A stretch of 64,000 bases of DNA from an uncultured Pseudodesulfovibrio sp. (GTDB taxonomy: Bacteria; Desulfobacterota; Desulfovibrionia; Desulfovibrionales; Desulfovibrionaceae). Location of the stretch: contig NZ_OY776488.1 in NCBI RefSeq assembly GCF_963675635.1, positions 909,740-973,739 on the forward strand, given 5' to 3'. The translations under genes were made by a program, and so were the position numbers. Under the pieces are notes generated by a model that saw nothing but the letters and a program-made list of their open reading frames with translations, was not told the DNA's origin and did no database searches. The number at the start of each line of letters is the position of its first letter. The stretch's first letter is position 1. Positions 1-64,000 of this stretch are shown here, one piece after another.

Positions 1-255
1 TTACAGCCGAGTCTCATCGTTGGATATGGTTACACTGCAATTGTCGTGGCATGGCTTGCACGCCTTGAACCACTGAATATTGCCTTTGCCTCCTTCCTGT
101 TGGCGGCATTGCGGGTGGGCGTGGAGAACTTGCAACTTGAATTGCAGATTCCTGCGGCGTTCGGTGTGATCATGGAAGGTATGATACTATTGACTGTTCT
201 GGCCGGACAGTTCTTCCTTTTATATACTTTGGAACGCAAGCAGAGGCAGGATTAA
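1..255 (+). CDS. ABC transporter permease, C-terminal fragment (BmpA/nucleoside family)
   Basis: This is the last 84 codons of a gene that begins before the window. The reading frame is open from base 1. The residues are mostly hydrophobic, with a membrane segment near the end (G-M-I-L-L-T-V-L-A-G-Q-F-F) and a short charged tail. A second, related permease starts 4 bp downstream and a double-domain ATPase follows, which is the usual order for BmpA-type purine nucleoside importers (NupP-NupQ-NupO type). The binding protein would lie upstream, outside the window. The family call rests mainly on these neighbours. Confidence 0.75.
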   Translation, partial: LQPSLIVGYGYTAIVVAWLARLEPLNIAFASFLLAALRVGVENLQLELQIPAAFGVIMEGMILLTVLAGQFFLLYTLERKQRQD

Positions 256-259
256 GCGT

Positions 260-1177
260 ATGTGGGAATTTCTGATACCGCTTTTTGCTGCAACGGTGCA
301 GTCTGGAACGCCTATTCTTTATGCCACACTGGGTGAAATGATGACTGAGAAGGGCGGAGTGCTTAATCTCGGTGTCGAAGGCATAATGTCCGTTGCCGCT
401 CTGACCGCATTTTGGATCAGTTTAACCACTGGCTCTCCATGGCTTGGTTTTCTTGCAGGTGGCATAGCTGGAATGGCTTTCGCCTCACTGCATGGCTTTG
501 TCTGCATTACCTGCCTCGGGAATCAAGTTGTATCAGGCTTGGCCTTGACTATCCTCGGCACTGGACTGACTCACTATCTCGGCGTTCCGTATGTTGGTTT
601 GCCTGCTCCCGGATTCAGTCCCTTCGATTTCCCCCTGTTGTCTCAGATTCCGGTTGTTGGCGAGATATTCTTCAAGCATGACATGCTGGTCTATGTCTCA
701 TTCATCGTACCTTTTCTGTTCTGGTTCTTCTTCAAAAAGACCAGCCTTGGCCTGCATGTGACAGCTACAGGCGAGATGCCTGCCGCTGCTGCCGCAGTCG
801 GTCTGAAGCCTGTGGCACTTCGGTATTTCGCGGTTATTGCCGGTGGATTTCTCATAGGCCTCGGCGGGGCGTATCTTTCTCTTGCATACACACATCTCTG
901 GACAAACGGATTGTCCGGCGGACGTGGATGGATTGCAGTGGCCTTGGTTATTTTTGCTTTCTGGAGGCCGGGAAGAGCTGTTGTTGGCGCGTATCTTTTT
1001 GGAGGCGTCATGGCTTTTCAACTTCGTTTGCAGGCCATCGGTACGAATCTTCCGTCTTCATTGCTGCTCATGCTGCCATATTTGTTGACTATTCTGGTCT
1101 TGATTTTGTCCGCATGGCGTGGCCGTCGTGTAGATGGACCTGCCGCTCTCGGTACCAACATCGAGCCGGAGGGGTAG
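260..1177 (+). CDS. ABC transporter permease, BmpA/nucleoside import family (NupQ-like)
   Basis: A 305-residue inner-membrane protein with about eight to nine hydrophobic segments. The N-terminal region contains T-P-I-L-Y-A-T-L-G-E and E-K-G-G-V-L-N-L-G-V-E-G, hallmarks of the branched-chain/BmpA permease superfamily. It would pair with the permease ending at 255 to form the channel of a nucleoside (or similar) importer. ATG start 4 bp after the previous stop and a 3-bp gap to the ATPase indicate one operon. The exact substrate cannot be read from sequence; sugar or riboflavin-like substrates are known for relatives. Confidence 0.85.
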   Translation: MWEFLIPLFAATVQSGTPILYATLGEMMTEKGGVLNLGVEGIMSVAALTAFWISLTTGSPWLGFLAGGIAGMAFASLHGFVCITCLGNQVVSGLALTILGTGLTHYLGVPYVGLPAPGFSPFDFPLLSQIPVVGEIFFKHDMLVYVSFIVPFLFWFFFKKTSLGLHVTATGEMPAAAAAVGLKPVALRYFAVIAGGFLIGLGGAYLSLAYTHLWTNGLSGGRGWIAVALVIFAFWRPGRAVVGAYLFGGVMAFQLRLQAIGTNLPSSLLLMLPYLLTILVLILSAWRGRRVDGPAALGTNIEPEG

Positions 1178-1180
1178 TAC

Positions 1181-2716
1181 GTGACTGATTTTCTGTATAC
1201 TCGTCCGGTTCCCTGTCGGCCTGTAGAGGCGGGAGTGAAACCCGTGGTCCGTCTGAAGGGACTTACCAAGCGGTTCGGTAAAGTTCTGGCCAACGATTCC
1301 ATTACTCTTGACGTTTATCCCGGCCGTATCAAAGCGTTACTTGGCGAGAATGGTGCAGGTAAATCCACCATGATGTCCATGCTGGCCGGTCGTTACAAAC
1401 CGGATGAAGGTACCATCGAGATTGACGGAAAAGCAGTGTATTTTTCTTCATCCAAGGATGCGATCGCTGCCGGAATCGGCATGGTGTATCAACATTTCAT
1501 GTTGGTAGATTCCATGACCGTTACTGAAAATGTCCTTCTGGGTCAGGAGGGCAGTTTCTTCGTCAACCGTAAAGAAATGGCGAAACGAGTCGGGGAGCTG
1601 GCGGACAAATATGATATGGAAATTGATCCAGAGGCCCGTATAGCCGATCTTTCCATGGGTGAGCGACAGTTGGTTGAGATCTTGAAATTGCTCTATCGCG
1701 AAAGTCGTATTCTCATTTTTGATGAACCGACAGCTGTTCTGACCCCTGAAGAAACCGCACGATTGTTTAAAGCCCTGTGGCGTATGACCGAGCAGGGGAA
1801 ATCCATTATTTTCATCAGCCATAAGCTGGAAGAAGTCATTGCCCTGGCGGATGAAATCGCCATTCTGCGTCGTGGCAGAATTGAGGGTGAACTTGATCCA
1901 AATACGATTGAATCCAAGGCTGATCTGGCTTCTCGTATGGTCGGCAAAGAAGTATTGTTGGAAGTTGATCGTGAACCGGTGGAAAAGGGTGATACTGTCC
2001 TTGAAGTTGTTAACCTCACGGGACTCGGACTGTCCAAGGTTGACCTGGATGTTCAGCAAGGTGAGATTGTGGCTATCGTGGGCGTGGCTGGCAACGGCCA
2101 GAAAGCGTTGGTCGAAGCCGTAACAGGTCTGATAAAACCACCGCTCGATACCGTGTTTATTATGGGACAGCCTTGGCGCAAATTTTTTGCCGAATCTACC
2201 TGGAACAGGTCTATGTGCTATATTCCTGAAGATAGACTCGGATTGGCTACTCTGCCGAATCAGAATCTGGTGGACAACCTGCTGTTGACTACACGTAAGG
2301 GATTCGCCAAAGGATGGTTGCTGGATAAGAAAAAGGCCGCTAAAGATACTATTGAACTCATCAAGAAGTTTGATATTCGTCCGGGCAGGATACATGCCCT
2401 GGCATGGCAGCTTTCGGGTGGCAACTTGCAAAAGGCTGTCCTTGCACGTGAGTTGTACCGGGAACCTCGTTTGATTGTTGCAGAACAACCGACCCAGGGG
2501 TTGGATGTTTCTGCAACTGAAGAAGTGTGGAATCGGTTACTCGAAGCACGGTCAATGGCTGGCGTATTGCTCGTAACCGGAGATTTGAACGAGGCTTTGC
2601 AGCTCGCTGATCGTGTTGCGGTTATTTATCGTGGGAGAATTCTTGACATTCTCGACACGGCAGATGAAGGAACATCTCGTAAGATTGGTCCGCTCATGGC
2701 GGGCATCGTGGAATAG
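1181..2716 (+). CDS. ABC transporter ATP-binding protein, two ATPase domains (NupO/YufO-like)
   Basis: A 511-residue protein with two fused ABC ATPase domains. The first has an intact Walker A (GENGAGKST, residues 55-63), signature L-S-M-G-E-R-Q and Walker B I-L-I-F-D-E-P. The second has a degenerate Walker A region (V-A-G-N-G-Q-K-A) but a clear signature L-S-G-G-N-L-Q-K and an E-Q-P-T-Q-G-L-D segment, as usual for the second half of sugar/nucleoside importer ATPases. The start used is a GTG just after the permease stop. It energises the importer formed with the two preceding permeases. Confidence 0.88.
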   Translation: MTDFLYTRPVPCRPVEAGVKPVVRLKGLTKRFGKVLANDSITLDVYPGRIKALLGENGAGKSTMMSMLAGRYKPDEGTIEIDGKAVYFSSSKDAIAAGIGMVYQHFMLVDSMTVTENVLLGQEGSFFVNRKEMAKRVGELADKYDMEIDPEARIADLSMGERQLVEILKLLYRESRILIFDEPTAVLTPEETARLFKALWRMTEQGKSIIFISHKLEEVIALADEIAILRRGRIEGELDPNTIESKADLASRMVGKEVLLEVDREPVEKGDTVLEVVNLTGLGLSKVDLDVQQGEIVAIVGVAGNGQKALVEAVTGLIKPPLDTVFIMGQPWRKFFAESTWNRSMCYIPEDRLGLATLPNQNLVDNLLLTTRKGFAKGWLLDKKKAAKDTIELIKKFDIRPGRIHALAWQLSGGNLQKAVLARELYREPRLIVAEQPTQGLDVSATEEVWNRLLEARSMAGVLLVTGDLNEALQLADRVAVIYRGRILDILDTADEGTSRKIGPLMAGIVE

Positions 2717-2787
2717 GCGTTAGGTGCACTCATTTTATTCAGCCCGCATGGTCTGGATGTGACTCTCAATGTTTTAAGGAGAAAGGT

Positions 2788-3549
2788 ATGAAGTTCAATA
2801 AGTTTAATGTCGTAGCTGTTATGGCTGTCGCCATGCTGCTTGGTGTTCTGTCTGTTTCCGCATTTGCAGGAACCACCTTGGAAAAGGTTAAAGCTGCTGG
2901 CGAAATCGCTGTAGGTAACAGCCCCGATTATCCGCCGTTTGAATCAATTGGTGACAATGGCGAACGCGTTGGCTTTGATATCGATTTGCTTGCTGCCATG
3001 TCCGAGAAAATGGGCCTGAAGATCAAATGGGTCACCATGGAATTTGCTGCCATCGTCACTGCTGTCCAGTCCGGCCAGGTTGACATGGGTATGTCCGGTT
3101 TCAGTATCACTCCCGATCGCGCCAAGCAGGTAAGCTTTTCCGCTCCGTATATTGCCAGCGGTCAGGTTATCGTCACCCGTCCCGATTCCGACATTGCATC
3201 TGCTGCCGATCTCAAAGGCAAGAAGATTGCCGTTCAGCTTGGAACTACTGGTGAACAGCAGGCCGATAAGATCGAAGGTGCCGAAGTCGTCAAGCCTGAA
3301 AGCTACAACATTGCTTTCATGATGCTGCGCAACAAGGCTGCCGATGCCGTCATCGCCGACCTGTCCGTTGCAGATGAGTACATGAAGCAGGGTACTTTCA
3401 AGCGTGCTGGTGAGCCTTTGTCCTATGAGGAATTTGCCATCATTTCCCGCAAAGGTAATGATCCGCTTCTCGGTGCTTTGAATGAAGCTCTGGAGGCCGT
3501 CAAAAAAGACGGTACTTACGACGCTCTCGTGAAGAAGTGGAATCTCTAG
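2788..3549 (+). CDS. amino acid ABC transporter, periplasmic substrate-binding protein (family 3)
   Basis: A 253-residue exported binding protein. A typical signal peptide ends near residue 27 (S-V-S-A-F-A). The mature part carries the family-3 pattern: V-G-N-S-P-D-Y-P-P-F-E, then G-F-D-I-D-L-L-A-A-M and D-M-G-M-S-G-F-S-I-T-P-D-R. This fits polar or basic amino-acid binding proteins. A ribosome-binding site (AAGGAGAAAGG) precedes the ATG. The permease follows after a hairpin at 3560-3583, so the more abundant binding protein may be set by differential expression. No matching ATPase gene is nearby. Confidence 0.88.
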   Translation: MKFNKFNVVAVMAVAMLLGVLSVSAFAGTTLEKVKAAGEIAVGNSPDYPPFESIGDNGERVGFDIDLLAAMSEKMGLKIKWVTMEFAAIVTAVQSGQVDMGMSGFSITPDRAKQVSFSAPYIASGQVIVTRPDSDIASAADLKGKKIAVQLGTTGEQQADKIEGAEVVKPESYNIAFMMLRNKAADAVIADLSVADEYMKQGTFKRAGEPLSYEEFAIISRKGNDPLLGALNEALEAVKKDGTYDALVKKWNL

Positions 3550-3559
3550 TATAACTTTG

Positions 3560-3583
3560 CCGGGAGGGAAACTTCCCTCCCGG
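3560..3583 (+). terminator. intra-operon hairpin between binding protein and permease
   Basis: Inverted repeat CCGGGAGGGAA / TTCCCTCCCGG, about 11 bp of stem with a very short loop, followed by CTTGTCTTTTC. It sits between a binding-protein gene and its permease. It may act as a partial terminator or an mRNA-stabilising structure that keeps binding protein in excess; that role is inferred. Confidence 0.6.
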
Positions 3584-3605
3584 CTTGTCTTTTCAGGAGC
3601 CGATA

Positions 3606-4316
3606 GTGGATTTCGCTCTAGTTTTCAAACATTACGACATGCTTCTCAATGGCGCTATTGCGTCCCTTGAGGTCACATTTGGCGCGCTCATCATGGGTCT
3701 TGTTCTTGGTACTCTCGCCGGAACATGTCGTATTAGCCGCCGGTTTTATATCCGTGTCATTGCGGATGCATATATTCAGATTATTCGCGGCACCCCGATG
3801 TTATTGCAGATTTTTTTCTTTTACCTCGGATTTCCGCAGATATACATGATGATTACTGGTGAAGGAATTTCCCCGGACCCATTGATTACAGGTATGATTG
3901 CCCTTGGTATTAATAGTGGCGCATATAACGCCGAGATCATTCGCGCAGGCATCCAATCCATTAATAAGGGGCAGATGGAAGCAGCCCGCAGTACCGGGTT
4001 GCGTCATGTGCAGGCAATGACCTACGTCATACTGCCTCAAGCCTTGCGACGCATGATTCCGCCTTTGGGTAACGAGTTGATCGTCCTGCTTAAGGATTCC
4101 TCGCTTATTTCCACTATTGGTGTGGCCGAACTTATGTACTCCGCAAAAGTCCTTGGAGCACGGTATTACACGTATGTTCCGTTCCTCGTGGGAGCAGGCT
4201 GCATTTACCTTGTGCTGACGTTCTCCTTCTCTCGTTTTTTCAATGCTCTTGAAAAGAAGTTGTCTGCAGGCAGCGGTGCGCGTGAGAATGCCGGAAAGAT
4301 TCCGGATTTGGGCTAA
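3606..4316 (+). CDS. amino acid ABC transporter permease (His/Glu/Gln/Arg type)
   Basis: A 236-residue integral membrane permease. It contains the EAA-type loop: E-A-A-R-S-T-G-L-R-H followed by L-P-Q-A-L-R-R-M-I-P-P. The GTG start at 3606 is preferred over an in-frame TTG at 3585, because AGGAG lies 6 bp before the GTG while the TTG directly abuts the upstream hairpin. It should work with the preceding family-3 binding protein to import an amino acid. The usual third component, a GlnQ-type ATPase, does not follow: a terminator and then dGTPase come next. Confidence 0.87.
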   Translation: MDFALVFKHYDMLLNGAIASLEVTFGALIMGLVLGTLAGTCRISRRFYIRVIADAYIQIIRGTPMLLQIFFFYLGFPQIYMMITGEGISPDPLITGMIALGINSGAYNAEIIRAGIQSINKGQMEAARSTGLRHVQAMTYVILPQALRRMIPPLGNELIVLLKDSSLISTIGVAELMYSAKVLGARYYTYVPFLVGAGCIYLVLTFSFSRFFNALEKKLSAGSGARENAGKIPDLG

Positions 4317-4336
4317 AACGTACTACTTAGATTCTC

Positions 4337-4376
4337 AAGCCCCTTCCGGTGACTTCCGGAAGGGGCTTTATTTTGT
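4337..4376 (+). terminator. rho-independent terminator after the amino-acid permease
   Basis: Perfect stem AAGCCCCTTCCGG / CCGGAAGGGGCTT with a 6-base loop, followed by a T-rich run (TATTTTGTTTTG). Confidence 0.88.
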
Positions 4377-4414
4377 TTTGAGTTCCACGTAATCGATACA
4401 GACCGGGAGGGATC

Positions 4415-5689
4415 GTGAAAAATAGTTTTTATAATGAGTTCGATACTGAGTGGATAGGGCGGGGACAATCAAAAAACGTCAAAGGCCGTACTCCGTTTGA
4501 ACAAGATCGTGATCGTATCATTTATTCTCCGGCCTTTCGTCGGTTGCAGAACAAAACCCAGGTGTTTCTGTCTGGTGAGTTTGATTTTTACCGCACCCGT
4601 CTGACGCACTCTATGGAGGTTTCACAGATAGGTCGTTCTATCGTGAATCATCTTAACCGTTCTTCTGATGCTCTTTCTGACGACTTCAGAATCGATCAGG
4701 ATTTGGTTGAATCTATTTGTCTGGCGCATGATATAGGGCATCCTTCTTTTGGGCATGCCGGTGAACAGGTACTCAATGAGTTGATGCTGGAATCAGGTGG
4801 TTTCGAAGGAAACGCACAGAATCTCCGTATTCTGGTTGACCTCTTTTATCGGGATAAGACTGAGTGGTCTGGCATGAATCCGACAAGAGCGTTTCTTGAT
4901 GGGATGCTCAAATACAAAACATTATTCTCTAGTTCAGAAAAGAAAAAGAACCATTTCATTTACGATTTCCAAAAGGATATTTTGGATTTCGTTAGTCCAG
5001 ATATCTCTTTTCCAGAATTATTTGCTACAGAAAAAACGTTAAATTCCTTCAAATCATTAGAATGTAGGATCATGGATTGGGCTGATGACATCGCCTATTC
5101 AATCCATGACATTGATGATGGAATCCGTGCTGGCTTCATAACGGTGAAAAAAGTACATAACTGGATGGAAGACAAAGATACTGAATACACCGGTAATGAT
5201 AGGGATTTCCTTGCAAAGCTCGCGACTGCCATTACGGATGACACCTTCAGTGCTTTTCTGGCCCGTCTTATCGGCACGTTTATTCATGGTACCAAATTTG
5301 TCGAACGGGAAAATGCATTTGCAGAAAAAACACATCGATATGCTTTTGACATTCAGATCAGGGAAGAGTGTACTGCGTTGTGTACACTACTCAAAATGTT
5401 ATCCATAAATCTTGTTTTTCACACACCCCAAGTCCACCAGCTTGAGTATAAAGGCGGACGAATTCTACGAGAACTCTTTACGGTTATGGAAGATGAATAT
5501 GTTATAAAAGCTGCTCCCGAGTATCGTCTATTACCAGCTCATTATCATAAATCGCTGCAAGAACATGCGGCGCCGGATCGTCGACGTATGCTGTGTGATT
5601 ACATTTCAGGCATGACTGACGGGTTTGTAGTAAGAACATATAAGCGACTTTTCGATCCCGAATTCGGATCGATCAATGATCTGATCTGA
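4415..5689 (+). CDS. dgt: deoxyguanosinetriphosphate triphosphohydrolase-like protein
   Basis: A 424-residue HD-superfamily phosphohydrolase that cleaves dGTP (or other dNTPs) to the deoxynucleoside and triphosphate. Metal-binding motifs are visible: R-L-T-H-S-M-E-V near residue 63, and A-H-D-I-G-H-P-S-F-G-H-A-G, the HD signature, near residue 107. The N-terminal R-R-L-Q-N-K-T-Q-V segment is typical of the family. GTG start with GGGAGG 4 bp upstream. It stands alone between two terminators. Confidence 0.9.
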   Translation: MKNSFYNEFDTEWIGRGQSKNVKGRTPFEQDRDRIIYSPAFRRLQNKTQVFLSGEFDFYRTRLTHSMEVSQIGRSIVNHLNRSSDALSDDFRIDQDLVESICLAHDIGHPSFGHAGEQVLNELMLESGGFEGNAQNLRILVDLFYRDKTEWSGMNPTRAFLDGMLKYKTLFSSSEKKKNHFIYDFQKDILDFVSPDISFPELFATEKTLNSFKSLECRIMDWADDIAYSIHDIDDGIRAGFITVKKVHNWMEDKDTEYTGNDRDFLAKLATAITDDTFSAFLARLIGTFIHGTKFVERENAFAEKTHRYAFDIQIREECTALCTLLKMLSINLVFHTPQVHQLEYKGGRILRELFTVMEDEYVIKAAPEYRLLPAHYHKSLQEHAAPDRRRMLCDYISGMTDGFVVRTYKRLFDPEFGSINDLI

Positions 5690-5711
5690 TAGGCCCGGAC
5701 TGATTGGATAC

Positions 5712-5746
5712 AAAAAAGCCCTGATTGTATATCAGGGCTTTTCTTA
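5712..5746. terminator. bidirectional terminator between dgt and the lipoprotein gene
   Basis: Stem AAGCCCTGAT / ATCAGGGCTT with a 5-base loop. A-tract on the left and T-tract on the right, so it can serve both convergent genes. Confidence 0.85.
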
Positions 5747-5752
5747 TATCAG

Positions 5753-5974
5753 CTACTGTTCTTTGATGACTTCAATGTCTTCCTGATTGAGGATGACCTT
5801 TTTACCCTCGTCATCTTCAAATTTATAGGTTTCGCTTTGGACGTCATACTCAGGTGAACCGTTGGCAACGTAGGTTTTACCTGTATTTGTTGTTATCATG
5901 TATTTTTTTGAGAAACATGCCGTCAAAGAAAATGCAAAGATACACAACATGACAAGCGTGAAGAAGCGTTTCAT
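5753..5974 (-). CDS. small lipoprotein, YgdI/YgdR-like (DUF903)
   Basis: A 73-residue protein with a lipoprotein signal peptide: hydrophobic stretch, then L-T-A-C with the lipidated Cys at position 20. The rest (Y-M-I-T-T-N-T-G-K-T-Y ... Y-K-F-E-D-D-E-G) matches the small SH3-like fold of YgdI/YgdR proteins, which lack a defined function. ATG start. It is a single gene, convergent with dgt. Confidence 0.8.
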   Translation of the reverse strand: MKRFFTLVMLCIFAFSLTACFSKKYMITTNTGKTYVANGSPEYDVQSETYKFEDDEGKKVILNQEDIEVIKEQ

Positions 5975-6070
5975 TGATGACCCCTTGTAAGCATTGATTG
6001 ATATTTCTTTCTTACAATCTGTTCACACTTTTTATCAACTCCTATTTTTCAAAAAGAGTTGTTTTCCGTT

Positions 6071-6856
6071 TTAGGCGAAGAGCGATTCACCTCGACTCAG
6101 GAGGTCGTCCACCTGATTGTCGCTCAAGTCGAGACGGCGTGCGATTTTTTCGATTTCGGTAGCCGCATCAAAGAGCGGGTAGTCACTGCCGAAAAGAATA
6201 CGGTCATGCGAAAAAGCTTCGAACATACGCTTCAGAAGGGTGTCATCCACAAAGTCCAGAACGCTTGAACAATCCACGTATACATCGGTCCCAGCGAGAT
6301 GCTCTATGGCGTATTCCCAGTGCTGGTATCCGCCCATGTGTGCCGCGATCATCACCGGCTTGGGAAAACGCTTGCGCAGTGCTGCCATCTTTTTCGGACA
6401 TGAAGGGTTTTCATCAGGCGGTAATCTATCGCCAACGTGGAACATGCAGACAAATCGTCCTTGAATAAGTTCCATCACTTCGAAAAAGGCTTCATCATCC
6501 ATCCTGAATCCTTGAAAATCAGGATGAAATTTGAGTCCCTGGATGCCGTTCTTTTCCAGACGATCAAGTTCTTCGGCGTTGCGGTCGAAGCCGGGATGTA
6601 CTGTTCCAAACGGGATGAAGCGAGGGTTGTTTTTTTTGAGTTCAATGGCCCAGTTATTGGCTGGGATGACCTGATTCGGAGTTGTGGCGGCAGTGAGGAT
6701 GACTGATTTGTCGATACCAGCTTCATCCAAACGTTCAATAAGGTCGGCGGCTATGCCCGTACCGACAGGTTTGATACCGTAGTGGCCTTCGAGTTGAGCA
6801 AGTACCTTGTGAGCGATTTTCGGATCAAAAGCGTGAGCGTGAATATCAATACGCAT
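6071..6856 (-). CDS. amidohydrolase-family protein (TIM-barrel metal hydrolase)
   Basis: A 261-residue protein of the amidohydrolase-2 type. The N-terminal I-D-I-H-A-H-A-F motif gives the HxH metal pair (His6, His8). Further candidate metal ligands are A-A-H-M-G-G near residue 170 and G-S-D-Y-P-L-F near residue 223. The substrate is unknown; relatives include decarboxylases and hydrolases. It lies 80 bp downstream of the thioesterase gene on the same strand, so it may or may not belong to that operon. Confidence 0.8.
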   Translation of the reverse strand: MRIDIHAHAFDPKIAHKVLAQLEGHYGIKPVGTGIAADLIERLDEAGIDKSVILTAATTPNQVIPANNWAIELKKNNPRFIPFGTVHPGFDRNAEELDRLEKNGIQGLKFHPDFQGFRMDDEAFFEVMELIQGRFVCMFHVGDRLPPDENPSCPKKMAALRKRFPKPVMIAAHMGGYQHWEYAIEHLAGTDVYVDCSSVLDFVDDTLLKRMFEAFSHDRILFGSDYPLFDAATEIEKIARRLDLSDNQVDDLLSRGESLFA

Positions 6857-6936
6857 GAGAAGTCCTTGCCGTGAAGCATGGCCTGCAACCGGCTATTTCA
6901 AGTTTTGTGAGTGAATATTTGTTTCGTGGTTTGTGA

Positions 6937-7353
6937 TTAGAAAAGATTTTTGAGCCAATCAGGGACACGGACTGGTTTTCCTTCCAGATTGACGCAGGCG
7001 TGACTGGTCATGCCGGTAGAGTGTAATACGGTCTTGTCGCGGTTCCATATTTCATAGGTAAAGTCGACTGAGGCCCTGCCCCATTTCTCAATACCTACAT
7101 GAATGTGGATTTCTTCATCATACCGGATGGGAACACGATATCTACACTGTGCTTCACGAACGGGAAGCATAATGCCGCGTCGTTCTGTTTCAGCATAACT
7201 CATGCCGGATTCCCTGATGAGCTTACTCCGTGCGCGTTCAAAAAGATGCAGGTACTCTGCATGATAGACCACGCCCATGGCATCTGTTTCGCCATAGGAT
7301 ATAAAGTGTGAATACCAACTGTCACACGCGGGAAAATCTGCTGTACGTGCCAT
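6937..7353 (-). CDS. acyl-CoA thioesterase, YbgC/4HBT hot-dog fold
   Basis: A 138-residue hot-dog-fold protein. Y-G-E-T-D-A-M-G-V-V-Y-H-A-E-Y near residue 20 is the YbgC signature with the catalytic Asp, followed by F-E-R-A-R-S. Length and motif fit acyl-CoA thioesterases of the 4-hydroxybenzoyl-CoA thioesterase family. Its start is immediately adjacent to the stop of the ApgM-like gene, so it is translated from the same mRNA as the threonine-pathway genes. The physiological acyl-CoA is not evident. Confidence 0.85.
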   Translation of the reverse strand: MARTADFPACDSWYSHFISYGETDAMGVVYHAEYLHLFERARSKLIRESGMSYAETERRGIMLPVREAQCRYRVPIRYDEEIHIHVGIEKWGRASVDFTYEIWNRDKTVLHSTGMTSHACVNLEGKPVRVPDWLKNLF

Positions 7354-8550
7354 TTATTTCAATCCGAATTTTTCTAAAGCAAACGAGAGAAGTTCATGGC
7401 CTCTTTCCAGTTTTAAACCAGTGGAGTCCGCTGTTTTCTCGTTAAAGGATTCGACACCTGATGCGTTGCAGCCAGGACCATTGAGAATGAATGGAACGGC
7501 GTCCATGGTGTGCGTACGTTCGACAATAGGCGTGAAGTGGTCACAGGTGATAATCCATGCGGTTTCTTCATCCTTGAGTGCTTCGCGCAGGGGAGCAACC
7601 ACGAGTGCGTCGAACCTGCTAATGGCTTCCACTTTGTCTTTGGCACTGCCGCCATGGCCGCATTCGTCCGGACCTTCTAGGTGAACAAATACGAAATCAT
7701 TGTCTTTCAGGAAATCAAGAGCGGCATTGACTTTGCCTTGATAGTTGGTTTCCAGCAGGCCTGTAGCTCCTTCAACGTCAATGACATCCATACCCGAAGC
7801 ATGTCCCAAGCCCTTGATAAGATCGACAGCGGAGATAACCGCGCCTCTCATGCCAGATGTTTCCATGAAATTCGGCAGGGTGAGCGGACGGCCCTGACCC
7901 CAGGGCCAGATGGAATTCGCCATGGAATTGTTGATGTTGCGATTCCCCAGCAACTCATTGGCCTCGAACACGAGATCCCATAGGAAAGGGCTTCTGGAAA
8001 ACACTCGAAGATCCGGCTTGATGGATTTATCTGTTATGTCGTGGGGTGGACTGATGAGCAGATTCGCATCTTCGGTCAGCGCGCCATCTTTCTGTACCAG
8101 AAGATGCCGATATTGAACGCCCGGGTAAAAGGTGTAAGTGTCGTTGCCGAGTCTTTTCTGCAACGCTTTAACCACAGGTCTGGAGACGTCAGTGGATATG
8201 TGACCTGAAGAATAGTCACGCATATATCCGTCGATAGTCAATTTGGAAACTGTGACCAGATTCAGCCGCCAGACCAGATCGTCCGTGCCCAGAGCAAGTC
8301 CTTGAGCTGCCGCTTCAATTGGACCGCGGCCAGTATGATAGGTGGCGGGATCAAAGCCGAGCAGGGACATGTTCGCCACATCGGAGCCGGGAGGCATCCC
8401 TTCTGGGACAGTCTGGGCGCGACCTATAATGCCGGTCTTAGCCAGTTCATCCATGTTGGGAGTATGCGCCGCATCCATGGTTGTTTTGCCGTCGAGTTCA
8501 TCCAGCGGCCAACCACCCATTCCATCGGCGATAAGGTACAAAACTTTCAT
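7354..8550 (-). CDS. ApgM-family phosphotransferase, probably homoserine kinase
   Basis: A 398-residue alkaline-phosphatase-superfamily protein of the archaeal-type, cofactor-independent phosphoglycerate mutase group (COG3635). It starts with the metal-binding L-I-A-D-G-M-G-G-W-P motif. It has P-P-G-S-D-V-A-N-M-S-L-L-G-F around residue 53, H-L-E-G-P-D-E-C-G-H-G-G near 292 and C-D-H-F-T-P-I near 341. The gene directly follows homoserine dehydrogenase (9-bp gap), and no classical thrB is in the window. From memory, genetic work in Desulfovibrio assigned a COG3635 member to homoserine kinase, so that role is favoured over glycolytic mutase. The function is inferred; the family is certain. Confidence 0.8.
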   Translation of the reverse strand: MKVLYLIADGMGGWPLDELDGKTTMDAAHTPNMDELAKTGIIGRAQTVPEGMPPGSDVANMSLLGFDPATYHTGRGPIEAAAQGLALGTDDLVWRLNLVTVSKLTIDGYMRDYSSGHISTDVSRPVVKALQKRLGNDTYTFYPGVQYRHLLVQKDGALTEDANLLISPPHDITDKSIKPDLRVFSRSPFLWDLVFEANELLGNRNINNSMANSIWPWGQGRPLTLPNFMETSGMRGAVISAVDLIKGLGHASGMDVIDVEGATGLLETNYQGKVNAALDFLKDNDFVFVHLEGPDECGHGGSAKDKVEAISRFDALVVAPLREALKDEETAWIITCDHFTPIVERTHTMDAVPFILNGPGCNASGVESFNEKTADSTGLKLERGHELLSFALEKFGLK

Positions 8551-8559
8551 TAGATGTCT

Positions 8560-9858
8560 CTATAATATCCTGAATTTGACGCAGGGTTCCACGGCGAAAT
8601 CCATGGCGTCCATCTCTTCAATCATTGCAGCCACGGCCTTGGCAGGAGTTTCGTGACTTACGATTACCAAGGGCACACCTTCTGCGCCGGCTTCACCTTT
8701 CTGGACAGCTTGGGCAATGGAGATGCCGTGGTTTGCCATGGATTTAGTTATGGCAGCCATGACACCGGTGCGGTCGGCCACGGTGAAGCGGAAGTAATAT
8801 TTGGATTCTGAGTCTTCCGGCGGAAGAATGTTCGCCTTCTCAAGCGGTTGGTTCCTGAAGCCTGTATTGTCAGGTGAAACATCTTTTCCGTTAGTACTGC
8901 GAACAATGTTCATGAGGTCGGCCAATACTGCGCTGCCCGTAGGAAGGTCTCCTGCACCCTGGCCATGCAACATGATCGGGCCGACAGCATTACCTTCAAG
9001 GCGAACGGCGTTATAGTTGCCGCCCACCCGAGCCAGCAGATAGGTGTAGGGCACCAGAGCCGGGTGAACGCCTGCTTCCAGCCTTCCGTCCACTTCCATG
9101 ACATGGGCCAACAGTTTGATACGGTAACCGAATTCGCGGGCGAAATCGATGTCCATAGGAGTAACACCCGTTATCCCCTGAATAGGAATTTCGTTCAATG
9201 GGTAGTCTACACCGTAAGCCATGCGGATGAGGACACAGAGCTTGTGTGCTGTGTCGAATCCTTCGATATCGAAGGTGGGGTCAGCCTCGGCATATCCAAG
9301 ATCCTGAGCGTCAGCCAGGGCAGACTGAAAATCCAGACCTTTGGTGGTCATCTCTGAAAGGATATAATTGGCCGTGCCGTTCATGATGCCGAGCATCTGT
9401 CTGATTTCATCTCCGGCCAAACTCTCTTTCAAGGTCTGGACAATGGGAATGCCTCCCGCACAACTGGCTTCGAACATGAGAGCTCTGGAATGTTCCCGGG
9501 CAGCATCAAACAGTTCCAGCCCGTGCTCAGCAAGAAGATGCTTGTTGGCTGTAACCACATGCTTTTCAGCGGCAAAAGCCTTGAGGATCAAGTCTTTTGC
9601 CGTGTCCAGCCCGCCCATGAGCTCGACCACGATATCAATGTCCGGGTCGTTGACCAGTACATTGGGGTCGTCGGTGAATGTAACGTTAGGACCCGGATCA
9701 AAGGCTCGTTTCTTGTTCAGATCACGTACAAGAACAGACCTGATTTCGATACGCTTGCCAAGTCTCTTCTCAATGCGTTCAGCATTGCTGGCTAAAATTT
9801 TCGCCAGACCAGAGCCGACAGTGCCGAAGCCACCAAGACCGAGTTTGATAACGTCCAT
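8560..9858 (-). CDS. hom: homoserine dehydrogenase
   Basis: A 432-residue monofunctional homoserine dehydrogenase, which reduces aspartate semialdehyde to homoserine. The N-terminal Rossmann motif G-L-G-G-F-G-T-V-G is at residues 7-15. The catalytic region includes G-I-M-N-G-T-A-N-Y-I-L-S and the A-E-A-D-P-T-F-D segment. The C-terminal 80 residues form an ACT domain (Y-Y-F-R-F-T-V-A-D-R-T-G-V), the usual site of threonine feedback. The gene starts 2 bp after the aminotransferase stop, so the two are translationally coupled. Confidence 0.94.
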   Translation of the reverse strand: MDVIKLGLGGFGTVGSGLAKILASNAERIEKRLGKRIEIRSVLVRDLNKKRAFDPGPNVTFTDDPNVLVNDPDIDIVVELMGGLDTAKDLILKAFAAEKHVVTANKHLLAEHGLELFDAAREHSRALMFEASCAGGIPIVQTLKESLAGDEIRQMLGIMNGTANYILSEMTTKGLDFQSALADAQDLGYAEADPTFDIEGFDTAHKLCVLIRMAYGVDYPLNEIPIQGITGVTPMDIDFAREFGYRIKLLAHVMEVDGRLEAGVHPALVPYTYLLARVGGNYNAVRLEGNAVGPIMLHGQGAGDLPTGSAVLADLMNIVRSTNGKDVSPDNTGFRNQPLEKANILPPEDSESKYYFRFTVADRTGVMAAITKSMANHGISIAQAVQKGEAGAEGVPLVIVSHETPAKAVAAMIEEMDAMDFAVEPCVKFRIL

Positions 9859-9860
9859 CC

Positions 9861-11072
9861 TTACCCCTTCGCAAAGAATTTTCTCAGGTTGCGGACAGCC
9901 TGGTTGGTGCGGTGCCGATTTTCGACAAAGCTGAAGCGCACATGATCATCTCCGTACTGGCCGAAACCGAGACCTGGTGAAACAGCAACTTCCGCTTCCT
10001 GCAAAAGCATTTTGGAGAACTCCACAGAGCCAATTTTCTTGAATTCTTCGGGGATAGCTGCCCACAGGAACATGGTTGCCTTGGGTGGCGTGACTTCCCA
10101 TCCAATACGATTAAGGCCTTCGCAGAGGGCGTCACGGCGGTCTTCATAGACAGCCATAATTTCTTTCACTGCTGCGTCCATATCATCCTGCGTGAATTTC
10201 GGGTCGGCTTCAAGGTCTCCATTCAGGGCGCAGGCTGCAGCAATCTGAATGGGTTGATAGATGCCGTAGTCGAGATAACTCTTAATGCGGGTCAGGGCGT
10301 TGACCATCTCTGGATTTCCGACGCAGAATCCGACGCGCATACCGGCCATGGAATAGCTCTTGGTCATGGAGAAGAACTCTACACCAACGTCACGTGCACC
10401 GTCTGCCTGCATGAAGCTGGGGGCTACATATCCGTCAAAAACGAAGTCTGCATAGGCAAGGTCATGAATGACATAGAGGTCATGTTCCTTGGCAAAATCA
10501 ACGATGCGCTGGAAGAAGCTCAAGTCCACGCACTGTGTGGTCGGGTTGTGCGGAAAGTTGATGATCAGCAGTTTGGGCTTGGGCCACGTGTGCGTAACCG
10601 CGGTTTCCAGGTTCTCAAAGAAATCCTGACCCGGGCCGATAGGTACGCGGCGCACATCGGCACCGGCAATGATGGAGGCGTAGGGATGGATTGGGTAGGC
10701 CGGATCAGGGGCCAGAACCACATCGCCAGGAGACAGCATGGCCAGTGCAAGGTGCGCCAGTCCTTCTTTGGCACCCATGGTGACACAGACCTCACGATCG
10801 CAGTCCAGAGAGACGTTGTAGCGGCGGAAGTACCAATCGCGAATGGCGTGGCGTAATCCCTTGATACCTTTTGACGCGGAATATTTGGAGTTACCGGCTT
10901 TGTACGCCGCGTCTGTCAGCTTGTCGAGGATGGGCTGGGGTGTGGGCACATCAGGGTTGCCCATGCCGAGGTCGATGATATCCGCGCCCGCGTGGCGCAT
11001 CTTCATTTTCAACTCGTTGACCTGGGCGAAAACATACGGGGGCAGTCTATCGACTCTTGCAAACTTGGACAT
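9861..11072 (-). CDS. class I aminotransferase (aspartate/alanine type)
   Basis: A 403-residue fold-type I PLP aminotransferase. Visible features are [12 protein letters not shown] near residue 36, P-H-N-P-T-T-Q near 174, and the PLP lysine in [12 protein letters not shown] near 238, followed by an Arg-containing substrate-binding C-terminus. It resembles AlaC/aspartate aminotransferases. As first gene of the operon with hom and the ApgM-like kinase, it probably supplies or uses aspartate-family amino acids. Which amino donor it prefers cannot be told from sequence. Confidence 0.87.
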
Positions 11073-11292
11073 GACGTAAAACTCCTCAAATATAGTAGTT
11101 CAATCAAGTTTTCTTACTCTCCACTTTCTGCACTGTCAAAACGAAAATGATTGAATTCATCTGTCAATTAATGCCCTCAGTCCAAATTGATTCGTTTTAG
11201 TATCTTGACCTGTGTAGGAGTTTTTCTTAGCGTTCATATTCAACTCAAGAATAGTTCGGCGAGTACGCCGCAATACAATAAGGAGAGCATCG

Positions 11293-12216
11293 ATGGTCCA
11301 GAAATCCGAAACCATTTGGTTTGACGGTAAACAGGTCCCCTGGGACGAGGCGAATGTCCACGTTCTTACCCATACACTGCATTATGGTGCAGGCGTTTTC
11401 GAGGGCATTCGCGCCTACGAGTGTGCCGATGGTTCCTCAGAAGTTTTCCGACTTGATGAACACATGGTACGTTTGCTTAATTCTGCCAAGATTCTGGGTA
11501 TCAAGGTTCCGTATACCTCTGAAGAATTGACTGAGGCCGCCATTGAGACGCTGACACGAAACAAACTGGCCGGAGCATATGTTCGTCCTCTTGTCTTCAT
11601 TGGTGATGGAGCCATGGGCGTCCATCCCGGCGATAACCCCATTCGTACCATCATTGCCACTTGGCCTTGGGGTGCATATCTCGGCGACGACGCTCTGGAA
11701 AATGGCATTGCCGTCAAATGCAGCACGTTCAATCGGCATCACGTCAATGTCATGATGACCAAGTCCAAGGCGTGCGGCAACTATGTGAATTCCGTCCTTG
11801 CCAAGACCGAAGCAGTGGCCGACGGGTACCATGAGGCCATTCTGCTCGATACCACAGGCCATGTATCCGAAGGTTCCGGCGAAAATATTTTCATGGTGGT
11901 GGACGACGTTCTCTATACTCCGCATTCAGACGGTGTCTTGGGCGGCTTGACCCGCAATTCCATTATCACTCTGGCAAATGATCTTGGCTATGAAGTACGC
12001 GAAGAGCCGTTGACCCGCGACATGCTCTATGTAGCCGATGAAGTGTTCTTCACTGGTACAGCCGCTGAATTGACACCTATCAGTTCCATTGACCGTCGTC
12101 AGATAGGTACGGGCAAAGCCGGGCCGGTAGCCATGATGCTTCAGACCGAGTATTTCAAAATCGTCAAGGGTGAGAACCCCGATTATGAACACTGGTTGCA
12201 TCGTTATTCGATCTAG
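11293..12216 (+). CDS. ilvE: branched-chain amino acid aminotransferase
   Basis: A 307-residue fold-type IV PLP enzyme that interconverts Leu/Ile/Val and their 2-oxo acids. Motifs include H-T-L-H-Y-G-A-G-V-F-E-G-I-R-A-Y near residue 28, the PLP-Lys region S-K-A-C-G-N-Y-V-N-S near 156, and E-G-S-G-E-N-I-F near 195. AAGGAGAG lies 6 bp before the ATG. It is divergent from the aminotransferase-hom operon across 220 bp and is followed by a hairpin terminator, so it is probably monocistronic. Confidence 0.93.
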   Translation: MVQKSETIWFDGKQVPWDEANVHVLTHTLHYGAGVFEGIRAYECADGSSEVFRLDEHMVRLLNSAKILGIKVPYTSEELTEAAIETLTRNKLAGAYVRPLVFIGDGAMGVHPGDNPIRTIIATWPWGAYLGDDALENGIAVKCSTFNRHHVNVMMTKSKACGNYVNSVLAKTEAVADGYHEAILLDTTGHVSEGSGENIFMVVDDVLYTPHSDGVLGGLTRNSIITLANDLGYEVREEPLTRDMLYVADEVFFTGTAAELTPISSIDRRQIGTGKAGPVAMMLQTEYFKIVKGENPDYEHWLHRYSI

Positions 12217-12262
12217 CATGCATCATGAGCGCATACTCTGTGCGCACAATTGAAATGTCAGG

Positions 12263-12305
12263 CAACCCCTCACGCGGCTCATGTGCGTGAGGGGTTGATT
12301 CTATT
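12263..12305 (+). terminator. terminator after ilvE
   Basis: Perfect 13-bp stem CAACCCCTCACGC / GCGTGAGGGGTTG with a 9-base loop, followed by ATTCTATTT. The T-run is short but the stem is strong. Confidence 0.75.
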
Positions 12306-12493
12306 TGCTTCCTTTTCCTGAAAGAATACAAACGGACGCGGCGAGATTGTAAACTGTGTTGATAGAAAGTCTAGAAAGTCGGGCCATGATCTGATATTAA
12401 TGATGAAATCCGGCGCGAAACAGCGGGCTTTCCCGTTTTTCTTCCTTTTTATCAGGCAAGTATGAATACCGCGCCCAAGCATCAGGCATACCA

Positions 12494-14335
12494 ATGAGTA
12501 CATCGAATCTCACAGCGAAGTATCGTCCCCAGACGTTTGAAGACGTTGCCGGACAAAAAGCGATCAAATCCATTCTTTCCCGGGCTGCCGCCAAGGACAA
12601 GATTGCGCCTGCCTACTTGTTTTCGGGCACACGCGGGGTGGGCAAAACCACCATTGCTCGTATTTTTGCCAAGGCACTCAACTGTGTCAACGCACCCACC
12701 GGGGAGCCTTGCAACGAATGTTCGAATTGCAGGCAGATTACTGCGGGTGTGGCCGTGGATGTTATTGAAATTGATGGCGCATCCAACCGCGGCATTGATG
12801 ATGCGCGCCGGTTGAAAGAAGATATCGGGTATGCGCCGGTCGAGTGCCGTTACAAGGTTTTTATTATTGATGAAGCGCACATGCTCACCAAGGAGGCATT
12901 CAACGCGCTCCTCAAGACTCTGGAAGAACCGCCGCCGCGTGCCACATTCATCATGGCCACGACTGAGCATCACAAATTCCCGGCGACCATTATTAGTCGT
13001 TGTCAGCATTATACATTTAAAATGCTGCCCCAGTCAGAGTTGGTGACGCATCTTGAAAAAATAATGAATCTTGAAGGGTTGCAGTATGAACCCGGTGCAT
13101 TGCAGATAATTGCCAAACGCGGCGCGGGAAGCGTTCGCGACTCCATGTCGCTGTTGGGACAGGCTCTTGCCATGGGCGAGGATGTGCTCAAGGAAGAAGA
13201 TGTGCGTGGTTTTCTCGGGCTTGCCGGTCAAGACGTATTTTTTGGCCTCATGGAGGCCATGCACTCCCGGAATCTCGTGTCGGTCGGGTATGTGCTTCGT
13301 CAGGTACTCGATCAAGGGCTTGATCTTGGATTTTTCCTGCGTGAACTGACCAACTGTTGGCGTAACATGTTTCTGCTCAGACAGGCTGGAGAAGAGGCTT
13401 TGCCGCTTCTTGGCCTGTCCGGTGAAGAGACAGCCGGATGGAAGGATTGGGCCGGAAAATTTGAACCGGCGCATATTCATGCGTGCTGGCAGATGACACT
13501 TGATGGTCAACGCAAGGTCATGACCAGTCTTGAACCAGCCTTGGCGTTGGAACTGCTGTTGTTGAATCTGACCAGTCTTCCCGAGCTTATTCGTCTTGAA
13601 TCTCTTTCGACACAGTCTTCGCCTCCCCCTGCACCGCAAAGGCCAATGGGTGGATCTGGTGGAATGCAGGGCGGACCCGGCGCAGGATATGGTCAGGCTC
13701 AGGGAGGCACGCCGGGCGGCGGACAGCGTTTTGCACCGCCTCAGGTCTCACAGCCCATGCAACAACCCCGACCACCAATGCAGCAACAAGGGCAGCAACG
13801 ACCACAGGCTCCGACTCGTCAGTCGAATCCGCAGGTCGCCCCAGCGCGAGCGGCTGAACCGCCGGTTTCTCCTGCGGCTCCAAAGGAGCCTGAGCCTGCA
13901 GCGGTGATGCCGTCTGATGCCACACCCCTGTCCGAAACAGTGACCCCGTCCGTGTCCGTTTCAGATCCGTCATCCGGCCCCAAAAGTTGGAAAGGGTTCC
14001 TTTCATTTGTGGAGGAACGAAACGGACAGGCCGGTGTGAAAGTGAGTATGCTGCATCTGACAAAGGGGGAACTGGTAAACAATGAGTTGATCGTGTCATG
14101 CCGTTCCAGGACGCTGTGTAGCCAGTTGTCAGAAAAGAACACCTATAATGCACTTGAATCACTGACAAAAGAATATTTTGATCCAGGGGTTGAGGTTAGG
14201 GTTGAAACAGGCAATATTGTCGTGCCCAAATCGGACAAACAACTCATGGAAGATGCAGAAACCAATCCGGCCGTCAACAAAATTATTGAAACGTTTGGTG
14301 CCCAGATTATTTCGGTAAGTCCCAGAAAACAATAA
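12494..14335 (+). CDS. dnaX: DNA polymerase III subunit gamma/tau
   Basis: A 613-residue clamp-loader ATPase. The AAA+ core shows Walker A G-T-R-G-V-G-K-T-T (about residue 45), a zinc site with C-N-E-C-S-N-C plus an earlier Cys, and I-I-D-E-A-H-M (Walker B) near 124. Residues about 375-460 form a low-complexity Gly/Gln/Pro linker before a C-terminal tau-like domain. I see no convincing E. coli-type programmed frameshift site. The gene heads a recombination/replication operon with ybaB, recR and recD2. No strong Shine-Dalgarno precedes the ATG. Confidence 0.94.
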   Translation: MSTSNLTAKYRPQTFEDVAGQKAIKSILSRAAAKDKIAPAYLFSGTRGVGKTTIARIFAKALNCVNAPTGEPCNECSNCRQITAGVAVDVIEIDGASNRGIDDARRLKEDIGYAPVECRYKVFIIDEAHMLTKEAFNALLKTLEEPPPRATFIMATTEHHKFPATIISRCQHYTFKMLPQSELVTHLEKIMNLEGLQYEPGALQIIAKRGAGSVRDSMSLLGQALAMGEDVLKEEDVRGFLGLAGQDVFFGLMEAMHSRNLVSVGYVLRQVLDQGLDLGFFLRELTNCWRNMFLLRQAGEEALPLLGLSGEETAGWKDWAGKFEPAHIHACWQMTLDGQRKVMTSLEPALALELLLLNLTSLPELIRLESLSTQSSPPPAPQRPMGGSGGMQGGPGAGYGQAQGGTPGGGQRFAPPQVSQPMQQPRPPMQQQGQQRPQAPTRQSNPQVAPARAAEPPVSPAAPKEPEPAAVMPSDATPLSETVTPSVSVSDPSSGPKSWKGFLSFVEERNGQAGVKVSMLHLTKGELVNNELIVSCRSRTLCSQLSEKNTYNALESLTKEYFDPGVEVRVETGNIVVPKSDKQLMEDAETNPAVNKIIETFGAQIISVSPRKQ

Positions 14336-14359
14336 ACGAAGACGATTGAGGAGAATATA

Positions 14360-14671
14360 ATGAAAGGCATGAATGAAATGATCCGCCAGGCCCAGATTAT
14401 GCAGCGCAAGATGTCCGAGGCCCAGGAATCCCTGAAGGCCAAGACTGTTGAGGCGTCCAGCGGTGGCGGCATGGTCAAGGTCACGGTTTCCGGTGCACAG
14501 GAAGTGGTTGAGGTGCTTATCGAGGACTCCGTCATGGAAGCCGGTGACGTGGAAATGCTTCAGGATCTCGTCATGACTGCTGTCAATGAGGGTGTCAAAA
14601 AGTCCAAGGAGATGATGGAAGAACAAATGAAAGGCATTACCGGCGGCTTGAATATCCCCGGCATGTTTTAG
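14360..14671 (+). CDS. nucleoid-associated protein, YbaB/EbfC family
   Basis: A 103-residue DNA-binding protein. N-terminal M-N-E-M-I-R-Q-A-Q-I-M-Q-R-K-M and the central V-E-A-S-S-G-G-G-M-V-K-V-T segment are the family signature. GAGGAG lies 7 bp before the ATG. The dnaX-ybaB-recR order is widely conserved in bacteria and supports the call. Confidence 0.93.
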   Translation: MKGMNEMIRQAQIMQRKMSEAQESLKAKTVEASSGGGMVKVTVSGAQEVVEVLIEDSVMEAGDVEMLQDLVMTAVNEGVKKSKEMMEEQMKGITGGLNIPGMF

Positions 14672-14679
14672 GGTCTGCT

Positions 14680-15285
14680 TTGCAGAATCTCCCCGGACCA
14701 CTCAAGGAAGTGGTTGACCAGCTCTCCAGCCTGCCCGGTATCGGTCCCAAGTCGGCTTTGCGCATTGCGTTGACATTGCTCAAGATGACAAGGGAAAAGG
14801 CTCGGGGAGTGGGACAGTCCATTGTCGATCTTCGTGAACGACTGTGTCTTTGTGACGATTGCGCCTGCCTGGCGGAATCAAGCCCCTGTTCCATCTGCGC
14901 GAATCCGTCCCGTGATTCGGACCAGTTGTGTCTGGTGCCGGAGTGGGATGCACTCCTTGCCATGGAAGAGATGGGTGTTTATCGCGGGAAATATCTCGTC
15001 CTCGGTGGCTTATTGTCGCCGCTGGACGGGGTGGAACCTGGGCATCTTGAAGTCGATCGACTTCGTCGCCGGTTGGCGACAGGCGAGATATCCGAGCTGA
15101 TTTTGGCACTTGGAGCCACTCTGGACGCTGAAGCGACCGCTTCCTATGTGAAAAATCTGGTGGAGTCCGAATTCCCCGAAGTGTCGGTAAGTCGCCTTGC
15201 GCAAGGCATACCCATCGGGGCGGAAGTCAAATTCATGGACAAGGAGACGCTCAAGCAGTCTCTGGTTCATCGGCAAAAAGTGTAG
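14680..15285 (+). CDS. recR: recombination protein RecR
   Basis: A 201-residue protein of the RecFOR gap-repair pathway. The helix-hairpin-helix L-P-G-I-G-P-K-S-A-L-R lies at residues 18-28. The four-Cys zinc motif (C-L-C-D-D-C ... C-S-I-C) is at about 54-70, and the Toprim domain follows with V-L-G-G-L-L-S-P-L-D-G. The start is a TTG 8 bp after the ybaB stop with AGGG about 6 bases upstream. It gives the expected family length, and no ATG lies nearby. Confidence 0.93.
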   Translation: MQNLPGPLKEVVDQLSSLPGIGPKSALRIALTLLKMTREKARGVGQSIVDLRERLCLCDDCACLAESSPCSICANPSRDSDQLCLVPEWDALLAMEEMGVYRGKYLVLGGLLSPLDGVEPGHLEVDRLRRRLATGEISELILALGATLDAEATASYVKNLVESEFPEVSVSRLAQGIPIGAEVKFMDKETLKQSLVHRQKV

Positions 15286-15300
15286 CCGTAAAGAGTGTCC

Positions 15301-17508
15301 ATGAGCGACGATCAACTTTCTTCTCTGTCTGGTGCGGAAGTTCAGACAGTCATCTACCATAACAAGGAAAATGGGTACACTATTGCTCGTGTTCGAGTCA
15401 GTGATGAACCCGGGCAGATAACCATTGTCGGTACCTTGGGTGAACTGGCTGCCGGTGCGTCTTTGGACTTGCACGGCAAGTGGCTCATGCATCCGAAATT
15501 CGGTCGACAGTTCGAGGTCTCGACCTTTGAGCAGACCCGTCCTGCCACCGAGAATGGTGTTATCCGTTTTCTGCAATCTTCCATTAAGGGTGTGGGTGAA
15601 AAGACCGCGACCAGATTGGTGGAAGAATTTGGTGTCGAAGTGCTAGATATTCTAGACGACGACCCCGATGCACTCCTCAAGGTTCGTGGCATTTCGAAGA
15701 AAAAACTCGTCGAAATCATTGAGTCGTGGGGCAAACAGCGGGAGATTAAAAATCTGCTTGTGTTTTTGCAGACGCATAATGTTCCTACGACATTTGCCGG
15801 GAAAATTTTTCATCTGTATGGAGCGCAGGCCGAGCGTAAACTGCGGGAAAATCCGTATGATCTCGCTTATGAAATCCGTGGGATAGGGTTTCGTACTGCT
15901 GACCAGATGGCAATGAAGCTTGGTTTTGACCATGACTGTGCGCAGCGGTTGGAAGCGGCGCTTGCCTATACCATACTCACCAGTTGCGAGCGGGGCGGCC
16001 ACCTTTTCTTGCCCAAGCCCAAGTTGCTTGAAGACGTGGCCCGGATGCTCGACACCACGGATATTGAGAAGCTTGAGCTGGCTCTCTATTCGCTGGAAGA
16101 AAAAAAACGTATACGCATTGAGGACCTGTCCGAGCAGAATATCTCCGAAGCCGTGTACCTGATGTATTTCTATCATTACGAGAATGAGTCAACACAGCGG
16201 CTGTATCAGCTTGTCAGTCATCCTACACCTGTCAGTCGCAAGAAGATCGACAAGACACTGCCGCTGGTCGAAGAAAAACTCGGGTTTACGTTGTCGGACG
16301 AGCAACGTGAGGCTGTGTTTGAAGCATGCAGCAACAAGGTTTTTATCATTACTGGCGGCCCCGGTACCGGAAAAACGACCATTACCAAGGCGATCATGCT
16401 CACCCTGAAGGAGCTGGGCCTTAAAATCAAGCAGGCCGCACCGACGGGCAGGGCGGCTAAACGCATGACTGAGGCGACCGGACATCCCGCCAAGACGCTT
16501 CATCGTCTGCTGCAATATCAACCTGATGGGGGTTTTCACTACTGCGAAGACCAGAAACTCAAGGCTGACGTACTTGTGGTTGATGAAGCAAGCATGGTGG
16601 ATGCACAGTTGTTCGTGGCGATTCTTCGTGCTTTGCCGCATACATGCCGTCTGATTCTGGTGGGTGACGTCAACCAGTTGCCGAGCGTCGGACCAGGAAA
16701 TGTCCTTGGTGATCTTATCGACTCCAAACGAATACCATGTGCAGTCCTGACACATATCTTCAGGCAGGCGCAGGAAAGTTTTATTGTCGTAAATGCCCAT
16801 CGCATCAACAATGGTAAATTCCCACGTCAGCATCCGAGTCAGGCTCCTGAGGCTGATTTTTACTGGATACCACAAGAAAACTCGCTCAAGGTGCAAAAAC
16901 TTATTCTCGATAGCGTATGTGACCGCATTCCCAAGCGGTATGGCCTTGACCCGCTTCGCGATATTCAAGTGCTCACCCCTATGCACAAGGGTGATGTAGG
17001 TACACAGGCATTGAATACAGCCTTGCAGGAACGACTCAATCCGCCTGGAGAAAAACGGGAACTTAAACGGAAGTATGTCACCTTTCGTGAAGGGGATCGT
17101 GTTATTCAACTCAAGAACAACTATGACAAGGAAGTCTTCAATGGCGACCTCGGATGGATTATCGAGGTGGATGAAGATGCTCATGAGTTGCTTATTGAGT
17201 TTGACGGCAATTTCGTACATATCGAATCCAGCGAGTTGGACGAGCTTGGATTGGCCTATGCCGTAAGTGTCCATAAGTCGCAGGGAAGTGAGTATCCTGC
17301 TGTGGTCATGCCTATCGTGACCCAGCATTACATGCTGCTGCAACGCAACCTACTGTATACCGGATTGACACGGGCCAGGGAATTGGCCGTACTCATCGGG
17401 TCGGATCGTGCATTCCAGATTGGATTGAATAATGCCACTGCCGGCAAGCGGCACACTCATCTGGATCATCGCATACGTGCGATCTTTGCTGAAAACAGGT
17501 TGTATTAA
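15301..17508 (+). CDS. recD2: RecD2-type DNA helicase
   Basis: A 735-residue SF1B helicase of the RecD2/YrrC group, without RecBC partners nearby. The N-terminal part contains helix-hairpin-helix-like V-G-E-K-T-A-T-R and K-V-R-G-I-S-K-K-K segments. The motor has Walker A G-G-P-G-T-G-K-T-T (about residue 354), V-D-E-A-S-M-V-D (motif II) and the late V-H-K-S-Q-G-S-E-Y and Y-T-G-L-T-R-A motifs. ATG 15301 is used; an in-frame GTG 6 bp upstream is possible. Last gene of the dnaX operon. Confidence 0.9.
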   Translation: MSDDQLSSLSGAEVQTVIYHNKENGYTIARVRVSDEPGQITIVGTLGELAAGASLDLHGKWLMHPKFGRQFEVSTFEQTRPATENGVIRFLQSSIKGVGEKTATRLVEEFGVEVLDILDDDPDALLKVRGISKKKLVEIIESWGKQREIKNLLVFLQTHNVPTTFAGKIFHLYGAQAERKLRENPYDLAYEIRGIGFRTADQMAMKLGFDHDCAQRLEAALAYTILTSCERGGHLFLPKPKLLEDVARMLDTTDIEKLELALYSLEEKKRIRIEDLSEQNISEAVYLMYFYHYENESTQRLYQLVSHPTPVSRKKIDKTLPLVEEKLGFTLSDEQREAVFEACSNKVFIITGGPGTGKTTITKAIMLTLKELGLKIKQAAPTGRAAKRMTEATGHPAKTLHRLLQYQPDGGFHYCEDQKLKADVLVVDEASMVDAQLFVAILRALPHTCRLILVGDVNQLPSVGPGNVLGDLIDSKRIPCAVLTHIFRQAQESFIVVNAHRINNGKFPRQHPSQAPEADFYWIPQENSLKVQKLILDSVCDRIPKRYGLDPLRDIQVLTPMHKGDVGTQALNTALQERLNPPGEKRELKRKYVTFREGDRVIQLKNNYDKEVFNGDLGWIIEVDEDAHELLIEFDGNFVHIESSELDELGLAYAVSVHKSQGSEYPAVVMPIVTQHYMLLQRNLLYTGLTRARELAVLIGSDRAFQIGLNNATAGKRHTHLDHRIRAIFAENRLY

Positions 17509-17585
17509 TACTACTGAAGACGTTTTCACCAGTTGCAAAACAATGTAAAAAATGGTGGATTGCACACTGGATTTTTCAATCACAG

Positions 17586-17598
17586 TGATTATCATTGT
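17586..17598 (+). promoter_or_regulatory. possible Fur-binding site upstream of ferritin
   Basis: TGATTATCATTGT matches 11 of 13 positions of the central part of the classical Fur box (TGATAATCATTAT). It lies about 80 bp before the ferritin start. Placement next to an iron-storage gene is suggestive; binding is not shown. Confidence 0.45.
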
Positions 17599-17675
17599 GT
17601 CTTGCGTGTATGACGGGCGACGAATAAAAACACGCTCGGAAACAAGAAGATTACAAAGCCAAGGAGACGTTAGTC

Positions 17676-18182
17676 ATGCTTAGTGAAAAAATGGAAGATG
17701 CGCTCAACGCGCAGTTGAATTGGGAAATCTACTCCGCTCATATCTATCTTTCCATGTCTTCCCATTTTTCTCAGGTGGGAATGTCTGGATTTTCTGCGTG
17801 GATGTTTGCCCAGTATCAAGAAGAAATGTTTCATGCCATGAGGTTCTTCAATTACATCAATGAAGCTGGCGGTCATGCCAAAATCGGTACTATTGATGCT
17901 CCAGAGTATTCCTGGGAATCTCCGTTGGCAGCCTTTGAAGAAGCCTTGAGCCACGAACAGGGTGTTACCTCCCGGATCAATGATCTGGCCAACCTTGCCG
18001 TTGAAGAAAAGAATCATGCTGTGGGAATATTCCTGCAGTGGTTCATTTCCGAACAGGTTGAAGAAGAAGACACCGTTGGCGATATTGTCGGCAAGTTAAA
18101 AATGGTCGGCGATGGCGGCGGATTATTCATGCTGGATCGAGACCTTGGCACTCGGGTTTTTACCCCCCCGGCAAACGCGTAA
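17676..18182 (+). CDS. ferritin
   Basis: A 168-residue non-haem ferritin that stores iron as a 24-mer shell. Ferroxidase ligands are visible: E in N-W-E-I-Y-S-A-H-I-Y-L near residue 16, E-E-M-F-H-A-M near 49-53, and later E-E-K-N-H-A and Q-V-E-E-E. Length and S-E-K-M-E-D-A-L-N start fit FtnA-type proteins. AAGGAG lies 11 bp before the ATG. A possible Fur site is upstream and a terminator directly follows, so it is a single-gene unit. Confidence 0.93.
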   Translation: MLSEKMEDALNAQLNWEIYSAHIYLSMSSHFSQVGMSGFSAWMFAQYQEEMFHAMRFFNYINEAGGHAKIGTIDAPEYSWESPLAAFEEALSHEQGVTSRINDLANLAVEEKNHAVGIFLQWFISEQVEEEDTVGDIVGKLKMVGDGGGLFMLDRDLGTRVFTPPANA

Positions 18183-18198
18183 GACTTAAGTATACCGT

Positions 18199-18230
18199 GC
18201 CGGAAGGGAACTGTCCCTTCCGGCTTTTTT
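18199..18230 (+). terminator. rho-independent terminator after ferritin
   Basis: Stem GCCGGAAGGGA / TCCCTTCCGGC, 4-base loop, then TTTTTT. Confidence 0.92.
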
Positions 18231-18252
18231 CGGTCTCAGCCACGAGGAAGTT

Positions 18253-19950
18253 ATGACAGACACAAGTATCAATATCGTCATCGGCGGTGCGGCGGGGCAA
18301 GGCCTTGCTACCATTGGTCGTCTCTTGTCCAAGGGCATCACTCGATCCGGCTACCATTTGCTGGTTAACCAGAAATACATGTCACGGGTACGCGGTGGTC
18401 ATAACACCTTTGCCATCAGGCTTGGCCCGGACCCCATTGTCGGGCCCACTGAAGGAATTGACATACTGGTGGCCCTCAATGCGGAGACCTTGGAACTTCA
18501 TCAGGCACGACTTAATTCTGATGCTATCGTGGTGGCTGGTGATGATATCGATACCGATGGATTCAATGCCCTGCGTATTCCTTTCAAAGAATTGGCGCCC
18601 AAATCCCTGTTCTATAATACGGTAGCGCTCGGCGTTCTTGGTGCGGTCGTGTGCCACGATGCAAAGATTCTGGAGAAGCTTCTGACCGAAGCATTTGCCA
18701 AGAAGGGCGACGCGGTTGTTCAGGCCAATATTGATGTGCTGCGGGCCGCGTATGCTTGGGTGGCGTCGCAGAAGAACGACTTTCCCTGCATTGCACCTCC
18801 TGAAAAGGATGATGAATGTATTATGGTGAATGGAAACGAAGCCATTGCGCTCGGAGCCTTGGCCGCAGGGTGCAATTTTCTATCGTTTTATCCTATGACT
18901 CCTGCCACGACGGTCGCCATGTCCCTTATTGAAAAAGGTGGGCCTCTCGGGTTGGTTTATGAACAGGTTGAAGATGAGATCGCGGCGGTGAATATGGCTA
19001 TCGGTGCTTCGTATGCAGGTGCCAGGGCCGTGGTCACCACGTCCGGCGGTGGTTTTGCACTGATGGTCGAAGGCGTGAGTCTGGCCGGTGTGTCGGAAAC
19101 ACCTCTTGTCTGTGTGGTGATTCAGCGTCCTGGTCCGGCAACCGGTATGGCGACTCGTACGGAGCAGGGTGACCTTAACTTGGTGCTGTATGCAGGGCAC
19201 GGAGAATTTCCACGAGCCGTATTTGCTCCATCAGATCCGGAAGACTGTTTTTATCTGACACATAGGGCTTTTGATCTGGCTGAGCGATTCCAGACGCCTG
19301 TTTTCATTTTGTCTGATCAATATTTGGCAGATTCCTACCGTTCAATCGAACCGTTCAATATTGATGACTTGCCGCAAACGGCCCGTCCACTGCTTGATGC
19401 AGACACAAGCGCCTACAAGCGCTACCAAATGACGGAAGATGGAGTGTCGCCCCGGTTGGTGCCGGGTTCAACCACCGCATTAGTACGGGCGGATTCTCAT
19501 GAACACGACGAGAACACAAAAATCACCGAAGACGGCCTCAACCGCATGATGCAGAATACCAAGCGGCTGAACAAGGAATATGGCCTCTGGGATGAAGTGG
19601 TCGAGCCGGATTATTACGGCGAGGACAAGCCAGATATTCTACTCGTTTCGTGGGGGTCCACGCTCGGCGCGTGTCTTGACGCCATGGATTCCGCTGACTT
19701 TGAAAAGAGCATTGGCGTACTGCATTTCAAACAGCTTTGGCCCCTCCTTGAAGATACATTCATTGACTCCCTTGAGGAGTCGGGCATGGTCGTCACCGTG
19801 GAGGGAAATGCCACTGGGCAGTTTGCCAAACTTATCGCTCAGGAAACCGGGTTTATGATTCGGGAATATATCCTGCGCTTTGATGGACGCCCCATGACAC
19901 CTGAGTATGTACTTGCCGGGTTGAACAACATCATCAAGACTATGGAGTAG
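18253..19950 (+). CDS. korA: 2-oxoacid:ferredoxin oxidoreductase, fused gamma/alpha subunit
   Basis: A 565-residue subunit of a CoA-dependent 2-oxoacid:ferredoxin oxidoreductase. Residues about 1-185 are the gamma domain (G-G-A-A-G-Q-G-L-A-T-I-G, R-V-R-G-G-H-N-T). The remainder is the alpha domain (G-N-E-A-I-A-L-G-A-L-A-A-G, Y-P-M-T-P-A-T, T-S-G-G-G-F). This gamma-alpha fusion is typical of KorA/2-oxoglutarate-type enzymes. The beta subunit starts 4 bp downstream. The substrate (2-oxoglutarate or another 2-oxoacid) is inferred. Confidence 0.9.
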   Translation: MTDTSINIVIGGAAGQGLATIGRLLSKGITRSGYHLLVNQKYMSRVRGGHNTFAIRLGPDPIVGPTEGIDILVALNAETLELHQARLNSDAIVVAGDDIDTDGFNALRIPFKELAPKSLFYNTVALGVLGAVVCHDAKILEKLLTEAFAKKGDAVVQANIDVLRAAYAWVASQKNDFPCIAPPEKDDECIMVNGNEAIALGALAAGCNFLSFYPMTPATTVAMSLIEKGGPLGLVYEQVEDEIAAVNMAIGASYAGARAVVTTSGGGFALMVEGVSLAGVSETPLVCVVIQRPGPATGMATRTEQGDLNLVLYAGHGEFPRAVFAPSDPEDCFYLTHRAFDLAERFQTPVFILSDQYLADSYRSIEPFNIDDLPQTARPLLDADTSAYKRYQMTEDGVSPRLVPGSTTALVRADSHEHDENTKITEDGLNRMMQNTKRLNKEYGLWDEVVEPDYYGEDKPDILLVSWGSTLGACLDAMDSADFEKSIGVLHFKQLWPLLEDTFIDSLEESGMVVTVEGNATGQFAKLIAQETGFMIREYILRFDGRPMTPEYVLAGLNNIIKTME

Positions 19951-19954
19951 GAAT

Positions 19955-20785
19955 ATGGTTTCCATTGAAGAGTATGGTCAATTCGAAACAACATGGTGCC
20001 CCGGCTGTGGTAATTTTTCTATCCTGTCGAGCTTGAAAAAGGCTTTAACTGATATGGATATCGCGCCTCATGAGGTAATGATTTCTTCCGGTATCGGGCA
20101 GGCAGCCAAGATGCCGCATTATCTAAATTGCCACATGTTTAACGGCCTGCATGGGCGGTCCCTTCCTGTAGCGCAGGGCATGAAGATGGCGAATCCTGAA
20201 ATGAAGGTCATCTGCGTGTCCGGTGACGGTTGTACCTATGGCGAAGGGGGTAACCACTTCCTGGCGGCTATCCGGCGCAACCTGGACATCACCATGTTGG
20301 TCCACAACAATCAGATTTACGGTCTGACCAAGGGGCAGGCCAGTCCGACCACTGGACGAGGACATGTTACCAAGGCTCAGCCAAAAGGCGCACAGTCAGA
20401 AGGATTCAATCCTGTGAGTACGGCTGTAGCCATGAAGGCGAGTTTCGTGGCCCGGGCTTTTTCCGGCGAGCCGGATCATTTGGCTTCCATGATTACCCAA
20501 GCCGTTAATCATACTGGGTTTTCTTTGGTAGATATCCTGCAACCGTGTGTTTCGTTCAATAAAGTCAATACGTTTGCTTGGTACAAAGAACGCACCTATT
20601 TCATGGAGGATCATGACGCCACCAATTGGGGTGCTGCCATGGAAAAAAGTGATGAGTTCAACGAGCGTATTCCGTTGGGCGTATTGTATAGAAATGATCG
20701 GCCTGTATTTCCCGTTCAGGACAGACTTGCTGTCCACGAATATGACAGAAACGACTTGAAAGCGGTGATACAGTCGTATACCTAA
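19955..20785 (+). CDS. korB: 2-oxoacid:ferredoxin oxidoreductase, beta subunit
   Basis: A 276-residue thiamine-diphosphate-binding subunit. W-C-P-G-C-G-N (residues about 12-18) supplies two cluster cysteines. The TPP site is V-S-G-D-G-C-T-Y-G-E-G-G-N-H near 88, with H-N-N-Q-I-Y-G-L-T-K-G-Q-A-S-P-T near 116. It pairs with the preceding fused gamma/alpha chain to decarboxylate a 2-oxoacid and reduce ferredoxin. Confidence 0.92.
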   Translation: MVSIEEYGQFETTWCPGCGNFSILSSLKKALTDMDIAPHEVMISSGIGQAAKMPHYLNCHMFNGLHGRSLPVAQGMKMANPEMKVICVSGDGCTYGEGGNHFLAAIRRNLDITMLVHNNQIYGLTKGQASPTTGRGHVTKAQPKGAQSEGFNPVSTAVAMKASFVARAFSGEPDHLASMITQAVNHTGFSLVDILQPCVSFNKVNTFAWYKERTYFMEDHDATNWGAAMEKSDEFNERIPLGVLYRNDRPVFPVQDRLAVHEYDRNDLKAVIQSYT

Positions 20786-20827
20786 TGCACCGTTCCGTTG
20801 GTTTTTCATTCTTTTAACGAGGTATCC

Positions 20828-22510
20828 ATGAGCAACGAGCCAGATAAGATAATTTATTCGATGTATAAGGTGACCAAGCGTCACGGGCAGAGGGAAGTCC
20901 TCAAGAATATTTCCCTTTCCTATTTTTATGGCGCCAAGATCGGCGTACTTGGCCTGAACGGTTCTGGTAAGTCTTCCCTGTTGAAGATTCTTGCGGGGGT
21001 CGACACCTCGTTTGAAGGTGAGATCCAGGTCAAGGACGGGTTTACTGTCGGCTACCTCGAACAGGAGCCGCTTCAGTATGAAGAGCGGACTGTTCGTGAA
21101 GTGGTGGAAGAGGGCGTTGGCGAAATCATGGATATTATCCGTGAATACAACGCAATCAACGAAAAATTCGCTGAACCCATGGAAGCCGACGAGATGGACG
21201 CGCTTATCGAGCGGCAGGGCAAAGTGCAGGAGCTCATGGATGCCAAGGGCGCATGGGACATTGATTCCAAGCTCGAAATGGCCATGGACTCCCTGCGGTG
21301 CCCTCCGGGAGACACATCCGTATCTGTGATTTCCGGTGGTGAAAAACGCCGTGTGGCTTTGTGCCGCCTGTTGCTTCAATCTCCGGATATTCTGCTGCTT
21401 GATGAACCGACAAACCACCTTGATGCTGATTCCGTTGCCTGGCTGGAACACTTTCTGTCCAGTTTCCCCGGCACCGTCATTGCCGTAACTCACGACAGGT
21501 ACTTTCTCGACAATGTGGCCGGTTGGATTCTGGAACTTGACCGTGGCCGAGGTATCCCATGGAAGGGTAATTACTCTTCCTGGCTGGACCAGAAGCAGAA
21601 CCGTCTTTCCCAGGAAGGCAAGCAGGAGGCTGACCGTCAGAAGACCCTGCAACGCGAGTTGGAGTGGATTCGCATGTCTCCCAAGGGACGTCGGGCCAAG
21701 TCCAAGGCGCGTATCAATGCGTATGAATCCATGGTCAGCCATGAGAGTGAACGCCTGGCAGATGATTTGCAGATATACATCCCACCGGGACCCCATCTTG
21801 GCAAGCAGGTCATCATTGCCGAAAACGTCAGCAAATCCATGGGTGACAAACTGCTCATGGAAGATGTGAGTTTCATCCTGCCCCCGAACGCCATTGTCGG
21901 CATTATCGGTCCTAACGGCGCTGGTAAGTCGACGCTGTGCAAGATGATTGTAGGGGATGAACAGCCGGATTCCGGAACCATGACCGTTGGTGCTACAGTT
22001 CAATTGGCCTATGCCGATCAGAACCGCAATTCCCTGATTCCAGGGAAAACCGTGTATGAGATTATCAGTGGTGGTGCAGAGTTCATCAAGCTTGGTGAGC
22101 GTGAAATCAATGCGCGTGCCTATTGTTCCCGCTTTAATTTTGCCGGCCAGGATCAGCAGAAACCCGTTGATGTACTGTCAGGTGGAGAGCGGAACAGAGT
22201 GCACATGGCCCAGATGCTGAAATCCGGCGCCAACGTGCTGCTTCTCGATGAACCGACCAACGACCTGGACGTTAACACTATGCGCGCCCTGGAAGACGGT
22301 CTGGAGAACTTTGCAGGTTGTGTGCTGGTCATCAGCCATGACCGTTGGTTCCTGGATCGTGTAGCCACACACATCATTGCTTTTGAGGGTGACTCCAAAG
22401 TGGTCATGGTGGAAGGGAACTACAGTGATTATGATGCTGATAGGAAGAAGCGTCTTGGCGCTGATGCCAGCCAGCCCCATCGTCTCAAGTTCCGCAGACT
22501 GACACGATAG
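20828..22510 (+). CDS. ettA: energy-dependent translational throttle protein EttA (ABC-F)
   Basis: A 560-residue ABC-F protein with two ATPase domains and no membrane segments. Walker A sites are G-L-N-G-S-G-K-S-S and G-P-N-G-A-G-K-S-T. Signatures are V-I-S-G-G-E-K-R-R-V-A and L-S-G-G-E-R-N-R-V-H. The opening Y-S-M-Y-K-V-T-K-R-H-G-Q and S-L-S-Y-F-Y-G-A-K-I-G-V-L match EttA. The ATG at 20828 with a nearby GAGG is preferred to an upstream in-frame codon. It probably gates ribosomal elongation according to ATP level. Convergent with the next gene, 5 bp apart. Confidence 0.9.
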   Translation: MSNEPDKIIYSMYKVTKRHGQREVLKNISLSYFYGAKIGVLGLNGSGKSSLLKILAGVDTSFEGEIQVKDGFTVGYLEQEPLQYEERTVREVVEEGVGEIMDIIREYNAINEKFAEPMEADEMDALIERQGKVQELMDAKGAWDIDSKLEMAMDSLRCPPGDTSVSVISGGEKRRVALCRLLLQSPDILLLDEPTNHLDADSVAWLEHFLSSFPGTVIAVTHDRYFLDNVAGWILELDRGRGIPWKGNYSSWLDQKQNRLSQEGKQEADRQKTLQRELEWIRMSPKGRRAKSKARINAYESMVSHESERLADDLQIYIPPGPHLGKQVIIAENVSKSMGDKLLMEDVSFILPPNAIVGIIGPNGAGKSTLCKMIVGDEQPDSGTMTVGATVQLAYADQNRNSLIPGKTVYEIISGGAEFIKLGEREINARAYCSRFNFAGQDQQKPVDVLSGGERNRVHMAQMLKSGANVLLLDEPTNDLDVNTMRALEDGLENFAGCVLVISHDRWFLDRVATHIIAFEGDSKVVMVEGNYSDYDADRKKRLGADASQPHRLKFRRLTR

Positions 22511-22515
22511 GACTT

Positions 22516-24807
22516 TTATCCTGCTTCTTGCTCAATTATCACTGTTGATTCGCTGCCGATAGCAGAGCGGCGATCAATAGCCACGGAGTTTCCGGGAATG
22601 GATTTCGCGTACTTTTTGATGTTCGCGGCCCTTTCCCCGATCTCCATGAGCGAGCATTTTCCAAAAATCTCAATGACACCGAGTGAGATGGTAACCAATG
22701 GGTATTCCCGTTCTTTACCATCTCTTCCTTTTGCCTTGATCCAGCCACGTGCATGATCTTCTGCACAATAACACTGGTTGACCAGTCGTCCGAAACATCT
22801 GGTAATGGATGTACAGATTCTGTTGACTGATGCGGGGTGAGTGATGAGTACGAAGTCATCACCACCGATGTGGCAGAGCTGGGCATCCTGCGGGGCGTGT
22901 TTTTGCATGGCCCACAACATGATGTCAGCAGCCAGCTTGATGATTCTGTCCCCGTTCTTGAAGCCGTATGTGTCATTGTATACCTTGAAATGATCGAGGT
23001 CGCCATAGATGATGCTGAAGCTTTCCTTCTGTTTGATGCGGCGTTCCACCTCCTGTTCGATGGCGACATTACCAGGCAGACCGGTCAATGGGTTTGTTCC
23101 CTTGGCCATTTCTACCTGTATCTCAGCCAGAGCGTTGAGTAGCGCCTGCACTGTAACAACCCCGTACAATGTCCCCTTGCTGGTGACGATGATGTCGTCG
23201 TAGGCTTTATAGTGCTCACGTTGCATGGCTGCACGCGCTGCCTGTTCCACAGGAGTATCAATATCCACCACAAGTGGTTTTTCGTCCATGATCGAGGTTA
23301 TGGATCGTTTGTGATAGAGGGCTATGCCATATTGAGATGAAAGTTGACGGTTGAGGTGATATTCCATGACAAGCCCCTTGGGAATGTCATTCTCAACCAC
23401 AACGATGTTGTTCAATCGTTTGTTTTTTCTAAAAAGATCATGCGCTTGTGAAACGATGCAATCCAGCCCTTCGGCATGTGGTTCTTTCGCCAGATCACCG
23501 ATGGGGCGTGAACAGGTGATGTTGGATGTTACATCACGGACTGTTTTCAGTTCTTTGCATTCATCGCTGACTGGTGGTTTTGGACAGGCTGGCCTAGCGA
23601 GGAAATATCCCTGTCCGCAATGGACTCCCATATCCTTGAGGCAAATGGCTTGCGCCTTGTTTTCAATGCCTTCCGCAATAATACGAGAACCTATCTTATC
23701 AGCAAAAGTGGCGGTTGTTTCGACTAATGCCCGCTTAACTGGATCTTTGTGAATATCGTCTATGAGGGATTTGTCGAGTTTTATGTAGTCTGGCTGGAGT
23801 TCGGCAATCAGAGATAAGCCCGCATAACCGGCGCCGGCATCGTCCACGGCGATTTGAAATCCCTGACTGCGATAATGATCAAGTGCCCGATAGAACAAAT
23901 CGAAATCCTGAACGCTGTGACGCTCGGTGATTTCAAAAACGATATTGTCTGGGGTCAGATTGGCATTTTTCAGTAATGCGAGGGTGTGGCCTGGAGAAAA
24001 GAACGGGTCGGCCATGGTTTTAGGATGGATGTTCAAAAAGAGTTTTTGCTGTTCTAATAACGGCCCGATATTATTTACTGCAACCTCTCTGCAGAGTTTT
24101 TCCAAGGCAAAAAGACGACCGAGTTCTTCGGCGGTTTCAAATAACATGAGAGGCGACCTGAACGATGATCCTTCAGGGCCACGAGCGAGGGCTTCCCATC
24201 CCAGAGTGGTACTGGTGCGAAAATCGTAAATAGGCTGATAGTGCGCTGTTATCCATCGTTTCGTCAGGATGGTGTCAAAACGGGAGCTAATGGAAAGATC
24301 GTTCATGTCTAGCGGGCGGCTTTCCATTCGCCTGGCGTCCTTGAGGGCTTCTGCAATAATCGTATCGTAACTATCCCCCTGATTACAGGAAATGGAAGCG
24401 AACCCCATGCCGAGGTCAATGCCAATACCCGTGTTACGTAGCATCATGCCTTCCATGGCCAAGCGAGCCTGTACCTTATACCCATATGCAATGTCTGCCG
24501 GGTTGCTGTCTTGCGGGACCAGAAGGGCTGTAACCCCTGGACCGACCTTGTGGATCTGTATTTCCCCAGTATTATTCAATTTCGAAGTTTGAGACAATGA
24601 AGATCCGAGTTCTGTTTCCAGACGATCCACGAAACCTTGACCGTACATTTCTCGAAGGGTGAAGTACTCTCTGATGGTTATAAGAACCAACGTTTGGGTC
24701 ATAATGGTTTTATGGTTAAAATCTGTCAGTATGTGTTCAGGAAGTTCCAGGTACATTGCATCCTCTGTTTTTGCTGAAAAAATGGCTCTGATCTTTTCTG
24801 GAAGCAT
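22516..24807 (-). CDS. cyclic-di-GMP signalling protein: EAL, CBS pair, GGDEF
   Basis: About 763 residues. In order: an N-terminal region without a recognised domain, an EAL phosphodiesterase domain with an intact E-A-L motif (G-W-E-A-L-A-R-G) and D-D-A-G-A-G-Y, a CBS-like pair, and a C-terminal GGDEF-type domain. The last has the motif G-G-D-D-F in place of G-G-D-E-F, a tolerated but less usual form. It may make, break or merely sense c-di-GMP. The start is uncertain: ATG at 24807 is used, with an in-frame TTG at 24873 as alternative; neither has a clear ribosome-binding site. Confidence 0.85.
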   Translation of the reverse strand: MLPEKIRAIFSAKTEDAMYLELPEHILTDFNHKTIMTQTLVLITIREYFTLREMYGQGFVDRLETELGSSLSQTSKLNNTGEIQIHKVGPGVTALLVPQDSNPADIAYGYKVQARLAMEGMMLRNTGIGIDLGMGFASISCNQGDSYDTIIAEALKDARRMESRPLDMNDLSISSRFDTILTKRWITAHYQPIYDFRTSTTLGWEALARGPEGSSFRSPLMLFETAEELGRLFALEKLCREVAVNNIGPLLEQQKLFLNIHPKTMADPFFSPGHTLALLKNANLTPDNIVFEITERHSVQDFDLFYRALDHYRSQGFQIAVDDAGAGYAGLSLIAELQPDYIKLDKSLIDDIHKDPVKRALVETTATFADKIGSRIIAEGIENKAQAICLKDMGVHCGQGYFLARPACPKPPVSDECKELKTVRDVTSNITCSRPIGDLAKEPHAEGLDCIVSQAHDLFRKNKRLNNIVVVENDIPKGLVMEYHLNRQLSSQYGIALYHKRSITSIMDEKPLVVDIDTPVEQAARAAMQREHYKAYDDIIVTSKGTLYGVVTVQALLNALAEIQVEMAKGTNPLTGLPGNVAIEQEVERRIKQKESFSIIYGDLDHFKVYNDTYGFKNGDRIIKLAADIMLWAMQKHAPQDAQLCHIGGDDFVLITHPASVNRICTSITRCFGRLVNQCYCAEDHARGWIKAKGRDGKEREYPLVTISLGVIEIFGKCSLMEIGERAANIKKYAKSIPGNSVAIDRRSAIGSESTVIIEQEAG

Positions 24808-24950
24808 AGCATAGCTCGCATTTTCTGATTCGATACAAACAAATATGTTGGAATTATAACCAGTAACGAACAAGAACTTTCATTTCTCTACACGCTTCGA
24901 CAGGGGAGGTGTTACTACCACGTTACAGTGTTGAAAGATTTTGGTTCCCC

Positions 24951-24988
24951 ATAAAAAAGGCAGCCTCAGAAGAGGCTGCCTTTTTTAT
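24951..24988. terminator. terminator downstream of the accAD fusion
   Basis: Long symmetric hairpin: ATAAAAAAGGCAGCCTC, a 3-base loop, then the complement ending in CCTTTTTTAT. It is symmetric enough to work on both strands; here it ends the minus-strand acc transcript before the GGDEF gene. Confidence 0.9.
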
Positions 24989-25006
24989 GGCGTATGGGGT
25001 GGGGGA

Positions 25007-27253
25007 TTACCTGTAGTAGAGGTTGCGTCCACCAATGGTCAGGAAAGCCTGATGCAGGTTCTTGCGAATGTCCTTACGACTCCACACCCCCTGAATATGG
25101 CCTCTTGAAAGCCCTTTGTAGCAGTTGTGGTAGTCGGGCGGTATCTCGATACCTGTGGTCTCCTTGATGACGCCGGGGCCGGCAAAGCCGAGGCGCGATG
25201 AGCGGACAGCATACTGATACGGTGAACAGCCGAGGAAAGAAGCCACGGGACCGGCGTATGAGTTGGTGTCGTACAGCACGATGTAGAGGCCGCCTTCTTC
25301 AATATACTTGCGTACCGCCATGGTGCAGCGGGGCATCTGAATAAGGCCGTTGACCCCTTCCTGAATGCGAATGCCGGCAGTGCCATGCACGTATGCCAGA
25401 AACGGCTGGTGTTTGGTTTGCGCCAATTCAAGAGCGCGAATGAACTTCTCGCCCTCGGCAGCTCCCACGGAGCCTCCTCGGAAATTGGCGATCAAGGTCG
25501 CACACGTGAGGTTGATGCCCTCAAGGCTGGCATTGAAAGTCATGCAGCTCGATTGAAGTCCTGTCTTTTCCTTGGCAGCGTCCACACGTGCATCGAAGTT
25601 GGGAAACTTCGTCGGATTGCCTGCCGCGATATCGCGGTTGAATTCACGCAGGGAGTCCTTGTCGAAGAGATTATGAAGATACCACTGGTATTCCATGGGG
25701 AAATTGTAGCCACAATGAGGGCAGACCCCGGCAAAATCCGTGAATAAATCCTTAGCCCAGATATCAAGGCAGCCACGTTTGGCTGCGTGAGGGCAGGTCA
25801 CTTCACGGTCGATTCCTGCTTGAGGACTGATATACCCGTTGTCGGTAGTCACTGTCGGTTCTGCTTCCTGTGTGGTAGACAGTCCAGTCAGTTCCATTTC
25901 CTTCAACTTGTTCCCATCGGTTTTTATGCCGATTTTTTTGAGCGCGGTCTTCACGACAGTGTCAACCTTGCCCGTGATAACATGGATCTCGTCGGTCGCT
26001 TCTTCAATAATTCGACCGATGCGTTGGCGGAAGGGCTTGATCAGTCCGTACACCAAAAGACTCGAAGTGTTGGACACGATACCGGAGCTGGTCGCAGTAA
26101 GTTTGTCCATCAAGGATCGGTTATCCTGATACGCATGCTGGGCCAGTTTGCGATATTTCTTGAAACGCTTGGCGATCAGTCGTTCGCGAGCGGTTTCGTT
26201 GAGAGACCAGCGGACGATGATATCTGTATGCTTTTTGAAATGACGCATGGCCATGGCCCGGAATAAGCGAAATCCACGAACGCCGAGGGTGACTTCATCG
26301 GTTGCCCTGACCACCTGTTCCCGAACCTGCTTGTAGAAGTCGAAATGATCGGCACGGGCACCAAGCGGCGGCTCTTCGATGATTTCATCGATGTATCCGT
26401 TTTTCAAGTTGTCCTGAGCCGTGATGCGCTGTGCCAGTGCACATGATTCAATAAGCTCGACAGGGGCACGTTGAGAACCACGGATACGTCCTTCGATGGC
26501 AGCAGCCCCTTCAGGAGAGATGACAGAATAATATCCATGGGAGAGCATCAGGCGTTTGTCCGCCATGCCGATAGCTTCTGCGCCACCGGAGCCGCCTTCA
26601 GAAAATATGGCGATAATGGGGACAGGAAGTCCTGACATTTCATAGATATTCTCTGCAATCTGCTGGGCAGCACCAGGGAAGTCTTCGACAGGGTAGGAGC
26701 CGGGGGTGTTCACATAGGCGTGAATGGGGATCTGTTCCAACGCGGCGACTTTCATGTATTTAAGTGCCTTGCTATTACCCCAGGGCTTAATGGAACCACC
26801 GTTACGAAACTCTTCGCCGTGGCCTTTTTCCTGGCCAACGACCATGACAGGCTGATTGATAATTTTCTTGCCGCGACGCCGTGTTATATACGCGCGAGCG
26901 ATCAGCATGCCAGGGTCGATGGAGTGTTCATCCTGACCACCGATTTCGGTGTAGTTGTCATAGACGTTCTCAAGGATATCCTTGAGGCAGGCCCGCTGCG
27001 GATGGCGAACGATGCGTACCTTGTCCATGGCCGTCAGGCGACTGTCTATGGCGGATTCCATGGCCGTCAGCCTGGCGTCCAATGCACCCAATGCCCTGGT
27101 TTGCAACTCATCGGACAGATCGCTGTTCTTATTAGAAAACTCACTGATCTCCTTGGTGAATGCATCAAGCTCTGGGCGTGGCGCGCTACCAAGGATGTCA
27201 CGGGCATAATTGACCCTTTCCTGGAGTCCCTGTAATTTTTTTTCTATATTCAT
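25007..27253 (-). CDS. acetyl-CoA carboxylase carboxyltransferase, fused alpha-beta subunits
   Basis: A 748-residue fusion with the alpha (AccA-like) part first and the beta (AccD-like) part second. The alpha half has R-R-G-K-K-I-I-N-Q-P, F-P-G-A-A-Q-Q-I-A-E and F-S-E-G-G-S-G-G-A-E-A-I-G. The join carries a zinc ribbon (C-P-H-A-A-K-R-G-C and C-P-H-C-G-Y). The beta half has F-R-G-G-S-V-G-A-A-E-G-E and G-T-A-G-I-R-I-Q-E. The ATG at 27253 is 4 bp past the accC stop, so the two are coupled. It transfers carboxyl from biotin to an acyl-CoA, probably acetyl-CoA. No biotin carrier protein is encoded alongside. Confidence 0.88.
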   Translation of the reverse strand: MNIEKKLQGLQERVNYARDILGSAPRPELDAFTKEISEFSNKNSDLSDELQTRALGALDARLTAMESAIDSRLTAMDKVRIVRHPQRACLKDILENVYDNYTEIGGQDEHSIDPGMLIARAYITRRRGKKIINQPVMVVGQEKGHGEEFRNGGSIKPWGNSKALKYMKVAALEQIPIHAYVNTPGSYPVEDFPGAAQQIAENIYEMSGLPVPIIAIFSEGGSGGAEAIGMADKRLMLSHGYYSVISPEGAAAIEGRIRGSQRAPVELIESCALAQRITAQDNLKNGYIDEIIEEPPLGARADHFDFYKQVREQVVRATDEVTLGVRGFRLFRAMAMRHFKKHTDIIVRWSLNETARERLIAKRFKKYRKLAQHAYQDNRSLMDKLTATSSGIVSNTSSLLVYGLIKPFRQRIGRIIEEATDEIHVITGKVDTVVKTALKKIGIKTDGNKLKEMELTGLSTTQEAEPTVTTDNGYISPQAGIDREVTCPHAAKRGCLDIWAKDLFTDFAGVCPHCGYNFPMEYQWYLHNLFDKDSLREFNRDIAAGNPTKFPNFDARVDAAKEKTGLQSSCMTFNASLEGINLTCATLIANFRGGSVGAAEGEKFIRALELAQTKHQPFLAYVHGTAGIRIQEGVNGLIQMPRCTMAVRKYIEEGGLYIVLYDTNSYAGPVASFLGCSPYQYAVRSSRLGFAGPGVIKETTGIEIPPDYHNCYKGLSRGHIQGVWSRKDIRKNLHQAFLTIGGRNLYYR

Positions 27254-27257
27254 AATA

Positions 27258-28676
27258 TTAGAATTCAAGCAGATTTTCTGTTTTCTCAATAAGGAAGGGA
27301 ATGTTGGACTTCATGCCAGCACCGCTTGAGTCCCCGCCGTTGAGTTTCAGGTCGTTCAAGAATTCCAGACCGCGTTTCTTGGCTTCTTCCAAATCTTTAC
27401 CCCAGATGATGGCCAAAGCGAGGTTTGGGTCATATTCTGTGGGAATCTGGTAGGTTCGATCAAGAGGGACATGTGTATGCATACTGAGCCAGTCACAGTC
27501 GGTCCATTTCAATTCTTCGATTTTACCGACCCAGGGTGTGAAGCCTTGAGTGGTATCTTCAGCAATAAGCCTGTATTCAATGCCAACGCCCTTGAATGAA
27601 ACATCATCCTGAGTATACCCGAGATCTTCCCCGAGACCGATACGTATTTGTTCTCTGATAAGATTGACGTTGCTGTTGCCGTTCACTGAGGCAATACAAG
27701 CGGAAACACCGTTTTCAACCTGGATACGGGTGTTGACTTCCATGAGAAACGGTTCGCCGTTCGGAGTGACAATCCATTCCCAGGTGCCCACATTGTCGTA
27801 TTTGATTTCACGCGCAATGGAGAGGGAATACTTCGTAATATCATCCATTAATTTCTGGGCGTCAAAACTGTATTGCATATCCTGCGGTCTGAATCCGGGG
27901 GCGACTTCAATACGTTTTTGCAGGCCGGGACTTTGCACGGAACAGTTACGGGTTCCAAAATGAACCGGATTTATGCCGGTACGGTCCGAGACTATTTGTA
28001 CTTCCAGATGATTGAAATTGAACACGCGTTGCTCAATGAGCACACCTTCGTCATTGAATGTACGGAGCGAGTAATTGCGAATTCGGCGATAGGTTTGCCT
28101 GAAACGGGCCATATCTTCGACTTCATCAATGCCCATGCCGCCACCGCCTGCCGAGGCTTTCACAAGAACAACAGGACGGGAGATGCCCATCTTTGTCTGG
28201 AAGTCAAAAAGGCTTTCAGCAATGGCTTCAGCTTCCAATTCATCATAAATTGCACGGTCAGAGCCGGGTACGGTCGGAACGCCGATTGTGCGGGCCAGTC
28301 GTTTGGTGTTGATCTTGTCGCCCAGATCACGGATAACTTCCCATGAAGGACCAATGAAAGTCATGGGACGGTCTCGTTCAACGACCCGTCGGGCAAAACG
28401 GTAGTTTTCCGAAAAGAATCCGTATCCCGGATGGATGGCGGTTGCACCGGATTCGTCGGCCACAGAAAGAATGTCGCCGGCATCAAGGTAGTTGTGAATA
28501 CGGTAGAGTGATTTGTCACCGCCCAGCTTTCTTGCAACGTCAATATGGCCGGACTGGGAGTCTTCTTCAGTATACAGGGCTACAAACGGCACGCCCAGAT
28601 CGGAGCAGGCCTCCATGATCCGAACGGCGATTTCGCCCCTGTTGGCAATGAGTACTTTATTTCCCTGAATGCTCAC
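27258..28676 (-). CDS. biotin carboxylase (AccC-type)
   Basis: A 472-residue ATP-grasp enzyme that carboxylates biotin. N-terminal K-V-L-I-A-N-R-G-E-I-A-V-R-I, then H-P-G-Y-G-F-F-S-E-N near residue 81, the Gly-rich K-A-S-A-G-G-G-G-M-G-I near 168, and catalytic E-V-N-T-R-I-Q-V-E near 292. It is directly followed by the fused carboxyltransferase. It is slightly longer and somewhat divergent from standard AccC, and no BCCP gene is adjacent, so a non-acetyl acyl-CoA or pyruvate-type substrate cannot be excluded. Confidence 0.87.
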   Translation of the reverse strand: MSIQGNKVLIANRGEIAVRIMEACSDLGVPFVALYTEEDSQSGHIDVARKLGGDKSLYRIHNYLDAGDILSVADESGATAIHPGYGFFSENYRFARRVVERDRPMTFIGPSWEVIRDLGDKINTKRLARTIGVPTVPGSDRAIYDELEAEAIAESLFDFQTKMGISRPVVLVKASAGGGGMGIDEVEDMARFRQTYRRIRNYSLRTFNDEGVLIEQRVFNFNHLEVQIVSDRTGINPVHFGTRNCSVQSPGLQKRIEVAPGFRPQDMQYSFDAQKLMDDITKYSLSIAREIKYDNVGTWEWIVTPNGEPFLMEVNTRIQVENGVSACIASVNGNSNVNLIREQIRIGLGEDLGYTQDDVSFKGVGIEYRLIAEDTTQGFTPWVGKIEELKWTDCDWLSMHTHVPLDRTYQIPTEYDPNLALAIIWGKDLEEAKKRGLEFLNDLKLNGGDSSGAGMKSNIPFLIEKTENLLEF

Positions 28677-28922
28677 GGTTTGCTTATCTCTTGTTTATAG
28701 TAAATGGAAGGTGCTTTAGTTAACGGTTCTTCACGGTTCTGGCAAATTTTTCATTTTCATTTTTTATCTTTTATTTCAATCATTTGCCATGAAACAGTTG
28801 TTTTAATTATTGAAGTGGATTTTTTACTAAATAATGTGTAAAAAGTCAGTCCGCCCTAATAAAGAGCTATTTTTTTGTCATAATTGTTAATGTTGTGAAT
28901 TTAGGGCGCAGAGGAGTTCTGT

Positions 28923-30185
28923 ATGAATTACGTTATTGTAGGAAACGGTGTTTCAGCCATTGGTGCCATCGAGGGGATTCGGCAACATGATACAACTGGA
29001 CCCATTACGGTCATCAGTGATGAAGCTGTACCGACATATGGACGTCCGCTGATATCCTATTACCTTTCAGACAAGATCAAATTTGAAACGTTACCATTTC
29101 GTCCGGAAGAGTTCTATACGAAGAACGGAGTTGAAATGCGTCTTGGCTCAAGAGTCTTATCCATTGATACCAAAGGAAAAATTCTGACCCTCGACAGTGG
29201 TGACACTGTTCCATATGGCAAGCTGCTGCTCGCAACAGGTGGAACTCCAGTCAAACCGAATCTTCCGGGTATCGACGGACCGGGTGTGCATAATTTTACG
29301 ACAGTGGCGCATGCAGAGACGCTCAAGGAGTTGGTCGACAAGGTCAAGAAGGTTGTCGTTATAGGTGCTGGACTCATCGCATTGAAAGCGGCTGAAGGCT
29401 TTGCTGAAAAAGGTGCGGAAGTAACTATTGTTGTCCGTTCCCGCATTATGCGAACCTATTTTGACGAGACGGCCGGAGAGCTGATCGTTGATCATCTTGA
29501 AAAGAACGGTATCCGCTTTATGCAGGACACGGGCACTAAAGCAATTGTTCGTTACGATGATGGGACAATCAAAGGTGTGGAAACGGATCAGGGACTGATC
29601 GATGCAGATGTTGTCATTGTCGCTGCGGGCGTTCGTCCCAACATGGGACTTGCTGCGCAGGCAGGTCTGACGACGCATCAGGGTATTCGAGTCAATGACT
29701 ATCTTGCGACCAGCGATTCCGATATTTTTGCAGCAGGTGACGTGGCTGAAGCCAAGGATCTGCTGACTGGCGAATATACGGTTCGGCCCATTTGGCCCAA
29801 CGCATATACTCAGGGACGATATGCCGGATTGAACATGGCCGGAGCGGATTCCCCATATACCGGCGGCATGTCCATGAACTCCATCACCTATTATGGCCTT
29901 CCGACGATTTCTGTCGGCGAGACCAATTTGGCTGATGATGACGGGTATGAAACAGCCATCCATCTGGACCGGGAAAATTCCATCTATCGAAAGCTCATTT
30001 TCAAGGGAAATGTCCTTGCAGGGTGTATCCTTATCGGTGATATCGACGCCGCCGGTTTCTACACCAGCTTCATCAAAAACGGCTTTGAACTGGATGAGGC
30101 AGCAAGAGAAATACTTATGGAAGGTAATCCTTCCCCGGCCTTGTGGCCTGACAGCTTCATTGAAGGAATGATGAATAATCCCTAA
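28923..30185 (+). CDS. NAD(P)/FAD-dependent oxidoreductase
   Basis: A 420-residue flavoprotein of the pyridine nucleotide-disulfide reductase superfamily. The FAD site V-G-N-G-V-S-A-I-G-A is at residues 6-15, the NAD site V-I-G-A-G-L-I-A-L-K-A-A near 147, and the second FAD contact F-A-A-G-D-V-A-E-A near 270. It resembles NADH oxidase, nitrite reductase flavodomain and rubredoxin-reductase relatives; the acceptor is unknown. GAGG precedes the ATG. A 246-bp AT-rich divergent region separates it from accC. Confidence 0.85.
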   Translation: MNYVIVGNGVSAIGAIEGIRQHDTTGPITVISDEAVPTYGRPLISYYLSDKIKFETLPFRPEEFYTKNGVEMRLGSRVLSIDTKGKILTLDSGDTVPYGKLLLATGGTPVKPNLPGIDGPGVHNFTTVAHAETLKELVDKVKKVVVIGAGLIALKAAEGFAEKGAEVTIVVRSRIMRTYFDETAGELIVDHLEKNGIRFMQDTGTKAIVRYDDGTIKGVETDQGLIDADVVIVAAGVRPNMGLAAQAGLTTHQGIRVNDYLATSDSDIFAAGDVAEAKDLLTGEYTVRPIWPNAYTQGRYAGLNMAGADSPYTGGMSMNSITYYGLPTISVGETNLADDDGYETAIHLDRENSIYRKLIFKGNVLAGCILIGDIDAAGFYTSFIKNGFELDEAAREILMEGNPSPALWPDSFIEGMMNNP

Positions 30186-30210
30186 GAATCAGGACTCATG
30201 AATAATAAAG

Positions 30211-30236
30211 GGCCGCAATTATGCGGCCTTTTTTAT
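30211..30236. terminator. bidirectional terminator
   Basis: Stem GGCCGCA / TGCGGCC with a 4-base loop. A-rich left side and TTTTTTATTT on the right. It lies between the convergent oxidoreductase and adenylate cyclase genes. Confidence 0.85.
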
Positions 30237-32458
30237 TTGGTCTTGTGGATAAAAATGCCATCCCAGTCTTGGTTAGGTGGAGTCTCAATCAGGTGATCGC
30301 ACCGATCAATATAAATGTCGTACAGTTTTGTTTCCATTCCTGTTTCTTGCAGTTGCATGAAAGACTGTCTGGCTTTCTCGAAATCCATATTAATATATGC
30401 GTCGTGAGCTTTTTCATACAGATCAAGCTCTTCCTTGCGCTCAAGGGCTTCCTCCTGTCTGTATGCGGTGTAGATCGTGACAGGCTCCTGCTTACCTTTG
30501 ACCCGAACAATGTCCAGAATACGGAAATAGTAATTGCAGTTGCAGACATCGGCCACAGCCTGACTGACAACAAGGTTTTGACCGTAGAATTTTGTCAAAC
30601 CCTCAAGACGGGATGCGAGATTCACATTGTCGCCGATGAGTGTGTAGTCAAAGAGGTCGGCTGATCCCATGTTTCCGACGCGAACCGAGCCGGAGTGGAT
30701 ACCGATGCCTACGGCAATGGTAAAACCGAACTTTTCAAGGAATGCTTTGTTGAGTTCCTCCAGACGATCCAGTTGTTCCAGCGCGGCCTTTAATGATTTT
30801 TCCTGATGATTATCCACATCAAGCGGTGCATTCCAAAAAGCCATGACAGCATCACCGATGAACTTGTCCAGTGTCCCTTCATTACTGGTAATAATTCGTG
30901 TCATGGGTGTTAAATAATCATGTAAAAGGTTGGTCACCTGCGTCGGGGAGAGTTTTTCCGAAAGTGATGTAAAATTACGAACGTCTGAGAACTGAATGGT
31001 GATATCCTTTTCCTGACCTTCCAGAGACAGAGCCTGTGGATTTTCCATGATTTGGGAGATAACAGAAGGCGCCAGATAATGTGCAAATGCACCGTGGATA
31101 AACTTCTTGGCATGTTCTTCGCGCCAGAACTTCAGAATGGTCAACGATGTGAATGTCATCGCCAAGGTGAGGTATGAGTACATGGGAGATATGAAGTATC
31201 GTTGTTCCTGGAAGAGATATACAGATCCGTACCACATGCAATATCCCAAGCCTATCAAAGGCAGTACGAGCCAGGAGGCTCTCGCCCACATGAGAAGGAA
31301 GGTGGTAACTAATCCTGCGACTACCATGCCTAAAAACTCAACACCTTTTGCCCAATCAGGAATGGAAATAAATTGATTCGACAAAATATTGTCGATGATG
31401 GTTGCGTGGGTTTCGACCCCCGGAGCCCCAGGGTCCAATGGTGTTGCTCGAAGATCTTTCAAACCGGAAGCCGAAGTTCCGATCAAGGCTATCCGTCCTT
31501 CAAGAGCACCATCAGCGAGTTTTCTATTGAGAATGTCCGAGGCACTTATGTATTCAAAGGTTTTCATCTTACCTCGATAGTTGATGAGCATGCGGCCAAA
31601 GTGATCTGTGGAAATGACCACTCCCTTGAGTTTGATGGACTCGACACCCAGTGAGGACATTTTGAGGATTACGCTGTCAGCTCCCATAGCTTGCATGAGA
31701 GAGGCCAGAGCGAGACTTGGATAGAGTTTTTCATTATAACTGAATAGAAGTGGAACCCGGCGATAAACTGAATCCGCGTCCGGGGACGTTGTGATGAAAC
31801 CGACTCTGTTGGCTGCTTCTGCCAGAACAGGAACAGGGCAGATCATGCCATTTGCCTTGGGAAGTACATCAAGTGGCGACATGGAGCCTGGAGGCGAAAG
31901 AATAGCAACCTTGACGGGTTTGACGGCACAACTCGATTTGTTGAGATCTGTTAACTTATGGGCCTTTGTGCCTGTAGTGAAGTCAATACCGAGAACAAAC
32001 GGTCCGTTTTTGAGATTGGCTGCCAGTAATGCGTCGTAGTCTCCAAAATTCGCAGGCATTCCTTTGAAATCAATATCTATGTCCAAATCCCTTTTTACAT
32101 CTTTTTTGACGTTTACGGGAGAAGTGCGGTCTGGTTCTGCAAAAATTATATCTGAAGCAACGGCTGATGCGCCATATGCCTGAAGGTACTTCATGAGCAT
32201 AGCGACGCGGTATCTTGGCCAAGGCCATTGCCCTTTCTCGGCCAAACTTTTTTCATCAAGGTCAATGATGACCGGAACGTCTGTCGCGATGAGGTCATGG
32301 TGCTTTTTTAAATAATGATCATATATTTTCAATTCGATAAGGTAGAGGAACTGAGGTTGACTGATAAACAGGAGAACCATGAGAATGGTAATGAACGTAC
32401 CGGCTCCAAGAAGAATCAGTTGGTCTTTTTTGAAGGCATTTTTGATAAGTGACGTCAT
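30233..32458 (-). CDS. CHASE2-domain adenylate/guanylate cyclase
   Basis: A 741-residue sensor cyclase. An N-terminal membrane segment is followed by a large extracytoplasmic CHASE2 domain (D-E-K-S-L-A-E-K-G-Q-W-P-W-P-R, D-I-I-F-A-E-P-D). Then come three close membrane segments (about residues 365-450) and a C-terminal class III cyclase domain. The cyclase shows Q-F-S-D-V-R-N-F-T with a metal Asp and G-D-A-V-M-A-F-W with the second. It probably makes cAMP on an external signal. ATG 32458, with GGGGA upstream, is preferred over an in-frame TTG at 32518. Confidence 0.88.
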   Translation of the reverse strand: MTSLIKNAFKKDQLILLGAGTFITILMVLLFISQPQFLYLIELKIYDHYLKKHHDLIATDVPVIIDLDEKSLAEKGQWPWPRYRVAMLMKYLQAYGASAVASDIIFAEPDRTSPVNVKKDVKRDLDIDIDFKGMPANFGDYDALLAANLKNGPFVLGIDFTTGTKAHKLTDLNKSSCAVKPVKVAILSPPGSMSPLDVLPKANGMICPVPVLAEAANRVGFITTSPDADSVYRRVPLLFSYNEKLYPSLALASLMQAMGADSVILKMSSLGVESIKLKGVVISTDHFGRMLINYRGKMKTFEYISASDILNRKLADGALEGRIALIGTSASGLKDLRATPLDPGAPGVETHATIIDNILSNQFISIPDWAKGVEFLGMVVAGLVTTFLLMWARASWLVLPLIGLGYCMWYGSVYLFQEQRYFISPMYSYLTLAMTFTSLTILKFWREEHAKKFIHGAFAHYLAPSVISQIMENPQALSLEGQEKDITIQFSDVRNFTSLSEKLSPTQVTNLLHDYLTPMTRIITSNEGTLDKFIGDAVMAFWNAPLDVDNHQEKSLKAALEQLDRLEELNKAFLEKFGFTIAVGIGIHSGSVRVGNMGSADLFDYTLIGDNVNLASRLEGLTKFYGQNLVVSQAVADVCNCNYYFRILDIVRVKGKQEPVTIYTAYRQEEALERKEELDLYEKAHDAYINMDFEKARQSFMQLQETGMETKLYDIYIDRCDHLIETPPNQDWDGIFIHKTK

Positions 32459-32707
32459 TGCTTCCCCAAAAATGGATGTATTGAATGATGATGCTTGAAT
32501 AATATTATCTTTTTTCAAGACAATTTGTCACTGAATATCCATTTCCTTCAGGATTATTTTGAAGAGTGTCCTTTTTCTTATTCTAATACTTTGAAATAAT
32601 TATATTAACCATACCATAAGCACTCGACGTGGATTGGGGTAGAGCCCGGTTGGCAAATTTAGCTCAACGTTGTTTCAAGGCAAGTACTGATACTGTTTTC
32701 AACTTGG

Positions 32708-33430
32708 TCAAATGGTTCGGTAGATCATCATGCAGCCGAGCATGAAAACGAGAATGAAAGCGAGTCTTTTATACCCGTGATCGGAAAGCCTGGTATAAGC
32801 CTGTGCGCCCAGCCAGACTCCCAGGGCGAGTGCTGGGAGTGCGTACATGAAGAGCTTCAGGACGCGAAGGGTGGTCAGGCCGGAGTAAGCGTGCATTCCG
32901 GCCACAAGAACGCCGGAGATGGTGAAATATGCGGCCAAGGTGGCCTTGGCCTGATTCTTAGACCATGATTGAATGGCTGAATAGACGATGACAGGTGGAC
33001 CTCCTGCGCCGATACTTCCCCCAAGGACACCTGAAGTGAAACCCGCTATTGATGTGATAATTCTTCCGGAGTTTCGGGGAGTGGGTTTGACTGTCAATTG
33101 GTAAACAGTGAATGCAACCATCAGGATACCAATGCCCAATGAGAGTATTTCCGAAGGAACATGTTTGAGGACATATATACCGAGCATGATCCCTGGAATG
33201 GTCGCAATCATGAGGATTGAAACTTTTTTCAGGCGGATATCGTGACGCATTTGTAAGCTCAAGGTCAGACTGATGCACCAAGCCAGCAGTGTCATCAGGG
33301 GAACGCTTGTTTTAATATCAAGGAGGAATCCCAGCAAGGGGAGTGCTATCAGCGCGAAGCCGAATCCGGTTAATCCCTGAAGAAAGGATGCCGCAACCAC
33401 GATGGTGCATATGAGGAGTATGTCTTGCAT
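32708..33430 (-). CDS. sulfite exporter TauE/SafE-family permease
   Basis: A 240-residue membrane protein with about seven to eight hydrophobic segments. The family patterns Q-G-L-T-G-F-G-F-A-L-I-A-L-P (near residue 19) and G-F-T-S-G-V-L-G-G-S-I-G-A-G-G-P-P (near 132) are clear. Members move sulfur-containing anions or sulfoacetate; the substrate here is unknown, although sulfite or sulfonate would suit a sulfate reducer. The ATG at 33430 is preferred to an in-frame TTG at 33466. Confidence 0.87.
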   Translation of the reverse strand: MQDILLICTIVVAASFLQGLTGFGFALIALPLLGFLLDIKTSVPLMTLLAWCISLTLSLQMRHDIRLKKVSILMIATIPGIMLGIYVLKHVPSEILSLGIGILMVAFTVYQLTVKPTPRNSGRIITSIAGFTSGVLGGSIGAGGPPVIVYSAIQSWSKNQAKATLAAYFTISGVLVAGMHAYSGLTTLRVLKLFMYALPALALGVWLGAQAYTRLSDHGYKRLAFILVFMLGCMMIYRTI

Positions 33431-33502
33431 CCGGTGTGGTCTACTGCATATTGATTCTAGCCACAATATGTGATGGCTTCGCGATATTTTTCATGAAAAT
33501 GG

Positions 33503-33532
33503 TTGCCACCAAAATGGCTGAAAGGCTATATA
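33503..33532 (+). promoter_or_regulatory. candidate sigma-70 promoter for ferredoxin
   Basis: TTGCCA (33503-33508), 18-bp spacer, TATATA (33527-33532), about 55 bp before the ferredoxin start. Pattern only. Confidence 0.4.
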
Positions 33533-33542
33533 GGTACAATAG

Positions 33543-33767
<225 letters not shown>

Positions 33768-33784
33768 TAAATCACAGCAGTGAT

Positions 33785-33821
33785 GAAAAAAAAGACCGCA
33801 CTCAGTGCGGTCTTTTTTTTC
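33785..33821. terminator. bidirectional terminator after ferredoxin
   Basis: Stem AGACCGCACT / AGTGCGGTCT with a 1-base loop or slightly opened apex, flanked by A8 and T8 tracts. Confidence 0.92.
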
Positions 33822-33836
33822 ATTCTATTCTATACG

Positions 33837-34286
33837 TTATTGTGACTTTTCAAAAATCAACCGCAATTCTTCAATGCGCTTTCGATTGCTCTCAAAATCG
33901 AACAACTCTCCACGTGATATTGCATGAACATGGATAACCCCTGCCTGTTCATCATAGAAAAATTCAGCATCATCCATGGTACGCATGACTGTGCTTTTGA
34001 ATTCAGCGCGAAGATACTTGTCATCAACCGCCAGGACTTTGCCGCCGAATATCGACTCTATGGCGTTGGACAAATCGACCATTACTTTTTCAGGAACCCC
34101 ACTGGCCTTGATGGGATCCACTTTATGCACGGCATCGGTGGCCTGAGAAGAGACGCAGTCATCTGATTCACTGCAAACAGCAAATGCCCCATCATGCATG
34201 CCCATTTCCGGGGCTTTGCTGGCACAGGCACACAATGAAATCAGCACGAAAACACACAATATTATCTGGACATGTATTTGTTTCAT
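33837..34286 (-). CDS. DUF1499-like lipoprotein
   Basis: A 149-residue predicted lipoprotein. The signal peptide ends in L-C-A-C, with the modified Cys near position 21. The motifs C-S-E-S-D-D-C-V-S-S-Q-A and a C-terminal F-E-S-N-R-K-R-I-E-E-L-R match DUF1499 proteins (usual pattern C-x-x-S-P-N-C-V-S and N-R-x-R-V-E). Function is unknown. It converges on the ferredoxin gene. Confidence 0.78.
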   Translation of the reverse strand: MKQIHVQIILCVFVLISLCACASKAPEMGMHDGAFAVCSESDDCVSSQATDAVHKVDPIKASGVPEKVMVDLSNAIESIFGGKVLAVDDKYLRAEFKSTVMRTMDDAEFFYDEQAGVIHVHAISRGELFDFESNRKRIEELRLIFEKSQ

Positions 34287-34357
34287 AAAGGCAACCTATT
34301 GCAAAAGGAGTTTAAAGTGCAACCAATTTTCACACGATGAAAGCGGGGCATGTACAT

Positions 34358-34672
34358 TCAGTCCGTATGCCACAAATACATAGCCAGATTGATTCTGTCC
34401 GATGCATCAAAAGTCACCCCTTCGTTTTCAAGCAATTGTTTCTGGTTTTCATACCCTTGTTGAGGGGCAAGAGATATTTTGCCTTCTCTATTAACCACCC
34501 TATGCCAGGGAAGACGCTCTTTTCGAGAAGAGGAATGAAGCAGACGAGCAACCTGTCGGGCTGCACGCCGATTACCAGCCATAGATGCAATTGTGCCATA
34601 GGTAGTGACTTTGCCCAAGGGGATTGAGCGAATGAGAGCTATGGCCCTTACTGTGAACAATGAAGATGACAT
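34358..34672 (-). CDS. alkyltransferase-like protein (ATL, MGMT family without the active Cys)
   Basis: A 104-residue protein equivalent to the C-terminal domain of O6-methylguanine methyltransferases. It keeps I-P-L-G-K-V-T-T-Y-G-T-I-A (helix-turn-helix) and the Arg in N-R-R-A-A-R-Q-V-A-R. The acceptor motif P-C-H-R-V is replaced by P-W-H-R-V-V. A Trp there defines ATL proteins, which bind O6-alkylguanine and flag it for nucleotide-excision repair rather than removing the alkyl group. ATG 34672 is chosen over an in-frame start 36 bp upstream because it fits family length. Confidence 0.88.
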   Translation of the reverse strand: MSSSLFTVRAIALIRSIPLGKVTTYGTIASMAGNRRAARQVARLLHSSSRKERLPWHRVVNREGKISLAPQQGYENQKQLLENEGVTFDASDRINLAMYLWHTD

Positions 34673-34776
34673 AATGGTTCCATAAAATATTAATGACGCA
34701 GAGGGCAAGTGAGGGCCATATTATTAATCTGAAAGATATATTGACTTGTAGGGACGATTATCACATACATTTCAAT

Positions 34777-35541
34777 ATGAAACTATCTTATCGTGTTTTT
34801 ATACTGTCAACTATAGTCGTATCTTTCTTACTTGTAGCAAGTGCTTTCGCCTTTGAAGTGAAGCCGATGACTCTTAAGGACCGATGTGTTGTCTGTCATA
34901 CGGCTGAGCGTATTTGCGCCAAGCTGGGGAATGGAGACGATTTCTGGGAACCAACGGTAAAGCGCATGGCTTCCAACGGGGCAAAAGTCCCCGAGCAGGA
35001 GCTTGCCGGCTTTTCCCTGTTGCTGAGCGGTCAGGAGGAGGTTGTTGCCGGTATATTGGCATGTTCTTCTTTTCAAAAGACCGGTACAATGCCATCAGCA
35101 TCAAAAAAAATATCAATATATCTGGTGCTTATCCACCCTGTATTTATGACGATAGCGGTCCTTTTGTCTCTTTGGGTTGCTTGGCAGGGGATCAACCGGG
35201 CAAGGATATCTCATTTCAAACACACAGTTCGGTTCGATTGGAAAGGACATGTTAATTACGGCATAATTGTCATGGGTGCGTGGTTTTTCGGTATGATTGC
35301 TGGTGGCGTCATGGCGAAACTCATTTATGGTGCAACAGGTCTGACCGGAGCCCATCGTACGGTCGCCCTGATTATGTTTCCCATGATCATTTTGGGGGCT
35401 TGTACTGGATTGTATATGAAATACAAGAAGGCACCGAGAAAAATACTTCCAATAGTCCATGGTGTGAATAGTCTTGTGTTGTTTGTACTGGCGTGTATGC
35501 AGCTTCTTACCGGATTCTATCTTGTAAGAGGAATTTTTTAG
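34777..35541 (+). CDS. membrane cytochrome: haem c domain plus four-helix DUF4079-like domain
   Basis: A 254-residue exported membrane protein. The signal peptide ends about residue 25 (A-S-A-F-A). One haem c site, C-V-V-C-H, lies at 37-41 in a short periplasmic domain. The C-terminal half has four membrane segments with several His residues (H in L-I-H-P-V-F, H-V-N-Y-G, A-H-R-T-V, V-H-G-V-N), resembling b561/DUF4079-type haem b bundles. It may move electrons across the membrane. The ATG at 34777 is used; an upstream in-frame ATG would add an unlikely hydrophilic leader. The P460-like gene follows 30 bp later. Confidence 0.75.
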   Translation: MKLSYRVFILSTIVVSFLLVASAFAFEVKPMTLKDRCVVCHTAERICAKLGNGDDFWEPTVKRMASNGAKVPEQELAGFSLLLSGQEEVVAGILACSSFQKTGTMPSASKKISIYLVLIHPVFMTIAVLLSLWVAWQGINRARISHFKHTVRFDWKGHVNYGIIVMGAWFFGMIAGGVMAKLIYGATGLTGAHRTVALIMFPMIILGACTGLYMKYKKAPRKILPIVHGVNSLVLFVLACMQLLTGFYLVRGIF

Positions 35542-35571
35542 CCCATTATCACGAAGAGGAAGGAGTAACCC

Positions 35572-36051
35572 ATGAAGAAGCATTGTCTGATTGTTATGAT
35601 CATAACATGTGTGGTTGTTCTTTATTCTGGCGTTGCTTTTGCTGAAGAAAAGCCCGGAGTTGATGCAAAGGAATTATGGAATTACATAACGACGGTTGAC
35701 CCTTATACCGAGTGGGGATTTTGGCCTGATCATAAAGGTTTACAACCCGGACGTTCTCCACATGGCGCAGGACATAAGGTCTTTGTTAATTCTGCTGGCT
35801 TGAATTCAAAAATGCCGCCCGCTGCATATGGTACTATTGAGGTTAAGGAAAACTATAGTCCGGATGAAAAACTCATGGCTATAACTGTCATGTATAAAGT
35901 GAGTGGTTACAATCCGAGTGATGGTGATTGGTTCTGGGCGAAGTATTCACCCGACGGAACGGTTGATAAATCAGGGAAGCCTGCCGGTTGTATCGGGTGC
36001 CATGGAACACGAGCCGCTAATGATTTTATTTTGGTTCATGATTTTAATTAA
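35572..36051 (+). CDS. cytochrome P460-family haem c protein
   Basis: A 159-residue periplasmic protein. The signal peptide ends near residue 24 (G-V-A-F-A). A single haem c site C-I-G-C-H is near the C-terminus (140-144). The G-H-K-V-F-V-N stretch near 67-73 is where P460 proteins carry the Lys that cross-links to haem; Lys69 is a candidate. Relatives oxidise hydroxylamine or bind NO. GGAGGAG lies upstream of the ATG. It forms a probable operon with the preceding membrane cytochrome. Confidence 0.82.
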   Translation: MKKHCLIVMIITCVVVLYSGVAFAEEKPGVDAKELWNYITTVDPYTEWGFWPDHKGLQPGRSPHGAGHKVFVNSAGLNSKMPPAAYGTIEVKENYSPDEKLMAITVMYKVSGYNPSDGDWFWAKYSPDGTVDKSGKPAGCIGCHGTRAANDFILVHDFN

Positions 36052-36071
36052 TTATTTTTCATCTTCCTATG

Positions 36072-36101
36072 AAAAAACCCAGTTTATGACTGGGTTTTTT
36101 T
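36072..36101. terminator. terminator after the P460-like gene
   Basis: AAAAAACCCAGT / ACTGGGTTTTTT with a 5-base loop and T-tail. Confidence 0.88.
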
Positions 36102-36212
36102 TGGTCATTGGGGCAAAGTGTTATTAAATCATCATTTTTATAATGAATAATCCGTTTTTTTATAATTGAATGATCATTTGTTATGAAAAAAGATTTTTTA
36201 AAAGGAGGAAAC

Positions 36213-38138
36213 ATGAAAATTAATCTTGGACTTGGCCAACGTTTGGTACTTCTTGTGAGCTCTGTTGTTCTAGCGCTTCTTCTCGTGACTTTTTTTGCAG
36301 TCAATCAAGGAACCCAAAGCCTGACGCTCGCGGTCGTTGAAACCACATTGTCGCAAAACAGTGTGTCCATTGCTACATCATTGGACAACTGGGTCGCAGA
36401 TCATATCAAATTTCTTCAGTTAATGGCTGACGATGAGGCTTTTATCGAAGCGGTTGCAGGTGGAGACTTCGAAGCTGCAACCAAACTGGCTGTAGGAGCC
36501 AAGACTCGTGATGCAACCATTGAATCATTTTTTGCGCATAACGCAGACGGAATATCCGTAGTTACAACCAACACTGGCGGGCGTGGTAAGAATTACAAAT
36601 CAAAAGGGTATTACAAGTCGATAATGGAGCAAGGGAAGCCGTATTATATCTCTCCGGTTACTATTTCACCTGTTTCCCAACAACCCCGTCTTGCCATAGC
36701 CGTTCCCATCAAGAAAAACGGGAATGCAATTGGCTACGTAGGCGTCTCAGTCAAGGCTTCTGCTTTTACAGATACCTATATCAATCCGATAAAAGTCGGC
36801 AGTAAAGGATACTGCTATGTTGTTGATTCACAGGGAGTCATGTTGGCACATCCCGACAAGGAACGCATTCTAACGGACAGATCCAGCGCTTCGTATATCA
36901 AATACGCTCTAAAAGAGAAAAACGGATTTCTGGAATACAAGTTTGACGGCGCGATTAAATATATGGCTTTTCATATGGTCCCGTCCACAGGCTGGATCGT
37001 CGCTCTTTCCGCAGAACAGGATGATCTGATGCAAGAAGCGTATGCTTTGCGAAACCTGTTGCTCATTGTCGGCGTTATAGGGCTTTTCACGACCATTATT
37101 ATTATCTTCTTTACTATTAAAAAAATGGTGACCGTTCCGTTGCAAATAATACAGGAACGGTTTGTCGCTCTCAGCGAAGGCGAACTTGAAGCCCGGATTG
37201 CCGGTAAGTTCTCCGCGGAGCTGGCAGTTCTCAAAGATTCTTTTGTGGCGATGGTCGAGCGACTGCTCACTATTGTCATGAGTGTAAAAACAACGAGCGG
37301 GGCTGTTTCTTCCGGGAGCACAGAGCTTTCCGCAGCAGCTCAAACCCTCTCCGAAGGATCAACGGAACAAGCGGCTGCAGTGGAAGAAGTCTCAGCTTCT
37401 GTTGAGGAAATGACTGCTAATATCAATCAAAATGCTGACAACGCGTTAAAGACAGAAAAATTGGCAGGGAAGGCTGCCGACGACGCCCGAGAAGGTGGCG
37501 AGGCTGTTTCTCAGGCTGTTGAAGCCATGAAGAACATCGCAGAAAAAATTGTCATCATTGAAGAAATTGCCAGGCAGACAAATCTACTTGCCCTGAATGC
37601 GGCTATCGAAGCAGCTCGGGCGGGAGAACACGGCAAGGGGTTTGCCGTTGTTGCTGCCGAAGTTCGTAAACTTGCTGAACGAAGTGGTGGAGCTGCCGCC
37701 GAGATCAGTGAGATATCTGCACAGAGTGTCGAGGTTGCTGAAAAAGCGGGAAGGATGCTGTCTCAACTCGTTCCTGACATTACGGAAACGGCCCAACTCG
37801 TACAGGAAATATCTTCCGCGACAGCAGAACAACACACAGGAGCGGAACAAATCAATATGGCGGTGCAAGAACTGGATAAGGTTATCCAGTCCAACGCGGC
37901 CATGTCCGAGGAAGTCGCATCCAGTGCGAATGAGTTGTCAAATCAGGCCATTGACATGCAGCAGACGATGTCTTTCTTCAAAACCAATTCCTCAAATGAG
38001 ATGTATCAACCTCAGGCGCGCAAGACGTCAGTATCGGTCAAGAAGTCACCGAAACAAGCTCTTCCGCAAACCGCTCCATCATCCGGTAACGGTGTTGATC
38101 TCAGCATGGACGATGAGGACGATTTTGAACGATTCTAG
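36213..38138 (+). CDS. methyl-accepting chemotaxis protein with dCache-type sensor
   Basis: A 641-residue chemoreceptor. An N-terminal membrane helix (about 10-30) leads into a periplasmic Cache-type ligand domain with [12 protein letters not shown] and [11 protein letters not shown] second membrane helix (about 280-305), a HAMP region and a cytoplasmic signalling domain with the tip [19 protein letters not shown] follow. A perfect AAAGGAGG lies 6 bp before ATG 36213, so an in-frame ATG at 36183 is rejected. It follows two haem proteins; ligand unknown. Confidence 0.92.
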
Positions 38139-38167
38139 ATGATTTTAAAACAAGATGACTTGGAAGC

Positions 38168-38198
38168 AGGGGGGCCATAAAATGGTCCCCCTTTTCTT
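38168..38198 (+). terminator. terminator after the chemoreceptor
   Basis: GGGGGGCC / GGTCCCCC hairpin with one bulge and a 7-base loop, then TTTTCTT. Confidence 0.75.
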
Positions 38199-38652
38199 AG
38201 GTGTTAAGAGCTTCAATCACTTGGTTGATATTCGGAATGTCTGCCATGCTGTTTCCATAATAAACGAACTTTAAAACACCTTCTTTATTAATCAGCATCT
38301 GTGCCGGCATTCTGCCAAGTCGAAGAATTTTTACTTCCTGACCATAGAGAGTCAGCACCTCATGGCTTGGGTCTGGAAGGCCCACAAATGGAATTTTTCC
38401 TTTATCCCAATATGCTTTGAATGCTGAAGGCTTTTCCGGTCCAACGACAATGACTTCGATATCCTGTGCTTCAAGCTGCTTGTATTCTTGACGCAACTGC
38501 GTCATGTGCTGTCGACAGAAAGGTCATAAAAAGCTTCTATTAAAGACGAGGAGTACATGTTTTCTAGCTGTGTAGTCAGATAATGATACAGCATGACCAT
38601 TCATGTCATTCAGGGTGAAATCCGGTGCCTGCGTATTGACGTGTATCTGCAT
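38197..38652 (-). CDS. peroxiredoxin-like selenoprotein (Sec at in-frame TGA)
   Basis: Read through the in-frame TGA at 38524-38526 this is one 151-residue AhpC/TSA-type thioredoxin-fold protein. Upstream: A-P-D-F-T-L-N-D-M-N-G and V-L-L-V-F-N-R-S-F-L. The TGA then falls at residue 43 in the context U-P-F-C, where relatives have C-P-F-C. Downstream: R-Q-H-M-T-Q-L-R-Q-E-Y and the rest of the fold. No frame shift is needed. A SECIS-like hairpin lies at 38489-38504. It probably reduces peroxides or acts as a thiol oxidoreductase in the cytoplasm. Conventional gene calling would split it or start at the ATG at 38505. Confidence 0.87.
38489..38504 (-). promoter_or_regulatory. SECIS-like hairpin for the peroxiredoxin-like selenoprotein
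   Basis: In coding sense UGACGC-AGUU-GCGUCA: 6-bp perfect stem, 4-base loop with G in second position. The loop begins 25 bases after the UGA. This fits the bacterial SECIS rule of a small loop with an early G, roughly 16-37 bases past the UGA. Confidence 0.72.
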
Positions 38653-38953
38653 GTTGTGACTTCTGTCCTTATATTTTCCCCACGAGAAAAACCTTTGGCT
38701 TTTGACGCGTGACACAGTATCTTCGCCGTGGCCTAAGACTGTTTTTCGAGTGATTCTATTTTGAATGAACAATGAGAAGTATGCAAATCTGTCAGAAAGT
38801 CCATTTTTTGTTACCATGAACATCCTTGACAACGCCTTCAAAATATTTTCATCAAGCACTGCTAATTGACAAATGTTGGTCGGTATAAGGCAATGACGTG
38901 CCTTTGAATCCTCCATTGGGTTAACACTTCCGAACATATATCCAGGTTTTTTT
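38653..38953. other. divergent intergenic region, no gene recognised
   Basis: About 300 bp between the minus-strand selenoprotein and the plus-strand GltD-like gene. It should hold both promoters. An open frame on the minus strand continues the selenoprotein frame upstream across it and into the next gene, but its residues have no recognisable protein character. I see no RNA gene or repeat. Confidence 0.5.
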
Positions 38954-40186
38954 ATGGGAAAGCATATCATTGAAGAGGCGAGTCGCTGTCTGCAATGCAA
39001 GAAGCCTCTGTGCAGCAAGGGATGCCCGATCAGTACTCCTATCAGCGAAGTCATCAAACTCCTGCTCGACGGGAAAACGTATGAAGCGGGTGAATTGTTG
39101 TTCAACAATAATCCACTCTCCGTTGTCTGCTCACTCATTTGTCCGCATGAGAACTTTTGCGAGGGACACTGTATTCTCGGCAAGAAAAGTTCCCCCATCC
39201 AGGTAAGTGACATTGAAAACTACATCTCCCGCTATTATCTAGAACACATGCCTTTAAAGAAGCAGACACATTCCAATAACGGCAAGAAAATAGCCATTGT
39301 CGGTTCCGGGCCGGCCGGAATTACCGTGGCTTTCATTCTTGCTTCCAATGGTTTTGATGTGACTATCTTTGAATCCGAAGACAAGATTGGCGGTGTCCTT
39401 CAATACGGTATTCCTGATTTCCGTTTGCCAAAAAACCTTCTCGTTCAGCTCAAGAAAATGTTGGAACGGCTGGGAGTCAAGATTCGCCCCAACATGGTCA
39501 TCGGTCCAATTATTACGCTCGAAGACCTGCTCCGTGACGGATACAAGGCCATCTTCATAGGAACAGGCGTATGGAGTCCAAAACCGTTGCGCATCAAAGG
39601 CGAAACCTTGGGCAATGTTCACTATGCAATTAATTACCTAAAAAACCCTAATGTATATTCGCTTGGCAGACGGGTGATTGTCATCGGAGCTGGAAACGTT
39701 GCCATGGATGTTGCCCGAACAGCTCGTCGTAAAGGAGCTGAAGAAGTCACTGTCATCTATCGTCGCGGCGAGGAAAACATGTCTGCGACAAAATACGAAT
39801 ATGAGTACGCAAAGATAGATGGCGTCGCATTTAAATTTTATACGGCCCCTCTTGCCATTGAAGATGACGGCATTCGATGTATCACGACCCGGCTTGAGGA
39901 ACAGGACGGTTCAGTCCGCCTTGTCTCGGTAGAAGGGAGTGAACACTTCCGTGAAGCTGACACGGTTTTCATCGCGGCCAGTCAGGCCCCAAGAGACAAC
40001 CTGTCCGGCATTGAGGTGGGGAAAACGGGGCTTATCATCACCAACGAAGATGGGCGTACCACTCGCGAAGGTGTTTTCGCCTCGGGAGATGTCGTTACGG
40101 GCGCAAAAACCGTTGCCGAGGCTGTGAACCTCTCCAAGCGATCAGCCAGGGCTATAATGGATTATGTCGCTACATTGAAAAAGTAA
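38954..40186 (+). CDS. glutamate synthase small-subunit-like NAD(P)-dependent oxidoreductase (orphan)
   Basis: A 410-residue flavoprotein of the GltD/NfnB/PreT group. The N-terminal Cys-rich domain (R-C-L-Q-C-K-K-P-L-C-S-K-G-C-P and I-C-P-H-E-N-F-C-E-G-H-C) binds two 4Fe-4S clusters. The FAD motif I-V-G-S-G-P-A-G-I-T is near residue 114 and the NAD(P) motif V-I-G-A-G-N-V-A-M-D-V-A near 240. No glutamate synthase large subunit or NfnA partner is adjacent. It may pass electrons from NAD(P)H to an unknown acceptor, possibly the neighbouring selenoprotein or Hdr system (speculative). Confidence 0.87.
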   Translation: MGKHIIEEASRCLQCKKPLCSKGCPISTPISEVIKLLLDGKTYEAGELLFNNNPLSVVCSLICPHENFCEGHCILGKKSSPIQVSDIENYISRYYLEHMPLKKQTHSNNGKKIAIVGSGPAGITVAFILASNGFDVTIFESEDKIGGVLQYGIPDFRLPKNLLVQLKKMLERLGVKIRPNMVIGPIITLEDLLRDGYKAIFIGTGVWSPKPLRIKGETLGNVHYAINYLKNPNVYSLGRRVIVIGAGNVAMDVARTARRKGAEEVTVIYRRGEENMSATKYEYEYAKIDGVAFKFYTAPLAIEDDGIRCITTRLEEQDGSVRLVSVEGSEHFREADTVFIAASQAPRDNLSGIEVGKTGLIITNEDGRTTREGVFASGDVVTGAKTVAEAVNLSKRSARAIMDYVATLKK

Positions 40187-40263
40187 TATGAGATTGAATC
40201 TGCTAATAAATACCTGAAATAACGCATTATCTGCTGAATTTTAGGGATTTTTTAGAAATACCA

Positions 40264-41676
40264 TTACGAACCCTCTCTTGATACCCCGTGCCTTTTCATC
40301 AGGGCATAGAGTCGAGCACGAGACAAGCCTGCAATTTTACAAGATCTTTTTATGTTCCCCGAAGTGATTTCAAAAAGTGTCAGAAGATAGTTTTTTTCAA
40401 CTTCATTGTTTTGAAGAGTACGATATTCTTTAAGAGTTGGAAATTCTTCGTGATTGATCGACTGTTTTTGCTGTGCTTCCTGTTTTCCTGCCCCTTTTGC
40501 CATATCTTTTCGGGCTATGTCCGCACGGATGGCACGAGGCAGGTGACGGGGATAGAGGATGGTTTCCTTACCGGCCCTTGAAAGAGCCTGCTCAATAGTA
40601 TTTTGGAGTTCTCTGATATTGCCGGGCCAATCATAACTCATCAACGCATCGAGGAAATCGGGTGAAAACCCTTTGCTTGCCATTTTGAGGCGTTTGGAAT
40701 GGCGTTGAATGAATTTACATGTCAGTTCATTGATATCTTCAGTGATTTCACGAAGCGGGGGAAGCTGCATACGAATGCCCCGCAGTCGATAGAAAAGATC
40801 CTGTCGAAATTCACCGCTTTTAACCATTGCCTCAAGGTTCCGATTGGTTGCGGCCACTAATCGGAAATCACTCCGTATTTCTTTCATTCCACCCACAGGT
40901 CGAAAGCTCCTTCCTTCCAGCACACGCAGGAAAACTTTTTGCAAGGATATTGGAAGTTCTCCCACTTCATCCAGAAAAAGAATGCCGCCGTCCGCCTGCT
41001 TGATAAGGCCGATTGAGTGAGTGTCTGCACTCGTATAGGCTCCTCGTTCGTGCCCAAAAAGCAGATTCTCGGCCAGAGTATCTGGAAGGGCGGCGCAATC
41101 AACTACAACAAATGACTTGCTATTCCGTTCACTGTTTTTATGGATTGCCCGGGCAAAAAGCTCTTTGCCCGTCCCGGTTTCTCCCGTGATAAGAACGTTT
41201 GCATCAGAGCTGGCGGCCTGGGCCAGCGTATCCAGACAGGACTGCAATAGACGACTGTTGCCAATAATGCCGGAGCGACGCAGGGAACACCTGATGCTGC
41301 CGCTGTATCGTTCATCGTGGTATTCTATGACCCGTTTTATGAGAACGAGAAGCCGCTGCATATTCAGCGGTTTGGTGATGTAGTTCCATGCACCATTCTG
41401 GATGGCCAATTCAGCCATGTCCGGATCTCGGCTGCGTGAAATGACAATTACTTCAGGGAAGGATGGGATCTCTCTGATAGTTGCGAGATAGGCCAGACTG
41501 TCTCCGTCTGCCAGATCATCGCCAAGAAGCACAGCCTTGTAGTCTCCAGTGTGTAACAATCCCATAGCACGTGAAAGAGTATCACATTCAGCCGTTGGCA
41601 GATCATGTGTCGCCAGAGATTTGCTCAAGCTCTGGGTAAACGTTCTATCTCCATCAATAATGAGAATCTCGGCCAT
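40264..41676 (-). CDS. sigma-54-dependent activator with degenerate receiver domain
   Basis: A 470-residue NtrC-type regulator. Residues 1-120 form a receiver domain with the acidic pocket D8-G-D10 and the Lys in I-T-K-P-L, but the phosphoacceptor position reads L-L-G-D-D (Gly52) instead of L-L-D. The AAA+ domain has G-E-T-G-T-G-K-E and G-G-I-L-F-L-D-E. The sigma-54 contact loop is G-A-Y-T-S-A rather than G-A-F-T-G-A. A C-terminal Fis-type helix-turn-helix ends the protein. It is divergent from the hdr operon and is the obvious candidate regulator of it. No partner kinase gene is adjacent. Confidence 0.9.
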   Translation of the reverse strand: MAEILIIDGDRTFTQSLSKSLATHDLPTAECDTLSRAMGLLHTGDYKAVLLGDDLADGDSLAYLATIREIPSFPEVIVISRSRDPDMAELAIQNGAWNYITKPLNMQRLLVLIKRVIEYHDERYSGSIRCSLRRSGIIGNSRLLQSCLDTLAQAASSDANVLITGETGTGKELFARAIHKNSERNSKSFVVVDCAALPDTLAENLLFGHERGAYTSADTHSIGLIKQADGGILFLDEVGELPISLQKVFLRVLEGRSFRPVGGMKEIRSDFRLVAATNRNLEAMVKSGEFRQDLFYRLRGIRMQLPPLREITEDINELTCKFIQRHSKRLKMASKGFSPDFLDALMSYDWPGNIRELQNTIEQALSRAGKETILYPRHLPRAIRADIARKDMAKGAGKQEAQQKQSINHEEFPTLKEYRTLQNNEVEKNYLLTLFEITSGNIKRSCKIAGLSRARLYALMKRHGVSREGS

Positions 41677-41813
41677 GACGTAATTCTCCCTCTTCCCACA
41701 AAAAAGACCTCATCAATTTATACCACGATTTATGCGATAATTGTCAAACTCATCTATTCCTTGAAATTGTTGAAAAAATATCGATTGCTCAGTAAGGACT
41801 GAATCAACTGTCC

Positions 41814-41852
41814 TGTCTTTCAAGACAACAATTTATCTCTTGTATACCAAGA
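41814..41852. promoter_or_regulatory. candidate activator-binding palindromes (distal)
   Basis: TGTCTT-TC-AAGACA at 41814-41827 and TCTTG-N5-CAAGA at 41838-41852. The same half-site recurs at 41933-41968. They lie about 200-240 bp before the sigma-54-like promoter, as expected for upstream activating sequences. Assignment to the divergent activator is inferred. Confidence 0.5.
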
Positions 41853-41932
41853 CAATTGAGACTCTCTGAACACTATTGAACAATCAAATTCAGGTTATGT
41901 GTGCAATGAGGCTCTCTTCAGGATTACCAAGT

Positions 41933-41968
41933 GTCTTGTTTCGCAAGATGCATCCTGTGAAACAAGAC
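41933..41968. promoter_or_regulatory. candidate activator-binding palindromes (proximal)
   Basis: A perfect 10-bp inverted repeat GTCTTGTTTC / GAAACAAGAC with a 16-base spacer. Nested in its left part is a second copy of TCTTG-N5-CAAGA (41934-41948), about 90-120 bp upstream of the sigma-54-like promoter. Confidence 0.5.
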
Positions 41969-42055
41969 GATTTTAACCTGATTTTCAGTGAAAGGTCATA
42001 TTGTTTTCAATACCCTCTCTCTCCATCAATCAGGAATATCTATACAACTCAAAAG

Positions 42056-42071
42056 CGGTACGCATCTTGTT
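42056..42071 (+). promoter_or_regulatory. candidate sigma-54 promoter for the hdr operon
   Basis: CGGTACG-CATC-TTGTT resembles TGGCACG-N4-TTGCW: GG and TT with correct spacing, TTGT in place of TTGC at -12. It is located between the palindromes and the operon, with the regulator gene divergent. Confidence 0.45.
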
Positions 42072-42265
42072 CTTAGGGAGCTAATGAGAATCGTCCGGGA
42101 GTAACGCGGATATCCGGGAAAGTGATTTTTCCTTAGATCCAAGCGGAGTTGCCAATAAAGGGGTGACAGGAATCAAATGGTTCGCGGAGCGCGACAGTCT
42201 CATACTCTCCATGTGAATACCCGGGTAAAGAGAAGACAAGGGAATACGGCAAGGAGGTGTCACGA

Positions 42266-42535
42266 ATGCGGCGCAAATGGGATGCACGGAAAAAAGCAAA
42301 GATCGTGTTGGAAGGCCTCATGGGTGGGTGTGTGAACGACTTGTGTCGATCAAACGACCTTCGCCCCGGACAATACTACAAATGGAGAGGGCAATTCCTG
42401 GAACAGTGCCACCAGATCTTTGAAAAGAAACCGAATATGTCGAGTGAATCAGAGTTGGCGGCTGAAAATGAGGAACTCAAGAAATTGGTGGGCGAACTGA
42501 CTTTGGAACTGACCAGCGGAAAGAGCAGTCGGTGA
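42266..42535 (+). CDS. transposase OrfA-like helix-turn-helix protein (IS3-type), first gene of the hdr operon
   Basis: An 89-residue protein matching IS3-family OrfA: a basic K-W-D-A-R-K-K-A-K-I-V-L-E-G-L start, a helix-turn-helix (N-D-L-C-R-S-N-D-L-R-P-G-Q-Y-Y-K-W) and a C-terminal zipper-like E-N-E-E-L-K-K-L-V-G-E-L-T. AGGAGGT lies 7 bp before ATG 42266; a GTG 9 bp upstream is less likely. There is no OrfB integrase and no terminal repeat that I can see; hdrA begins 22 bp later. It could be an insertion-sequence remnant or a domesticated DNA-binding regulator. Confidence 0.78.
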   Translation: MRRKWDARKKAKIVLEGLMGGCVNDLCRSNDLRPGQYYKWRGQFLEQCHQIFEKKPNMSSESELAAENEELKKLVGELTLELTSGKSSR

Positions 42536-42557
42536 CACGTCGAGGACGGGAGGAACC

Positions 42558-44582
42558 ATGGGCAACAAAATCGGAGTGTACATCTGTCATTGCGGTTCGA
42601 ATATCGCGGGCAAGGTCGATTGCGAAGACGTCGCCAAGTATGCCGGAAGACTCAAGGACGTGGCGGTCTCACGAGACTACCAATTCATGTGTTCGGACCC
42701 GGGCCAGGAAATGGTTATCAAGGATATCCGGGAGCATGGTCTCAACCGGGTCGTTGTGGCATCCTGTTCACCTCGCTTGCATGAAAAGACATTTCAAAAG
42801 GCATGTGCCCGAGCCGGGTTGAATCCCTACCTCATGCAGCACGCCTGTATCCGGGAACACTGTTCATGGACAACTGCAGACCCAGTCGAAGCGACAGCCA
42901 AGGCCAAGCATATTGTCGAAGCGGCTGTGGACAGGGTGGGGGATCATGAGAAGCTCTTTTCTCGTGAAGTAAACGTCCTGCCAGATGTCATGGTGGTGGG
43001 TGCCGGTATCGCCGGTATTCAGGCGTCGTTGGATATCGCCAAGTCTGGACACAAGGTTCACTTGGTGGAGAAGAGTCCGTCCATTGGCGGGCATATGGCG
43101 CAATTCGATAAGACGTTTCCAACCTTGGACTGTGCCGCCTGTATATCAACTCCCAAGATGGTCGCCGTCTCACAGGAACCGAACATCAATCTTATGACAT
43201 GGAGTGAAGTCGAGGATGTCTCCGGTTTTGTCGGCAATTATACTGTAACCGTAAAGCATAAGCCTCGGTTCGTTAACGAAGCAATCTGTACAGGCTGCGG
43301 AGCCTGTCTGGAAAAATGTCCGACAAAGGCTTTGAACGAGTTTAATGAAGGGCTTTCCATGCGCAAGGCCATTTACCGAAACTCTCCGCAGGCCGTTCCA
43401 AGTACGCCGGTTATCGACGGCAATATCTGTAAGAAGATTACCAAGGATAAGTGCGGCATTTGTCAGACCATCTGTCCCACAGGAGCGATTGATTATACGA
43501 TGAAAGAGACCCGTGAGATCTTAAATGTCGGCTCAATCGTCCTGGCTACCGGGTATGACGCCATGGACCCGACACCATTACGCGAATACGGTTTCGGACG
43601 TTTCGACAACGTCTATACTGCGCTGCAATTCGAACGACTTAACAATGCGGTCGGCCCCACTGAGGGGAAAATAGTCATGAAAAACGGTGAACCGCCCAAG
43701 AGTGTCGGCATAATCCATTGCGTAGGCAGCCGTGACAAAAACTACCACGAATATTGTTCCCGCACCTGCTGCATGTACGCGTTGAAGTTCGATCATCTTA
43801 TCAAGGACAAGGTTGGTCACGACACCAAGGTGTATAATTTCTACATTGATATGCGTTGCTTCGGTAAAGGATACGAAGAATTTTTCAAACGGGTGCAGGA
43901 AGAGGGTGTGACTTTTATTCGAGGTCGTCCAGCAGAAGTCGTGCAGGAAGACGACAAGCTGGTCATTGTCGGTGAGGACACCTTGCTCGGCATAAACGTA
44001 CGGGTGCCGGTGGACATGGTCGTTCTTTGTACCGCCATGGAAGCGCGGAGTGATACCAATGAAGTGGCACGCATCTTCGGAGTGGCCCAGGGCCAGGATG
44101 GGTTCTTCCTTGAAGAACACCCCAAACTCGGTCCGGTTTCCACCGCTACGGACGGTGTTTTCTTAGCCGGAGCCTGTCAGGGGCCAAAGGATATCCCGGA
44201 TGCCGTGGCTCATGCCTCTGGAGGAGCAGCACAGGCTCTGGCACTTGCTGCCAAGGGGACAGTCTCCATATCTCCGACGACATCGTGGATTGATCCGGAT
44301 GTGTGCATCGGATGCAAGGTGTGCATCAATCTTTGTCCATACTCGGCCATCGAGTTCGATGAGCGGCGAAATGTCTCGGTTATCAACGAAGCCATGTGCA
44401 AGGGCTGTGGGAGCTGTGCAGGGTACTGTCCGAGTGGAGCCGCACAGATCAAACACTTCAACCAGATACAGATATTCAATGAAATTGATGGAATGCTCGG
44501 CATGATGTTCGACCCGATACTTTTCGATGCCGGGGGGAAAAGAGCTGAGGCAGTCTACGACAATCAATCTGGCGAATCCTAG
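42558..44582 (+). CDS. hdrA: heterodisulfide reductase subunit A (HdrA, full-length)
   Basis: A 674-residue iron-sulfur flavoprotein, the usual electron-bifurcating core of Hdr complexes. Residues 1-135 form the N-terminal domain. The FAD motif V-G-A-G-I-A-G-I-Q is at about 147-155, with the conserved L-D-C-A-A-C-I-S-T-P-K-M near 190. A 4Fe-4S motif is at C244-x2-C-x2-C-x3-C, followed by a Cys-rich insert (K-C-G-I-C-Q-T-I-C-P). Two C-terminal ferredoxin motifs end the protein (C-I-G-C-K-V-C-I-N-L-C-P and C-K-G-C-G-S-C-A-G-Y-C-P). Cys is present where some relatives carry Sec. GGGAGG precedes the ATG. Confidence 0.92.
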   Translation: MGNKIGVYICHCGSNIAGKVDCEDVAKYAGRLKDVAVSRDYQFMCSDPGQEMVIKDIREHGLNRVVVASCSPRLHEKTFQKACARAGLNPYLMQHACIREHCSWTTADPVEATAKAKHIVEAAVDRVGDHEKLFSREVNVLPDVMVVGAGIAGIQASLDIAKSGHKVHLVEKSPSIGGHMAQFDKTFPTLDCAACISTPKMVAVSQEPNINLMTWSEVEDVSGFVGNYTVTVKHKPRFVNEAICTGCGACLEKCPTKALNEFNEGLSMRKAIYRNSPQAVPSTPVIDGNICKKITKDKCGICQTICPTGAIDYTMKETREILNVGSIVLATGYDAMDPTPLREYGFGRFDNVYTALQFERLNNAVGPTEGKIVMKNGEPPKSVGIIHCVGSRDKNYHEYCSRTCCMYALKFDHLIKDKVGHDTKVYNFYIDMRCFGKGYEEFFKRVQEEGVTFIRGRPAEVVQEDDKLVIVGEDTLLGINVRVPVDMVVLCTAMEARSDTNEVARIFGVAQGQDGFFLEEHPKLGPVSTATDGVFLAGACQGPKDIPDAVAHASGGAAQALALAAKGTVSISPTTSWIDPDVCIGCKVCINLCPYSAIEFDERRNVSVINEAMCKGCGSCAGYCPSGAAQIKHFNQIQIFNEIDGMLGMMFDPILFDAGGKRAEAVYDNQSGES

Positions 44583-44588
44583 GAGGCA

Positions 44589-45017
44589 ATGATGAATAGT
44601 GAGTTTGAACCGACCATTCTGGCATTTGTCTGCAACTGGTGCACGTACACTGCGGCAGATCTCGCTGGAACGTCTCGGATGATACAGCAGCCAAATTTGC
44701 GCCTGGTTCGCGTCATGTGTACCGGCATGGTGGACCCCAAGTACATTGTGAAGTCGCTCCTTTCCGGGGCTGATGGCGTGCTCGTGAGTGGATGTCACCC
44801 CGGTGACTGCCACTACATTAACGGCAACTATAAGGCCCGACGCCGGGTCAAGTTACTCAATGAAATCCTGCCTCAGTTCGGCATTGCTCGTGAACGCGTC
44901 AAGCTGACCTGGGTCGGAGCAAGTGAGGGGAATGAGTTCGCGGAAACAGTGAATAGTTTCATTAATGAAATCAGAGAACTCGGTCCCATGGAAGCACGTA
45001 CCATGGCCGTAGTCTAG
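44589..45017 (+). CDS. mvhD: MvhD-type [2Fe-2S] electron-transfer subunit
   Basis: A 142-residue protein of the methyl-viologen-reducing hydrogenase delta family. Cluster cysteines are visible in F-V-C-N-W-C-T-Y, in R-V-M-C-T-G-M-V-D and in S-G-C-H-P-G-D-C-H-Y. MvhD normally connects HdrA to a hydrogenase or formate dehydrogenase. None is encoded here, so the electron donor is open. It starts 6 bp after the hdrA stop with AGGAGG upstream; an alternative ATG lies one codon later. Confidence 0.9.
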   Translation: MMNSEFEPTILAFVCNWCTYTAADLAGTSRMIQQPNLRLVRVMCTGMVDPKYIVKSLLSGADGVLVSGCHPGDCHYINGNYKARRRVKLLNEILPQFGIARERVKLTWVGASEGNEFAETVNSFINEIRELGPMEARTMAVV

Positions 45018-45035
45018 ACACTGGGAGGTGGCAAC

Positions 45036-46181
45036 ATGGCGACCACTGTGAAGATAGCGGTTGAAAACAACAACCCGGTTGTGGCGATACAGGGGTTTCT
45101 GCGTGGTCTGTTGGAAAATGATTCACTCGGAGGTGTCGTGGTGCCGGTCCATTTATTCGACAAAGGACTCCCCATGCCCACACTGGTGACCGACCACGAT
45201 CAGCTTTCTGGTGCTGACCCGTTGGCTCCGTCTTTTCCGATGAACAGTGCCAAACTTCTGTCCCGTTTGACACGCGGTCAGTCCGGTGAGCGTATTGCCG
45301 TGGTTATGAGACCGTGTGAAATTCGAGCGTTTGTTGAGTTGGTCAAGCTCAACCAGGGGAGTCTCGACGATGTCATCATCGTGGGGATGGACTGTATGGG
45401 AGCTTATAACAACACTGATTACAAAGCTTTCGTCGATGGCCGGGATGCATTTGAGGCCACCCTCGCTTTTCAGGGGCAGCACGGCGGGACCATTGAAACA
45501 GCAATCAACGGCGTGGACATCGCACCGGCATGCAGGTCGTGTGAATTTCCGGCTCCGACCAATGCAGATATAGTTATCGGATTGGCGGGTGCAGACCTGC
45601 ATACAGCCATTCCGGTTGTGGCGGACAGCGCGCGGGGCGAGGCTTTGCTCAACGGACTCGGGCTGCCCGATATGGAAGCCAGTGGAAGAGAAGCAGTTCT
45701 CGAGTCGCTCATTAAGGTGCGCTCAGAACATCGTGACGCCATGATCGAGGCAACGCAGGCAGTCACCGGCACACTGACCGATCTGTCCGAATATCTGTCG
45801 AACTGTGTGAACTGCTACAATTGCAGGGTGGCCTGTCCTGTCTGTTACTGCAAGGAATGCGTGTTCAACACGGATGTGTTTGAGCACAAGCCATGGCAGT
45901 ACATGGGGTGGGCCAAACGCAAGGGAAGCCTCAAACTGCCGACAGATACCATCTTCTATCACCTGACCCGCATGGCGCACATGTCCATGGCCTGTGTCGG
46001 ATGTGGACAATGTTCCAATGCCTGTCCCAACGACATTCCCGTCATGGAGCTGTTCCGCACGGTTGCAGCGCGGACGCAGAAGAGCTTCGATTATGTGCCG
46101 GGCAGAAGTCTGGAAGAATCCCCGCCACTTTCGGTTTTCAAGGAAGACGAGTTCCAGGACACAGTATCGCACATGGCCTGA
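45036..46181 (+). CDS. FrhB/FdhB-like iron-sulfur protein of the Hdr cluster
   Basis: A 381-residue protein related to coenzyme F420 hydrogenase/dehydrogenase beta subunits, with a C-terminal iron-sulfur region. R-P-C-E-I-R-A-F near residue 90 and G-M-D-C-M-G near 115 match the FrhB domain. Two Cys-rich stretches follow: N-C-V-N-C-Y-N-C-R-V-A-C-P-V-C-Y-C near 257 and C-V-G-C-G-Q-C-S-N-A-C-P near 318. In bacteria such proteins probably use a flavin and an unknown donor rather than F420. It sits between mvhD and the second hdrA. Confidence 0.82.
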   Translation: MATTVKIAVENNNPVVAIQGFLRGLLENDSLGGVVVPVHLFDKGLPMPTLVTDHDQLSGADPLAPSFPMNSAKLLSRLTRGQSGERIAVVMRPCEIRAFVELVKLNQGSLDDVIIVGMDCMGAYNNTDYKAFVDGRDAFEATLAFQGQHGGTIETAINGVDIAPACRSCEFPAPTNADIVIGLAGADLHTAIPVVADSARGEALLNGLGLPDMEASGREAVLESLIKVRSEHRDAMIEATQAVTGTLTDLSEYLSNCVNCYNCRVACPVCYCKECVFNTDVFEHKPWQYMGWAKRKGSLKLPTDTIFYHLTRMAHMSMACVGCGQCSNACPNDIPVMELFRTVAARTQKSFDYVPGRSLEESPPLSVFKEDEFQDTVSHMA

Positions 46182-46209
46182 TGACAGGTCCCAGTTTCGG
46201 GAGGACGTT

Positions 46210-49200
46210 ATGAGGAAGCAATACGGAGCAATGGTGGTGGGCGCAGGAATCGGTGGTATACGCGCTGCCCTCGACTTGGCTGTTACCGGTCATAAGGTCG
46301 CTCTTATCGATCGTCGTCCGAGTCACGGCGGAATTTTAAGTCAGCTTGACCACCAGTTTCCGTCAGATCATTGCGGCATGTGCAAGATGTTGCCGCTTAT
46401 GTCGCGGGATTCGTCTAGCCAGTATTGTTTGCGCAAAGGCTTGTTCCACGACAATATTGACATCATGCTTTCCACAGAAGTGGCGGATGTCGAGGGAGAA
46501 CCCGGCAAATTTTTGGTCTCACTGAACCGGACGTCTCCCTTGGTGGACCCAACAAAGTGTGTAAGCTGTGGCAAGTGTTCCGAGGTATGCCCGGTACGTG
46601 TGGATAGTGAATTTAACGCGGGGTTGACCAAGAGGGCGGCCATTTATCTTCCTGTACCTCATGCCATTCCCAATCATTATGTTCTTGATCTCGACAACTG
46701 CTTACGGTGTTGGAAATGTCACGAGACATGTCCTACCGGGGCTATTGATTTCAAATTCGAAGAACGCAAGGACTTCCATATTCTTGTGGTCGATCAGGAT
46801 GAAGCTGTTCAGGAAATGATGCAGGGGAGCCTCGATGAACAGAATTTCCCACTTCATTTTACCACCAGTGGACGCGAGGCCGTTGACATGCTCGCCGAGT
46901 CCGATCAGTACCGACTTGTTCTGCTTGGCTTGAATGTCAATGACATGGACGCAGAGCGTGTGCTGACCCGTTGTCAGGAACTCCACCCGGACATGCCTGT
47001 GGTCATTTTGGCAGATGACAGTCAGACTGAAGCCGCTACAGAACGTGTCGCGCAGGGAGCACGCGAATACCTGACAAAGCCGCTTGCTGCGAAGAAATTC
47101 GTGCCGTGGCTCGACAAGCTGTTCGTTCGCATACTCTCGGACACCACTGAGGCTTTGGAAGTTGGAGCTATCGTTCTGGCTGGCGGATTCGAATGTTATG
47201 ATCCTAAGACAGATCCCTTGGCTTCATCGGAAATATGGAATCATAGTCATCCCGGCGTACTCACTGCTGTCGAGTTTGAAAGGCTTCTCAGCGGTACCGG
47301 GCCCACCGGGGGCAAATTGTTGCGCCCAGGAGATGACAAACCGATCAAGAAGATCGCCTGGATTCAATGTGTAGGCTCTCGCGACGTGCAGCGAAATGCG
47401 GATTTCTGTTCCGGTATATGTTGCATGTTTTCTATCAAGGAATCCCTTCTCGCAAAGAAGGTGACCAATGGTGAAGTAGAAACTTCTATCTTTTACATGG
47501 ACATGCGCACATCGGGGAAAGGATATCAACGATATCGTATCAACGCCGAAAAAGACAAGGGCGTGCGTTTTGTGCGGAGTCGTCCACACTCTCTTCTGCC
47601 GACCGATGATGGGCAAGATATCAAAGTTGAGTACTTTGCCGAAGACGGGACGCTTATTACTGAAATCTATGACATGGTCGTACTGGCTGTGGGTGCGCGT
47701 CCCCCAAAGAAGACAGACTCACTTGCGCAGACCGCAGGTATTGATCTCAATCAGTGGGGTTTTGCGGACACACAGACATATTCCCCAGAACGTACGAGTG
47801 CAGTCGGTATCTTTGCGGCCGGTGCATTTGGTGAGCCCAAGGACATATCCGAATCCGTAATTCATGCCGGGGCAGCTGCTCAGGCTGCATCCCGCATCAT
47901 CAAGGCGTATGACGTGCTGGCGGGTATCCAGTCAGAACCGCAACCGGAGTTCCCGGATGTATCGCGGGAACCGCCACGGACGCTTGTTGCTGTCTGTGCC
48001 TCTTGTCCGACATTGGAACAGACTATCGACATCGTGGCACTGAGTGAGCGTATGGCACATGTGCACTCGGTCCGAAAAGTTGTGAGCGTTGGAAGCGCGT
48101 GCACTTCCGAAGGGTGGGGTGACATTGAACAAGCAGCCAAAGAATTCAAACCCAACCGTATTATCATAGGCGCGTGTATGCCGTACGCCTACATTCCACG
48201 CCTCAAGGAACTTGGCAAGACCATCGGTCTGAATCCGGCACTTATGGATGTGGTGGATATTTATACCCCCACCTTCGGCACAGGAACTGACGAACACACG
48301 GTAGCAAAGGAAATCTACGCATCCCTGTCTACGGCTGTTGCGCGGTTGCAGGGCGTCGATCCGGCACCGTCGCCGAATATGGTTGACGTTGAGCGGTCAG
48401 CACTTGTTGTCGGCGGTGGATTGGCCGGTATGACGGCAGCCATGTCCATTGCGGATCAGGGCTACGGAGTTTGCCTGGTGGAATCCGAGGAAGAACTCGG
48501 CGGGATGGCCATGCGGCTGCATACCCAGCTCGATGGTTCTGACCCACATAAGTATATGGAAGAGCTGATTTCGCAGGTGGAAAAGCACCCGAACATCAAG
48601 GTGCTCAAAGATTCCCGTGTGGTTTTGTCGCGCGGCAGCGCTGGACATTTTCGTTCCGCCATTGCCAGTCCGGAAGGCGTTTTCCCGCTGGAACATGGTG
48701 TCTCTATTCTTGCGACCGGTGCACATGAGGCCAAGGTTTATGAAAGCGGCCTGTGCGTCCACAAGTCGGTGATGACTCATCTCGCGCTGGAAGAACAACT
48801 TGCCACAGGTCAGCTTGACGCAGGCATGCTCTCCTCGGTTGCCATGATTCAGTGTTGGCGCAAGCCAGGTGAGGACCGCACATATTGTAGCAAGGTGTGT
48901 TGCCCGGAGATGGTCAAGAACGTGCTTGCTCTCAAGGAGCGCAATCCAGACTTGCCGATCTATGTGTTTTATCGAGACATCATGATGCCGGGTTTCCTTG
49001 AAACATACTACACTCAGGCGCGGAAGGCTGGGGCCATTTTCATCCGATATGAACCGGATAATCCGCCACAAGTGAAATTTGAAGATGGCAAGCCGGTCAT
49101 CACGGCCTACGACCCAATTCTCAGAGAGAACATAGTCCTCCGCCCAGACATCCTATCTCTTTCCAGTGGGATGGAACCCAATGACATGGAAGATATCAGG

Positions 49201-49644
49201 GAAGTTTTTGGAGTTGATATCAACGAGGACGGTTTCTATCAGGAAGCGGACTTCAAATGGAGGCCCGTGGATTTCCTCAAACAGGGTGTTTACGCGTGCG
49301 GAACCGGATTAGCTCCACGTCGAATGGGAGAAGCTGCGGCTTCTGCCAAGGCGGCTGCTCAACGGGCATTGCGAATCCTCAATGCTGAGACCATTGCCCG
49401 CGAAACAGTCGTGGCCTCGGTCCGACACTCCCTGTGTTCTCTGTGTCAGGCATGTGTTGCAGCCTGCCCGTATGGTGCACGAGTGCTGGATATGGAACTC
49501 GGTCAGATTAAGGTGGACGAAATCCTGTGTCAGGGGTGTGGCTCCTGTGCGGCTGTTTGTCCAAATAGTGCCACGGTTCTCAAAGGATTTCACGACGGCC
49601 CAATGATGTCCGTCATTGATGCGGCACTCGAAGAACCGGCATGA
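46210..49644 (+). CDS. double HdrA-like iron-sulfur flavoprotein with inserted receiver (REC) domain
   Basis: An 1144-residue protein. The first HdrA unit starts at the N-terminus (V-G-A-G-I-G-G-I-R; C-x2-C-x2-C-x3-C motifs at about 118-180). At about 188-310 a CheY-like receiver is inserted: I-L-V-V-D-Q-D (D195, D197), L-V-L-L-G-L-N (Gly240 where Asp is phosphorylated) and L-T-K-P-L (Lys290). The HdrA unit then resumes (V-G-A-I-V-L-A-G-G-F-E). A second FAD unit (V-V-G-G-G-L-A-G-M-T) begins near 735, and two C-terminal ferredoxin motifs close the protein. ATG 46210 with GGGAGG is chosen over a longer frame from 45994 that overlaps the previous gene. Confidence 0.88.
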   Translation: MRKQYGAMVVGAGIGGIRAALDLAVTGHKVALIDRRPSHGGILSQLDHQFPSDHCGMCKMLPLMSRDSSSQYCLRKGLFHDNIDIMLSTEVADVEGEPGKFLVSLNRTSPLVDPTKCVSCGKCSEVCPVRVDSEFNAGLTKRAAIYLPVPHAIPNHYVLDLDNCLRCWKCHETCPTGAIDFKFEERKDFHILVVDQDEAVQEMMQGSLDEQNFPLHFTTSGREAVDMLAESDQYRLVLLGLNVNDMDAERVLTRCQELHPDMPVVILADDSQTEAATERVAQGAREYLTKPLAAKKFVPWLDKLFVRILSDTTEALEVGAIVLAGGFECYDPKTDPLASSEIWNHSHPGVLTAVEFERLLSGTGPTGGKLLRPGDDKPIKKIAWIQCVGSRDVQRNADFCSGICCMFSIKESLLAKKVTNGEVETSIFYMDMRTSGKGYQRYRINAEKDKGVRFVRSRPHSLLPTDDGQDIKVEYFAEDGTLITEIYDMVVLAVGARPPKKTDSLAQTAGIDLNQWGFADTQTYSPERTSAVGIFAAGAFGEPKDISESVIHAGAAAQAASRIIKAYDVLAGIQSEPQPEFPDVSREPPRTLVAVCASCPTLEQTIDIVALSERMAHVHSVRKVVSVGSACTSEGWGDIEQAAKEFKPNRIIIGACMPYAYIPRLKELGKTIGLNPALMDVVDIYTPTFGTGTDEHTVAKEIYASLSTAVARLQGVDPAPSPNMVDVERSALVVGGGLAGMTAAMSIADQGYGVCLVESEEELGGMAMRLHTQLDGSDPHKYMEELISQVEKHPNIKVLKDSRVVLSRGSAGHFRSAIASPEGVFPLEHGVSILATGAHEAKVYESGLCVHKSVMTHLALEEQLATGQLDAGMLSSVAMIQCWRKPGEDRTYCSKVCCPEMVKNVLALKERNPDLPIYVFYRDIMMPGFLETYYTQARKAGAIFIRYEPDNPPQVKFEDGKPVITAYDPILRENIVLRPDILSLSSGMEPNDMEDIREVFGVDINEDGFYQEADFKWRPVDFLKQGVYACGTGLAPRRMGEAAASAKAAAQRALRILNAETIARETVVASVRHSLCSLCQACVAACPYGARVLDMELGQIKVDEILCQGCGSCAAVCPNSATVLKGFHDGPMMSVIDAALEEPA

Positions 49645-49669
49645 GTCGGAAATATTGAGGAGTAACACC

Positions 49670-50236
49670 ATGAGCGAAGCAGTCAGAAAGACATGGAGCC
49701 CAGCCGGGGACGAAGTCGAGTTCGTGCTCGCCAGTTTAAAGAAAGAAGTCGGAGCCTGTATGCAGTGCGGTACCTGTACGGCATCCTGTCCGAATGGATT
49801 TGCCATGGATATCACTCCGCGAGCCATGTGGCGAATGATCCAATTCGGTATGCTCGATGAAATTCTTGCGAGCCATACCTTCTGGATGTGCTCGTCCTGT
49901 TACACTTGCACGCTACGGTGTCCGCGAGGTCTCAAACTCACTTCGGTCATGGCCTCCCTGAAGAGACTGTCAATGCTCAGCGGCAGTGGGCGTAAGAACA
50001 GTGCGTTCTACAGAGCGTTCATGGAGAACGTGGAATCGCATGGGCGTATGCAGGAGATGGGGATGATGAGCAGCTATTTCTTCAAGCGAATAGATACCCC
50101 GACTTTGCCGCTCGAATTCTTACCGCTGGGTATAAAGATGATGACTAAAGGCAAAGTGCATATGCCAGGCGGCGGGCAGGGCGGCATCCTCAAGCCCATG
50201 TTTGCCAAGGCTCGCGAAATGGAGGGATTATCATGA
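49670..50236 (+). CDS. hdrC: heterodisulfide reductase subunit C
   Basis: A 188-residue protein with two 4Fe-4S motifs: C30-x2-C33-x2-C36-x3-C40-P and C74-x2-C77-x2-C80-x3-C84-P. It relays electrons between HdrA and the catalytic HdrB. ATG 49670 with TTGAGGAG upstream is chosen over an in-frame start at 49616 lying inside the preceding gene. The stop overlaps the hdrB start (ATGA), so the two are coupled. Confidence 0.92.
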   Translation: MSEAVRKTWSPAGDEVEFVLASLKKEVGACMQCGTCTASCPNGFAMDITPRAMWRMIQFGMLDEILASHTFWMCSSCYTCTLRCPRGLKLTSVMASLKRLSMLSGSGRKNSAFYRAFMENVESHGRMQEMGMMSSYFFKRIDTPTLPLEFLPLGIKMMTKGKVHMPGGGQGGILKPMFAKAREMEGLS

Positions 50237-51186
50237 AATACGCATACTATCCCGGTTGTTCCCTGACAGAGAGCGCGGCAGAATTTGATGTATCCACTCG
50301 TGCGGTCATGTACCACCTCGGCGTCGAGTTGGTCGAAATTCCGGACTGGACATGCTGTGGCGCAAGTGCGGCCGAACCGGTGAGTAAGCTCATGAATTAC
50401 GCGCTTCCAGCACGCAATCTGGCCATCACCGAGAAGGAACTCGCCGGTATTGACGTGATCGCACCGTGTTCTGCCTGCTACCTCAATCTGCTTAAGGTCA
50501 ACAGGGAGGTTGTAGGCGACAGGAGTCTTCACGGTAAGGTCAACGAGGTGCTGGCTGCGTCCGGTCTGATGTACTCAGGCAAGGTTGCGGTAAGGCATAT
50601 CCTTGACGTCTTTATCAACGATGTGGGCGCGAAGGTTATCGAGCAAAAAGTAACCAACAACCTCAAGGGTATGAGAATCGCTCCCTATTACGGATGTCAG
50701 ATTTTGCGACCATACCCAGTGTTTGATGATCCGAAAAACCCCATGTCCATGCACCGCGTACTTAAAGCCCTGGGAGCGGATGTGCATGAGTGGGATCATG
50801 GCAATACCTGTTGCGGCGCTTCACTCATGATGGGGCACCGTGCAGTAGCTATGCAGTCTGTGACAGCAATCCTTTCTGACGCAGAGGGAGCAGATGCCAT
50901 CGCTACGGTCTGTCCGTTGTGTCAGATGAATCTTGAAGCATACCAGTCGCAGGCAAAGAAGCTAGGAGCTAAACCAATCCCCATTCTCTATCTGACACAA
51001 CTGATGGGCGAAGCTTTCGGGTTGGAGGATGGGGCCATTCAATTTGAGAAAAACCTGACCATATCGGCTGATGTCAGGAGGGATATCGCCAACAAGGTCT
51101 GGAGTCAGCCGAACCAGACTGAAAGCGGCGACGATATGGCGGAAGTAAGGGCGGATAACCTCAGCAAGGGGGCAAGTCATGTTTAA
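50233..51186 (+). CDS. hdrB: heterodisulfide reductase subunit B
   Basis: A 317-residue protein with two CCG domains, which carry the non-cubane [4Fe-4S] clusters of the disulfide-reducing site. First set: Y-Y-P-G-C-S, T-C-C-G-A-S (about 39-44) and P-C-S-A-C-Y (about 78). Second set: Y-Y-G-C-Q, T-C-C-G-A-S (about 195) and V-C-P-L-C-Q. All cysteines are present. The physiological disulfide in a sulfate reducer is unknown. It overlaps hdrC by 4 bp and the stress-protein gene by 8 bp. Confidence 0.92.
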   Translation: MKYAYYPGCSLTESAAEFDVSTRAVMYHLGVELVEIPDWTCCGASAAEPVSKLMNYALPARNLAITEKELAGIDVIAPCSACYLNLLKVNREVVGDRSLHGKVNEVLAASGLMYSGKVAVRHILDVFINDVGAKVIEQKVTNNLKGMRIAPYYGCQILRPYPVFDDPKNPMSMHRVLKALGADVHEWDHGNTCCGASLMMGHRAVAMQSVTAILSDAEGADAIATVCPLCQMNLEAYQSQAKKLGAKPIPILYLTQLMGEAFGLEDGAIQFEKNLTISADVRRDIANKVWSQPNQTESGDDMAEVRADNLSKGASHV

Positions 51187-52081
51187 GGACATCATCGTAG
51201 GGGTCACTCCTACCGGAATCGACAATTGCGCAGTTCAGGCAGCAATGGAATTCGCTCGCAAGTTCGAGTCCAAGCTCTACCTCGTTCATGTAGCGGGCAT
51301 GGCTCAGGGCTGGGGGTCCATCGAGACGCTGGAACCTTCGGGTGAGACCTCCCGGATCAAGGAACAGATCACTGACGCTTACGCCGAGATGCTTGAAGGC
51401 ATTCCTGATTCACAGATTATTGTTGTCCCGGGTATCCCGCATAACGAGATTCTGCGTCTGGCCCGAAAGAAGAATACGGATCTTATCGTCATGGGGCCGC
51501 ACACCAAGGAATACGAGGAAACCCGTTCCAAGATGTGGGGCATGACAGGTAGCACACTTGAACGTGTCAGCCAGAAGGCACGATGTCCTGTAATGATCGT
51601 ACATAAGGACGTGGTCTGCAAGGAACCGTTGTATAGCAACATTCTTGTTGCCACCGACTTCTCAGAACAGGCTGAATGTGCTGTGAGTTACGGCGGTCAA
51701 ATGGCCCGTCAGTACAAGGCCAACCTGAAGGTCATGCATGTCGTGGAAAATGGAAACAGTCATTCTGACGTTATCGGACGACTGGAAGAGGTCTATGGTC
51801 CTCGTCTCGATGGCATCGGCGAATGTGTCTTCGAGGCTTGTCGCGGTAAGCCGTCCATGGAAATTCTGCGCATGGGGAATCAGTCCAATGCGGACCTGAT
51901 CATCATGGCTCACCATTCCAAGGAGAGTGATCCTGAAAAGGCCTTCCTTGGCTCTACAGTGACTCAGGTTGCACTCAACGCTCCATGCCCGACTATGAGT
52001 GTCAACCGCCACTTCGATCTGCGTTGTGGTTTGATGTACGATCAGACCGGCGCAACGGTTCAGACTGAAGCAATGGTTTAA
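51179..52081 (+). CDS. universal stress protein with two UspA domains
   Basis: A 300-residue tandem UspA protein. The first domain begins F-K-D-I-I-V-G-V-T-P-T-G and contains D-L-I-V-M-G-P-H-T. The second begins Y-S-N-I-L-V-A-T-D-F-S-E and has D-L-I-I-M-A-H-H-S ... F-L-G-S-T-V-T-Q-V, an ATP-binding-type segment. Its start lies inside the end of hdrB, so it is made together with the Hdr subunits. A role in sensing nucleotide or energy state of the complex is a guess. Confidence 0.88.
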   Translation: MFKDIIVGVTPTGIDNCAVQAAMEFARKFESKLYLVHVAGMAQGWGSIETLEPSGETSRIKEQITDAYAEMLEGIPDSQIIVVPGIPHNEILRLARKKNTDLIVMGPHTKEYEETRSKMWGMTGSTLERVSQKARCPVMIVHKDVVCKEPLYSNILVATDFSEQAECAVSYGGQMARQYKANLKVMHVVENGNSHSDVIGRLEEVYGPRLDGIGECVFEACRGKPSMEILRMGNQSNADLIIMAHHSKESDPEKAFLGSTVTQVALNAPCPTMSVNRHFDLRCGLMYDQTGATVQTEAMV

Positions 52082-52131
52082 ACCAGGGGTAGATCTGAAT
52101 AAACGACAGAATGTGAACGACAAACGGTTTT

Positions 52132-52153
52132 CGGGAGCGGGTGACCGCTCCCG
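52132..52153 (+). other. hairpin with GUGA tetraloop inside the hdr operon
   Basis: CGGGAGCGG-GTGA-CCGCTCCCG: a perfect 9-bp stem closed by a GNRA-type loop, between the stress-protein gene and the selenoprotein gene. No T-tract follows, so it is more likely an RNA-stability or processing element than a terminator. Confidence 0.65.
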
Positions 52154-52190
52154 GGAATCCGGTGACATATGTCGCGAAAAGGAGTGAGTC

Positions 52191-53486
52191 ATGGGTGAAG
52201 CAGCGCTACTTATCGAGCCGAAACAATCAGAATTGGTGAACACGATCCGGGGGCTGCTGCCCGATGGTGGCAACCTGAATATGTGCCTCACGTGTGGGGC
52301 CTGTTCCGCAGGGTGTCCTGCCACAGGTATGCATGGTATGGACCCACGCAAATTTGTGCGCTTGGCACTCATGGGGCAGGAGGAAACGATCAGGTCCACT
52401 CCGTGGGTGTGGCTGTGCACCATGTGCAGACGGTGTGTCCATGCGTGCCCCATGGAAGTGGATATTCCGCAGTTGATCTATCAATGTCGTCAGTCGTGGC
52501 CGAGAGAAACTCGTCCCAAGGGTATTCTGGGGTCCTGTGAACAAGCTTTGAACACACCGGGTAACAGCGCAATGGGTGCCTCCAGCGAAGATTTCAAGTT
52601 CGTTGTTGAGGACGTGGCCGAGGAAGTCCGGGAGATGCAATCCGGTCAGGAAAACCTCAAAGTATCCGTTGACAGAAAGGGGGCATATTACTTCCTGAAC
52701 CAGAACTCTCGTGAGCCTGTAACCGAACCGGATGAGATGGTTCCGCTCTGGAAAATACTGAATCTGGTCGGTGCAGATTGGACATACAGCACCAAAGGCT
52801 GGGCCGCTGAAAACTACTGCATGTTTCTGGCCGATGACGAATCATGGGAAAATGTGGTGCGCAACAAAGCTGGCGCTGTAGAAGAACTGGGGTGCAAAGT
52901 CTGGCTCAACACGGAGTGAGGACACGAATTCTACGCAGTCCGGGCCGGACTGCAAAAGTTCAACATCGAACACAGTTTCGAGATGGAAAGTATAATTCGG
53001 CTATATGCCAAGTGGATTCGTGAAGGCAAACTACCCGTTAATTCAGACTGGAATAAAGATCTCGGTGTAACATTCACGGTACAGGACCCGTGTCAGCTCG
53101 TCCGTAAATCACTGGGGGACCCGGTCGCCGAGGACCTTCGTTTTGTGGTTAAATCAGTGGTCGGTGAAGAGAACTTCATAGATATGTGGCCGAGCAAGTC
53201 AAACAACTATTGCTGTGGCGGTGGTGGTGGCTTCCTTCAGTCAGGCTTCTCGGAAGAGCGTCGCCAATATGGTCAAGTCAAACTCGATCAAATCCTCCGT
53301 ACCAAGGCGGACTATTGTATCGCACCGTGTCACAATTGCCACTCACAGATTCATGACCTCAGTGAACATTCCGGCGCCAATTTCCCGGTGGTTCACCTCT
53401 GGACGCTCATCTGCCTCTCACTCGGCATGCTCGGTGAGAACGAACGGGAATATCTAGGAGATGATTTGAAAAACATAGGGTTGTAA
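52191..53486 (+). CDS. HdrD-like (CCG-domain) iron-sulfur selenoprotein (Sec at in-frame TGA)
   Basis: Reading through the in-frame TGA at 52917-52919 gives one 431-residue protein. N-terminal ferredoxin motifs: C32-x2-C35-x2-C38-x3-C42 and C76-x2-C79-x2-C82-x3-C86. The first CCG-type domain ends at L-N-T-E-U243-G-H-E-F, where related HdrD/DsrK proteins have E-C-G-H. The second CCG domain is complete (C301, C341-C342-G, C380-x2-C383). A SECIS-like hairpin follows the TGA. AAAGGAG precedes the ATG. It is the last gene of the hdr operon, probably a disulfide-reducing partner. Ordinary gene calling gives two fragments. Confidence 0.87.
52935..52953 (+). promoter_or_regulatory. SECIS-like hairpin for the HdrD-like selenoprotein
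   Basis: GCAGTCC-GGGCC-GGACTGC: perfect 7-bp stem, 5-base loop starting with G, loop beginning 22 bases past the UGA. This fits the bacterial SECIS pattern well. Confidence 0.78.
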
Positions 53487-53921
53487 GCAGGAAGGGGATA
53501 GGCTCAGAAAAGCCCTGTGCTTCGATCTTTTCGGGGTACAGGGCTTCTATTTATGGCATGAGAAGAACTTGACATGGATGTCGCTCAATGCGTATTTGAA
53601 ACTACATTATTTTAAGGGGTTTTTTTGTCGAATAGTATCGATCTTGTCTGATTCGTTGTTGGCGCAGATTTAAACCACGCGCGCTTGAAGCAACGTAATC
53701 ACGCTGAACAAATCATGGCAGGCCACAGTACGGCCTGAATTGTCTTGATTATTTGGCAGTGAATCACTGTTGATCTCTCGCTGCGTCTGTCGTCAACAAC
53801 ACATTCCTTCCCCAATACACACGAGTAGGACATCGACCTCAATGATCGCTTATCCTATCCGGCTATGACCGGAACACAGGAATATAAATGAGCTGTTCTC
53901 AGCTGATTAAGGAATGAAATA
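53487..53921. other. intergenic region after the hdr operon
   Basis: About 435 bp. Apart from the terminator at 53510-53552 I see no gene, repeat or RNA; it presumably contains the promoter of the acetyltransferase gene. Confidence 0.5.
53510..53552 (+). terminator. terminator of the hdr operon
   Basis: AAGCCCTGT / ACAGGGCTT with a loop of about 19 bases, then CTATTT. Moderate strength. Confidence 0.65.
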
Positions 53922-54434
53922 ATGAAAATCCGACACGAACGATTCTCGGATAAGGAAACAATCTCCAGCATCCACTACGCCGCATTCAAGAACCATCCTC
54001 AACATGCTCAGGGTGCTGAACCGACCGAGCATCTCGTTGTGGAGCATCTTCGAGCCGCAAATGCCATGACACTTTCTCTGGTTGCAGAAAAAAACAGTGA
54101 GCTGCTTGGACATATTGCGTTCTCTGTAGCTCCCATAGGGTACCTGACAGGCGGGTGGCATCTCCTTGGTCCTATTGGCATCCTGCCTCAGCATCAAAGG
54201 AAAGGCATTGGTTCCAAACTCATTTGCGAATCAATCATTATCATGCAAGCGCATCACTCTTCCGGCATCGTCCTCGTGGGCGATCCCGTTTTTTATGAAC
54301 GCTTCGGTTTTCGAAATTATGAAGGTCTGAATTACCCGGGAGTTCCCAGAGAGAATGTCATGGCGCTTCCGTTGACTGGTAATGGGTATGTTCCAAAAGG
54401 CGATATTATCGCGCATGAGGCTTTTGAAGAATAA
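53922..54434 (+). CDS. GNAT-family N-acetyltransferase (YhbS-like)
   Basis: A 170-residue acetyltransferase. The acetyl-CoA-binding region is clear: L-L-G-P-I-G-I-L-P-Q-H-Q-R-K-G-I-G-S-K-L near residue 84, preceded by L-L-G-H-I-A-F-S and followed by V-L-V-G-D-P-V-F-Y-E-R-F-G-F. Substrate unknown. Single gene with its own terminator. Confidence 0.87.
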   Translation: MKIRHERFSDKETISSIHYAAFKNHPQHAQGAEPTEHLVVEHLRAANAMTLSLVAEKNSELLGHIAFSVAPIGYLTGGWHLLGPIGILPQHQRKGIGSKLICESIIIMQAHHSSGIVLVGDPVFYERFGFRNYEGLNYPGVPRENVMALPLTGNGYVPKGDIIAHEAFEE

Positions 54435-54444
54435 ATGTTAAAAC

Positions 54445-54484
54445 AGACAGCCCCTGGAATACGCAAGAATTCCAGGGGCTGTCT
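54445..54484. terminator. long hairpin between convergent genes
   Basis: 16-bp perfect stem AGACAGCCCCTGGAAT / ATTCCAGGGGCTGTCT with an 8-base loop. T-tails are poor, but position between convergent genes fits a shared terminator. Confidence 0.7.
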
Positions 54485-54498
54485 CTGATGAATATCCT

Positions 54499-54786
54499 TT
54501 AATTGCTCAGTGGCTCAAGAACTCGTACTTCGGGTTTTGCATCCAGCAACTTGCCCACTTTCGGACTGATTGTTTCCTTGTGCTTAGTAGAATCATGCTC
54601 TTTCAAGGCTTCTCTGTCCCTGAACTTTTCCAGTACATAATATTCTCCATGACCTTCCTTGAATACGTTGTATTCCAGATTACCCGGTTCATGTTCATCA
54701 ACTTCCGTTTTGAATTGCATAATAAGCTGCTCGAACTCATCTATTCTCTCTTTTTGCACTTTTAACTTACAAATTACGCCAATCAT
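54499..54786 (-). CDS. antibiotic biosynthesis monooxygenase (ABM)-fold protein, YgiN-like
   Basis: A 95-residue dimeric ferredoxin-like-fold protein. Typical features are the I-C-K-L-K-V-Q-K-E strand, F-E-Q-L-I-M-Q-F-K, E-P-G-N-L-E-Y-N-V-F, Y-Y-V-L-E-K-F-R-D and E-A-L-K-E-H. Such proteins are cofactor-less quinol monooxygenases or stress proteins; the substrate is not evident. Confidence 0.82.
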   Translation of the reverse strand: MIGVICKLKVQKERIDEFEQLIMQFKTEVDEHEPGNLEYNVFKEGHGEYYVLEKFRDREALKEHDSTKHKETISPKVGKLLDAKPEVRVLEPLSN

Positions 54787-55103
54787 ATGAGCCTCTCAGA
54801 TAACAGTTTTTGAGGGTGAAAAAAGAGCCATTTACCGAATCCGCTTTCCGAATGGAGCCTGTATCCTGCTGTCAAAAACCAAAAATAAATGAAAAGAAAG
54901 GATCGGTAAAAAAAGTGTTCAATGCATTGCAACGAATCGTCACTAGACGCAGATTTTTTTTCGTTGATAAATCATAACATCTTTTTATTAAATCGGGATT
55001 TGTTGGCCCTTGTCCAGGCGTTTCTCTAAATTCTGAACCTTAGTGTAGATCAAAAAAAAGGCCTTGCTTTCACAAGACCTTATCATTTTTTATCGAAGTG
55101 GGG
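54787..55103. other. intergenic region, only a terminator recognised
   Basis: About 317 bp. It contains the helicase terminator at its right end and otherwise AT-rich sequence without a supported gene. Confidence 0.5.
55052..55080 (-). terminator. terminator of the DEAD-box helicase gene
   Basis: In minus-strand sense AAGGTCTTG, 6-base loop, CAAGGCCTT (one mismatch), then a run of seven to eight T. Confidence 0.8.
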
Positions 55104-56339
55104 TTACGCTGCGCGTCTGCGACCTCGATCAGAACTGCGTTTCCTTGAATTGGAAAAGCTGTTTTTGGGAGGGCGTCGGTCAGTCTTGCGTTTGTCCACC
55201 TTGGTACTGACAGCGTTGTGATCGAATCCTTCAATGGTGCGTTGTTCGACCTTGATACCCATAACTCGTTCAATGGCTTTGATCTGATACAGTTCGTCCG
55301 ATGTCACGAGACTGAGGGCGCTACCGGATCGACCGGCTCGGCCTGTCCGACCGATGCGGTGTGTATAGGTCTCCACGGTATCCGGCATGTCGTAATTAAT
55401 GACATGGGAGATACGATCACAATCGATACCGCGGGCCGCAATGTCAGTGGCAACCATAATGCTGAACTGTCCATTACGAAATCCATCCAACGCTTTTTGG
55501 CGCTGTCCCTGGCTCATGTTGCCTTGAAGGAATGTGCAGTTCTCTCCACCGTTACTGAGTTTGCGAGCCAGATTCTTTGCCGTGTACTTGGTACGGGTAA
55601 AGATAAGTACGCTTTTATGGTCAGTCGTAGCGAGTATTTTCCCCAGAAGGGATAATTTGAGATGACCAGGTGCTTTATACTGAGAATGCCCAACGCTTTC
55701 TACAGAGACTGTGTTAGCGATTTGAACCATTTTCGGCTGATTGAGAATGTTGTCTGCGAGTCGCCTGATATCAGCAGGCATAGTGGCAGAAAAAAGCAGA
55801 TTTTGGCGCTTGGCAGGTAGTTTTGCCAAAATTCGTTTAATGTCCGGCATGAAGCCCATGTCGAGCATTCTGTCCGCTTCGTCGAGAACCAGCGTATTGA
55901 TCTGGTTAAGAGAAATGGCATTCATTTTCATGAGACGCACCAGTCGGCCGGGACAGGCCACGATAACTCGTGAAGAACTGAAAGCCTTGATCTGTGGATG
56001 CATGCCCACACCGCCTATGACGGCCGCACTGCGGATGCCTGTCTGCTTACCTAAAGAGACGTAACTTTCATGAATTTGTAGAGCCAGCTCACGAGTAGGG
56101 GCAAGAACCAGAATACGAGGTGCTCCTTTGGCGGGCAGCTCTTCGTTAAGAAGACGTTGCAGGGTGGGCAGAGCGAACGCGGCGGTCTTGCCGGTGCCGG
56201 TTTGAGCCAACCCCATGACATCATGCCCTTTAAGCACGTAAGGTATTGCCTGAGTCTGAATAGGGGTAGGGGTAACATAACCGCAGAATTTGATGCCGGT
56301 GTTAAGGCGTTGATCAAAAGAAAAAGTAGAAAAAGCCAT
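55104..56339 (-). CDS. DEAD-box RNA helicase (RhlE-like)
   Basis: A 411-residue RNA helicase. Motifs: Q-motif F-C-G-Y-V-T-P-T-P-I-Q, Walker A A-Q-T-G-T-G-K-T, P-T-R-E-L-A, V-L-D-E-A-D-R-M (DEAD), S-A-T, and H-R-I-G-R-T-G-R-A-G. A basic C-terminal tail (K-R-K-T-D-R-R-P-P-K ... R-K-R-S-S-D-R-G-R-R-R) is typical of RhlE-type proteins that unwind rRNA or mRNA. ATG 56339 with AAGGA upstream is preferred to an in-frame start 42 bp earlier. Confidence 0.92.
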   Translation of the reverse strand: MAFSTFSFDQRLNTGIKFCGYVTPTPIQTQAIPYVLKGHDVMGLAQTGTGKTAAFALPTLQRLLNEELPAKGAPRILVLAPTRELALQIHESYVSLGKQTGIRSAAVIGGVGMHPQIKAFSSSRVIVACPGRLVRLMKMNAISLNQINTLVLDEADRMLDMGFMPDIKRILAKLPAKRQNLLFSATMPADIRRLADNILNQPKMVQIANTVSVESVGHSQYKAPGHLKLSLLGKILATTDHKSVLIFTRTKYTAKNLARKLSNGGENCTFLQGNMSQGQRQKALDGFRNGQFSIMVATDIAARGIDCDRISHVINYDMPDTVETYTHRIGRTGRAGRSGSALSLVTSDELYQIKAIERVMGIKVEQRTIEGFDHNAVSTKVDKRKTDRRPPKNSFSNSRKRSSDRGRRRAA

Positions 56340-56827
56340 ACGATCCTTGTGTGAAAAGCTAGTAATGACGACGGCACGCAACAGCGGTCGTGTCCGGATA
56401 ACCGGGGTATATTAAGTGATGGCTCTGGTACGTGGAATAAATCTTGTTTCGACAAACCGAAACGCAAGCTGTCCAAATGGGACAAAGAAGTAATCGTGCG
56501 TCCAGTTACGCTGAGCAGATACAACGTGGACTATCTGGAGCTGAAAGTAAAGATATATTAGATAGTTGTTTTTATACTGAGAAACAAGATGGTTGGAGTT
56601 GATTTGCCTCTAAATTTCGCTCCGGCTGAATGGAAAAAAAGAACCAATGACGCTAATTATGCACAATGAGCGGGGTTGTTTCGACATATTTAGCCAGAAA
56701 AAAATGGTGATGAATCCAAGTGAAGAAGAAAAGTGCTGACTCAATAGATGATTTTTTGATTGTTCTAACCGAGGTGGCATTAACTCCCTGACAAATCATA
56801 ATAGTGTTGCGTGAAAATAAAATGAAG
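56340..56827. other. intergenic region, nothing recognised
   Basis: About 490 bp between two minus-strand genes. It must contain the helicase promoter, but I see no supported gene, RNA or repeat. The section from about 56520 is AT-rich. Confidence 0.5.
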
Positions 56828-57631
56828 TTACTCACAATCTTTATATTCCGCCTCCAACTCATTGAGAATTTCATCCATGCGGCCGCTTTTTTCCATTTCA
56901 CGCAAAGTGGCGTCTATAGCCGGAATCAGCCACGCCTTACTCTTATGAAGATAATGATACATGGGATTATGTGACAGTAGAGGGTAATGCGCTTTGATCT
57001 GTGCTGAACGCAATTGCTTGAGTGCCGGAAGTGCTTCCAAATACTCTGAAACAGCCACGTCTAATCTGTTATTGGCCAGAGCCTTAAAAAGTATCGAATA
57101 ATTTCGGAAATATACAGTGTCCATATCATCAGTCATCTTTTCGATGAACTTGTACCCGAGGACTGCCCCAACGTTATATCCTTTTATGGAATCCCACCCG
57201 TTTTTCGTGTTGAAGTGAGCCTGCCGAGAAAATGCGACAATCCTGTTTGTATAAAGTGGGGTCGGAACGCGAATCAGATTTGTATAACTTCCTTCAATGA
57301 CTGAAACTCGTCCTGCTTCTCCATCAACAAGCCCTTCATTCGACATGGCCAACGCTCGTTCTGCGGGAAAACCTTTGATGGTCACATCATAACCGAGTTG
57401 GGCATAGGCCTCGGTGAGAATTCGCTCAAATAACACCCCCATTCCTTCTGACAGGAACGTGCTGAATGTAAAGTGAGGACGTTGTTGGCTGAGAAACTTT
57501 TTGGTGTTGCTGTCAGCAGCATTCGCTAAGCCTGATAGAGAACTCAGTCCCGCAAATATGAAGAGCGCAATAAAGACATTGAGAATGAGGCTGTTGTTCA
57601 TTTTAATTCTATACGAAAGCGGGTTTAGCAT
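56828..57631 (-). CDS. periplasmic solute-binding protein (family-3-like, orphan)
   Basis: A 267-residue exported protein. The signal peptide contains the hydrophobic core I-L-N-V-F-I-A-L-F-I-F-A-G and ends near A-N-A-A-D. The mature part resembles family-3 extracellular binding proteins (F-P-A-E-R-A-L-A-M-S-N-E-G, D-G-E-A-G-R-V-S, Y-N-V-G-A-V-L-G-Y-K). No transporter genes lie beside it. ATG 57631 is used because AAAGG stands 8 bp upstream; a longer frame from 57748 would place the signal peptide internally, and ATG 57601 has no ribosome site. Confidence 0.75.
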   Translation of the reverse strand: MLNPLSYRIKMNNSLILNVFIALFIFAGLSSLSGLANAADSNTKKFLSQQRPHFTFSTFLSEGMGVLFERILTEAYAQLGYDVTIKGFPAERALAMSNEGLVDGEAGRVSVIEGSYTNLIRVPTPLYTNRIVAFSRQAHFNTKNGWDSIKGYNVGAVLGYKFIEKMTDDMDTVYFRNYSILFKALANNRLDVAVSEYLEALPALKQLRSAQIKAHYPLLSHNPMYHYLHKSKAWLIPAIDATLREMEKSGRMDEILNELEAEYKDCE

Positions 57632-57893
57632 GGAAAAGACCTTTGTATTTTGATCAGGGGAAAATGAACATTCATATTCTTTAGCAGAATCGGTTAGTGC
57701 AAGGCTAGGGTGTTCAGAAATGCAACAAGGGAAGGTCGGTACCACCACCCGGGCACGACAATCTTAAACCTTTCAGACAGTATGGGCAATTGGGGATACC
57801 CCGGCCCCCTCTGGTGATTATCGACCAGAATGTGCAAGAGCTGACAAAAAGAATGTTTTTCAAACTAATCACACATTGTCAGCGTTTCACACA

Positions 57894-57929
57894 TAGAAAA
57901 AGGGGTTATGCAGCATGCATAACCCCTTA
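57894..57929 (-). terminator. terminator of the tRNA-Ser gene
   Basis: AGGGGTTATGC / GCATAACCCCT with a 5-base loop, followed in minus-strand sense by TTTTTC. Confidence 0.88.
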
Positions 57930-57936
57930 TATTCAC

Positions 57937-58029
57937 TGGCGGAGAGGGTGGGATTCGAACCCACGTATGGTTTGACCCATAACTCGATTTCGAGTCGAGC
58001 GCGTTACGGCCGGACTTCGCTACCTCTCC
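57937..58029 (-). tRNA. tRNA-Ser (anticodon CGA)
   Basis: A 93-base tRNA on the minus strand, with CCA encoded. Acceptor stem GGAGAGG / CCTCTCC. The anticodon arm CTCGA-CTCGAAA-TCGAG gives anticodon CGA, reading UCG. A long variable arm (TATGG / CCATA) is typical of serine tRNAs. The T arm is GTGGG-TTCGAAT-CCCAC. Confidence 0.95.
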
Positions 58030-58136
58030 ATCAAATCGGTTAACGCCGATGTGGAAAGGGTTTATAAACAGAGACGGCGCGACTGGCAAGACATTTTGCC
58101 GATCGCGCCGAATTGTTTTGTGAAAAAGGGATATGA

Positions 58137-58493
58137 CTAGTGATTGCCGCAATCGTGGTGATTGCAAACAATGAGTTCATCCTTGATTTCTCCAGCCAGC
58201 CATTTGGCCGCAACTTCGTCGATCGGGCCGGAGCAACCGCGTACGACCTGAATTTTGTTGGCATGAAGAATATTGACTGCGCCTTGACCCATGTTTCCAG
58301 CGAGCATGACCTTCACGCCTTTGGAGGCCAGAATCGGAGCAATGTCAGACTTGCAACCGCAACCTTCCGGGGAATCCAAGCGTTCTTTGCTGACAATATT
58401 GTTGTCAGCATCCAGAGTCATTAGAGTGTAATGGTCGCAATGACCGAAATGATCGTCGATGTTCCCATCTCGGGTTGGAAGAGCAATTTTCAT
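58137..58493 (-). CDS. NifX/NifB-like dinitrogenase iron-molybdenum cofactor family protein
   Basis: A 118-residue protein of the small metal-cofactor-binding family. Typical features are the start K-I-A-L-P-T-R-D-G-N-I-D-D-H-F-G-H, a Cys-rich E-G-C-G-C-K-S-D, G-N-M-G-Q-G-A-V-N-I-L, and a C-terminal C-N-H-H-D-C-G-N-H metal-binding tail. No nitrogenase genes are nearby; such orphan copies are common in sulfate reducers and their role is unclear. ATG 58493 has AGGAG 7 bp upstream, so a longer frame from 58610 is rejected. Confidence 0.87.
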   Translation of the reverse strand: MKIALPTRDGNIDDHFGHCDHYTLMTLDADNNIVSKERLDSPEGCGCKSDIAPILASKGVKVMLAGNMGQGAVNILHANKIQVVRGCSGPIDEVAAKWLAGEIKDELIVCNHHDCGNH

Positions 58494-58564
58494 ATAAAAC
58501 TCCTGAGAATTGTTTTGTGGAGTACGAAGAATAAGACACAAATCAGGGTTGTAAAGAGGGAAGT

Positions 58565-59053
58565 CTATTTTCTGCGTTCCAGAAAGAATCGTTTGAGCAG
58601 AGCGCTGCATTCATCCCCCATGACGCCTTCAATGGTCCATATCTGATGATTAGTGAAGGGTAGGGCGTGGCCATCAAGATTGGAAACCATTGCTCCGGCC
58701 CGTTTATCCGGTGCTGCAAAGACCACACCTTGTACGCGAGCGTGAACGAGTGCGCCCGTACACATCAGGCACGGTTCAAGAGTCACGGCCATGATGGTGT
58801 TGGTCAGCCGATAATTTTTTTTTATCGCCGCAGCTTTGCGCAGGCAGAGTATTTCAGCATGCCCAGTCGGATCATTCAGTGAAATAGGCTGATTATGGGC
58901 GCTTGTGATGAATGTTCCATCCGTATCAAACAAGGCCGCACCAATAGGAGATTCACCCATTTTTGCGGCCTTGCATGCCTCCTGAAACGCCACGTCCATG
59001 AAAGAACGCCAGCTTGCGCCGGCAGGCGGTTCAGGAGGGATTCGGACAGTCAT
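58565..59053 (-). CDS. tadA: tRNA-specific adenosine deaminase
   Basis: A 162-residue zinc deaminase that converts A34 of tRNA-Arg to inosine. The zinc/catalytic motif H-A-E-I-L is near residue 75 and P-C-L-M-C near 105. S-P-I-G-A-A-L-F-D precedes them. A guanine or cytosine deaminase role is possible, but TadA is the usual single copy. It lies 14 bp downstream of purQ on the same strand. Confidence 0.87.
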   Translation of the reverse strand: MTVRIPPEPPAGASWRSFMDVAFQEACKAAKMGESPIGAALFDTDGTFITSAHNQPISLNDPTGHAEILCLRKAAAIKKNYRLTNTIMAVTLEPCLMCTGALVHARVQGVVFAAPDKRAGAMVSNLDGHALPFTNHQIWTIEGVMGDECSALLKRFFLERRK

Positions 59054-59067
59054 GAAAGTCTTATGGC

Positions 59068-59883
59068 TTATTGGTCAGCCAGGTATTTAACCCCGGCTTC
59101 AAGCATCGCCAGGCCGAGCGGCAGATTCGGATCGGTGCCGCGTGTCCAGGATGGATGATTGGTGACATGATTGTATGCTTCTGGGTGAGGCATCAGTCCC
59201 AATATGCGACCGGACGGATCTGTTAAACCAGCAATCCCCAAAGGAGAACCGTTGGGATTGTATGGGTATTCCAAAGTCGGCTCGCCGGTTTCAGGATGCA
59301 CATACTGGACGGCAATCAGATTGTTGTCTTGAATGGCCTGGAACGTATCGTCATCCATGGGGATAATCTTGCCTTCTCCGTGACGGATTGGAACGTCAAT
59401 CATGTCGATCCCCTTGGTAAAGACGCACGGGGAGGCTGGATTGGTCTTGAGACGGACCCAGCGGTCTTCGAAACGACCAGAGTCATTATAAGACAAAGAA
59501 ACCTGCCGTTCGAAATATTTTCCACCAATAGCTGGAAGCAGGCCGAGTTTGCACAGAAGCTGAAAACCGTTGCAAATACCGAGGATAATGCCGCCGTTCT
59601 CAAAAAAAGCTTTGAGTTGATCCAGCACAGGCTTGCCTTCGGCATCATTTGACCAACGCCAACGAAGCGCGGCAGCCTGAGCGGCCCCGAGGTCATCGCC
59701 ATCGAGAAAGCCACCGGGGCAGATCAAATAATTATACTTGTCCATGCGTACATGGCCTGCGGCAAGGTCTGAAAAGTAGGCGATATCGGCAGTATCTGCT
59801 CCCGCCTGCTTGAGCGCATAAGCGGATTCCTTTTCGCAGTTGGTACCGTATCCTGTGATGACAAGTGCATTGACGCGCGCCAT
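59068..59883 (-). CDS. purQ: phosphoribosylformylglycinamidine synthase, glutaminase subunit
   Basis: A 271-residue class I glutamine amidotransferase. The N-terminal V-I-T-G-Y-G-T-N-C-E-K-E is typical of PurQ. The nucleophile Cys lies in I-L-G-I-C-N-G-F-Q-L-L near residue 100, with the His/Glu pair in M-P-H-P-E-A-Y near 243. It supplies ammonia to PurL for purine synthesis; PurL is not in the window. GAGGAG precedes ATG 59883; the longer frame from 59955 is not used. Confidence 0.9.
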   Translation of the reverse strand: MARVNALVITGYGTNCEKESAYALKQAGADTADIAYFSDLAAGHVRMDKYNYLICPGGFLDGDDLGAAQAAALRWRWSNDAEGKPVLDQLKAFFENGGIILGICNGFQLLCKLGLLPAIGGKYFERQVSLSYNDSGRFEDRWVRLKTNPASPCVFTKGIDMIDVPIRHGEGKIIPMDDDTFQAIQDNNLIAVQYVHPETGEPTLEYPYNPNGSPLGIAGLTDPSGRILGLMPHPEAYNHVTNHPSWTRGTDPNLPLGLAMLEAGVKYLADQ

Positions 59884-60027
59884 GAAAATCTCCTCTTCGT
59901 ATTGACTTTGTCGTACTACCTTGCATACTTTGCAAAGCAGTGCCGTGTTGGGCAAGGAACATACGTGTCCAACGCACGACAGTCAACATGGTCGATGTAG
60001 AAGGTCGATCGTAATATATTCATATAA

Positions 60028-61695
<1,668 letters not shown>

Positions 61696-61698
61696 CCT

Positions 61699-62505
61699 AT
61701 GGCAGACCTTTATCAAGCAAGCAGGTCCGGCCCGTTCATTCTGGCCGGTCCTTGCGCTATCGAAAGCCGGAAGATCGCACTTCAGACAGCTGGAACACTG
61801 GCTGAGCTGGCGGCGAAGCTGGATCTTCCGCTCGTCTACAAGAGTTCCTTCGACAAGGCCAATCGGACTTCCGTGACCAGTTTTCGTGGTCCCGGCATGG
61901 AAAAAGGGCTGGAAATATTGGCCGAAGTGAAAAGGGTAACCGGATTACCCGTGGTCACCGACATTCATCACCCGGAGCAGGCCGCTCCTGTTGGTGAAGT
62001 GGCGGACGTGCTCCAGATTCCGGCATTTCTGTGCCGTCAAACTGACCTGCTTGTAGCTGCTGCCAAAACCGGCAGGATTATCAACATCAAGAAAGGACAA
62101 TTCCTGGCACCCTGGGATATGAAGAATGCAGTGGAGAAAGTCCGCGCCTCCGGTAACGAACAAATCTGGTTAACCGAGCGCGGGTCTACTTACGGATACA
62201 ACAACCTTGTCGTGGACATGCGTTCCATCCCACAGATGCAGAGTTTTGGTGTCCCCGTGGTCATGGATGCCACGCATTCGGTGCAGTTGCCAGGTGGACT
62301 CGGTGGGATGTCCGGCGGTCAACGGGAATACGTCCCTGTACTTGCTTCCGCTGCTGTGGCGGCAGGAGTCAACGGCGTGTTCATGGAAGTGCACCCTGAT
62401 CCAGACAAAGCATTATGCGATGGGCCGAACAGCCTGCCGCTTGATAAGGTGGAAGCATTGCTGATTCGCTTGAAGGCATTGTGGGAGTTAAATCGTGACT
62501 GCTAA
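61699..62505 (+). CDS. kdsA: 3-deoxy-8-phosphooctulonate synthase
   Basis: A 268-residue Kdo-8-phosphate synthase condensing PEP with arabinose-5-phosphate. Motifs: [43 protein letters not shown] and M-E-V-H-P-D-P. The Cys in G-P-C-A-I-E may mark a metal-dependent type. It overlaps kdsC by 11 bp. Confidence 0.94.
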
Positions 62506-63022
62506 CCCGACCAAGCTTGCACAAAACATCAAGCTGCTTGTTCTCGACGTTGATGGCGTTCTCACCGACGGCGGTTTGTATTACGGCGACGATGGAATTG
62601 TCATGAAGCGTTTTCATGTTCAGGACGGACTCGGTATCAAGCTGGCGCAAGCCGTCGGCCTTGAGATCGGTGTCATTACGGGGCTGAATCAAAAGCCTGT
62701 CGAAATGCGTGTCCGAGAACTGGGGATTACTCATTATTATGCTGGGAAGCACGACAAGGCACCGCTTTTTAAAGAAATATGTGAAAAGGTCGGTGTGTCT
62801 CCATCTGAAGCGGCATTTATGGGTGATGATTGGATCGATCTCGGCGTCATGCGTGTCGCCGGGTTTGCCATGAGCGTGCCTAACGCTGTCCCAGAGGCTA
62901 TTGATGCCGCGGATTGGGTTTCAACCCGTAAGGGCGGTGAAGGTGCCGTGCGAGAGGCTATAGCATTCATTCTTGATGCTCGTGGGCTTAAGGGTGAAGC
63001 TTTAAAACAGTGGGCAGAATAA
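62495..63022 (+). CDS. kdsC: 3-deoxy-D-manno-octulosonate 8-phosphate phosphatase
   Basis: A 175-residue HAD phosphatase that removes phosphate from Kdo-8-[14 protein letters not shown] is the nucleophile motif; G-D-D-W-I-D-L near residue 109 is the metal site. The compact, cap-less form is typical of KdsC tetramers. It starts with GTG inside the end of kdsA. Confidence 0.93.
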
Positions 63023-63639
63023 TGAAAGGGCGTCCGGCTCTGATACTTGTTCTCATATTCGCTGTCGGTCTCGTTGTCGGGATCACAGTGAATACTGTAT
63101 TCTTTTCTGATCCGATTATTGAACCCGACTCGGCACAGACCGATGGGTCAAAATCACGCAAACGCCTACTGGAAGAAGCCGACGTCACTGCTGAGGATAT
63201 AGAACTCGTACAGGGCAGACAGGGGAGCATGAGCTGGAAATTGCTTGCTAAAACAGCAAAATATAATCAGGAACAAGGACTCATCGGCGTAGAGCGTCCT
63301 CAGTTGACGGCCTATTTCGGCGAAGATCGTAAAGAAGTCTATGTCCGGGCGGATCGTGGTGAAGTCGATCAGGGAAACGACAACCTGACTCTTTACGACG
63401 GTGTCTCCGGTCGTTTCGGAGACATGGCCCTTGATGCCCAGCAACTTGATTATGTCGGGGCTATTGATAAGGTATATCTCAAGGGCGGTGTGACTGTTCG
63501 TCGACCTGATATGACCATTGAAGCCAAAGCGATGGAAATAGATCTCGTCACTCGCCAACTTGTAGCAGCCGGGGGCGTAACAGCTTTACTGGCACCTACA
63601 GGCCTTGATAAGAATCCGTTGAATGAAGATGAGGAGTGA
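63022..63639 (+). CDS. lptC: LPS export ABC transporter periplasmic protein LptC
   Basis: A 205-residue inner-membrane-anchored periplasmic protein. One N-terminal membrane helix (A-L-I-L-V-L-I-F-A-V-G-L-V-V-G) is followed by a beta-jellyroll of LptC type (L-L-A-K-T-A-K-Y-N-Q-E-Q-G, D-N-L-T-L-Y-D-G-V-S-G-R). ATG 63022 overlaps the kdsC stop by one base; a GTG at 63010 is less likely. Order kdsA-kdsC-lptC supports the call. Confidence 0.85.
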   Translation: MKGRPALILVLIFAVGLVVGITVNTVFFSDPIIEPDSAQTDGSKSRKRLLEEADVTAEDIELVQGRQGSMSWKLLAKTAKYNQEQGLIGVERPQLTAYFGEDRKEVYVRADRGEVDQGNDNLTLYDGVSGRFGDMALDAQQLDYVGAIDKVYLKGGVTVRRPDMTIEAKAMEIDLVTRQLVAAGGVTALLAPTGLDKNPLNEDEE

Positions 63640-63646
63640 GTCTTTC

Positions 63647-64000
63647 ATGAAGAATATATTTGCACTGGCGACCCTGCTTCTGTTGGTCGTGTTGACACTT
63701 CCTTCCATGGTTTTTGCTGAGGAATGGGGTGAAATTCGTGAGGCCACAGTCAATCTCAATGTCCGAGAACAGCCCGACAAGAAAAGCGGACACGTCCTTA
63801 CCTTGGCGAAAGGGCAGCGGGTCAAGGTTGATTTTATTGAAAATGGATGGGCGGCCATATTCAATCTTACTGAGGCCAAACGTGACCTGAATAAAGCCGT
63901 AGGCTATGCAAATGTAAAATACCTTGAACCTGTTACAGTTTCACCTGCACCTGCGCCAGTAGAGAGTAAAGAAACTACGGCACAGTCTGAAACGGTTGTG
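63647..64000 (+). CDS. SH3-domain exported protein (cut by window end)
   Basis: The first 118 codons of a protein with a signal peptide ending near residue 24 (S-M-V-F-A). A bacterial SH3-type domain follows: R-E-A-T-V-N-L-N-V-R-E-Q-P-D-K-K-S-G and L-A-K-G-Q-R-V-K-V. A Pro/Ala-rich linker then begins (V-S-P-A-P-A-P-V-E). GAGGAG lies about 12 bp upstream of the ATG. LptA would be expected after lptC; whether an LptA/OstA domain lies downstream cannot be seen here. Confidence 0.78.
   Translation, partial: MKNIFALATLLLLVVLTLPSMVFAEEWGEIREATVNLNVREQPDKKSGHVLTLAKGQRVKVDFIENGWAAIFNLTEAKRDLNKAVGYANVKYLEPVTVSPAPAPVESKETTAQSETVV

Follow-up and report, generated by a model that had tools for sequence, protein, structure and literature searches.

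A predicted selenocysteine-containing HdrD-like subunit encoded at the end of an Hdr gene cluster in an uncultured Pseudodesulfovibrio

Mechanical calling of open reading frames in an uncultured Pseudodesulfovibrio sp. places two frames at the end of an Hdr gene cluster, 52191-52919 (242 amino acids) and 52983-53486 (167 amino acids), which are a single frame interrupted only by the TGA at 52917-52919. The locus raises the question of whether this TGA ends a protein or encodes selenocysteine (Sec), and of what Sec would do in an HdrD-like protein. Positions are those of the window, the whole 64,000-nucleotide stretch of DNA that was analysed (Table 1). A sequence-only reading had taken the two frames for one, broken only by the TGA, and the coordinates bear this out exactly. 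The explanation that we favour, with a probability of about 60%, is that the gene encodes a Sec-containing subunit of a soluble Hdr complex, in which Sec may take part in disulfide cleavage.

Table 1. Predicted features of the Sec gene and its gene cluster in the window
Feature	Coordinates	Strand	Remark
HdrA-like subunit	42558..44582	+	
MvhD/FlpD-like subunit	44589..45017	+	without in-frame TGA
FrhB/FdhB-like iron-sulfur subunit	45036..46181	+	
Double HdrA	46210..49644	+	1144 aa, receiver domain inserted
HdrC-like subunit	49670..50236	+	
HdrB-like subunit	50233..51186	+	
Tandem universal stress protein (Usp)	51179..52081	+	
HdrD-like selenoprotein gene	52191..53486	+	431 residues, Sec is residue 243
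Two ferredoxin-type CxxCxxCxxxC motifs, HdrC-like	52284..52448	+	C32, C35, C38, C42; C76, C79, C82, C86
Degenerate CCG domain 1	52683..52994	+	bounds placed by the secondary structure of the model
In-frame TGA, predicted Sec codon	52917..52919	+	motif E-U-G-H
SECIS upper stem-loop	52935..52953	+	7 bp, loop GGGCC
Complete CCG domain 2	53076..53351	+	C301, C341, C342, C380, C383; predicted non-cubane 4Fe-4S site
Terminator-like hairpin just past the stop of the read-through frame	53510..53546	+	consensus match only

As in a bacterial selenoprotein, coding sequence lies on either side of the in-frame TGA, and the two halves, each taken alone, matched consecutive stretches of the HmcF, TmcB and DsrK models. 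Public genomes were searched with peptide patterns that left out the TGA motif; 279 relatives were confirmed and the best 80 were kept. All 80 kept loci (the best 80 of the 279 relatives) had TGA in the Sec column, and TAA or TAG was found in none. Named records with a TGA copy include Salidesulfovibrio brasiliensis (L010), Halodesulfovibrio spirochaetisodalis (L058) and Desulfonema magnum (L053). Among these 80 loci the mean identity was 76% downstream of the TGA versus 67% upstream, and codon position 3 was the most variable on both sides. A sequencing error, which the sequence-only reading had kept in mind, does not account for the TGA, since 80 loci, on 79 contigs from other assemblies, share the codon. 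If the TGA were a true stop, the locus would encode two separate proteins or a broken gene. Mechanical calling does yield two frames, as such a reading would have it, but the TGA is kept at every one of the 80 loci, conservation is higher beyond it than before it, and the stem described below is missing from eight Cys homologues. An internal start at 52983 was also rejected: Met265, the would-be start of the second frame, is Met in only 5 of the 65 aligned sequences, which makes internal initiation unlikely. We regard a true stop as very improbable. Almost certainly, the two frames are a single gene, with the TGA predicted to be read as Sec through SelB and a SECIS element.

Because the 80 loci are those nearest to a Sec-containing query, 198 genomes of the phylum were searched as well. 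Matches at E 1e-60 or better were found in 50 of the 198 genomes; among the 67 matches listed, 52 had one internal TGA and 15 had no stop. In 29 further loci that were fetched, the Sec column held TGA in 25 and Cys in 4. The sequence-only reading had proposed that the TGA stands where relatives have the Cys of E-C-G-H, and the homologues agree with it: the DsrK (463.8 bits, cut-off 400), TmcB (753 bits, cut-off 735) and HmcF-like protein (a partial stretch, 683 of 750 bits) of the same genome all have this Cys in the column of the TGA. A fourth paralogue in this genome has D-C-G-G at the Sec column. The D-C-G-G HdrD-like gene of the window's genome is located elsewhere (L095); at three other loci a second HdrD-like gene of this type follows the Sec gene (L003, 11422-12645; L004, 11379-12611; L009, 11441-12601), and at L012 a fragment of one does. 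TGA was also seen in the same column in distant subfamilies (L027, 1460-2689; L048, 14156-15283; L127; L129-L132), in which L-P-E or W-P-E precedes the TGA and G-H follows it, mostly without a stem in the window's register.

Three alignments were used, each with the window: A1 adds 61 of the 80 main copies plus 3 other copies, A2 all 80 main copies, and A3 11 of the 80 together with the 3 other copies of A1. Stem and codon were counted in distinct sequences with a match over residues 230-275, and C210 and other residues in distinct sequences with a match over residues 200-390.

The hairpin downstream of the TGA has arms at 52935-52941 and 52947-52953, and its loop starts 22 nt after the TGA. 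Folding of the 52 nt from the TGA gave -15.9 kcal/mol, a value equalled by 2 of 200 shuffles (z -2.58). A 7-bp hairpin with a G-first loop at the SECIS distance had been noticed from the sequence; its position is exact, and it satisfies all of the bacterial SECIS rules set out in a 2026 review, namely a loop of 3-9 nt, an upper stem of 4-16 bp, G in the first two loop positions, a UGA-to-loop distance of 16-37 nt and a minimum free energy of -7.5 kcal/mol or lower (PMC13188914). No Rfam model matched 52850-53050 (E up to 1); the bacterial SECIS is defined by rules such as those above. Among 81 sequences (78 distinct), 93.2% of the cells in the stem columns pair and nine cells are changed on both sides; slid versions of the stem pair only 7.5-34.1%. 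The covariation score of these sequences was reached by 0 of 500 shuffles. The pairs changed on both sides are three, a number matched by 23 of 500 shuffles.

The strongest test of the SECIS is linkage of the predicted stem to the codon. At an identity of at least 45%, five or more of the seven stem pairs form in 97 of the 97 distinct TGA homologues and in 0 of the 8 distinct Cys homologues, so that the stem is present with TGA and absent with Cys. We give these counts and rely on no P value, because related sequences are not independent. At 33-45% identity the stem was in register in 2 of 7 TGA and 0 of 2 Cys homologues, and below 33% in 0 of 1 and 2 of 11, respectively. One contig (L013, 6585-9253) carries Cys and TGA copies in tandem; its Cys copy has 4 of the 7 pairs, and the stem is not formed in this register. 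The stem could instead simply follow from the conservation of V-R-x-G-L in the protein: it sits in well-conserved codons, and its outermost pair (19-37) is open in 32 of the 78 distinct rows. Such an origin is scarcely credible, as both sides are changed at three pairs and the eight Cys homologues, still 52-65% identical, all fall short of five of the seven pairs.

The sequence-only reading had called for a search for selA, selB, selC and selD, the lack of which would have counted against it. All four were found in the window's genome: SelB is present, SelA scored 609.1 bits, the tRNA-Sec gene (selC) 81.8 bits and SelD 334.8 bits, and selD itself has an in-frame TGA. SelB scored over the TIGR00475 cut-off in 49 of the 50 genomes with a family member. 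This co-occurrence is no sharp test, because SelB, as judged by PF09107, is present in 173 of the 198 phylum genomes anyway. In one genome with a TGA copy (G033, 94% complete), SelB was not found.

A quick tree was built from 125 of 126 distinct sequences (105 TGA, 20 Cys), one Cys row under 300 amino acids having been dropped. On this tree, which has a midpoint root, some long branches and several weak forks, the TGA or Cys label changes nine times versus 18.8 times expected on shuffling. The window's subfamily comprises 105 rows (97 TGA, 8 Cys; SH-aLRT 100), and its Cys rows stand in six separate places, a distribution that points to repeated losses of Sec, provided that Sec was ancestral. 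A 2006 survey with five members of the family counted two Cys-to-Sec and zero Sec-to-Cys changes (PMC1794560). Six of the eight Cys copies share a record or genome with a TGA copy (L013; G036, G070, G080, G132, G172).

The sequence-only reading had described an HdrD/DsrK/TmcB-like protein with two CCG domains. The overall layout and the complete domain 2 stand, but domain 1 is degenerate, and Pfam gives one CCG match only (residues 296-387). An HdrB-type active site has two complete CCG cysteine sets; in the window protein only that of domain 2 is complete. The top NCBIfam models for the read-through protein were HmcF (150.7 of 750 bits), TmcB (141.9 of 735) and DsrK (112.3 of 400), all far under the cut-off, so that the protein is not assigned to any of these equivalogs. 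In CCG domain 1, Sec243 takes the CxxC place and His245 is invariant. An alignment to EtfD, weak by sequence (E 0.0018, with a profile of 15 sequences), suggests that Sec243 probably lies two residues from the equivalent of the capping histidine of EtfD, His245, and supports the earlier suggestion that Sec would adjoin a non-cubane cluster. C210 was considered as a general selenenylsulfide partner of U243. It occurs in 105 of 105 homologues at an identity of at least 45%, but in 0 of 8 more distant TGA-bearing ones, and was rejected as a general partner for that reason.

The Sec gene is the last of a cluster in the order HdrA, MvhD, FrhB-like, double HdrA, HdrC, HdrB and Usp. Between 42558 and 53486, no hydrogenase genes were found. 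Terminator-like sites numbered 3 in 1701 bases versus 1.2 expected. Within 7 kb on the same strand, hdrA was found at 42 of the 80 loci, mvhD at 29, metF or metV at 15, hdrB at 9, a CoA-disulfide-reductase-like gene at 6 and the hydrogenase genes mvhG/mvhA at 5; none of the context genes sought was found at 34 of the 80, many of them on short contigs. In these counts, 4 kb of sequence on either side was available for only 39 of the 80 loci, neighbouring genes interrupted by an in-frame TGA are undercounted, and context gene identities come from one representative each. From these counts, the Sec subunit appears to belong to more than one kind of HdrA-based complex, several in all, and it may act alone as well. 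Six of the loci near metV/metF also have hdrA (L029, L037, L040, L060, L064, L068), and the metV/metF neighbours suggest a link to methylene-tetrahydrofolate reductase complexes.

The receiver domain inside the double HdrA (46774-47109) also occurs in L002-L005, L008, L009, L014 and L105. The usual place of the phosphoacceptor Asp holds G in the window and in L002-L005 and D in L008, L009, L014 and L105, so the window's receiver looks like a pseudo-receiver. A stand-alone receiver protein of about 130 amino acids lies within 7 kb on the same strand at 9 of the 80 loci (e.g., L023, L026, L028, L047, L053 and L065). At L077, L028, L023 and others, nearby frames resemble only the C-terminal part of MvhD, as if split by a TGA.

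In the mechanism that we propose, the gene product would be a selenoprotein subunit of a soluble Hdr complex, in which an HdrC-like part with two [4Fe-4S] motifs is fused to an HdrB-like part with two CCG domains. SelB and the SECIS would insert Sec at the TGA. Domain 2 would hold the full non-cubane cluster site, and Sec, in a domain 1 lacking the full ligand set, would face this remaining cluster and substitute for the second cluster of HdrB. Electrons from the HdrA flavin would reach the non-cubane cluster by way of the two [4Fe-4S] clusters. The substrate disulfide, with DsrC or a small thiol as candidates, would be split between the cluster iron, which would bind one sulfur, and the selenol in the missing cluster's place, which would form a selenosulfide with the other; the selenosulfide would be reduced afterwards. 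We put the chances of this replacement and of the chemistry that goes with it a little short of even. More tentatively, the family may represent a third kind of CCG active site, with one non-cubane cluster and a Sec that carries half of the disulfide chemistry.

The protein could also be a selenoprotein whose site is an electron wire, with His245 capping the cluster as in EtfD and Sec serving as an extra ligand or in redox protection. Sec is typical of redox catalysis, and no gene of the window's cluster was recognised as encoding ETF; both points argue against a wire. Hdr cleaves its substrate disulfide at two non-cubane clusters, and the authors of the EtfD study hold that the capping histidine makes the EtfD cluster non-catalytic (PMC13083937), which counts against disulfide cleavage here because His245 is conserved. 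So does their account of FadF and DgcB, which are without the domain 1 cluster cysteines and are still thought to take electrons from ETF. In favour of disulfide cleavage, Sec has been kept across a wide family in spite of the repeated appearance of Cys forms. A reported reduction of DsrC by DsrK, a relative with E-C-G-H (PMC8076601), also favours cleavage and speaks against a wire. We consider the electron wire somewhat less likely than disulfide cleavage.

The hint that Sec at this position of an HdrD-type subunit might be new did not hold. An 'Fe-S oxidoreductase (GlpC)' selenoprotein family was catalogued in the 2006 survey with its five members (PMC1794560), a selenocysteine-containing hdrD4 was reported in 2009 in Desulfobacterium autotrophicum HRM2 (PMC2702500), and the 2026 review tabulates an 'Fe-S oxidoreductase-like protein' with the motif UGH, predicted with high confidence, and describes the functions of such proteins as largely uncharacterised (PMC13188914). 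Compared by motif and description, the window protein resembles this GlpC-type family, of which WP_174406253.1 is a published member, in having Sec in U-G-H and in coming from the former Deltaproteobacteria. Published operons of the family have hdrA, frhD (mvhD), frhG and frhA as neighbours (PMC1794560; PMC13188914). Likewise, hdrA and mvhG/mvhA lie near the Sec gene in L036, L062, L074 and L075, whereas the window's cluster (HdrA/MvhD/FrhB-like/double HdrA/HdrC/HdrB/Usp) has no hydrogenase genes. By its description, HdrD4 is likewise a soluble HdrD-like protein with HdrC- and HdrB-like parts and Sec (PMC2702500). The window gene adds a member to a known Sec family, in an unusual Hdr cluster.

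DsrK, TmcB and HmcF share with the window protein the two [4Fe-4S] motifs, the E-C-G-H column and a complete C-terminal CCG domain; their copies in the same genome have Cys where the window protein has Sec. These three proteins are partners in membrane complexes. EtfD of Mycobacterium smegmatis (PDB 9ojn) shares the fold, the domain 2 cluster ligands and the His two residues after Cys or Sec, but differs by a membrane part and by the linear [3Fe-4S] cluster of its domain 1. HdrB (PDB 5odc) differs in having two non-cubane clusters (PMC13083937). Among open-licence PubMed Central papers, we found none that places the Sec of the family relative to the clusters.

Such Sec genes are easily missed, for mechanical calling of open reading frames splits them in two. 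A long-listed and uncharacterised selenoprotein family is now assigned a defined, probable location within the Hdr/DsrK/EtfD fold, and the placement supplies a testable reason for Sec at that spot. The Sec/Cys paralogue pairs within single genomes are natural material for testing the benefit of selenium. If the proposal is true, the window's family, with a non-cubane cluster and Sec, would stand beside HdrB, which has two non-cubane clusters, and EtfD, which has a non-cubane and a linear [3Fe-4S] cluster.
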